Assembly (NCBI GenBank): GCA_902620405.1
Contig: CACNIC010000008.1
Span: forward strand, 1-35,638
Direction of reading: 5' to 3'
Length of the DNA stretch: 35,638 nucleotides
DNA from: an uncultured SAR202 cluster bacterium
Lineage (GTDB): Bacteria; Chloroflexota; Dehalococcoidia; Lucifugimonadales; Lucifugimonadaceae
The first letter of the stretch is position 1, and each line of letters opens with the position of its first letter. The notes under the pieces are model-generated. The model saw nothing but the letters and a program-made list of their open reading frames with translations. It had not been told where the DNA came from and searched no databases. Position numbers and translations under genes: made by a program. This document shows positions 1 through 35,638 of this stretch, in pieces.

Positions 1-556
1 AAGAGGATGGTGGGGATATTTGATCACTTTGATTATTAGTATTAGGTGTTGGTGTAGATGTGGGTGATGGAGTAGGGGTAGGATCTATAAGTAAACCGTT
101 TTCAGCAAAAACATTTATCTTTCCTATCATTCCAGAATGCAAACTGCATCTATAGGTGAATATTCCAGCATTAAGAAATTTAAACTCATATGTTTGATTT
201 TCATATAAATAACCTGAATCAAATTTTGAGTCTATTGATGTGGCGGTGTGCATAGATGTGTCATTATTAGTCCAAATAATAGATGTTCCAACATTTATAG
301 AAATTTCATTATCAACAAATTTAAATCCAGATATCTTTATTTTTTCTAAAGAAGATATTGGCGTTGGCGTAGGCGTTGGCGTTGGCGTAGGAGTAGGTTC
401 TGGCAGAGGTGTTGGCGTAGGAGTAGGTTCTGGTACAGGTGTTGATGTAGGTTCTGGCACAGGTGTTGATAATATGGTTTCAGAATTAAATACTAATTCT
501 TCGTTATTTGAACATGAAAAAATAAATATTAATATTATTGCGAGTATTTTTTTCAT
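1..556 (-). CDS. Lipoprotein with Pro-Thr linker and type 1 copper (cupredoxin) domain, partial
   Basis: The gene reads leftward and runs off the left edge without a stop; 185 residues are visible. It opens with a short hydrophobic signal ending in a lipobox-like IFSC, so Cys15 would carry the lipid anchor. Residues about 31-66 are a Thr-Pro/Glu-Pro linker. Residues about 70-150 form a cupredoxin domain with the ligand set of a blue copper protein: His103, then Cys137, His140 and Met143 in CSLHSGM. A second Pro-Thr stretch follows near residue 160, so another domain may lie beyond the edge. It is probably an anchored extracytoplasmic electron carrier. Its ATG overlaps the stop of the upstream hydrolase gene by four bases (ATGA), which implies translational coupling. 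The redox partner is unknown. Confidence 0.85.
   Translation of the reverse strand, partial: MKKILAIILIFIFSCSNNEELVFNSETILSTPVPEPTSTPVPEPTPTPTPLPEPTPTPTPTPTPTPISSLEKIKISGFKFVDNEISINVGTSIIWTNNDTSMHTATSIDSKFDSGYLYENQTYEFKFLNAGIFTYRCSLHSGMIGKINVFAENGLLIDPTPTPSPTSTPTPNTNNQSDQISPPSS
361..464. repeat. Tandem repeat coding for the Pro-Thr linker
   Basis: Two adjacent 30-base units (381-410 and 411-440) differ at two positions. A 24-base shortened unit follows at 441-464, and GTTGGC-like hexamers lie at 361-380. All periods are multiples of three, so slippage would change linker length without shifting the frame. Confidence 0.85.
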
Positions 557-1398
557 CGTATGTGTTTACTAATTAATTTTGACACTTCTATTGAACTTTC
601 GAAAATCACCATATGAGAAGTGCTAGGAATTTCATTAATTTCAAAACTTAAATAATTATTTTTTAATTTTTCGATTTGAGATTCTCTTACAAGACTTGAC
701 TCCGGTTTTATAAGAATCGTAGGAATTTCTATGGGTGTTGTTAATTTTTTTATCAGCGTGCCTTTCTGTATATCCGAATCCCAAACATTTATGTCGTATT
801 CAAATCTATTCTTAGATATTGATTTATTTTGTTTTTCATTTAATTTAGGGTTCATGTTTTGAACATATTTTTCTGAGTCTTCATAATTAACCCAATTATT
901 TTTCTCTCTTTTTTCAACAAATCCTAATAATTTAAATGCAGCTAAATCAATTGTTGTATTATTACTAAACCAAGGATCTATTAAAACAGCACTATTTATA
1001 TTTAAATTTTTCGATAATAAACTGTTTGTTATTGTGCCACCTAATGAATATCCAACAATACTAAAATCTCCATCAAACTTATGTTCAATGAACATTTCAA
1101 CAACATTTGATAATTCTTGAATAGTAAAGTTTATGTTTAAGTTTGATTTACCATGCCCTGGCAAATCTATTGCAGTTACATAATATTCATTGATTAATGA
1201 ATTAATTATCTCATCAAAAGAAGTTGAGCTTCCCATTAAACCATGTATAAATAAGACATCAGGATTTTTTTTATCTCCATAATTTTCAAAAAAAATTTTT
1301 TGATTCTTGTAATTAAAATAGTCACTATTTGCGATTGATTCAGAAGTACACGAAATCATAATTAACGCTCCAAATAAAAAGATTATATTTTTAAACAT
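553..1398 (-). CDS. Lipoprotein alpha/beta hydrolase
   Basis: This 281-residue protein has an N-terminal hydrophobic segment with a lipobox-like MISC (Cys17), so it is predicted to be lipid-anchored outside the membrane. The alpha/beta hydrolase fold shows in the oxyanion-side HG (IHGLMG, residues 51-56), the strand-turn DLPGHG near residue 78, the nucleophile elbow GYSLG with Ser118, and His262 in TSHMV. The usual catalytic Asp after the sixth strand is not obvious; Glu233 in KPESS is the nearest acidic residue. Substrate cannot be predicted; lipase, esterase or C-C hydrolase are all possible. It is the first gene of a pair with the cupredoxin lipoprotein. TAGAAT lies nine bases before its ATG. 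Confidence 0.85.
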   Translation of the reverse strand: MFKNIIFLFGALIMISCTSESIANSDYFNYKNQKIFFENYGDKKNPDVLFIHGLMGSSTSFDEIINSLINEYYVTAIDLPGHGKSNLNINFTIQELSNVVEMFIEHKFDGDFSIVGYSLGGTITNSLLSKNLNINSAVLIDPWFSNNTTIDLAAFKLLGFVEKREKNNWVNYEDSEKYVQNMNPKLNEKQNKSISKNRFEYDINVWDSDIQKGTLIKKLTTPIEIPTILIKPESSLVRESQIEKLKNNYLSFEINEIPSTSHMVIFESSIEVSKLISKHIR

Positions 1399-1443
1399 AA
1401 TAAATTTATTCTAACAATGAATATTGTTTTTGGGCTTTTTAAA

Positions 1444-2133
1444 TTAAATTTTTTTTATAAATGACTTGCCATCCCAAGAAAAATTATCTTCATTAAATTT
1501 TAATATTTCATCTAATTTTTCTAATTTATTTTTAATAATGAATCTAATAAATTTGCCTTTGATAGCCTTTCCATTATGTCCGGCAGAAATTGATTTATTG
1601 TCTTTAAAAAATTTAAAGTCTATCTCAATAGAATTTTTTGAATCATATGCTTTTCTATGAACACCAGGAAGTAAATCTAATATGAAGTCCTCTTCTTTTA
1701 AGGCTTTTGTGAAAATAGGTTTCCAGAATGAAGTTAGTTTGAGAACATTCATTTTTAGCTTATAGTTGGGTATTGGGTCGTATGGTTTAACAAGGCCAAG
1801 TAATCCGCTAGTTATTAAGATTTTTTTGTTAGCAAATTTTTTTGAAGATTGACTTAATGAGGCAAAGTCAAAATTATTATAAACAACTCCAGTGTATCTT
1901 TCTATTGCATAAGAGCACTCACTATTAAAAATTTCTAAATTTTCCTTGTGTAATATTTCCGACTTTTCTAACGAAGTTCCATAAATTTTTAATAATTCAT
2001 TTTTTTGAACGGAAGAAAGAAGTCTTAAAATCTCCTCAATGTTGGATAAATATAAGCTTTTGGTTTCACTAAATAATGCTGTTATATTATTTTTTTTTGA
2101 CTTGCCTTCACTTGGAGGAATTAATATCTTCAT
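1444..2133 (-). CDS. yaaA: YaaA family (DUF328/UPF0246) peroxide stress protein
   Basis: The 229-residue protein starts with MKILIPPSEGKS, the family hallmark, and keeps the internal SGLLGLVKPYDPIPNYKL segment and the C-terminal GHNGKAIKGKF region. E. coli YaaA (about 258 aa) is induced by peroxide stress, lowers free intracellular iron and binds DNA. This copy is slightly shorter but has both conserved ends. TATAAT on this strand lies six bases upstream of the ATG, so the mRNA may be leaderless. The start codon is 22 bases from the divergent enolase-superfamily gene, and the two promoters overlap. Confidence 0.9.
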   Translation of the reverse strand: MKILIPPSEGKSKKNNITALFSETKSLYLSNIEEILRLLSSVQKNELLKIYGTSLEKSEILHKENLEIFNSECSYAIERYTGVVYNNFDFASLSQSSKKFANKKILITSGLLGLVKPYDPIPNYKLKMNVLKLTSFWKPIFTKALKEEDFILDLLPGVHRKAYDSKNSIEIDFKFFKDNKSISAGHNGKAIKGKFIRFIIKNKLEKLDEILKFNEDNFSWDGKSFIKKI

Positions 2134-2139
2134 AAATTT

Positions 2140-2145
2140 ATTATA
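2140..2145 (-). promoter_or_regulatory. -10 element of yaaA
   Basis: TATAAT on the minus strand, six bases before the yaaA ATG. No clear -35 hexamer is visible. It overlaps the -10-like element of the divergent gene. Confidence 0.5.
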
Positions 2146-2147
2146 TT
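2142..2147 (+). promoter_or_regulatory. -10-like element of the enolase-superfamily gene
   Basis: TATATT on the plus strand, eight bases before the ATG at 2156. There is no Shine-Dalgarno sequence in the gap, so a leaderless transcript is likely. Confidence 0.4.
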
Positions 2148-2155
2148 ATTAATTT

Positions 2156-3325
2156 ATGAGGATTACAGAAATTAAAACTTATGTGCTTGTTGCTGACAAT
2201 GCAGATGTATCTCTAACTTCTTCTGCACAAGATACTATTCTTGTTGAAATTTATACTGATGATGGAATTATTGGTTATGGAGAAACCGACACAAATCCCT
2301 GGGTAGCCAAAGCACTCATAGATTCTCCTGGGACACATACAATGGATCAGTCAATGAAAGATATACTAATAGGAAAAAACCCTTTAGATATATCCAAGAG
2401 ATGGGAAGAATTATATATAGGGACAGCTATGACCGGCAGAAGAGGAGCTGGGGTTAATGCAATTGGTGCAATAGATATGGCCTTATGGGATATTAAAGGA
2501 AAATATGAGGGCGAACCTGTATATAAGTTAATGGGTGGAAATGTCCACGATACAATAACTCCTTACGCATCACTTCAACCACTGGGAAGTAGTTTTGAAG
2601 AATATAGGGACTCTTTAGTTGAATGGGCAGAGAGAGCAAAAAATTTAGGATTTAAAGCTGTTAAATCTGAAGTAACTATGAATGGCCCATACACTCATAA
2701 TGGTATGAATGAGAATGATGATAAACACACTTTAGTTATTGAGTCTGTAAGGAAAGCATTAGGGCCTGAAGTAAAACTTATGGTAGATGTTCAATATAAG
2801 TGGAAAACTGCTGAGGATGCTTTGAGAACTGTAAAAGATTGGGGTGAATTTGATATTTATTTTCTTGAAACTCCAGTATGGACAGATAATCTGGAAGATT
2901 ATGCAAGAATGCATGAAGAGGCGCCTATGAAAATTGCTGCAGGAGAATGGTTAACTACATCACACGAATTTAAAGATTTAATAGAAAAAGGTAAAGTTGA
3001 TGTTGCCCAACCTGACATTGGTAGAGTCGGAGGGCTTACTGAAGCAAAAAAAGTATCAAAAATTGTTGATAAATATGAAAGAATAATAGTTCCGCATTGT
3101 TGGAAAACATCAATATCTATAAGCGCTACTGCACATTTTGCATTTAACACCCCTTCATGCAAATTTATTGAATATTTACCTCCGCAATTGTGTCATGAAA
3201 CATTAAGAAAAGAATTAGCAAATGAAGGATTTGAATTTAAAAATGGATTAATTCAACTTCCAACCAAAAGTGGTTTAGGGGTTGAGTTAAACAATGAAGC
3301 TGTAAAGAAATACACAGTGGGATAG
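2156..3325 (+). CDS. Mandelate racemase/muconate lactonizing-type enolase-superfamily enzyme
   Basis: The 389-residue protein has an N-terminal capping domain (residues 1 to about 125) and a beta-barrel domain. Metal ligands Asp211 (MVDVQ), Glu238 (FLETP) and Glu264 (AAGEW) are in place, as is the Asp287/His314 pair (QPDIGRVGG and VPHCWK) typical of the mandelate racemase subgroup. These enzymes abstract the proton alpha to a carboxylate, and most members dehydrate or epimerise sugar acids. The second lysine of the usual KxK motif is replaced: the sequence reads VKSEV, giving Lys170 and Glu172. Substrate is therefore uncertain; an acid-sugar dehydratase is the best guess. It heads a unit with the small CxxC protein, the transaldolase-like gene and pgsA. 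Confidence 0.9.
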   Translation: MRITEIKTYVLVADNADVSLTSSAQDTILVEIYTDDGIIGYGETDTNPWVAKALIDSPGTHTMDQSMKDILIGKNPLDISKRWEELYIGTAMTGRRGAGVNAIGAIDMALWDIKGKYEGEPVYKLMGGNVHDTITPYASLQPLGSSFEEYRDSLVEWAERAKNLGFKAVKSEVTMNGPYTHNGMNENDDKHTLVIESVRKALGPEVKLMVDVQYKWKTAEDALRTVKDWGEFDIYFLETPVWTDNLEDYARMHEEAPMKIAAGEWLTTSHEFKDLIEKGKVDVAQPDIGRVGGLTEAKKVSKIVDKYERIIVPHCWKTSISISATAHFAFNTPSCKFIEYLPPQLCHETLRKELANEGFEFKNGLIQLPTKSGLGVELNNEAVKKYTVG

Positions 3326-3349
3326 AAAATTTTAGTAGTAAAGGAAAAA

Positions 3350-3571
3350 ATGGCTGGAAAAAAAATAAGTATAGATTTTGAAATACAACAGGACTCTATT
3401 GATATGCTAGATTATTTTAAGGATAAATATAAATTAGCAGACAGATCAAAAGCACTTAGAGTAATATTGGATTATGTTGCTAGTGAAAGTGAAGAGCATG
3501 AAAATATTTATTCAATTAGAAGATGTTTAAGATGCGGGTCCAGAGAAGGTTGGGTAAAGCCTGAAAATTAG
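3350..3571 (+). CDS. Small ribbon-helix-helix-like protein with C-terminal CxxC
   Basis: A 73-residue protein that I do not recognise as a named family. A short strand (KKISIDFEI) followed by two predicted helices, the second starting DRSKALRVIL, resembles the ribbon-helix-helix DNA-binding fold of small repressors. The tail carries RRCLRCGS, a single CxxC that could bind zinc in a dimer. AAAGGA lies a few bases before the ATG. It sits between an enolase-superfamily gene and a transaldolase-like gene on the same strand with short gaps (24 and 8 bases), so local regulation is plausible. That role is inference from fold and position only. Confidence 0.75.
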   Translation: MAGKKISIDFEIQQDSIDMLDYFKDKYKLADRSKALRVILDYVASESEEHENIYSIRRCLRCGSREGWVKPEN

Positions 3572-3579
3572 GAGAAATT

Positions 3580-4281
3580 ATGAATGAAGGAATAGGGCCA
3601 GATATTTGGCTTGCAGGCGATCCTGCTGATCTTGATAAATATATGAATAACGGCATTAAAGGTATTGTTACCAATACAGTAGTTCAAAGAGAACTTGTTC
3701 AAAAATACGGAACATTGACTGAATTAACAAAGAAATATTTGGAAATAACAGACAAAAAAATAGCTATCGAAATTGATGGAAATTCAACTCAAGAATTATT
3801 AGATGTTGGTGAAAAATTTACTCAGCTCTCAGACCAAATTATTTTAAAAATACCATGCAGTGATATAGCGCTAGAGGCATTTTCAGTTTTAAAAAAGGAG
3901 GGGGTGGAGACATTTTGTACAACAGTTTTTTCACTTTCTCAGGCGGTTGTATCAGCTCAAGCTGGAGCAGATCATATACTTCCATTTTGTGAACCTTTCA
4001 AGGATTTGGGACTAAGCCCAACTAAGTTAGTTAAGGATTGCTACGAAACATTTAAAAATTGGAAAGATAGACCAAAAATAACTGCTGCATTAGTAAGGTC
4101 TCCAGATGTTGCCAATTCTGCTCTTAGAGACGGAGCAGATGGGATTATTATTTTTTGGCCAGTTTATGATGAAATATTGAAAAACCCATTAACTGATAAA
4201 TGGAACAATATTTTTATGGATGAATGGAAAATAATGAACAAACATGGTCACTTAAAAGATCTTCCAACAAATTTAGGTTAA
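3580..4281 (+). CDS. Transaldolase / fructose-6-phosphate aldolase-like protein
   Basis: The 233-residue protein has the short TalC-like length. GIVTNT near residue 28 corresponds to the GVTTNP strand of transaldolases. The Schiff-base lysine is Lys90 in IILKIPCSD. The barrel continues with TTVFSLSQAVVSAQAGADHI (residues about 113-132). Family members move or cleave three-carbon dihydroxyacetone units; substrate choice between sedoheptulose/erythrose and fructose-6-phosphate chemistry cannot be read here. A ribosome-binding AGGAG precedes the ATG. The next gene, pgsA, begins three bases after its stop. Confidence 0.82.
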   Translation: MNEGIGPDIWLAGDPADLDKYMNNGIKGIVTNTVVQRELVQKYGTLTELTKKYLEITDKKIAIEIDGNSTQELLDVGEKFTQLSDQIILKIPCSDIALEAFSVLKKEGVETFCTTVFSLSQAVVSAQAGADHILPFCEPFKDLGLSPTKLVKDCYETFKNWKDRPKITAALVRSPDVANSALRDGADGIIIFWPVYDEILKNPLTDKWNNIFMDEWKIMNKHGHLKDLPTNLG

Positions 4282-4284
4282 TAA

Positions 4285-4833
4285 ATGAAAAATTTACCTA
4301 CACTAATAACATACAGTAGATTCCTTTTTGCAATTTTAGTAGCCATTTTGCTTTGTTTTAATTCAGATGTACTTATATCATTTGCAGTATTTTTTTTCGT
4401 TATTGGTGCTTTATCAGATGCTCTTGATGGTAAGTTGGCAAGAAGGCAAAAGAAACCATCAAAATTTGGTGCATTTCTTGATCCTATTGCAGATAAGTTT
4501 TTAGTTTTTATTGTTTTAGTATCTCTGACATTTAATAGAGATTCTGTAATATTGTTTATTTTGTCATTAATTATTATTTCAAGAGAAATTATTGTTATGT
4601 CATTAAGAGAATGGATGGCTTCCATAAATAATAAAGAGGTAGTAGAGGTTTCTAATCTTGGAAAATATAAAACTATTATTCAAATGAGTGGAATAAGTTT
4701 AGTAATTGGCACACCACTGGTCGAAAATTATTATTATGGTGAAATTTCATTATCGATATTGCTTTTAGGGGCATTATTAGGTGTTTTATCAGGATTTAGT
4801 TATTTAAAAAAAAGCTACAAATATCTTTTTTAA
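4285..4833 (+). CDS. pgsA: CDP-diacylglycerol--glycerol-3-phosphate 3-phosphatidyltransferase (CDP-alcohol phosphatidyltransferase family)
   Basis: The 182-residue membrane protein carries the full CDP-alcohol phosphotransferase signature, D-x2-D-G-x2-A-R-x8-G-x3-D-x3-D, in the segment starting DALDGKLARR and ending FLDPIADK, between predicted membrane helices. PgsA condenses CDP-diacylglycerol with glycerol-3-phosphate, the first committed step to phosphatidylglycerol. The length fits PgsA; another head-group enzyme cannot be excluded from sequence alone. Its TAA shares the TTAA at 4830-4833 with the convergent aminotransferase gene. Confidence 0.85.
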   Translation: MKNLPTLITYSRFLFAILVAILLCFNSDVLISFAVFFFVIGALSDALDGKLARRQKKPSKFGAFLDPIADKFLVFIVLVSLTFNRDSVILFILSLIIISREIIVMSLREWMASINNKEVVEVSNLGKYKTIIQMSGISLVIGTPLVENYYYGEISLSILLLGALLGVLSGFSYLKKSYKYLF

Positions 4834-6200
4834 ATTACTTCTTTTTCCAGCTCCATTAAAGATTCATCTATAGCATCACATATATGATTTATTTGATCTT
4901 TAGTTGATGTTAATGGTGGAGCAACAGGGAGAATATATGCTGGCACTCTTATCCATACACCTCTGCTTTTGAGTTTTTCTGTCAAAATCATATTTATATA
5001 TTTAGAAGGTTCAAATCTTTCTTTAGTTTTTTTATCTTTAACTATTTCTAATCCTTGTAAAAGACCAATACCTCTATTATCCCCAATTATTCTTGATTTG
5101 TCTTTGATTTCAGATAGTCTCTCAGAAAGTTGAATGCCTCTTTCTCTAGCGTTTTCAATCAAATTTTCTCTTTCAAGTATTTCTAAGTTTTTCATTGCTG
5201 CTGCTGCACCTCCAGGGTGAGCAGAATAGGTATACATATGTGACCATGCGTTCGAAGGCTCTCCATTAAATACTTTTGAAATATCAGTTGATGAAATTGA
5301 TCCTCCCAAAGGAAAATAGCCACTCGTTATTCCTTTTGCGAAACTAAGAATATCTGGAACAGTGTTTACTACATTTGACCCAAACCATTCACCCAGTCTA
5401 CCAAATCCAGTTATTACTTCATCAAAAATTAATAATATTCCGTACTTTAAACATACTTCTTTAACTCTTGGCCAATATTCACTTGGCGGAACGACTCCTC
5501 CTAATGGTTGAGAAACTGGTTCGCCAATAAAACATGAAATCGATTCAGGCCCGTGAAAAAGAATCTTATCTTCAATATCTTGAATAAGCCTGTCAGTAAA
5601 TTCATTTATGCTCTCATTTTCATATTTTCTTCTGTAATAATTTGGTTGTTCAACATGTATGAGATGTTGAGGAGAGGGTTGATAATCTGTTCTAGGAAAT
5701 CCAGGGTGGCCACCAAGCCATTCAGTTAGATAAGTTGATCCATGGTAACTTCCGTCTCTAGAAATAATTTTGTATCTTCCTCTGTCACCATTTCTAACAT
5801 GATAAGCTTGTGCCATTTTTAAGCTTGATTCGTTTGCTTCAGAACCTCCTTGGCAAAAAAAAGTTTTACTCAAATCCCCCGGCGCTAATGATGAAATTTT
5901 TTGGGCTAATTCAACAGATTTTGGAGTAATTCCGGCATAAACATTCATGCTCACATTAGCTAACTGATCATATATTGCTTTTGCAATTTCTTCTCGTCCG
6001 TGACCAACATTCCTAAAGTACATACCGCTTATGCCATCAATGTACTTTGCATTCTCATAGGACTTTAGATAAATTCCTTCAGAATTATCAATTATTAATG
6101 GACCGCCTTCTTTTTCCATGGTGGTTTCATTAAACATTCCAATGTACATATGTTCATTAGCTGATTGAGCAAACTCATTTTTGTAGTTAATGTCACTCAT
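4830..6200 (-). CDS. Class III (omega) aminotransferase, PLP-dependent
   Basis: A 456-residue fold-type I aminotransferase. GGSEANE at about 118-124 binds the cofactor phosphate, Asp260-Glu261 lie in IFDEVITGFGR, and the PLP lysine is Lys289 in SFAKGITSGYFPLGG. Class III members move amino groups from omega-amino acids, diamines or beta-alanine to pyruvate or 2-oxoglutarate. The N-terminal region resembles the taurine/beta-alanine/putrescine:pyruvate subgroup, but the substrate is not determined. AGGAG precedes the ATG. The gene is monocistronic, divergent from a lipoprotein gene and convergent with pgsA. Confidence 0.9.
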   Translation of the reverse strand: MSDINYKNEFAQSANEHMYIGMFNETTMEKEGGPLIIDNSEGIYLKSYENAKYIDGISGMYFRNVGHGREEIAKAIYDQLANVSMNVYAGITPKSVELAQKISSLAPGDLSKTFFCQGGSEANESSLKMAQAYHVRNGDRGRYKIISRDGSYHGSTYLTEWLGGHPGFPRTDYQPSPQHLIHVEQPNYYRRKYENESINEFTDRLIQDIEDKILFHGPESISCFIGEPVSQPLGGVVPPSEYWPRVKEVCLKYGILLIFDEVITGFGRLGEWFGSNVVNTVPDILSFAKGITSGYFPLGGSISSTDISKVFNGEPSNAWSHMYTYSAHPGGAAAAMKNLEILERENLIENARERGIQLSERLSEIKDKSRIIGDNRGIGLLQGLEIVKDKKTKERFEPSKYINMILTEKLKSRGVWIRVPAYILPVAPPLTSTKDQINHICDAIDESLMELEKEVI

Positions 6201-6280
6201 TTATTTTTACTCCTAAATTTACTTTAGATAAATATTCTATACTCATGATTGTGGTTTTTAAAATATTTTTTTATTCTTTA

Positions 6281-6286
6281 TATAAT
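6281..6286 (+). promoter_or_regulatory. -10 element upstream of the lipoprotein/MFS pair
   Basis: TATAAT, 22 bases before the TTG start at 6309 and upstream of an AAAGG ribosome-binding site at 6295-6299. No clear -35 is visible in the T-rich DNA before it. Confidence 0.4.
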
Positions 6287-6308
6287 CAAATTTTTAAAGG
6301 TAAATTAA

Positions 6309-6791
6309 TTGAAAATAATATTCATTACAATCATACTTTTTATATTAGCATGTTCCAGTGGAGAAGAAGTAAACCAAGAAGAAAATGCTGACTCTCTTCC
6401 AAAATCTCATGTCAATAATATTGATAAAAAATTTATTGTAGATGACTTTGTTGATGCTGGGTGGAAAAAATCAAAAGAATTTATTACCGATGCAAAAAAT
6501 GAAAACGGGGATTTATTAACTCCTGAAGCGAAAGAAATCTGGTATGGATTTTTTAAAAGAAAAGATATTGAAATAAGATTTTATGAAAACCATTCTATGT
6601 CTTCAACATTTGGCAAGGAAAGTGCGGAAAAAGCTATTTCAAGGGCAGTAAATGCTAACGCAGGTGGAGGAATTATTACATCAACCAACAACAGGGTTTC
6701 CTATCAGTCATATGTCGTATCTGGTAACACAGTAATACTTTGCCAAGACTTATTGCCTGACTGCATATTATTATCAGAAAAATTAGAATGA
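6309..6791 (+). CDS. Small lipoprotein of unknown function
   Basis: This 160-residue protein begins at TTG, chosen because AAAGG lies eight bases upstream and the reading starts directly with a signal sequence ending ILAC (Cys15 lipidation). The mature part is acidic near the anchor and then mixed alpha/beta, with no motif I recognise; two cysteines (CQDLLPDC) near the C-terminus could form a disulfide. Its last codons overlap the ATG of the MFS gene by four bases (ATGA), so the two are co-translated. A link to export is suggested only by that coupling. Confidence 0.75.
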   Translation: MKIIFITIILFILACSSGEEVNQEENADSLPKSHVNNIDKKFIVDDFVDAGWKKSKEFITDAKNENGDLLTPEAKEIWYGFFKRKDIEIRFYENHSMSSTFGKESAEKAISRAVNANAGGGIITSTNNRVSYQSYVVSGNTVILCQDLLPDCILLSEKLE

Positions 6792-8221
6792 GCCAAAAAC
6801 AAAAATGGCTTTCTTTTATGTCCATTGCATTTGGTCTTTTTACCGCTGTTATGGATGCAAGTATGATCGGAATAGCGTTACCAAGCATATCAAAAGATTT
6901 CTCGTTAGATTTATCTTCAGCGGCTTGGATTTCTCTAGTATCAACAATTACTGTAGTTGCAGTCTTATTGCCCATGGGCAATATTTCAGACAGAGTGGGC
7001 AGAAAAAAAATATACTTATATGGTGTAATAATAATGGCAGCCGGGTCATTATTCTCTTCATTTTCAAATGAAATTGTCAGTTTGTTGATTTTTAGAATAA
7101 TTGTCTCTATTGGCGCAGCTATGAGGATGAGTACTGGTTTAGCTATGGTGGTGATGATATTCAAAGATAAGGAAAGGGGAAAGGGGCTTGGTGCAAATAC
7201 TACAACTGTTGGTCTTGCTGCAATCACAGGTCCAATTTTTGGTGGATTTTTGGTTGGGAATTTTGGCTGGGAATCAATTTTTATTACTCAGGCATTATTA
7301 AGCCTGCCTACATATTTATTAGGCTTTTACTTCTTAAATAAAGATGTTGTTGATTCAAATCATAATCAGAGAAAAGGAAATTTCGATTTTATAGGTTCAA
7401 TAATTTCTGCAGTAGCATTTTCAGTTTTATTGTTCACCATAAATTATGGTCTTGTAAACATGTCTACTTTGGTAATCTCATTTAGCTTTTTAATATCTAT
7501 GTTGTTATTCATCTTATTTATTTATGCCGAAACCAAAGCAGATCATCCTATTCTAAATGTGATTCTTTTAAAAAATAAAAATTTTATGCTAACCATGGGC
7601 ACAAGATTGCTCGGGTTTCTTTCGGGGAGTTCAACTTTATTCCTTATGCCTTTTTATATTCAATTGTTAAAAGGTATTTCTCCTGATAAAGCTGGGCTAA
7701 TTATATTTCCAGGTGCGTTGGGAATGTCAATAACAGCAAGTTTTAGCGGAAGACTTTCAGATAAGTACGGTGAGAAGCCATTTGTAATATTGGGATTAAT
7801 CATAATACTAATATCCAGCTTTTTATTTTCATTATTCGATGAAAAAACAACTATTGTAATGATTATCGCTGTTTTAATGCTTCATGGTTTAGGGATGGGT
7901 ATATGGGGAACTCCAAACAGTAGTCAAACTGTATCAATTGTACCAAAAAATACATATGGGTCTGTTGCAGCTCTTATTAATTTGATTCGAACAGTTGGGA
8001 TGGGAATTTCAATCGCCATATCTTCTAGTTTAATTACTTTAGCATTTATTAATTTAGGTTTAAATTCTGATTTTTCATCTGTAAATGATGCCTTTGATGT
8101 TGATCAGTCAAAAGCATTCCTTAATGGATTTAAAACTACATACTACGTTTTAATGTCAATATGCTTGCTATCAATAATTCTTTCATTATTAACCAAAATT
8201 AATCGTTCGTCAGAAAGTTAA
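6788..8221 (+). CDS. MFS transporter, DHA2 (EmrB/QacA-like) family
   Basis: A 477-residue, very hydrophobic protein whose length and segment spacing fit 14 membrane helices. Motif A is visible as GNISDRVGRKK between helices 2 and 3, and the antiporter motif C as ITGPIFGG in helix 5. DHA2 transporters are usually proton-driven exporters of drugs or metabolites. It overlaps the preceding lipoprotein gene by four bases. Its stop shares TTAA at 8218-8221 with the convergent reductase gene. The substrate is not predictable. Confidence 0.88.
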   Translation: MSQKQKWLSFMSIAFGLFTAVMDASMIGIALPSISKDFSLDLSSAAWISLVSTITVVAVLLPMGNISDRVGRKKIYLYGVIIMAAGSLFSSFSNEIVSLLIFRIIVSIGAAMRMSTGLAMVVMIFKDKERGKGLGANTTTVGLAAITGPIFGGFLVGNFGWESIFITQALLSLPTYLLGFYFLNKDVVDSNHNQRKGNFDFIGSIISAVAFSVLLFTINYGLVNMSTLVISFSFLISMLLFILFIYAETKADHPILNVILLKNKNFMLTMGTRLLGFLSGSSTLFLMPFYIQLLKGISPDKAGLIIFPGALGMSITASFSGRLSDKYGEKPFVILGLIIILISSFLFSLFDEKTTIVMIIAVLMLHGLGMGIWGTPNSSQTVSIVPKNTYGSVAALINLIRTVGMGISIAISSSLITLAFINLGLNSDFSSVNDAFDVDQSKAFLNGFKTTYYVLMSICLLSIILSLLTKINRSSES

Positions 8222-9204
8222 ACTTTTATTAATAATTTTCCAAAATTTTCTCCAGAAAATAATTTTAGAAAAGCACTTGGTGCATTTTCAAATCCGTCAA
8301 CAATAGTTTCTTTGAAAATTAATTTATTTTTATTTTTTAAATTAACTAGATAATCAATTCCTTCATGAAAATCTTCTTCAAAGTCATAAACAACAAATCC
8401 TTCAAGTCGAGATTTTTTAGATAAAAATTGCCAATAATTTCTTGGGCCTAATTTGGGTTCTTTATTATTATATTGAGATATTTGACCACATATTAAAACC
8501 CTTGCCCCAATATTTAAATTCTCAATAACTTTATCAGATATATAACCACCAACATTATCAAAATATATATCTACTTTGTCCTTAGCAATAGAACTTAATT
8601 CTGCTTCCCATCCTTCATAATTGTAATTTAATCCATAATCAAATTTTAATTCATCCTTAATATAGTTAACTTTCTTTTCTGAGCCAGCAATGCCAACTAC
8701 AGTGCAACCAATTTCTTTAGCTATTTGCCCTACAACAGAACCAACTGCGCCGCTTGCTGCAGAAACAACTACAGTCTCACCTTTTTTTATTTTTCCAATC
8801 CTGAAAAGACCAAAATAAGCTGTTAGGCCAGGCATCCCAATTGAGCCTAATGCTAAACTCAGAGGACTTATTCTTTTGTCTACTTTTTTTAAAGTACTTT
8901 CATCAGCTATCGAAAACATCTGCCAACCTGACTTAGATAAAACAATTTCACCAACTTTATAATTTTCCGAATTTGAACGAATGACCTCACCAATTATTTC
9001 TCCCATCATTACCTCTCCTTCATCTATTCTATTCATAGTTCCTCTCATGTACGGATCTAGAGAAAGCCATAAAGTTTTTACCAACACTTCCTTTTCATTT
9101 AAGTCTCTTAAATCTTCATTCATTATTTTAAAATTTGACTCATTTGGCAGACCTATTGGTTTTTTGGGCATCACTATTTTTGTGTTGGTAATTTGTTGTT
9201 GCAT
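8218..9204 (-). CDS. NADP-dependent MDR oxidoreductase (prostaglandin/leukotriene reductase-like, CurA/YncB type)
   Basis: A 328-residue medium-chain dehydrogenase/reductase without zinc ligands. The N-terminal half has LDPYMRGTMNR, typical of the leukotriene B4 dehydrogenase/prostaglandin reductase/curcumin reductase branch. The cofactor fold starts at SAASGAVGSVVGQIAK, and DIYFDNVGG follows. Members reduce conjugated enones with NADPH. AGGAAG precedes the ATG. It is convergent with the MFS gene and divergent from the FAH gene at 9272. Confidence 0.88.
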   Translation of the reverse strand: MQQQITNTKIVMPKKPIGLPNESNFKIMNEDLRDLNEKEVLVKTLWLSLDPYMRGTMNRIDEGEVMMGEIIGEVIRSNSENYKVGEIVLSKSGWQMFSIADESTLKKVDKRISPLSLALGSIGMPGLTAYFGLFRIGKIKKGETVVVSAASGAVGSVVGQIAKEIGCTVVGIAGSEKKVNYIKDELKFDYGLNYNYEGWEAELSSIAKDKVDIYFDNVGGYISDKVIENLNIGARVLICGQISQYNNKEPKLGPRNYWQFLSKKSRLEGFVVYDFEEDFHEGIDYLVNLKNKNKLIFKETIVDGFENAPSAFLKLFSGENFGKLLIKV

Positions 9205-9271
9205 AATCTTCCTTTTTTTAGCTTAAATATGTATTCTAAAATAGTTTTAAAAATATTATAAAGAGGAAAAA

Positions 9272-10105
9272 ATGAAATTATTCAGATTTAGAGATAACGG
9301 CAATGTAAAACCAGGAATAGTGGACCAGTCAGGCATTTCAAGAGATGCGTCAAGCATCGTGAGTGATTGGAGCGGAGAATCATTGAGTGATAATTTTATT
9401 AAAAGTATAGATAATTCAAAACTTTCTGATCTTCCTCAATTAAATGCTGTTGATTATGCTCCATGTGTGGGTGACATAGGTAAATTTATGTGTATTGGTC
9501 TCAATTATTCTGATCACGCGAAAGAAGTTGGTATGGACCCTCCAGCTGAACCCATTCTTTTTATGAAGGCCACAAGTGCTGTAATTGGACCAAATGACAA
9601 TGTTGAAATACCAAAAAACTCTGTAAAGTCAGATTGGGAAGTTGAACTTGGTGTGGTAATTGGAAAAGAAGCAAAATACGTTTCAGAAAGTGATGCTGAA
9701 AATTATATTGCTGGTTACTGTGTAATTAATGACTTAAGTGAAAGAGAATTTCAGCTTGAAAAAGGTGGACAGTGGGTTAAGGGAAAAAGTTGTGATACTT
9801 TTGGCCCAATAGGCCCCTATCTGGTTACAAGAGATGAGGTAGGTGATCCTCATAATCTAAATCTTTGGCTGGAATTAAACGGTAAAAAAGTTCAGGATGG
9901 AAACACCAACACTATGATCCACAAAGTATTTTTCACACTAAGTTACTTAAGTCAGTTCATGTCTTTGCAGCCAGGAGATGTTATTTCTACCGGCACTCCT
10001 CCGGGTGTTGGTAGTGGAATGAACCCACCACTTTACTTAAAGTCGGGAGACAAGATGAGATTGGGCATAGAAGGATTGGGAGAACAAACTCAAAACGTTA
10101 GTTAA
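9272..10105 (+). CDS. FAH-family hydrolase, 2,4-diketo-3-deoxy-L-fuconate/rhamnonate hydrolase-like
   Basis: A 277-residue fumarylacetoacetate hydrolase-family protein. Metal ligands are Glu123 and Glu125 in DWEVELG and Asp154 in INDLSERE. The pattern FMCIGLNYSDHA, FMKATSAVIGPND, GGQWVKGKS and VISTGTPPGVG is, from memory, the one in hydrolases that split 2,4-diketo-3-deoxy sugar acids in L-fucose and L-rhamnose oxidation. The same subgroup is often mis-annotated as ureidoglycolate lyase. AGAGG precedes the ATG. Its stop shares TTAA at 10102-10105 with the convergent SDR gene. The subgroup call is good; the exact substrate is an inference. Confidence 0.88.
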   Translation: MKLFRFRDNGNVKPGIVDQSGISRDASSIVSDWSGESLSDNFIKSIDNSKLSDLPQLNAVDYAPCVGDIGKFMCIGLNYSDHAKEVGMDPPAEPILFMKATSAVIGPNDNVEIPKNSVKSDWEVELGVVIGKEAKYVSESDAENYIAGYCVINDLSEREFQLEKGGQWVKGKSCDTFGPIGPYLVTRDEVGDPHNLNLWLELNGKKVQDGNTNTMIHKVFFTLSYLSQFMSLQPGDVISTGTPPGVGSGMNPPLYLKSGDKMRLGIEGLGEQTQNVS

Positions 10106-11040
10106 CTGAATTTCTCATCCCTCCATGAATATTTAGGTTCCCAGCCAAATTTATCTTTGGCCAGGTCAATAAGAATGGGTGAATTAAATCCATCGATTTT
10201 ATGCCTTATTTCCACGTTTGGGTAAACTGATTTAATTGCCTGCATGGTTTCAACAGTTATCATTGTATCCTTCGCATTAAGAAAAAATTTCTCATGTCCT
10301 TGCCAATTAGGGTTTTCAACAGCCATCCTGCAAGCCGTTGCTGCGTCCTTAATGTGCAGATAAGTCCAAAATCCTTGGCATCTTTCCCATACATCACTAA
10401 TCGGATTTTTGTTTAGATCTTTAAATTTTTCATCATCCCACATTCCGTTAAACCTCATACTTCCAATCGACATTTCAGGACTCCTTCTTGCGAAGGCATC
10501 TCCAACTTGTTCACCAATCCATTTTGCAACAGAATATGGATCTTCTGATCTTGTTCCTTGGTGCTGATCAATTGGGAAATATGCTGGATCCTTAACCTCT
10601 TTACTTCCCCATCTTGCAGCTGTGCCCATTGCACCAATAGCATTATAGGATGATCCTAACAAAACATTTTTAATTCCAAGTTGCTCTGCTGCCCTGCATA
10701 TATTCCACATGGATGATGTATTCGTTGTAAATACAAATTCTTCTGTATAATATTCTGCACTTGGACACGCAGCCAAATGGATAACGCCATCACACCCCTC
10801 CATTGAAGAAATTACTTGGCCGTAGTCAGTAACATCAACCTCAAAAAAAGTAGGAAGCTTGCCCCAAGACTTCCTCATTTCAAGAGCTTTGTCTGCTCTT
10901 GCAGTTGTAGTAGTTCCGCTATGAGATAGTGTTCCCCACCTCACTTTGTCGGCATTTACAACTTCATGGTTATTTTCAATTAGCTCATTAATTACGTAAT
11001 GTCCAACAATTCCTGACCCACCTGTAACTAAAACCTTCAT
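10102..11040 (-). CDS. Extended SDR: NAD-dependent epimerase/dehydratase-family oxidoreductase (copy 1)
   Basis: A 312-residue extended short-chain dehydrogenase. It starts MKVLVTGGSGIVG, the TGxxGxxG cofactor loop, with an acidic end to the second strand (NADK) suggesting NAD. The catalytic YxxxK is PYSVAKWIGE. The segment LGSSYNAIG supplies the Ser. It is clearly paralogous to the SDR at 15292-16170. Relatives include uronate dehydrogenase and sugar-nucleotide epimerases. Lying between an FAH hydrolase and two SMP-30 lactonases, oxidation of a sugar to its lactone is plausible. GGGAG precedes the ATG. Confidence 0.87.
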   Translation of the reverse strand: MKVLVTGGSGIVGHYVINELIENNHEVVNADKVRWGTLSHSGTTTTARADKALEMRKSWGKLPTFFEVDVTDYGQVISSMEGCDGVIHLAACPSAEYYTEEFVFTTNTSSMWNICRAAEQLGIKNVLLGSSYNAIGAMGTAARWGSKEVKDPAYFPIDQHQGTRSEDPYSVAKWIGEQVGDAFARRSPEMSIGSMRFNGMWDDEKFKDLNKNPISDVWERCQGFWTYLHIKDAATACRMAVENPNWQGHEKFFLNAKDTMITVETMQAIKSVYPNVEIRHKIDGFNSPILIDLAKDKFGWEPKYSWRDEKFS

Positions 11041-11095
11041 TTGAACTCCCTAATAATATATATTTAAATTCTATTATATAAATCCTAATTAATTT

Positions 11096-11962
11096 ATGTG
11101 GAAATTTGAAGAGATTAAGAGATCAAATGGAAATTTGACCGAGGGGCCAGTATGGGACGGCAATGGCCTGATTTTTACTGATGGAAAATCGAATAGACTT
11201 CTTCGTTTTGATCCTGCAAAAAATTCAATCGATATTTATTTTGAAGGGACCATGGGTCCTAATGGATTAAACTTTAATTCAAACACCGAACTTTTTGGTT
11301 GCGAGCAAAAAGGTAGAAAAATAGTTAAGTATTCCAATGGAAATATTGAAACCGTGGTTACTGAATTGGATGGAAAAAAATTGAGTGCTCCAAATGATTT
11401 GGCAATAGACAATAATGATAATATTTGGTTCTCTGACCAAATTGGAAATGTTGACACTAAGCCCGAATTAAGTTTTTCCTGCGTAGTTAAGGCTGAAAGA
11501 AATTCAGACGGAAGCTACACTTCAAAGAGGATGACATATGATTGTACTTCACCAAATGGATTAATTTTTTCAAAGGATTTCAAGGAACTTTATGTTGCTC
11601 AGAGTGATTTTAACGGTAATCAAAGAAGGCAGCTGAGATCATATCAAGTTGATACAAAAGGCAATTTAAAATCTTATAAGGTACTTCATGATTTTGGTCC
11701 TCATAGAGGAATCGATGGAATGGCTCTTGATTCAGATGGGAACATAGTTGCTACCTGCGGTTGGGAAGTATCTGGGCCGGGTCCAATGATATGCATATTT
11801 GATAAAAAGGGTAGGATTATTTTATCTGAAAGAACTCCATGCATGAGGCCTTCAAATATAGCTTTTGGTGGGAAAAACTTGGAAGACATTTATATTACCA
11901 GCCTAGAAGGTCATCTTTACAGAGTGAGAAATTCAGGGTTGAAGGGAAATAAACTACCTTAA
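11096..11962 (+). CDS. SMP-30/gluconolactonase-family lactonase (copy 1)
   Basis: A 288-residue six-bladed beta-propeller. The metal site aligns with human SMP-30: Glu16 in NLTEGPVW, Asn154 in SPNGL and Asp207 in GIDGMALD. Other family marks are APNDLAID near residue 98 and LYVAQSD. These enzymes hydrolyse aldonolactones to aldonic acids. The ATG has no Shine-Dalgarno sequence and the DNA before it is AT-rich, so it may be leaderless. A second homologue begins 12 bases after its stop, with AAGGAGAGG between them. Confidence 0.9.
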   Translation: MWKFEEIKRSNGNLTEGPVWDGNGLIFTDGKSNRLLRFDPAKNSIDIYFEGTMGPNGLNFNSNTELFGCEQKGRKIVKYSNGNIETVVTELDGKKLSAPNDLAIDNNDNIWFSDQIGNVDTKPELSFSCVVKAERNSDGSYTSKRMTYDCTSPNGLIFSKDFKELYVAQSDFNGNQRRQLRSYQVDTKGNLKSYKVLHDFGPHRGIDGMALDSDGNIVATCGWEVSGPGPMICIFDKKGRIILSERTPCMRPSNIAFGGKNLEDIYITSLEGHLYRVRNSGLKGNKLP

Positions 11963-11974
11963 TCAAGGAGAGGT

Positions 11975-12853
11975 ATGGAAAATTGGAATAAAATTGCAGA
12001 TCAGAAAAATTTAACAGAGGGCCCAACATGGATCGAAGGAAGGGGGTTACTTTACTCAGAATGTTCCGCAAGTCTTACATGGTTATGGGATTACAAGAAA
12101 AAAACTAACGAGGTATGGAGGAGAAATACAGGAGGAAGCAATGGAATGATTCTTGACGTTGAAGGGAAGTTATACGCATGTGAAGGGGAAGCCAGGAGAG
12201 TTGTTTCTTATGAGGAAGGTTTGGAAACTGAACTGATTTCAGATTATTTTGAAGGGATGGCATTTAACGAGCCAAATGATCTTGCCGTGCACCCAAACAA
12301 AAAAGTAATTTGGTTTTCAGATCCAAACTATGGAGGAAGGAAGCTCAGCATCAGCCATGAATCAGTTTATCTTTTAATCAAAGAACCTCAAAAATGGTCT
12401 GTTCAAAGAGTGACATTTAATACTGATAGGCCAAACGGAGTCCTTCTTTCCAAAGATTTAAAAAAACTGTATGTGGCAAACAGTCCGCACGATTTTGAAA
12501 ATGAGAGTATTAGAAGAGAGCTTAGGTCTTACGACATAAAACCTGATTTCACCTTGGGTGATTACGAGGTTATGCATGATTTTGGACCTGCTCGAGGAGT
12601 TGACGGAATGACTTTGGATAGCAAAGGAAACATTGTTGCAACTGCAGGGTTCAAGAAAGGTGGTCCCGGGCCCATGATTTATTATTTTGAGCCTGACGGA
12701 AGGGTTGTGAAAACATTTGAAGCTCCTGAAGACAGCCCTACAAACTGCACTTTTGGTGGAGATAACTTGGACACTTTGTATGTTACATTTGCAACAGGAG
12801 CCGTTTACGAGTTAATAAATTCTGGATTATACGGCCTAAAAAATAGAGATTAA
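11975..12853 (+). CDS. SMP-30/gluconolactonase-family lactonase (copy 2)
   Basis: A 292-residue paralogue of the preceding gene with the same architecture: Glu15 in NLTEGPTW, Asn154 in RPNGV, Asp210 in GVDGMTLD and EPNDLAVH near residue 99. The shared block HDFGPARGVDGM matches HDFGPHRGIDGM of copy 1. The two differ through the first 90 residues, so they are probably old duplicates with different lactone preferences. AAGGAGAGG before the ATG is a strong ribosome-binding site. The 3' end overlaps the convergent EamA gene by 18 bases. Confidence 0.9.
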   Translation: MENWNKIADQKNLTEGPTWIEGRGLLYSECSASLTWLWDYKKKTNEVWRRNTGGSNGMILDVEGKLYACEGEARRVVSYEEGLETELISDYFEGMAFNEPNDLAVHPNKKVIWFSDPNYGGRKLSISHESVYLLIKEPQKWSVQRVTFNTDRPNGVLLSKDLKKLYVANSPHDFENESIRRELRSYDIKPDFTLGDYEVMHDFGPARGVDGMTLDSKGNIVATAGFKKGGPGPMIYYFEPDGRVVKTFEAPEDSPTNCTFGGDNLDTLYVTFATGAVYELINSGLYGLKNRD

Positions 12854-13699
12854 TAGGGCACCAGAAATAATAAATACTATTCCAACAGTTTTTTTAACAG
12901 TGAAGTTTTCACCCAAGAATATTTTTGCAAAAATAGCCCCAAAAACGGTACCAACCTCTCTAAATGTTCCTGCGTATGACAAAAAAGTCGTTGAGTAGGC
13001 ATAAATTACAATTGCATATGACATGAATTGAGAAATACCAGGCACAATAAGTTTTTTAAAATTTGATGAAAAATAGCTTATATAATCTTTATTTCTTTTT
13101 TGATAGTAGAAAAATAATAATATGCAAGATGTGTCTGTAAACCAAACAAACAATATTGGATCAACTCCTCCAGACGCTTGTTTGTCTGCAAGTGAATAAA
13201 GTGAAATTACTAATCCAATAGAAAGTGCCAAGATAACTCCGCTGTTAAACAGCTTTTTAAAGCCATTTATTGAAGTGAAATAATTATGAGATATTGATCC
13301 AGTAAGAATTATTCCGTAAAAAATAAGAAAACAACCCATTAGCGCAAACTTTGTAATTGTTTCTGAAAGTATAAATATTCCATATATAGGTATCAAAAAA
13401 ACCGAAAGTCCTCTTGCAATTGGATACACGAGTGAAAGTTCAAATTTAGAGTAAGCCTTTCCTAAAAAAATAAAATAAAAAAAATGAATAATAAAACTTA
13501 AAAATATAAATATTACTGCTTCAGGAGAAATGGTTGAAGTAAAAAGTTTAAAAATTGAATACGGCGTAAATATAACCCAAGCACATGTTGCAATATTGAT
13601 TAGAAACTTAAATGGATCCTGTGATTTTTTTAACTGAACATTCCAAATAGAATGTATAAGAGCGGAAAATAATATAAGTAGAGTTACTCCTAATGCCAT
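12836..13699 (-). CDS. EamA/DMT-superfamily permease
   Basis: A 287-residue hydrophobic protein whose length and spacing fit ten membrane helices in two EamA repeats. The second repeat ends with FREVGTVFGAIFAKIFLGE and a final helix, the usual EamA tail. These carriers move amino acids, sugars or other metabolites. It starts three bases after the stop of the iron alcohol dehydrogenase gene on the same strand, so the two form an operon and the transported compound may be related to that enzyme's substrate. Its base composition is much more AT-rich than its operon partner's. Confidence 0.85.
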   Translation of the reverse strand: MALGVTLLILFSALIHSIWNVQLKKSQDPFKFLINIATCAWVIFTPYSIFKLFTSTISPEAVIFIFLSFIIHFFYFIFLGKAYSKFELSLVYPIARGLSVFLIPIYGIFILSETITKFALMGCFLIFYGIILTGSISHNYFTSINGFKKLFNSGVILALSIGLVISLYSLADKQASGGVDPILFVWFTDTSCILLFFYYQKRNKDYISYFSSNFKKLIVPGISQFMSYAIVIYAYSTTFLSYAGTFREVGTVFGAIFAKIFLGENFTVKKTVGIVFIISGALLISIF

Positions 13700-13702
13700 G
13701 TC

Positions 13703-14977
13703 TTACCAAAGTTCAAAGGATTCTTCGAAAAGCATCCTTAATTCTTTTTTACCTACATCTATTGGAGACAACTTTGTTACTCTATGCTGAGGAAGCGTGC
13801 CTTCTACAAGGTTATCAATATCTGACTCATTGTAGCCAAGACCTCTAAGACCATTTGGCATTTCAAGTTTTCTTATAAATTCGATAAGTTTATTTGAAAT
13901 GAGGTTTCCAGCTTTATCTGAAGATTTTTCTGAAATGTCCACCCCAAGAAGCTTGGCAGCCTCAAGGTGCCTTTCAGGGCTGGTTGTTGAAGTAAACCTG
14001 AAAACCGCAGGAGCGTTAATAATTACTGATAGTCCGTGCGGAACCAAAGGCTTTCCCTCCGGATATCCGTCAAGCGTAAATTCCTTTACGTTTCCCGAAA
14101 CGGCATATGACATCCCGTGGGGAAGGTGAACACCCGCATTTCCAAAGCCGACCCCAGCTGCTGATGCGGCAAGCATCATCTTTTCTCTTGAAGCTTCGTT
14201 GTTGTTCAATGTTGATTCCACAATATTTTCAGCCACCATTTTAATGGTAGATGTGGCCCATATGTCACTTATGGGATTAGAGCCCTGATATGCAGGTCTT
14301 AATTTAGGGTCTTCGGAGTATTCTCTCTGGTTAAATGGTTTTGCGGTAAAGGATTCAATTCCATGTGACAACACGTCGAAGCCACTGCAGGCGGCAACCA
14401 TTTTTGGCATAGTCTTGGTGTTTTCTGGATCAATTATTCCGACCGTTGGCCTTAGGTATCTGTCAGAAAGCCCGGTCTTTGCATGCATTTCCTCTAAATC
14501 AAAAATAGCTCCACCGGTGGTTTCACTTCCGGTTCCAGCTGTTGTCGGCACGCAGATCAATGGCTTTAAAGGTCCAGGAATAGGTATCCCTTTTCCAATA
14601 GGCGCGTTAACATAGTCAAGAAAATCTGCAGGATATGTCGAATAAAGATTGGCAGCCTTGGTTGTATCCATAACGGAACCTCCGCCTACTGCTATGAACC
14701 CATCGTAGTCACCATCTGATGCGAAAGAAGATGCATTCTTAAATGAAGTGTCTGTTGGTTCCGTCACCACGTCGTTGTAAACCGAAAAATAAACACCGTA
14801 TTTACCAAGGGAATCTTTGACTGCCTGGAAAAGACTAAGTTTTTCTATTTTTTTATCGGTTATTATCAGTGCCTTCCTAATACCAAATCTTTTTGCTTCA
14901 TAGCCTACTTCTTCAGTACAACCATTACCGAATTTGATTCCAGAAGTGTCCATTGTGAATATGTTTTCTTTAGTCAT
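13703..14977 (-). CDS. Iron-containing alcohol dehydrogenase, hydroxyacid-oxoacid transhydrogenase (ADHFE1/HOT)-like
   Basis: A 424-residue group III alcohol dehydrogenase. GGGSVMDTTKAA (about 98-109) binds the nucleotide, TTAGTGSETT follows, and metal ligands sit in GFDVLSHGIES, VHLPHGMSY and LVPHGLSV. The NAGVHLPHGMSYAVSG block is, from memory, distinctive of hydroxyacid-oxoacid transhydrogenase, which oxidises 4-hydroxybutyrate while reducing 2-oxoglutarate to 2-hydroxyglutarate. An ordinary alcohol or lactaldehyde dehydrogenase remains possible. AGGATG precedes the ATG. Its DNA is far richer in G+C (64 of 120 bases at 14041-14160) than most of the window. Confidence 0.88.
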   Translation of the reverse strand: MTKENIFTMDTSGIKFGNGCTEEVGYEAKRFGIRKALIITDKKIEKLSLFQAVKDSLGKYGVYFSVYNDVVTEPTDTSFKNASSFASDGDYDGFIAVGGGSVMDTTKAANLYSTYPADFLDYVNAPIGKGIPIPGPLKPLICVPTTAGTGSETTGGAIFDLEEMHAKTGLSDRYLRPTVGIIDPENTKTMPKMVAACSGFDVLSHGIESFTAKPFNQREYSEDPKLRPAYQGSNPISDIWATSTIKMVAENIVESTLNNNEASREKMMLAASAAGVGFGNAGVHLPHGMSYAVSGNVKEFTLDGYPEGKPLVPHGLSVIINAPAVFRFTSTTSPERHLEAAKLLGVDISEKSSDKAGNLISNKLIEFIRKLEMPNGLRGLGYNESDIDNLVEGTLPQHRVTKLSPIDVGKKELRMLFEESFELW

Positions 14978-15035
14978 TTTTACATCCTAAATGAATTAAT
15001 TTTTTAAAACAATTTAATAATGATAAGTTTTAGAT

Positions 15036-15173
15036 ATGGATACAAAGGGCGAAAGAAGAGAGAAAAAAAGAAATTCTTTAAAAAAGAAGTCTTCGGACAA
15101 CAGGAAGTCTATCAGTTTAATAATTGATCTTATTAAAAAAAGATCAAAAGCTCCAAAAAAAAATAAAAAATGA
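15036..15173 (+). CDS. Possible 45-residue basic protein
   Basis: A short open frame from ATG at 15036 to TGA at 15173. It begins MDTKGERREKKR, has a central hydrophobic patch SISLIIDLI and ends in a lysine-rich tail. About two in five residues are Lys or Arg. The basic-hydrophobic-basic layout could bind nucleic acid or ribosomes, but I recognise no family. TAAGTT lies six bases before the ATG, a weak leaderless arrangement, and no ribosome-binding site is seen. AT-rich DNA readily gives Lys codons, so a chance frame is possible. It fills most of the gap between the divergent dehydrogenase and tRNA-Gly. Confidence 0.4.
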   Translation: MDTKGERREKKRNSLKKKSSDNRKSISLIIDLIKKRSKAPKKNKK

Positions 15174-15183
15174 AAGTAAAGTG

Positions 15184-15258
15184 TGGAGCGGAATACGAGA
15201 ATTGAACTCGTCTCTCGACCTTGGCAAGGTCGCGTAATAGCCACTATACCAATCCCGC
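15184..15258 (-). tRNA. tRNA-Gly (GCC)
   Basis: Cloverleaf on the minus strand. The acceptor GCGGGAT pairs with ATTCCGC. The anticodon arm is CGACC-TTGCCAA-GGTCG with anticodon GCC, and the T arm is ACGAG-TTCAATT-CTCGT. The discriminator is T and CCA is encoded. It lies 33 bases downstream of the second SDR gene on the same strand. Confidence 0.96.
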
Positions 15259-15291
15259 CTTAGAAATGGATTTTATACCAAAATAATTTTT

Positions 15292-16170
15292 TTACCAGCC
15301 TTTTGCATCTCTCCAGCTGTATTTTGGTTCCCAGCCAAGAATTTCCTTTGCCTTGTCGACGTCCAAAAGAGTTCCGTATTCCTCTACTTCCTTTATGAAA
15401 GGAACATTCGGGAAAAGTTCATTTGTGGCATCTATTGTAGGAATGTCCAGAACGGTGTCCTTTCCATTTATAAAAAAGGCCTCGTGACCAGTCCAATCAC
15501 CTTCAATGCTTAATCTGCATGCAGAAGCAGCATCCCTTCTGTCAGTCCATGCGAAAAATCCCGCAGCATTGTGACCTGATAGATCCATCTTTTTTTCGGA
15601 GTTAACGTAATTTTTTGCCATCTCTTCATCCCACAAGGCGTGAAATCTCATACTGGATATTTGTACCTTCCTTTTTCGAGAGAATGACTCGGCCATTTCC
15701 TCTCCCAGCCACTTTGTAAGACTGTATACGTCCTTGTTTCGAGTTGGATGTTTCTCGTCCACTGGAAAATATTCGGGCGCTATTGGAGGCTCACCCCAGA
15801 GCGTTGCAGGCCAACCGGCACCAAGTGCGTTGACTGAAGATGCAAGAACTATCTTTTCTATGCCCCTGTCTTCTGCTGCTTCAAGAATGTTAAATGTTGA
15901 AAGCATATTTACTCTAAAAACTTCTTGATTAGGGATTACTCCTGGATTTGGAATAGCCGCAAGATGAATTATCGCGTCACAATTTTCGGTTGCAAAAATA
16001 GTTTGCCCGTAGTCTGTGAAATCAATTCTTTTGAAATTAAGTTCTGGATTCCTGTCTTCAAGGTATCCGTTGATCATATCTGCATTTACTACACTGTGAC
16101 CATTTTCCAAAAGCTCCTTAATTACGTATTTTCCAGCCCTTCCACTCCCACCGGTTACAAGTACTTTCAT
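15292..16170 (-). CDS. Extended SDR: NAD-dependent epimerase/dehydratase-family oxidoreductase (copy 2)
   Basis: A 292-residue extended SDR. The frame stays open upstream into tRNA-Phe, but the ATG at 16170 is chosen because GGAGG lies four bases before it and the protein then starts MKVLVTGGSGRAGKYV like its paralogue. The catalytic YxxxK is in VYSLTKWLGE, with Ser in LASSVNALG. The end of strand 2 (NADM) fits NAD. It shares block order and the ending GWEPKYSWRDAK with copy 1. A uronate- or sugar-dehydrogenase role is plausible. It is bracketed by tRNA-Phe (18 bases upstream) and tRNA-Gly on the same strand, and its G+C is high (63 of 120 bases at 15721-15840). Confidence 0.87.
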   Translation of the reverse strand: MKVLVTGGSGRAGKYVIKELLENGHSVVNADMINGYLEDRNPELNFKRIDFTDYGQTIFATENCDAIIHLAAIPNPGVIPNQEVFRVNMLSTFNILEAAEDRGIEKIVLASSVNALGAGWPATLWGEPPIAPEYFPVDEKHPTRNKDVYSLTKWLGEEMAESFSRKRKVQISSMRFHALWDEEMAKNYVNSEKKMDLSGHNAAGFFAWTDRRDAASACRLSIEGDWTGHEAFFINGKDTVLDIPTIDATNELFPNVPFIKEVEEYGTLLDVDKAKEILGWEPKYSWRDAKGW

Positions 16171-16174
16171 ATAT

Positions 16175-16179
16175 CCTCC
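16175..16179 (-). promoter_or_regulatory. Ribosome-binding site that fixes the SDR copy 2 start
   Basis: GGAGG on the minus strand, four bases before the ATG at 16170 and just past the CCA end of tRNA-Phe. It rules out the longer frame that runs into the tRNA. Confidence 0.8.
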
Positions 16180-16188
16180 AAAGAAATG

Positions 16189-16264
16189 TGGTGCCTCAGG
16201 GCGGGCTCGAACCGCCGACACATGGATTTTCAGTCCATTGCTCTACCAACTGAGCTACCGAGGC
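16189..16264 (-). tRNA. tRNA-Phe (GAA)
   Basis: Cloverleaf on the minus strand. The acceptor GCCTCGG pairs with CTGAGGC through one G-T pair. The D stem is GCTC/GAGC. The anticodon arm is ATGGA-CTGAAAA-TCCAT with anticodon GAA, and the T arm is GGCGG-TTCGAGC-CCGCC. The discriminator is A and CCA is encoded. Confidence 0.97.
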
Positions 16265-16277
16265 ACACAATCATAAG

Positions 16278-16306
16278 ATGTTATTTTAGCTTTTAAATCT
16301 TTTCAA
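16278..16306 (-). promoter_or_regulatory. Promoter of tRNA-Phe and the SDR copy 2 unit
   Basis: On the minus strand, -35 TTGAAA (16306-16301), a 17-base spacer and -10 TAACAT (16283-16278). Transcription would start a few bases before the tRNA 5' end at 16264. Confidence 0.6.
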
Positions 16307-16320
16307 GTGCTAAAATATTC

Positions 16321-16349
16321 TTGATAGGTAAAAAGTAAAAATATATAGT
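16321..16349 (+). promoter_or_regulatory. Leaderless promoter of the DRTGG-domain gene
   Basis: -35 TTGATA (16321-16326), exactly 17 bases, then -10 TATAGT (16344-16349). The ATG begins eight bases later, where transcription should start. There is no Shine-Dalgarno sequence. Confidence 0.7.
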
Positions 16350-16357
16350 AAAAAAAT

Positions 16358-17299
16358 ATGAGTTCTATAATTGTTGTATCCAATAAAAAGAAGGCTGGAA
16401 AAACTTCTGTAGCTTCCGCTTTAAGTAATTACTTAAACTCAAATAATGTAAAATCCGTTATTTTAAATACACAAAATGGAAATAAGAAATCAAATTTTTC
16501 TGAGGAACTTGGATTAGAGATTATAAATTCCTCTTTCACAGAAGATGGTGATGTAGGAAAGTTATCTGAAGAGATAATTAATAATGCAAAGGGCAATATT
16601 CTAATAAGTGAATCCAATTCTAATGACAGTAAAGTCAATGTAGAGATTTCAAAAAAAAGTAATTCAAAAATCTTATACGTTGCTTCTATCAATGAAGATA
16701 TGGACTCAATTGAAAAATATTACGGAGAAAGTCTGGGAGGGATAGTTCTAAATAAGATACCGCGGCACCGATATGAAGAAATATTAAAAAAATATGATTC
16801 GTTACCTTTTTTAGGATATATTCCTGATAACAGGTATTTAGTATCAAATACTGTAGACCAATTTGCGAAACACCTAGATGGTGAATACGTATTTGATTGT
16901 GATGGAAAAGATAACTTAATTCTGAATGTGCTAATTGGTGGAATTGTATTGGATTGGAGCGTTCATTATTACAGCTCAAAGAAAAATGTTATTGCGTTGA
17001 TTAGAGGCGATAGGCCTGACCTACAATTAGGAGCAATGCAATCTGGTGGCAACGTAAAATCAATAGTTTTAACGAAGGGAATAAAGCCAATAGAATACGT
17101 TGTATATGAAGCAAAAAAACAAGAAATACCATTGATTTTAGTAAAGACTGATACTCATGAAACTGCCCAATTGATTCCTGAATTAGTCAGCAAATCAAAT
17201 TTTGATCATGTATTAAAGCTTGAGAAAATGACTGATCTGCTTTTAACCAATTTTGACATAAATAACTTTAAAAAATCCTTTGATATTAGTACCCTTTAG
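16358..17299 (+). CDS. P-loop protein with C-terminal DRTGG domain
   Basis: A 313-residue protein. The N-terminal BioD/phosphotransacetylase-like P-loop fold has SNKKKAGKTS (residues 8-17), in which the first Gly of the usual Walker A is missing. Residues from about 185 form a DRTGG domain, with IRGDRPDLQLGAM and the later VKTDTHETAQLIPE. Such proteins occur free-standing and as the N-terminal part of long phosphotransacetylases, where they probably sense a ligand. A free-standing copy has no known reaction, so I give none. A consensus promoter directly before the ATG indicates a leaderless mRNA. The pcrA gene follows after 46 bases. Confidence 0.78.
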   Translation: MSSIIVVSNKKKAGKTSVASALSNYLNSNNVKSVILNTQNGNKKSNFSEELGLEIINSSFTEDGDVGKLSEEIINNAKGNILISESNSNDSKVNVEISKKSNSKILYVASINEDMDSIEKYYGESLGGIVLNKIPRHRYEEILKKYDSLPFLGYIPDNRYLVSNTVDQFAKHLDGEYVFDCDGKDNLILNVLIGGIVLDWSVHYYSSKKNVIALIRGDRPDLQLGAMQSGGNVKSIVLTKGIKPIEYVVYEAKKQEIPLILVKTDTHETAQLIPELVSKSNFDHVLKLEKMTDLLLTNFDINNFKKSFDISTL

Positions 17300-17345
17300 C
17301 GTGTAAAACGTTTTCGTTTAATTGATATAAGTTAACAGGTAAATT

Positions 17346-19649
17346 ATGAATGAAAAGCTTGATGTTCTATCAGAGGTTCAGTTAAAAGCAATTAACATTA
17401 AAGAGGGGCCAGCAATGATAATAGCCGGACCTGGGTCAGGTAAAACAAAGGTTATAGCTTCGCGAATAGCAACTCTAATTAATAAGCATGATGTAGACCC
17501 ATCTAACATATTGGCAATGACCTTTACCAATAAAGCTGCGGACGAAATGAGAGAAAGATGCGAAAGTTTAACCAGATGTGAGAATATCAATATTTTCACA
17601 TTTCATAGCCTTTCTGCATTTCTTTTAAGAAGATACGGATTGAAAATTGGAATCGATCAAAATTTTACAATTTTTGATGATGGTGACCAATTGAGGGTAA
17701 TTAAAAAAGTCTTCAAAGATGCCAATAAAGATCCAAAAAAATTACCATTTAAAGCATCCACGCTTTTAAATGAAATATCGAATTTTAAAAATAAAAATAT
17801 TCGTTACCACGAAGTAATCAATCTAGAAGAAAATGATCATTCCGAATTGATTTCAGATTTTTACAAAAGATATGAAGTAGAGCTTAAGAATTCAAATGCA
17901 TTGGATTTTGATGACTTGCTTGTGAGAACATCTGATCTTCTCAATAATTCAATCGAAATAAGAGATATTCTTGAAGAAAGATATAAGTATTTATTGGTTG
18001 ATGAGTTTCAAGATACCAATAAAATTCAGATGGATATTTCTATTAAGCTTTCTGAAAAAAACAAGAATATATTTGTTGTTGGTGATCCTGATCAGTCAAT
18101 TTATTCTTGGAGAAATGCCGAGCCAAGAAACCTATTAGATTTTCAAAAATTTTTTCCTGGAGTAGAGATAATTAAATTAGACCAGAATTACAGGTCTACA
18201 AAGTCAATAATTTCTGTTGCAGATGAATTGATTTCTCACAATGATGAAAGATTTGAAAGAGAGCTTTGGACTGAAAATATTCAGGGGAATCAGGCAGTTC
18301 TTGTTACAGCCAAAAACCCAAAACTTGAAGCAGAATTTGTTACAAGAGAAATTAATTATCTTATTGGAAATGGTTATTCGCCGGAACAAATTGCTGTGAT
18401 GTATAGAGTTAATTCTCAATCTCGAAGCATGGAAGATTTATTAAAGGAGTGGAATATATCATATAGGTTAATAGGAGCTGTAAGTTTTAGAGAAAGAAGG
18501 GAAATAAAAGATTTACTTTCCTACTTTTCAATATTAATAAATCCAAATGATGAAATCTCTTTATCAAGGATAATAAACACTCCCAGAAGAGCTATTAGTG
18601 ACAAGACATTTGATCTTATAAGAAGTGCTTACGGCAAACAAGATAAGTATTCAGGTCTACTAAATTTTATTCTTTCCAAACCTTGGAATGAAAATATAAA
18701 ACTTACGCCCAGAGCGGTAAAGGGGCTGGAAGAATTTACAAATATTATTTCTGATTTAATTGGAAAAATTAAAAAACTTAATCCTGAAATTATGATTCAA
18801 GAAATACTGGATAAATCAAAATATTTAAAATATTTGGAGGATGATCCTGATTTTGATAACAGGTTAAGAAATATTGAAGAACTTCGTATAAAAGCAAGAG
18901 AGATCAGTTTTGAAATTGAGGACCCTTATTTTAAAAATATGGAATTTGTTCAAAGGTTTTCATTAATAAATAACGATGAATCAATAAATAATTCTGATTC
19001 TGGGATAGATAAAGAAAAAGTTACACTTATAACACTTCATCAGGCTAAGGGGCTTGAATATTCTGTGGTATTTATTATAGGTTTTGAACAAGGCTTACTC
19101 CCGCACGCAAGGTCACTAGAAAATTTAACAGAAATGGAAGAGGAGAGAAGAATATGTTATGTCGGGATAACACGTGCAAAAGAAAGACTTTACTTGTCTA
19201 ATTGTAGCCAAAGATTCACATGGAATAATTCTGGAAAAAATATGTTCTCACAAACTCAATTGCCATCACAATTTCTTTCTGAGATCCCAGGAGATTTGTT
19301 TAAAACAGCGGAATATTCAAATTCTGGTGAAATCATATTTGTTGAAAGAAAGTTCGATAAAAAAGTTTTAAATAAAAATAAAAATAAAAAAGTTTTAGGA
19401 AATAACTTTAATATCTCAGATGTTGTAATTCATAAAGTATTTGGTGAAGGAGTTATATTAAATATTTCAAAAGAAAATGAAGAGGAGTTGTTAATAAAAT
19501 TTGAAAATCATGACAAGCCAAAACTAATACTTTCAGCCTTTGGTTCTTTATCAAAAAAAATTGAAAGTAGTGATCAGGATTTTGATTATTTGAACGGATT
19601 AAATAATTCTAATTCTGATGATGATTTTAGTGAATATTTTAATGATTAA
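17346..19649 (+). CDS. pcrA: UvrD/PcrA-type superfamily 1A DNA helicase
   Basis: A 767-residue 3'-to-5' helicase. In order: Q-motif region with Walker A GPGSGKT (residues 28-34), motif Ia AMTFTNKAADEM, Walker B VDEFQDTN, motif III GDPDQSIYSWRNA, motif IV QNYRST, motif V TLHQAKGLEYSVVFI, and motif VI ERRICYVGITRAKE. The last part, VVIHKVFGEGVI onward, is the Tudor-like RNA-polymerase-binding domain of PcrA/UvrD. It acts in nucleotide excision repair, replication-fork rescue and removal of stalled polymerase. The length is normal. Its stop shares TTAA at 19646-19649 with the convergent GNAT gene. Confidence 0.95.
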   Translation: MNEKLDVLSEVQLKAINIKEGPAMIIAGPGSGKTKVIASRIATLINKHDVDPSNILAMTFTNKAADEMRERCESLTRCENINIFTFHSLSAFLLRRYGLKIGIDQNFTIFDDGDQLRVIKKVFKDANKDPKKLPFKASTLLNEISNFKNKNIRYHEVINLEENDHSELISDFYKRYEVELKNSNALDFDDLLVRTSDLLNNSIEIRDILEERYKYLLVDEFQDTNKIQMDISIKLSEKNKNIFVVGDPDQSIYSWRNAEPRNLLDFQKFFPGVEIIKLDQNYRSTKSIISVADELISHNDERFERELWTENIQGNQAVLVTAKNPKLEAEFVTREINYLIGNGYSPEQIAVMYRVNSQSRSMEDLLKEWNISYRLIGAVSFRERREIKDLLSYFSILINPNDEISLSRIINTPRRAISDKTFDLIRSAYGKQDKYSGLLNFILSKPWNENIKLTPRAVKGLEEFTNIISDLIGKIKKLNPEIMIQEILDKSKYLKYLEDDPDFDNRLRNIEELRIKAREISFEIEDPYFKNMEFVQRFSLINNDESINNSDSGIDKEKVTLITLHQAKGLEYSVVFIIGFEQGLLPHARSLENLTEMEEERRICYVGITRAKERLYLSNCSQRFTWNNSGKNMFSQTQLPSQFLSEIPGDLFKTAEYSNSGEIIFVERKFDKKVLNKNKNKKVLGNNFNISDVVIHKVFGEGVILNISKENEEELLIKFENHDKPKLILSAFGSLSKKIESSDQDFDYLNGLNNSNSDDDFSEYFND

Positions 19650-20215
19650 TTATTACTTATTTGCTTCTTAAAATTCATCTTAATAAAGTTCATTCCATCT
19701 TTTCTTACTTCATCAATTTCACTGAAACCAGCTTTTTTGAATGATTTTCTTGCTCTTTCGTTGGTTATTAAAGTGTGCAGATAAAGGCTTTCAAGATTTG
19801 TTTCTTGGAAAATATAATTTTTTAGTGTAATCAAAGCATCTGTGCCATAACCTTTTCCATGGAACTCTCTATCTCCAATTATAATTCCAACTTCTGCCTC
19901 TTTATCAATAGGGTCAATATCGTAGTACATGATATTTCCAATTAGAATGCCTTCCTTATTTTCAATACCCAATTTTACTGACCAAGGTACAGGATATTTA
20001 ATTTCATCTTTTAGATGATTCCTAAATTCCCTTAGGGAAATATTTATTGGAACAGTAGCATCTAATGCTGAAAGTTCAGGGTCCACTCTCCATTTATAAT
20101 CAAGCTCTGCATCTTCAATTTTTTTACTTCGAAGATTAATATTTTTACCTTCAATGAAAATTTTTTTTGATTTCTCAGAAGTCTTCGGCCAATTTAATAG
20201 CTTTTTCCAATACAT
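19646..20215 (-). CDS. GNAT N-acetyltransferase (RimJ/RimL-like)
   Basis: A 189-residue acetyltransferase. Motif A, where acetyl-CoA binds, is VGIIIGDREFHGKGYGTDAL; then LESLYLHTLITNERARKSFKKAGF, the typical RimJ/RimL C-terminal half. The start at 20215 is supported by GGGAGAAAAGG immediately upstream, although this lies inside the Nudix gene and gives a 41-base overlap. An N-terminal extension of about 25 residues precedes the catalytic fold. Possible targets are protein N-termini, small molecules or antibiotics; none is indicated. Last gene of the ccm unit. Confidence 0.87.
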   Translation of the reverse strand: MYWKKLLNWPKTSEKSKKIFIEGKNINLRSKKIEDAELDYKWRVDPELSALDATVPINISLREFRNHLKDEIKYPVPWSVKLGIENKEGILIGNIMYYDIDPIDKEAEVGIIIGDREFHGKGYGTDALITLKNYIFQETNLESLYLHTLITNERARKSFKKAGFSEIDEVRKDGMNFIKMNFKKQISNN

Positions 20216-20630
20216 CCTTTTCTCCCTGATAGCTCAATTTGTTCAAAGCTGAATCCCATTTCTCCCAGTATACTTTATCAAATTCATCATCATGGTTACT
20301 AATTTCTCCATCTATTTTCTCCATCAGGAAGAAGGAAACTTTTTTATTGATAATTCCATTTGGGCTTTCAAATGTATAAAAGATATCTTTGATCTTATTT
20401 TTGATAATTGCATTAATTCCTGTTTCTTCTCTTACTTCACGAATTGCGGCTTCTTCTTCAACTTCACCTTCATTGGGCTTACCTTTTGGGAGAGCAATTA
20501 AGTTTTCTGAAAATCTTTCACAAATTAAAACTTCGGTTTGATTGTTCTTCTTTCTTACAACAACACCACCTGCAGACCATATATCTACATTAGTATAATT
20601 GTCTCCAGAGTATTCAAATTTTTTCTTCAA
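20175..20630 (-). CDS. Nudix hydrolase
   Basis: A 151-residue protein with a complete Nudix box: G-x5-E-x7-REVREETGI, starting at GKPNEGE near residue 50. The family cleaves nucleoside diphosphates linked to another moiety. The N-terminus (SAGGVVVRKKNNQTEVLICE) resembles diadenosine polyphosphate or NTP-cleaning members. The start overlaps the end of ccmE by four bases, and the end overlaps the GNAT gene by 41 bases, so it belongs to the ccm transcription unit. No direct tie to haem chemistry is known to me. Confidence 0.9.
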   Translation of the reverse strand: MKKKFEYSGDNYTNVDIWSAGGVVVRKKNNQTEVLICERFSENLIALPKGKPNEGEVEEEAAIREVREETGINAIIKNKIKDIFYTFESPNGIINKKVSFFLMEKIDGEISNHDDEFDKVYWEKWDSALNKLSYQGEKDVLEKAIKLAEDF

Positions 20631-21091
20631 CTATAATCTTCCCCGTCTTCCAAATTATCAACATACTTTGAAGGACATTTTATGGAAAGTGTGTTTGTTA
20701 AAAAAACACCATCTTGTTGCATTTTTCCTTGAATAATTATTTCAGCATTTTCATTAAAAAATATTTCACCGATTTCTCCTGAATAGGATACTGAAAGTTT
20801 CTTATTTGAAAATTCATCAGTTATTGAAAAGTAGGCCGTTAAGCCATCAGTAGACCTTCTAAATGTATTTGGAACTAATTTTCCTATGACACCCAGGTTT
20901 GCATTTGAATTCTCAGATTCATCAATCGCATCTTTCACACTTAAATAATTCGTTGTTGCAGAACTGAAACTTGAAATAACAAGGTAAATAACCGATATTG
21001 ATATAGCTAAAAAAGCAATAATTATTTTAAACCTAGAGCTTATAAAGCTTGGAGTATTTTGATTGGAAGATTTTTCAATGTTGCTATCCAT
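20627..21091 (-). CDS. ccmE: Cytochrome c maturation haem chaperone CcmE, CxxxY variant
   Basis: A 154-residue protein: cytoplasmic N-terminus, one membrane helix (about residues 22-43), then an OB-fold domain outside the membrane. CcmE receives haem from CcmC and passes it to the ligation machinery. The usual haem-binding motif is HxxxY; here it reads CPSKY, so the attaching residue would be Cys instead of His. That variant is known from archaea and some bacteria (System I*). The start overlaps the end of the ccmD-like gene by eight bases. Confidence 0.9.
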   Translation of the reverse strand: MDSNIEKSSNQNTPSFISSRFKIIIAFLAISISVIYLVISSFSSATTNYLSVKDAIDESENSNANLGVIGKLVPNTFRRSTDGLTAYFSITDEFSNKKLSVSYSGEIGEIFFNENAEIIIQGKMQQDGVFLTNTLSIKCPSKYVDNLEDGEDYS

Positions 21092-21569
21092 TTTGAGCTG
21101 ATTTTTTTATCCTTCCGTTTATTATTACCAGATAACCAAAAAATGCAATCCAGGCTACTGCGAAGCAAGCAAAGAGAAAATTCAAATTACTTGATACGTT
21201 TCTTTTTTCCATATCTACTATCTCTTTTGCAACCCCTTTTTCATGTAACACAGTAATTGGTGCAAATCTTTTTTGATGATCTTTAAGTTTTGACGCCACT
21301 TCTTTTCCGTTGTCATTTTGATTTCCAACCCATCTATCTCCTGCGATATTTTCCAAACCGAATTCGGTAGAATTATCACCAGATTTAATGTCTATATTCA
21401 CAAAATCTCCGTCATTCATCATCAAAAGTATACCTTCAACATTGCCATTATCATCAATTGAAATTGCATTGATTACTCCTGAAATTAAATCTTCATGATC
21501 ATCAGCAAACATAAGGGTGGGCTGTGAAATAAATATTAATAATAAAATTGAAAATACATACTTAAACAT
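21084..21569 (-). CDS. CcmD-like protein with added extracytoplasmic domain
   Basis: A 161-residue protein between ccmC and ccmE, the normal position of ccmD. It starts with a signal sequence (cleavage likely after residue 22, FA/DDHED), continues with a beta-rich domain of about 100 residues (28 to about 120), and ends with one membrane helix (about 131-151) containing FAVAWIAFFGYLVIINGR. The C-terminal helix and basic tail resemble CcmD, which holds CcmE on the CcmABC complex, but ordinary CcmD is only about 50-70 residues. The extra domain may be an OB-like fold. AGGAG precedes the ATG; it overlaps ccmC by eight bases. Confidence 0.72.
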   Translation of the reverse strand: MFKYVFSILLLIFISQPTLMFADDHEDLISGVINAISIDDNGNVEGILLMMNDGDFVNIDIKSGDNSTEFGLENIAGDRWVGNQNDNGKEVASKLKDHQKRFAPITVLHEKGVAKEIVDMEKRNVSSNLNFLFACFAVAWIAFFGYLVIINGRIKKSAQNG

Positions 21570-22218
21570 TCTTGCTCCTTAAAAGCTTATTTGTTTGATA
21601 TTGCGTCCATACTAATCCTACAAATAGCAGGGTAACAGTTAGTACGCAAAAAAGGAGAGTTATTACCATCTCTCCATTTAAACTTGACTCTTCGGATGCA
21701 AGAGGGCCAACAACTGCTTTAGGGTGATTTTGTTCCCATATTTGAGCAGCATAATATATTATTGGGCTGTCAATTGCTCCAATTAGAGCAATTATTGCAG
21801 CTATTCTATTTCTAGCATTGCCTGGCGGAAAGTAATTTCTAAATAATAAGTAGGCACAGTAAATAAAAAATAATACTAAGGCAGTAGTCAATTTTGCCTC
21901 TCCAGTCCACCATACCCCCCATACAGGCTTTGCCCATACAATCCCGGAAAAGAGCATTACTACAGCAGAAACTAGCCCAACCTCTGCAAGAGATTGAGAT
22001 AAGTTGTCCCATCTATCGTTCTTAGTTAATAAGAATAAAAAGCTAGTAAAAGCAATTGCAATTATTGCAACCATAGAGGCCCATGCGAAAGGAACATGCA
22101 AATAAAGAATTCTTTGAACTTGTCCTTGATTAATTTCTGTTGGAGCCCATAAGAAAATCATCCAAATTGAAATAGTAAATACTATTCCTGTAGCAATTAA
22201 ATAAATCTGTCTAACCAT
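21562..22218 (-). CDS. ccmC: Haem-handling membrane protein CcmC
   Basis: A 218-residue protein with about six membrane helices. The two haem-ligand histidines are His41 in YLHVPFAW and His165 in EQNHPKA. The tryptophan-rich haem-binding loop between them normally reads WGxWWxWDxRLT; here it is WGVWWTGEAKLTT (residues 100-112), with three replacements. CcmC loads haem onto CcmE. AGGAA precedes the ATG, and ccmB ends 11 bases upstream. Confidence 0.92.
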   Translation of the reverse strand: MVRQIYLIATGIVFTISIWMIFLWAPTEINQGQVQRILYLHVPFAWASMVAIIAIAFTSFLFLLTKNDRWDNLSQSLAEVGLVSAVVMLFSGIVWAKPVWGVWWTGEAKLTTALVLFFIYCAYLLFRNYFPPGNARNRIAAIIALIGAIDSPIIYYAAQIWEQNHPKAVVGPLASEESSLNGEMVITLLFCVLTVTLLFVGLVWTQYQTNKLLRSKNV

Positions 22219-22229
22219 AAATTCCTTTA

Positions 22230-22904
22230 CTAATCTTCTAATATTTTGCCAAACAAATATGACATCAATGTTAAAAAAATTATATCAAACGATATGCCAA
22301 GGCCAAGCCATGTTTGAAAATTACTATTTAATTCTGACCTAATTACATCGTTTGTTGTTGCAATTATAAACATTAATATAGGTGTAATTATTGGTATAAG
22401 TAGCATAGTAAGGAGAATTTCTTTGCTGGACGATTTTGAAGATATTACTCCAAAAAATGAACCAACAACAGAATAGCCTATATTAAACACAATACACCCG
22501 AGTATTAATTTTAATGAAAAAATATTTAAATTAAATAAAACTGATGAAATTAAAAAAATTATAATTTCAGAAATAGATAAAAATATAAAAAAAACTATCG
22601 ATTTTGAAAATAAAATTAGTTCACTAGGCACTGGCATAACCAATAATGACTGCAATGTTTTATTCTGTTCCTCGTGATAGAAAAATTTAACCATTGCAAT
22701 CGATCCTGCAAAAATAACTGATGACCATAATATCCCAGCTCCAAAATTTTGATTTATCAATGAATTGTTTTCTGTAGAAAGCGAAAATACAGTAATTATC
22801 AATAACCCAAATAGACATAATGTGACTAGTGTTTCTTTTGTTTGAAATTCAATTTTAATATCCTTTTTTATGAGAATAGATAAGACCTTAAACCAATTAA
22901 GCAT
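22230..22904 (-). CDS. ccmB: Haem exporter permease CcmB
   Basis: A membrane protein of about 224 residues with six predicted helices. The N-terminal KKDIKIEFQTKETLVTL, the FYHEEQNKTLQSLL segment and the LPSELIL-like PVPSELILFSKS block are CcmB marks. With CcmA it forms the ABC transporter that drives release of haem-loaded CcmE. The ATG at 22904 is preferred over a TTG two codons earlier because AAGGA then lies eight bases upstream. It overlaps the end of ccmA by eight bases. Confidence 0.9.
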   Translation of the reverse strand: MLNWFKVLSILIKKDIKIEFQTKETLVTLCLFGLLIITVFSLSTENNSLINQNFGAGILWSSVIFAGSIAMVKFFYHEEQNKTLQSLLVMPVPSELILFSKSIVFFIFLSISEIIIFLISSVLFNLNIFSLKLILGCIVFNIGYSVVGSFFGVISSKSSSKEILLTMLLIPIITPILMFIIATTNDVIRSELNSNFQTWLGLGISFDIIFLTLMSYLFGKILED

Positions 22905-23553
22905 TTTCAAAATCCTTCAAATTAATTAATTGATTTGAACATTTTTCTAAAAATATCTCAGAGTGAGTGCTAAAAAAATTCGTTAACCCTCTTTTTCTTC
23001 GATCATTAAATATTTTGGAAACGATTTCCTTTCCATTGTCATCGAGATTTGACTCTGGTTCATCAGCAAATAAAATATCAGGATCATTCAACAATGATTT
23101 TGCAAAACTTACCCTTTTTTTATTTCCATTGGATAATTTACTTACAGATATTTTTAAATAATCAGATAAATTTAAGAGGGTTGATAGCTCTTCAATTTTT
23201 GTATTTACATTTTTTATGCCCAAAATTTTTGAATAAAAATTAAGATTTTCAAATACAGTTAACTGAGGGTAAAGCATGTCTTCATGCAAAACTACACCCA
23301 TTCTGCTTTTAATCAATAAGCCGTCTTCAGTTGAATCAAAGGACTTTCCCATCAATAAAACATTTCCTGAATCGGGTTTGAGTAATCCACAACTAATTTT
23401 CAAAATTGTTGATTTTCCTGAACCATTTTTACCTATTATTCCTACACTATCCCCATAATTAAAATCTAATGAGAAATTATTAATTACCAAGTTGTTTTGA
23501 TATGACTTACTTATTTTAGTAAGCATTAAAACTTTTTTTGCATTTACTTTCAT
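22897..23553 (-). CDS. ccmA: Haem exporter ATP-binding protein CcmA
   Basis: A 218-residue ABC ATPase. Walker A is GKNGSGKST, the signature is KLSNGNKKRVSFAKSLL, Walker B is ILFADEPES, and the switch His is in FSTHSE. The signature reads LSNG instead of LSGG. The frame is open for 41 more codons upstream, but that part is not ABC-like and would run through the promoter of the divergent FAH gene. The ATG at 23553 (MKVNAKKVLML) gives the normal length. It powers CcmB and is first in the ccm unit. Confidence 0.9.
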   Translation of the reverse strand: MKVNAKKVLMLTKISKSYQNNLVINNFSLDFNYGDSVGIIGKNGSGKSTILKISCGLLKPDSGNVLLMGKSFDSTEDGLLIKSRMGVVLHEDMLYPQLTVFENLNFYSKILGIKNVNTKIEELSTLLNLSDYLKISVSKLSNGNKKRVSFAKSLLNDPDILFADEPESNLDDNGKEIVSKIFNDRRKRGLTNFFSTHSEIFLEKCSNQLINLKDFENA

Positions 23554-23607
23554 CAAGTACAATAATAATTCATATATTTCATATTTGAAATTTTGTAAGG
23601 AGAAAAT

Positions 23608-24354
23608 TTGAAATTCGGAAGGTTTGAAATTAACGGGAAAATTTTTTATGGAATTGTCGAAAATGACCATGTTCATGAATTAGATAATTCTTTTTTGTAT
23701 GAAAATAAAAAAACTGGAGTCAAATTAAACCTTGAACAAGTAAAAATTTTACCTCCTGTAATCCCAAACAAAATGCTTGCATTAGCTAAGAACTACAGTT
23801 CGCACCTCCAAGGCGAAAGTCCACCAAGGCAACCCGAACCTTTTTTTAAAACAACATCTTCTCTCATTGGGCACAACGATAAAATAAATTTACCTGATGA
23901 TTCTGAAAGAATTGATGCTGAATCTGAACTTGTATTGGTGATTGGAAAGAAAGCAAAAAATGTGCAATCTAAAGATGCATTTGAATATATTTTTGGCTAT
24001 ACATGCGGGAATGATGTTAGCGCAAGAGACTGGCAAAAAGGAGACAAAAGTTGGTGGAGAGCAAAATCTTCTGACACATTTTCTCCCATAGGTCCTTTTA
24101 TTGTTAATGAAATTAATCCAGAAAACCTGGAAATTACTGGCGTAATAAATGGTGAAATTGTTCAAAAATGTAATACTTCAGAGATGATATGGAGCATACC
24201 AAAAACAATTGAATTTATTTCAAAATACGTAACACTTGAGGTTGGTGATTGCATATTTACTGGAACATCTGGAACTGCCGGTCAAATAAAGTCAGGCGAT
24301 GAGGTAATTGTTGAAATTGAGAATGTTGGAAAGCTAATCAATAATTGCAGTTAA
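23608..24354 (+). CDS. FAH-family hydrolase (5-oxo/2-hydroxyhepta-2,4-diene-dioate isomerase-like, copy 2)
   Basis: A 248-residue fumarylacetoacetate hydrolase-family protein starting at TTG, supported by AAGGAG seven bases upstream. Metal ligands are Glu105 and Glu107 (DAESELV) and Asp136 (GNDVSARDWQ). NDVSARDWQ and TFSPIGPFIV fit the subgroup near HpcE/YcgM. It is only distantly related to the copy at 9272 and lacks that one's sugar-acid subgroup pattern. Possible reactions are acylpyruvate hydrolysis, oxaloacetate decarboxylation or tautomerisation. It lies alone between the divergent ccm unit and the convergent ccdA. Confidence 0.87.
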   Translation: MKFGRFEINGKIFYGIVENDHVHELDNSFLYENKKTGVKLNLEQVKILPPVIPNKMLALAKNYSSHLQGESPPRQPEPFFKTTSSLIGHNDKINLPDDSERIDAESELVLVIGKKAKNVQSKDAFEYIFGYTCGNDVSARDWQKGDKSWWRAKSSDTFSPIGPFIVNEINPENLEITGVINGEIVQKCNTSEMIWSIPKTIEFISKYVTLEVGDCIFTGTSGTAGQIKSGDEVIVEIENVGKLINNCS

Positions 24355-25199
24355 CCTGATATTCTTATATCTACTATCCAATAGGAGAGCATGTACATTC
24401 CGGCAAGAGTTAGAAACAGCCCAAATATAATATATGAATTGCCCCTAATAAATTTATTAAACTTTTCATAGCTGTTAACTGAAAATAATGTTGAAAATGT
24501 AAGCAAAGTTATTATTGAAAGCATTCCAAATGAATACAATATAAAGTTTAATAAAATCTCAAAAAAACTATTATTAAGAGTTTTAGTAACTAAAGAAATA
24601 AAAATTGGTAAAGCACATCCTACTGATACCAATCCGTAACTGATTCCAAACATAACATAAGGAAAAACACCAATATTTTTAGGGTTACCAATTTTGCTTC
24701 CTAGCGACATTAATGTTGAGTTAAATGTCTTTTTATTCAAAATTTCTCCAATACCAAAATAGATTATAAAAATTGACAGAAATATTGATAAGTAAGGGAT
24801 CAATTTACCTATAATTGATTTAGAAAAGAATACAAGTCCAGATATAATAACAAAAAGAATTATAAAACCCATCCCAACAGACAGGATGACTTTTAATGAG
24901 CTATTAACTTTTTGGCTAAATTTATTTTTTCCATCTTCCCCATTTATATATAAGGCTAAATAAACAGGAAGCATTACAATTCCGCATGGATTTACGGCTG
25001 CTAATGACCCAGCCACAAAGGAATATCCAAGGTCAAAATAATCAAGTATCGATGAGAGCAAATTAGACGAATTACTCGAAACATTCAAAACCTGCTCTAA
25101 ATAAGTTGCATTATTTGTTTCGATAATCAAACTTATTGCCACAATAATTATTGAAATAATCAAAAATATTAAGTTGTGCCTGTTTATTAATTTATACAT
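24351..25199 (-). CDS. ccdA: CcdA/DsbD-type thiol-disulfide transport protein
   Basis: A 282-residue membrane protein. The paired redox cysteines of the family are Cys72 (AAVNPCG) and Cys195 (VGCALP), each at the start of one half of the inverted-repeat core. An extra N-terminal helix and about 30 outside residues precede the core. CcdA moves reducing power across the membrane to keep apocytochrome CxxCH cysteines reduced. It therefore supports the ccm genes 800 bases away, though it is a separate unit. TATTAT lies seven bases before the ATG, so the mRNA may be leaderless. Confidence 0.88.
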   Translation of the reverse strand: MYKLINRHNLIFLIISIIIVAISLIIETNNATYLEQVLNVSSNSSNLLSSILDYFDLGYSFVAGSLAAVNPCGIVMLPVYLALYINGEDGKNKFSQKVNSSLKVILSVGMGFIILFVIISGLVFFSKSIIGKLIPYLSIFLSIFIIYFGIGEILNKKTFNSTLMSLGSKIGNPKNIGVFPYVMFGISYGLVSVGCALPIFISLVTKTLNNSFFEILLNFILYSFGMLSIITLLTFSTLFSVNSYEKFNKFIRGNSYIIFGLFLTLAGMYMLSYWIVDIRISG

Positions 25200-25206
25200 A
25201 TTTTAA

Positions 25207-25212
25207 ATAATA
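25207..25212 (-). promoter_or_regulatory. -10-like element of ccdA
   Basis: TATTAT on the minus strand, seven bases before the ATG at 25199. No clear -35 is visible. Confidence 0.35.
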
Positions 25213-25263
25213 TCCTAAAAACTATTAATTACTTAAAAAACTTATACTAATTTAGTTTAATTG

Positions 25264-25272
25264 TGCTATACT
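25264..25272 (+). promoter_or_regulatory. Extended -10 promoter of the rpsB operon
   Basis: TGC-TATACT is an extended -10 element; transcription would start near 25279, about 25 bases before the rpsB TTG. A short inverted repeat, ACTCC-ACTTC-GGAGT (25270-25284), overlaps it. Confidence 0.5.
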
Positions 25273-25303
25273 CCACTTCGGAGTTTTATAAAGCAAAGAA
25301 TAA

Positions 25304-26065
25304 TTGGAAAATTTACTAAACGAAAATGAAATAAATTTAAGAACCTTATTTGAGGCGGGAGTTCATTTTGGTCACCCTACAAGAAAATGGAATCCAAAAA
25401 TGGATAATTTTATTTTTACTAAGAAATCTAAGTCTCATGTTATTGATCTTGAAAAAACTTTAAATCAACTTGAGAAAGCTCGTAAATTGATTATTGAAAT
25501 TGTCTCTAATGGAGGTCAATGCATAATGGTTGGTACGAAATTACAAGCTTCTTCAACAATTCAAGAAGAAGCTGTAAGAAGTGAAAGTTTTTATGTAAAT
25601 CAAAGATGGCTTGGAGGTATGTTAACTAATTTTCCAACAATGAAATCTAGAGTTGATACTTTAAAAACTATAGAAACAACTGTTTCAACTGCTGACAGTA
25701 AAACTAATACTAAGAAAGAACTTCAAGTATTGGCTACTAAGGCTAAAAAACTAAAAAAATTCTTTGGTGGTCTTGTAGGGATAGAAAAGCTTCCTGATTT
25801 AGTTTTTCTTGTTGATACTGAAATGGAAATAAATGCAGTAAACGAAGCAAAAAAACTTGGCATTCCAATTGTAGCAATCGTTGATACAAACAGTGACCCA
25901 AGTGGAATAGATGTCCCAATTCCTGGCAATGATGATGCTTTAAGATCTATACAATTAATTACAAGTTATATTTCAGATTCTATTATTATGGGTAGGCAAA
26001 AATATAATGAAAAAATTGAAGCCGAAGCATTAAAAAATAAGGAACAATTAAAGTCAGAAAAATAA
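25304..26065 (+). CDS. rpsB: Ribosomal protein S2
   Basis: A 253-residue S2 protein of the 30S subunit. Conserved marks are [32 protein letters not shown] (about residues 101-113), [11 protein letters not shown] and the C-terminal [15 protein letters not shown]. It starts at TTG, with only a weak purine stretch upstream. There is no ATG between this codon and the first conserved block, so the start is well constrained. First gene of the rpsB-tsf-pyrH-frr unit. Confidence 0.97.
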
Positions 26066-26079
26066 ATTCGGAGTTTTTT

Positions 26080-26574
26080 ATGGAAATAGATGTAACTAAA
26101 GTTAAAGAATTAAGAGAAAAGACTGGCGCTGGTGTAATGGCTGCTAAAAAAGCTCTTGAAGAGTCAAGTGGAGATGTTGGTAAAGCAGAAGATATTTTAA
26201 AACAGCAAGGTCTTTCAAACGCTCTAAAAAAATCAGGTAGAGAAACATCGGAGGGTGTCATTCAGTCATATATACATGCTGGGAATAAAATTGGCGCTAT
26301 GGTTGAATTAAAATGTGAAACAGACTTTGTAGCTCGAACAGAAGAATTTATTAGTTTAGCAAAGGACCTAGCAATGCAAGTTGCGGCAATGAGCCCCGAA
26401 TTTATTTATGCAGAAGATGAAGGTGCCGACAATAGTTCACCTGAAGAAATATTGATTTCTCAATCGTTTATAAAAGACCCGTCTCTTACAATTGAAGATA
26501 TGATCAAATCTATGATTTCAAAAGTTGGAGAAAATATTAAGGTATCAAAAATAATAAAATTCGATTTGTCATAA
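26080..26574 (+). CDS. tsf: Elongation factor Ts, short form
   Basis: A 164-residue EF-Ts. The N-terminal UBA-like domain has VKELREKTGAGVMAAKKALEE, and the core has the EF-Tu-contacting TDFVAR. It lacks most of the second core and coiled-coil region of the 283-residue E. coli protein, as in Thermus and other short-form bacteria. It recycles GDP from EF-Tu. CGGAG stands before the ATG. It lies between rpsB and pyrH, as in most bacteria. Confidence 0.95.
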   Translation: MEIDVTKVKELREKTGAGVMAAKKALEESSGDVGKAEDILKQQGLSNALKKSGRETSEGVIQSYIHAGNKIGAMVELKCETDFVARTEEFISLAKDLAMQVAAMSPEFIYAEDEGADNSSPEEILISQSFIKDPSLTIEDMIKSMISKVGENIKVSKIIKFDLS

Positions 26575-26575
26575 A

Positions 26576-27316
26576 ATGTCTAAATCACCAAGAACTGTAC
26601 TTCTCAAATTAAGTGGAGAAGCACTTATTGGTTCAAAAAAATATGGAATTGATAAAAAAGTTCTTGATTATCTAGCATCAGAAATCAATGATGTTGTAAA
26701 AAAATTTCCTAACTTAAGATTATCTCTTGTTGTTGGTGGAGGTAATATTTGGAGAGGCGCAGATTATGAAAAAGTTGGGATGGATAGATCAGTTGCTGAT
26801 CAAGCAGGAATGCTGGCAACAATGATAAATGGATTAGCAATTCAAGATTCCCTTGAAAAAACTGGAATACCAGTAAGAACAATGTCTGCATTATCAAATC
26901 CTTCTGTTTCAGAATTATTTATTCGTAGAAGAGCATTAAGGCACCTTGAAAAGGGAAGAGTTATTATTCTTGTTGGAGGCACAGGGAACCCTTACATGAC
27001 CACCGACACAGCTGCTGCATTGAGAGCATTAGAAATCTCTGCCGATTTATTGATGATGTCTAAAAATGATGTTGATGGAGTTTACGATTCAGATCCAAAA
27101 ATTAACCTAAAAGCAAAAAAAATTGATAATATTTCTCATCTTGATGCATTATCTAAACAAATTCGGGCTTTGGATAGCACAGCTTTATCTATGTGCATGG
27201 ATAATAACGTTCCAATAAGTGTTTTTAATATTTTTAATAAAGGTTCATTGTCAGGTATCCTTGATGGAAATAAAATTGGAACATTAATAACTAATGATGG
27301 TGAGGGAGTAATATGA
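26576..27316 (+). CDS. pyrH: UMP kinase
   Basis: A 246-residue amino-acid-kinase-fold UMP kinase converting UMP to UDP. LKLSGEAL at the N-terminus, VVGGGNIWRG (about 52-61), IILVGGTGNPYMTTDTAA and SKNDVDGVYDSDP are family marks. It starts one base after the tsf stop and overlaps frr by four bases (ATGA). Confidence 0.96.
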   Translation: MSKSPRTVLLKLSGEALIGSKKYGIDKKVLDYLASEINDVVKKFPNLRLSLVVGGGNIWRGADYEKVGMDRSVADQAGMLATMINGLAIQDSLEKTGIPVRTMSALSNPSVSELFIRRRALRHLEKGRVIILVGGTGNPYMTTDTAAALRALEISADLLMMSKNDVDGVYDSDPKINLKAKKIDNISHLDALSKQIRALDSTALSMCMDNNVPISVFNIFNKGSLSGILDGNKIGTLITNDGEGVI

Positions 27317-27873
27317 ATGATAGAGAATTTTTAGATGATCTTTCTTTAAAAATGTTGGCATCAGTCGAACATCTATCATCAGAGTTGAGTTCAATGAGGA
27401 CAAATAGGGCTCATGCTGGTCTTGTTTCTGGAATAAACATAGATTACTTTGGTTCAACTATGAAGTTATCTGAATTAGGTCAGATAAGCGTTTCAGATGG
27501 AACTATGATCTTAATTCAACTTTGGGATAAAAGCGCAGTTGAAATGGTTTCTAAAGAAATTGAATCATCTGATATAGGTATAAATCCAAGCATCGATGGT
27601 GACACAATAAGGTTAGTTGTCCCTCCTCTAAACGAAGAGAGAAGAATAGAATTGGTTAAAATTGTAAAGAAGAAGTCTGAAGATGCAAAAATTTCCATAA
27701 GAAATGTCAGGAGAAGTGCAATGGATGAAGTTAAGGATTTAGAGAAAAAAGGTGAGTTGTCTCAAGATGATAGCAGGAGAATGCAATCTGACATTCAGAA
27801 GAATACTGACGAAAGTATTGAGGAAATTTCTCAAATTGCTCAAAATAAAGAAAACGAGTTAATGGAAGTCTGA
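27313..27873 (+). CDS. frr: Ribosome recycling factor
   Basis: A 186-residue protein of normal length. MRTNRAHAGLV near residue 29, LVVPPLNEERRIELVKIV and RNVRRSAMDEVKDLEK are RRF marks. With EF-G it splits post-termination ribosomes. It overlaps pyrH by four bases and is followed after six bases by uppS. Confidence 0.96.
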   Translation: MNDREFLDDLSLKMLASVEHLSSELSSMRTNRAHAGLVSGINIDYFGSTMKLSELGQISVSDGTMILIQLWDKSAVEMVSKEIESSDIGINPSIDGDTIRLVVPPLNEERRIELVKIVKKKSEDAKISIRNVRRSAMDEVKDLEKKGELSQDDSRRMQSDIQKNTDESIEEISQIAQNKENELMEV

Positions 27874-27879
27874 AAAATT

Positions 27880-28632
27880 TTGGAAAATTATTCCAGTGAA
27901 ATTTTAAAAGATAAAATTTTAAAGGTTTTTGATTCAAGCAATTTATCAATGCCAAACCATGTTGGCATTATAATGGACGGAAATAGAAGATGGGCAGCAG
28001 AAAATAGAAAGCCTGTTTTTTTTGGACATAAAGAAGGCACTAAAAATCTTGAAGCGCTAACAGATTTCTCAATAAAAATCGGCATCAAATATCTTACTAT
28101 TTTTACATTTTCTACTGAAAATTGGGAAAGGCCAAAGCTAGAAGTAAATTATATTACTAAAACATTATTGAATGAATCTTTGAATGAAAATTTTGATAAT
28201 TTGCATAAATTAGGTGTCAAAATAGTAATACGTGGCAGTATTGAAAAACTTGATAACTCTTTAAAGAGAAAGATCATAGATGCTCAAAAAAAGACATTGA
28301 ATAATAAGTCAATTTCATTGGTTATTGCTTTTGATTATGGTGGCAGAAATGAAATAGTTAATACTGTTAAAGAAATAGTTAAAGACGATATTAAGTTTAG
28401 TGAAATCAATGAAGAATTATTTAATAAATATATCAATAAAGATGAAATTCCTGATCCAGATTTAATTATTAGGACAGGAGGAGAGTATAGGTTGAGTAAT
28501 TTTTTAATATGGCAATCTGCATATAGCGAATTCTATACTTCAGAAGTATTATGGCCAGATTTTACAATGAGTGATTTTTTTGATGCATTAAAAAGTTATT
28601 CTTTAAGAAGTAGAAGATTTGGTACAAATTAA
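27880..28632 (+). CDS. uppS: Undecaprenyl diphosphate synthase (cis-prenyltransferase)
   Basis: A 250-residue cis-prenyltransferase. The substrate-binding IIMDGNRRWA, TIFTFSTENWERP and the C-terminal DLIIRTGGEYRLSNFLIWQSAYSEFY region are complete. It makes the lipid carrier for cell-wall synthesis. A TTG start at 27880 is used here because it directly follows frr; an ATG at 27949 just before the conserved block would give a shorter N-terminus and cannot be excluded. Its TAA overlaps the ATG of cdsA by one base. Confidence 0.94.
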   Translation: MENYSSEILKDKILKVFDSSNLSMPNHVGIIMDGNRRWAAENRKPVFFGHKEGTKNLEALTDFSIKIGIKYLTIFTFSTENWERPKLEVNYITKTLLNESLNENFDNLHKLGVKIVIRGSIEKLDNSLKRKIIDAQKKTLNNKSISLVIAFDYGGRNEIVNTVKEIVKDDIKFSEINEELFNKYINKDEIPDPDLIIRTGGEYRLSNFLIWQSAYSEFYTSEVLWPDFTMSDFFDALKSYSLRSRRFGTN

Positions 28633-29465
28633 TGAATGATCGCATACGAACATCATTATTTATTTTTCCTCTACTAATATTTGCTTTAATATCAGAAACT
28701 TTTTTATTTTTATTTTTATTATCAATTTGTATATTGATTATTTATGAAACTAATCTGAATTCCAAAAAATATGCAAGAATTTTTGCTTATCTAATTACTA
28801 TATTTATCTATTTTTTATTATTATTATTAAATTACGATGTGTTAATTTATGCAGTTTATATATCATTATTAGCATTTGGAATTTCAATATTTTTTAATAT
28901 TTCAGGTTTAAGAAAAAATAAAGAAAACTTAAACTTTTCCAATCAGATTTCTCTTGATAGAAAGGAAGTAACAAATTTATTTTTTCTAAGAGAATCTTCA
29001 ACTATTTATTATCTTTCAGGAGTATTGTGTATTTTTTTCATTTACCAGTCACCAAGTGAAATAAATTGGGTTTTACTGCCTCTTATAACTGTTTTTGCAA
29101 TTGATTCTTTTTCATACTTTGTTGGATCAAGATTTGGTAAAAGAAAATTAAAATTATTAGAAATTATAAGCCCTAATAAAACTTTAATTGGGTATATAAC
29201 TGCATTTTTAACAGGTTTCTTTGTTTTTTATATTTTAAATTATTTCTTTTTTAATATTTTTTCACCATCATCTTCATTGGTAATTTCAATTGCTTTTCCT
29301 ATTTGTGCAGTCTTTGGAGATTTATATTCTTCAGCAATCAAAAGGAATTTTGGTTTAAAAGATTATGGTAATATTCTTCCAGGGCATGGTGGTGTATTAG
29401 ATAGATTGGATTCTGTAATCATTACAATGGTGTTAATGTCACTAGCAAAGGTTTCTATGTCATGA
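28632..29465 (+). CDS. cdsA: Phosphatidate cytidylyltransferase
   Basis: A 277-residue membrane protein with about eight helices. The CDP-diglyceride synthase signature is present: SAIKRNFGLKDYGNILPGHG then GVLDRLDS near the C-terminus. It makes CDP-diacylglycerol, the substrate of PgsA at 4285. It overlaps dxr by four bases. Confidence 0.94.
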   Translation: MNDRIRTSLFIFPLLIFALISETFLFLFLLSICILIIYETNLNSKKYARIFAYLITIFIYFLLLLLNYDVLIYAVYISLLAFGISIFFNISGLRKNKENLNFSNQISLDRKEVTNLFFLRESSTIYYLSGVLCIFFIYQSPSEINWVLLPLITVFAIDSFSYFVGSRFGKRKLKLLEIISPNKTLIGYITAFLTGFFVFYILNYFFFNIFSPSSSLVISIAFPICAVFGDLYSSAIKRNFGLKDYGNILPGHGGVLDRLDSVIITMVLMSLAKVSMS

Positions 29466-30589
29466 AAAAAATATCAATTTTAGGTTCAACAGGATCTGTT
29501 GGCACACAATGCCTAAATATAATTTCAGAGTTCAAAAATAAATTTGAAATTGTATCTTTGACTGCAGGAAAAAATGAAAAATTATTAGGTGATCAAATAA
29601 AAAAATTTAAGCCTAAGTTTTATTTATCAGATGAAGAAATAAATCATCAATTTGGGAAAAGAGTAAATAGTTATGATGAATTACTTCAAATCGACGATTC
29701 AGATTTAATTGTAATTGCACTATCTGGTATTTCTGGCTTTTTTCCAGTGGTTAACTCTATTAAACAGGGCAGGAAAATCGCTCTTGCCAATAAAGAAAGT
29801 TTAGTTGCTTGTGGCGATCTACTTATGGAAATAAGTAAAAAAAATAATTCAGAAATAATTCCATTGGATAGTGAGCATTCTGCAATTTGGCAGTGCATAA
29901 AAAATGAAAAAGAAAAATATGTGAAATCTATAGTTGTTACCGCATCTGGAGGAAGTCTTAGGGATACTTCTGAAAAGGAATTATCTTCGGTAACTCCGAA
30001 AACTGTTTTAAATCATCCAACCTGGAAAATGGGAGATAAAATTACAGTTGATTCAGCAACATTAATCAACAAAGTTTTTGAAGTTAAAGAAGCGGCAAAT
30101 TTATTCGACATAGCACTTGAAGATATCAAAGTAATTTTTCACGATGAAAGCATTATTCATGGAATGGTAAACATGGTAGATGGAAACACATTGGCATTAT
30201 TGTCAAAACCTGACATGCGAATACCAATACTTTATGCACTTTTCTATCCTGAGAGAACTGAAAGTAAAAATATTGAAAAAATAGATTTTGAAAAAATAGG
30301 TAAATTATCATTTCGAAATCGTGATGAGAAAAAGTTAAATTTTTTCAATTTTGGTATTGATGTAATCAGAAATTCTAAATTAGGAGCTTCATTTTTAGTT
30401 GGTTCAGACCAAGCAGTTGTTGAAAATTTTTTGGAAGAGAAGATAAATTACTTGGATATGTTAGATATAATGAAAAGTGTATATAAAAAGATTAAACTGC
30501 CAGAAAAATATTCAATTGAAACATCTATTGAAACAATTAATGATTCTTATAAATTAACAAATAAACTGATTCATGACGGCAATTTATAG
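29462..30589 (+). CDS. dxr: 1-deoxy-D-xylulose 5-phosphate reductoisomerase
   Basis: A 375-residue enzyme of the MEP isoprenoid pathway. NADPH-binding ILGSTGSVG is at the start, ANKESLVACG near residue 110, the metal site PLDSEHSAIWQ, then TASGGSLRD and HPTWKMGDKITVDSATLINK. It supplies methylerythritol phosphate, matching ispG three genes on and uppS before it. The 3' end overlaps rseP by 17 bases. Confidence 0.96.
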   Translation: MKKISILGSTGSVGTQCLNIISEFKNKFEIVSLTAGKNEKLLGDQIKKFKPKFYLSDEEINHQFGKRVNSYDELLQIDDSDLIVIALSGISGFFPVVNSIKQGRKIALANKESLVACGDLLMEISKKNNSEIIPLDSEHSAIWQCIKNEKEKYVKSIVVTASGGSLRDTSEKELSSVTPKTVLNHPTWKMGDKITVDSATLINKVFEVKEAANLFDIALEDIKVIFHDESIIHGMVNMVDGNTLALLSKPDMRIPILYALFYPERTESKNIEKIDFEKIGKLSFRNRDEKKLNFFNFGIDVIRNSKLGASFLVGSDQAVVENFLEEKINYLDMLDIMKSVYKKIKLPEKYSIETSIETINDSYKLTNKLIHDGNL

Positions 30590-31916
30590 CATAATAAGTT
30601 TTATTTTAATACTACTTCCATTAGTTATTTTGCATGAGTTTGGGCATTATTTTTCAGCCAAATTCTTTAAAATAAAAGTACTTGAATTTGGTTTTGGTTT
30701 TCCTCCAAAACTATTCTCTTTTTGGTCATCAAAAAAATTAATTTATTTTGAGAAAAAAATAGACAATTTAGAATCTCTAATAAATACAAATATCTTCATA
30801 TCAACAGAATTTAAAAATGGTAAAGAGTTTATTGATGAAATTCACTATGACAGAAAATCAAGCTTTGAATCAGAAAACGAAAGTTATGAGGTTAATGTAA
30901 ATGAGGTTCATGATAATTATCTTGAAGTAAAAGAGATGCAATGGTCTTTTAATCTTCTTCCATTAGGTGGATTTGTCCGCCCCTTTGGTGAAGATGATTC
31001 TAGCCATCCAGACAGTTTTTACGTTAAAAATGCATTTCAAAGATTTGTGGTACTTGTTTCTGGAGTAGTAATAAACTTATTATTGCCCTTTGTCATCTTC
31101 TTTTTTACTTCATTATTAATATCTGAAGAAATTAAGTCAGATTTAATAATTGTTGATGTAAGCAATGAGTCTCCTGCATTTAATTCAGGTTTAAAAGCAG
31201 GAGACAAAATTGTCAGCATTAACGATGACAAAATTTATAATATGAACGACCTTCAAAGAGTATTAACTTCAAATTTAGGAAAAAGTATTGAAGTCACTGT
31301 AGATAGAGGCGTACCAAATCCATTTGCTAAATCGTGGGAGCAAAATTTTGAATATAATCAAAATATATTAAATTTTATTTCAACACCAAGATGGAGCCCT
31401 CCTGAAGGTGAAGGTGCATTAGGAATTTCAATATCTGTAGAAAAAAGTGAAATAATTCAAGTTGATAATGGAATAATTAAATCCATAAACAATTCATATG
31501 AAAGTGTTGCTCAGTTAATTTCACTTTCTATAAACAGTATCAAGGCTATTTTCAATGAAAGTACAAACCCTCAATTTTCAGGACCTGTAGCAGTTGGTCC
31601 TGTTGGTATAAGTCAAATTACTGGCTCAGTGGCATCATCAGATTTGACACTAAATAGCAAAATTAAAGTTTACGCTGAGTTGATTTCAATTCTTAGTTTG
31701 AGTTTGGGAATAATAAATTTATTACCTATTCCAGCATTAGACGGTGGGAGAATACTGTTTGTACTAATTGAAATTTTGAGAGGAGGAAGAAAGGTGCCTC
31801 CAGATAAAGAAAGAATAGTTCATAGTTTAGGGTTCATGTTAATGATTTTCCTGCTAATTTTGGTAACTTTTCAAGATATTTCAAGGATATTTAACAGTCC
31901 CAATATTGTAGGGTGA
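30573..31916 (+). CDS. rseP: Site-2 intramembrane zinc metalloprotease, RseP family, with insertion
   Basis: A 447-residue protease. The zinc motif HEFGH is at residues 21-25 in the first helix, and the third zinc ligand lies in LPIPALDGGR near the C-terminus. One PDZ domain (SPAFNSGLKAGDKIVSIN) follows the second helix. Between FGFPPKLFSF and NLLPLGGFVRPFGE, normally joined by a short hairpin, there are about 70 extra residues (roughly 52-121), acidic and mixed in composition. Total length equals E. coli RseP only because that enzyme has two PDZ domains. It cleaves membrane-bound regulators or signal peptides. The ispG promoter lies in its last codons. Confidence 0.93.
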   Translation: MTAIYSIISFILILLPLVILHEFGHYFSAKFFKIKVLEFGFGFPPKLFSFWSSKKLIYFEKKIDNLESLINTNIFISTEFKNGKEFIDEIHYDRKSSFESENESYEVNVNEVHDNYLEVKEMQWSFNLLPLGGFVRPFGEDDSSHPDSFYVKNAFQRFVVLVSGVVINLLLPFVIFFFTSLLISEEIKSDLIIVDVSNESPAFNSGLKAGDKIVSINDDKIYNMNDLQRVLTSNLGKSIEVTVDRGVPNPFAKSWEQNFEYNQNILNFISTPRWSPPEGEGALGISISVEKSEIIQVDNGIIKSINNSYESVAQLISLSINSIKAIFNESTNPQFSGPVAVGPVGISQITGSVASSDLTLNSKIKVYAELISILSLSLGIINLLPIPALDGGRILFVLIEILRGGRKVPPDKERIVHSLGFMLMIFLLILVTFQDISRIFNSPNIVG

Positions 31917-31934
31917 TTAACTGTAGAATATAAT
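31906..31934 (+). promoter_or_regulatory. Leaderless promoter of ispG
   Basis: -35 TTGTAG (31906-31911), 17 bases, -10 TATAAT (31929-31934), then seven bases to the GTG start at 31942. The -35 lies inside the last codons of rseP. There is no ribosome-binding site in the gap. Confidence 0.65.
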
Positions 31935-31941
31935 CATAATT

Positions 31942-33153
31942 GTGAAAATATCTAGAAGAAAAAGTAATTTAGTAAAAGTTGGCAATGTTAACATTGGTAA
32001 CGATTCTCCTATTGTAGTTCAATCTATGACTGATACAGACACTTCTGATGTTGTAAAAACAGTAAATCAGATAAAGGAGTTATTCGATGCAGGAAGTGAA
32101 ATTGTAAGAATTACTGTAAACAATGATCAAGCTGCCAAAAGCGTTGAAATAATAAAAAATAATCTGATCGATGACGGGTATGATGTCCCAATAGTAGGTG
32201 ATTTTCATTTCATAGGCCATAGATTATTAACTAATAATAAGTCTTGTGCTGAAAAATTGGATAAATACAGAATTAATCCTGGGAATGTTGGGCGAGGAAA
32301 TAAGAGAGATGAGAATTTTGAAATGTTTATTAAAGTAGCGGTTGAAAATAATAAGCCAGTAAGAATCGGGGTAAATGCAGGTAGTTTAGATTCAGAATTA
32401 TTAGATTTAAAAATGGAAATAAATTCTAAAAGGAAAATTCCTTTAAGTTCAGAATTTGTTGAAAACGAAGCTCTAGTTGAAAGTGCTCTAATTAGTGCTG
32501 AAAAAGCAATTGATTTAGGTTTACCAGAAGATAAAATAATTATTTCTTGTAAGGTTTCAAGGGTAAATCAAATGATATCTGTATATAAAGAATTATCTGA
32601 AAAATGTAATTTTCCTCTTCACTTAGGGCTAACTGAAGCAGGAATGGGGATGAAGGGTATCTCTTACACATCTGTAGCTTTGGGTAACCTACTTTATCAA
32701 GGAATAGGAGATACTATAAGATGCAGTTTGACACCAGAAGTAAATGGTGACAGAACAAATGAAGTAAAATTATGCCAAGAAATTCTTCAATCAATAGGAG
32801 CTAGGGATTTTAATCCAACTGTTACATCCTGTCCGGGGTGTGGTAGAACAACTTCAACTTTTTTTAGAGAATTAAGTGAAGAAATACAAGATTTTCTTAA
32901 TTCCAAAAAGAAATTATGGAATAAAAATTACCCCGGATCTGCTAGCTTAAAAGTTGCTGTAATGGGATGCGTAGTCAATGGCCCAGGGGAATCAAAAAGC
33001 GCAGATATTGGAATATCATTGCCAGGTTCTGGTGAATCTCCAAAAGCCCCAGTATTTGTTGACGGAAACAAAGTAGATGTGCTTGAAGGAAATGAAATTG
33101 CTAAACAATTTATTAATATGATAGAGGATTATGTTATCAATAAATGGGGATAA
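31942..33153 (+). CDS. ispG: 4-hydroxy-3-methylbut-2-en-1-yl diphosphate synthase
   Basis: A 403-residue iron-sulfur enzyme of the MEP pathway, starting at GTG. PIVVQSMTDTDTSD near the N-terminus and RINPGNVG are family marks. The three [4Fe-4S] cysteines are in TSCPGCGR and MGCVVNGPGE. It converts methylerythritol cyclodiphosphate to HMBPP and works with dxr in the same block. Its own promoter abuts the start codon. Confidence 0.96.
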   Translation: MKISRRKSNLVKVGNVNIGNDSPIVVQSMTDTDTSDVVKTVNQIKELFDAGSEIVRITVNNDQAAKSVEIIKNNLIDDGYDVPIVGDFHFIGHRLLTNNKSCAEKLDKYRINPGNVGRGNKRDENFEMFIKVAVENNKPVRIGVNAGSLDSELLDLKMEINSKRKIPLSSEFVENEALVESALISAEKAIDLGLPEDKIIISCKVSRVNQMISVYKELSEKCNFPLHLGLTEAGMGMKGISYTSVALGNLLYQGIGDTIRCSLTPEVNGDRTNEVKLCQEILQSIGARDFNPTVTSCPGCGRTTSTFFRELSEEIQDFLNSKKKLWNKNYPGSASLKVAVMGCVVNGPGESKSADIGISLPGSGESPKAPVFVDGNKVDVLEGNEIAKQFINMIEDYVINKWG

Positions 33154-33157
33154 AAGT

Positions 33158-33171
33158 AGGGAGCAAATATT
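33158..33171 (+). promoter_or_regulatory. Ribosome-binding site and AUU start codon of proS
   Basis: AGGGAG (33158-33163), five bases, then ATT (33169-33171). No ATG, GTG or TTG exists in frame between the TAG at 33157 and the ATG at 33226, while homology to ProS begins before that ATG. Confidence 0.7.
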
Positions 33172-34869
33172 AAATTAAATAAATATTTTTGGAATACCAA
33201 AAGAGATATTTCTGAAAACACAGAAATGTTAAGTCATAAATTACTTTTGAAAGCCGGGTATATATCTCAGTTAGGTGCAGGAATTTTCAGCTTCACTCCT
33301 ATGGGATGGAGAGTAATAAATAATATTAAAAAAATTATTGATGAAGAAATGAGCAAAATTGATTGCTATGAAGCAAATTTACCAGTTATACAACCAGCTA
33401 AAATATGGGAGGAAAGTGGAAGAATCGATTCTTTCATACCACCATTGGCTAATTTTAAAGATAGAAGAGATAAAAAAATGATAATTGCTCCTACTCATGA
33501 GGAAGCTGTAATTGATCTTGCAAAGGATTATTTAAGAAGCTTCAGAGATTTGCCGTTCTCTATCTATCATATTCAAACAAAATTTAGAGATGAAACAAGG
33601 CCAAGAGGGGGCTTGTTGAGGGTAAGAGAGTTTGAAATGAAGGATGCATATAGTTTTCATCAAGATGAGAATTCTCTCGATGAAACTTTTGAAAAATTTT
33701 CAGAAGCTTACTTTAATATTTTCGGTAGGTGCGGATTAGATGTAGTAAAGGTTGCCGCTGACAGTGGAGCTATTGGTGGGAAGATATCTTCTGAATTTGT
33801 TTCTATATCAGGAGGTGGCGAAGATACAATATTAATGTGTGATCCATGTTCGTATTCTGCAAACGAAGAAAAAGCCGAATTTGTAAGATTTAAAAAAGAA
33901 CCACTCAATTCTCAAAATATTGAAGAAGTAGAAACCATTGGAATAAAGTCAATTGATGAATTAAGTGAATATTTTAATTTAAGTAAAGAAAATTTTCTAA
34001 AAACAATGGTTTACATTAATCATGAAAAACCAATATTTGTTACTTTATCTGGCGACCTAGAAGTTAATGAAACAAAGTTAAGAAATTATTTAGGTGGAGA
34101 GCCAAGACTTGCATCAGATGAGGAATTAGAAAAATTAAATTTATCAATTGGCTATTTGTCTCCAGTAAATAGTAGAGTTGAAACATTGCTTGATATTTCA
34201 GTTGATGTAAATTCTGACTACATTGCTGGGGCTAATATAGACAATTACCACCTAAAAGGAGTTGTTCCTAATAAAGATTTTACTAATATTATTGATATAG
34301 TTGACATCGCCACCGCAAGGGAAAATGATTTAACACCATATTGTAATGAAAATTGTATTAATAAAGGTTTAAAAAAGTTTAAAGGTATAGAAGTTGGTCA
34401 TATATTTAAATTGGGCTCAGCATACAGTTCAACAATGGGATTAAATTTTTTAGACTCTAATGGAAAATTAGTTAATGTAGAAATGGGGTGTTATGGAATA
34501 GGTGTTGGCCGATTGCTAGCGGCAATAGTAGAGGCAAATTCAAATGAAGATGAGTTGATTTTTAATAAAGAAGTTGCCCCTTTTGAAGTATATTTAGCAT
34601 CCTTGAATACAGATAAAGATGAGGTAATTGATAATTCTGAAAAAATTTATAAAGATTTATGTGGTGCTAATTTTAGTGTTTTATATGACAACAGAAATGA
34701 GTCCCCAGGTGTGAAATTTAATGATTTTGATCTTTCAGGAATACCTTTTAGGGTTGTTGTTAGTTCAAGATCACTAAGTAATAATCAAGTTGAAGTCAAA
34801 AATAAATATACCGGAAATTCAGAACTAATTGATAAGAATGAACTACTTAATCATTTAAAGAATATTTAA
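33169..34869 (+). CDS. proS: Prolyl-tRNA synthetase, bacterial type
   Basis: A 566-residue class II synthetase. Motif 2 is in FRDETRPRGGLLRVREFEMK, motif 3 in YGIGVGRLLAAIVE, and the editing (INS) domain lies between them, followed by the C-terminal anticodon-binding domain. The first in-frame ATG (33226) would remove 19 residues. The codons before it encode NKYFWNTKRDISENTE, which lines up without gaps with the N-terminus of E. coli ProS so that ATT at 33169 falls on Met1. AGGGAG at ideal spacing supports it. It begins 15 bases after ispG. Confidence 0.95.
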   Translation: MKLNKYFWNTKRDISENTEMLSHKLLLKAGYISQLGAGIFSFTPMGWRVINNIKKIIDEEMSKIDCYEANLPVIQPAKIWEESGRIDSFIPPLANFKDRRDKKMIIAPTHEEAVIDLAKDYLRSFRDLPFSIYHIQTKFRDETRPRGGLLRVREFEMKDAYSFHQDENSLDETFEKFSEAYFNIFGRCGLDVVKVAADSGAIGGKISSEFVSISGGGEDTILMCDPCSYSANEEKAEFVRFKKEPLNSQNIEEVETIGIKSIDELSEYFNLSKENFLKTMVYINHEKPIFVTLSGDLEVNETKLRNYLGGEPRLASDEELEKLNLSIGYLSPVNSRVETLLDISVDVNSDYIAGANIDNYHLKGVVPNKDFTNIIDIVDIATARENDLTPYCNENCINKGLKKFKGIEVGHIFKLGSAYSSTMGLNFLDSNGKLVNVEMGCYGIGVGRLLAAIVEANSNEDELIFNKEVAPFEVYLASLNTDKDEVIDNSEKIYKDLCGANFSVLYDNRNESPGVKFNDFDLSGIPFRVVVSSRSLSNNQVEVKNKYTGNSELIDKNELLNHLKNI

Positions 34870-34889
34870 AATTAAATTTTTCTTTAAAT

Positions 34890-34921
34890 AATTTACTCAT
34901 TATTATAATATTAAGTAAATT
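34890..34921. repeat. Inverted repeat around a TATAAT between proS and nusA
   Basis: AATTTACT (34890-34897) and AGTAAATT (34914-34921) are perfect eight-base inverted arms. The 16-base spacer contains TATAAT at 34904-34909. It could be an operator over a promoter or a weak proS-end hairpin. Confidence 0.4.
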
Positions 34922-34940
34922 TAATTGAATGTGAAGAAGA

Positions 34941-34964
34941 AGTGGGCTGAGCCCACTTTTTTTT
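34941..34964 (+). terminator. Intrinsic terminator between proS and nusA
   Basis: AGTGGGC (34941-34947), loop TGA, GCCCACT (34951-34957), followed directly by a run of T to 34964. This is the only strong Rho-independent terminator I find in the window. It stands 31 bases before the nusA start, so it could end the proS mRNA or act as an attenuator in a nusA leader. Confidence 0.9.
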
Positions 34965-34995
34965 GTTCATTTTTATAATAATTAGGTAGGTAGAT

Positions 34996-35638
34996 TTGAA
35001 AAACGAATTAATGTTGGCTTTGACAGCTTTAGCTCACGACAGAAGCCTTCCGCAATCTGTTGTATTGACAGCAATACAAGCTGCTTTGGAACATGCGTAT
35101 AAAAAGGATGCAAATGGTCAAGAGGTAAGAGTTGATTTAGATCCTGATACTGGAAATACAGTTGTTAGAACAATAAAGGTAGTTGTAGAGACTGTTGAAG
35201 AAAGCGATCTAGAAATATCATTATCACAAGCCCAAAATCATTTTCCAGATATTAAAATTGGAGAAGAAGTTACAACTGGTTATATTGAACCTGATCCAGG
35301 AAGAATTACTGCCCAAACTGCAAGGCAACTTGTTTTACAAAAACTGAGGGAAGCTGAAAGGCAACTTGTTGCAAATGAGTATTCAAATAAAATTGGTGAA
35401 ATAATGCCCGGAACTATCTCAAGAATCGAAGGAAGAGATGTTATTGTTTCACTTGGTAGAGGTGAAGCTGTTATGCCACCACAAGAGCAAGTAAATTCAG
35501 AAAAATATCGTGTTGGGCAACAATTAAAATTTATTATTTTAAAACTTGACCAAGAAAGAAGAGGGCACGAAATTGTTGTCTCTAGATCAAATGTTGATTT
35601 ATTAAAAGAGTTATTTGTACTAGAAGTTCCGGAAATAA
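34996..35638 (+). CDS. nusA: Transcription termination/antitermination factor NusA, partial
   Basis: The first 214 residues are visible before the right edge. It starts at TTG with AGGTAGG just upstream. The N-terminal RNA-polymerase-binding domain includes ALTALAHDRSLPQSVVLTAI and a helix ending EHAYKK, then ITAQTARQLVLQKLREAER. The S1 domain follows from about residue 134 (IMPGTISRIEGRDVIVSLGR), leading to GHEIVVSRSNVDLLKELF before the first KH domain. NusA modulates pausing, intrinsic termination and antitermination. No rimP gene precedes it, unlike the common rimP-nusA order. TATAAT at 34974-34979 may be a local promoter. Confidence 0.94.
   Translation, partial: MKNELMLALTALAHDRSLPQSVVLTAIQAALEHAYKKDANGQEVRVDLDPDTGNTVVRTIKVVVETVEESDLEISLSQAQNHFPDIKIGEEVTTGYIEPDPGRITAQTARQLVLQKLREAERQLVANEYSNKIGEIMPGTISRIEGRDVIVSLGRGEAVMPPQEQVNSEKYRVGQQLKFIILKLDQERRGHEIVVSRSNVDLLKELFVLEVPEI

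Follow-up and report, generated by a model that had tools for sequence, protein, structure and literature searches.

In Escherichia coli, initiation factor IF3 destabilizes complexes on codons besides AUG, GUG and UUG, and the AUU start of infC serves self-control by IF3. Two proven cases of AUU starts have been named, both of them from E. coli (PMC1780047). In Staphylococcus aureus reporters, AUU and AUA starts give ~10% of the expression obtained with AUG, a figure that for one gene rises to as much as 30% when the medium is rich (PMC13009471). The GUC start of Streptomyces sigR is repressed by IF3 (PMC5472188), and the databases carry a truncated protein for Borrelia pncA (PMC13398362).

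We have analyzed a window of 35,638 nucleotides (contig C8 of a 966,721-base metagenome assembly, 70% complete) from an uncultured marine SAR202 bacterium (Chloroflexota). Its proS gene, which encodes a bacterial-type prolyl-tRNA synthetase, an essential enzyme of tRNA charging, appears to begin with AUU. In the literature searched, AUU was not found described as the start codon of any prolyl-tRNA synthetase gene, and we know of no AUU start for any aminoacyl-tRNA synthetase. The features of the locus are:

31942 to 33153, plus strand: ORF with a GTG start, which we take to be ispG; stop codon TAA at 33151-33153; same frame as proS, ending 15 nt before the proS start
33157 to 33159, plus strand: in-frame stop codon TAG, closing the proS frame on its 5' side
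33158 to 33163, plus strand: Shine-Dalgarno sequence AGGGAG (core GGAG), followed by CAAAT (5 nt) and then ATT
33169 to 33171, plus strand: putative proS start codon ATT, on the Met1 position
33169 to 34869, plus strand: proS, bacterial-type prolyl-tRNA synthetase of 566 amino acids, from NCBIfam and Pfam matches
33226 to 33228, plus strand: ATG at codon 20 of proS, the earliest canonical start in frame; a standard gene caller would be expected to pick it
34996 to 35638, plus strand: downstream ORF with a TTG start, from the ORF list, running past the window end; presumably nusA, which it resembles

Read directly from the window, the proS frame continues 3' of the ispG stop as AAG TAG GGA GCA AAT ATT AAA TTA, and in-frame reading finds no ATG, GTG or TTG between the TAG at 33157-33159 and codon 20. 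The positions given in the original prediction for the ATT, the ATG and the AGGGAG 5 nt before the ATT were exact on rereading; AGGGAG is an imperfect Shine-Dalgarno sequence. Read from the ATT, the protein scores 642.7 bits against NF006625 (proline--tRNA ligase; cut-off 558) and the catalytic, editing and anticodon-binding domains are all found by Pfam (PF00587, PF04073 and PF03129); score and domains together place it among the bacterial prolyl-tRNA synthetases. The HMM alignments pair residue 2 with model position 2 in NF006625, and residue 3 with model position 3 in TIGR00409. The ATT thus falls on Met1 without a gap, exactly where the prediction had put it.

The genus comprises ten genomes, including that of the window (G000), and proS is present in all of them; every genome compared is a metagenome assembly. 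ATT stands at the Met1 codon in eight of the ten (G000, G001, G002, G003, G004, G005, G008 and G009), whose ProS identity to the window protein is 79% in G003 and G009, 61-64% in G001, G004, G005 and G008, and 60% in G002. These eight proS sequences form a single clade in the tree, with 100/100 support. The alignment of relatives, proposed with the original prediction as a check, therefore gives ATT in 8 of 8 clade members, and it gives ATG at the same codon in G006 and G007, which are deeper members of the genus (ProS identity 54%). All eight ATT genomes have a stop codon shortly upstream and lack a canonical start between that stop and codon 20, so that a full conserved ProS is encoded without any in-frame ATG, GTG or TTG at its start. 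A well-spaced Shine-Dalgarno sequence (GGAG, GGAGG or AAGGAG) lies 4-6 nt before the ATT in seven of the eight. It reads GGAGGAAA or GGAGGAAT in four clade members besides the window genome; only a weak motif, ATAGGTATAGAA, is seen in G002.

Among approximately 65 more distant proS loci, ATG, GTG or TTG is found at the Met1 codon or slightly upstream. The start lies about 8 codons upstream in one neighboring group (L083, L087, L089, L092, L117, L120 and L121), and two remote rows, L108 and L112, have no clear exact start position in the alignment. A further ATT occurs in G075, which is from another family of the SAR202 order and is the sole genome of that family in the comparison; the ATT follows AGGTGGAG, and the ispG stop is followed by no other in-frame start. 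The G075 ProS falls outside the eight-genome clade, so the tree requires two gains of ATT. Because all eight clade genomes have ATT at the same codon, its presence there is not due to chance. An isoleucine column of identical ATT codons is nevertheless weak evidence when taken alone, since ATT makes up 49-56% of isoleucine codons in the genus; the case for an AUU start rests on its position, the Shine-Dalgarno sequence, the lack of other starts and the methionine codon in the sister genomes.

The sole canonical start available is the ATG at 33226, and initiation there would yield a ProS shorter by 19 residues, with the upstream codons serving as a leader. We consider this very unlikely. Codons 2-19 are gap-free across the eight genomes and match the family N-terminus, and their pN/pS is about 0.2-0.27 within sub-clades (0.27 and 0.21 in the two sub-clades, with 0.07 and 0.12 for codons 21-60), values that rest on few changes since synonymous divergence in codons 2-19 is low. 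Across all eight genomes pN/pS is 0.52 for codons 2-19 versus 0.19 for codons 21-60, and the weaker N-terminal constraint is partly explained by the low level of synonymous change near the start itself. The comparison supports translation of codons 2-19 under purifying selection, in keeping with the earlier claim that a start at 33226 would cost a conserved N-terminus 19 of its residues. Furthermore, no Shine-Dalgarno sequence was seen ahead of the ATG at 33226, yet one precedes the ATT in seven of the eight genomes. Entry at another nearby non-canonical codon or in another frame, or readthrough from ispG, might be suggested by the arrangement in the window, where ispG is in frame with proS and ends two codons before the TAG. 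Readthrough would, however, have to pass two stops in G000, and ispG and proS are in different frames in several relatives; as for a nearby codon, it is the ATT that lies on Met1 at the proper Shine-Dalgarno spacing in 7 of 8 genomes, while the codons preceding it vary. This group of explanations is highly improbable. An ATG misread as ATT by sequencing or assembly error is conceivable for a window taken from a metagenome assembly of 70% completeness, but the ATT is identical in eight assemblies that stem from different studies and isolates and whose sequences flanking it are divergent, which leaves such an error a practically negligible explanation. Both sequencing error and loss of the N-terminus are made unlikely by the clade-wide ATT, its independent presence in G075, the ATG, GTG or TTG found elsewhere and the coding character of codons 2-19. 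We therefore hold with high confidence that proS of this SAR202 clade is translated from the AUU at 33169, as originally predicted and as borne out by the eight genomes and, independently, by G075; on this comparative evidence we accept as real an AUU start, conserved across the clade, in a gene for an aminoacyl-tRNA synthetase.

Other starts of this kind were sought in ~2 Mb from G000, G001, G003 and G006, which contain 1,538 conserved non-overlapping ORFs. In 43 of the 1,538, the conserved sequence reaches 10 codons or more beyond the most upstream canonical start; this automatic list includes frameshifts and antisense shadows, which were removed by eye, and an automatic test for a Shine-Dalgarno sequence plus ATH, with a background of 14%, was not taken as proof. 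The cases retained have ATH at the proper Shine-Dalgarno spacing and are conserved in orthologs, and the clear ones were traced through the genus. The infC gene of G000 has GGAGTTTCA followed by ATA (L152), with its first canonical start 106 codons in; ATA is found in most of the SAR202-order genomes read, ATT in G068 and TTG in G006 and G007 (L145-L174). ATT begins recF in seven of eight genus genomes, with ATG in G002 (L274-L280; L245:17469 in G001, L279 in G009 and L281 in G006). It is preceded by GAGGT-TAAT or GAGGT-TTAT in G001, G004, G005, G008 and G009, and by GGAG and 7 to 8 nt in G006 and G007. In G001 the open recF frame runs for 75 codons, Walker A motif included, before its first canonical codon, and the RecF protein scores 287.8 bits against TIGR00611 (cut-off 172). 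For holB (PF13177), the codon is ATC in G001, G004, G005 and G008, ATT in G006 and G007, and ATA or ATT in G002; a canonical start is absent in all seven of these genomes and a strong Shine-Dalgarno sequence precedes (L254:10914 in G006; L283-L288). A gene of the inositol-phosphatase family (PF00459) has ATC in eight genomes, preceded by a motif resembling a Shine-Dalgarno sequence (GGAG or AAAGG), and ATG in G006:

L126, 11017 to 11805, minus strand: inositol-phosphatase family gene; orthologs L298-L305; first canonical start in G000 79 codons in

In some genomes this ATC is preceded, at a distance of a few codons, by an ATG or TTG, and a stop intervenes in G000 and G005. The set probably includes pgpA (PF04608; L131:17488-17961), which has ATT behind a poorer motif in G000, G003 and G009 and ATG in the G001 group. 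These cases suggest that non-canonical starts account for roughly 0.5-1% of the sampled conserved genes, a rough and hand-curated figure made without a matched control. The AUU of proS thus appears to be one of a small number of AUU, AUC and AUA (AUH) starts conserved in the genus, together with those of infC, recF, holB and the inositol-phosphatase gene, and its original presentation as an isolated oddity was too narrow, given that recF, holB and the inositol-phosphatase gene of the genus also use AUU or AUC. As a separate observation, the apparent start codon of one conserved gene differs between two genomes, being ATA in one of them and ATT in the other (sampled stretches G006:C11+146010 and G001:C10, reverse strand, 124738).

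The 3' end of 16S rRNA, GGATCACCTCCTTT, is intact in the same genome (G000:C2; L137:1240-1253), and a Met tRNA with an initiator-type GGG/CCC anticodon stem is encoded on the minus strand at L144:9163-9237. Nothing unusual is thus seen in the anti-Shine-Dalgarno sequence or the initiator tRNA, and initiation at the AUH codons probably uses the usual initiator tRNA, with pairing to the Shine-Dalgarno sequence directing it there. A search near proS for an Rfam element such as a T-box found none. In seven of the eight AUU genomes, the ATG at 33226 lies within a 10-bp hairpin formed by proS codons 13-22 (window 33205-33230), and the AUG genomes lack this hairpin; it was rejected as a special feature, because synonymous-codon shuffles match its energy in 10-32% of cases and it is thus mostly due to the encoded amino acids. 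The IF3 fidelity residues Phe75 and Tyr137 of the genus were likewise set aside: Phe75 occurs widely in the family, and G006 and G007 have both residues too, so they have no clear tie to the AUU of proS.

Initiation on proS probably proceeds as follows. The Shine-Dalgarno sequence just 3' of the ispG stop would position the 30S subunit at the AUU, possibly assisted by ribosomes terminating on ispG 15 nt upstream, and the initiator tRNA would begin there despite the third-position mismatch. Shine-Dalgarno-directed initiation at this near-cognate codon would be weak, and IF3 would be expected to discriminate against AUU, a last step drawn from E. coli, Streptomyces and Staphylococcus. We infer that the AUU start would lower ProS synthesis relative to ispG. 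Control of proS by IF3, or by initiation fidelity, is plausible by analogy, and we see the chances as evenly balanced that the AUU makes ProS synthesis sensitive to IF3 activity. The AUA start of infC in G000 is as expected for a gene autoregulated by IF3. A regulon-like set of AUH genes, in which IF3 activity or initiation fidelity would jointly set the levels of tRNA-charging, replication and repair proteins, is a speculative and rather unlikely extension. The AUU of proS would have been gained once in the ancestor of the clade and then kept, with a separate gain in the other SAR202-order family. The rival to a regulatory role, which concerns why the codon was kept and not the use of AUU itself, is that the start is real but neutral, the product of relaxed start-codon selection in an AT-rich lineage. 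It draws on the AT-rich genomes and on the same habit in several unrelated genes, and we regard it as a credible though somewhat less probable account. Against it, the ATT persists across 60-80% identity though it is one step from ATG, and the ATC of the inositol-phosphatase gene is kept though ATC makes up only 7-10% of isoleucine codons. A start maintained for low expression better explains the persistence of ATT and ATC than does neutrality.

Membership in the conserved AUH-start set of the lineage is of more interest than proS alone. Standard gene callers probably overlook or truncate conserved SAR202 proteins with such starts, so that databases lack them or list them too short, and these proteins may be produced at low, controllable rates. 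In this lineage, nature supplies the genes with which to ask why rare starts persist and whether IF3 links them.

Several described systems resemble this one in part. Borrelia pncA (PMC13398362) and the predicted case of lepA (PMC1780047) are also an enzyme or factor that needs AUU for the full-length protein, although the genes and lineages differ from SAR202 proS. Streptomyces sigR (PMC5472188) likewise has a rare start within a gene pair, which in that case is co-transcribed; the codon and the gene are different, and the IF3 effect was shown for sigR while for proS it is inferred. In S. aureus and B. subtilis, infC, ccpN (AUA) and cvfC1 (AUU) are conserved non-canonical starts with Shine-Dalgarno sequences, and reporters put them at about 10-30% of AUG (PMC13009471); these are other genes, and their starts were shown by ribosome profiling, whereas the proS start comes from comparison only. 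As in E. coli infC and pcnB, a conserved gene has AUU as its first codon behind a Shine-Dalgarno sequence; the two E. coli genes have low expression, which for infC is IF3-dependent. Unlike infC and pcnB, the SAR202 gene, known from genome comparison, encodes an aminoacyl-tRNA synthetase, and its clade appears to use further AUU, AUC and AUA starts.
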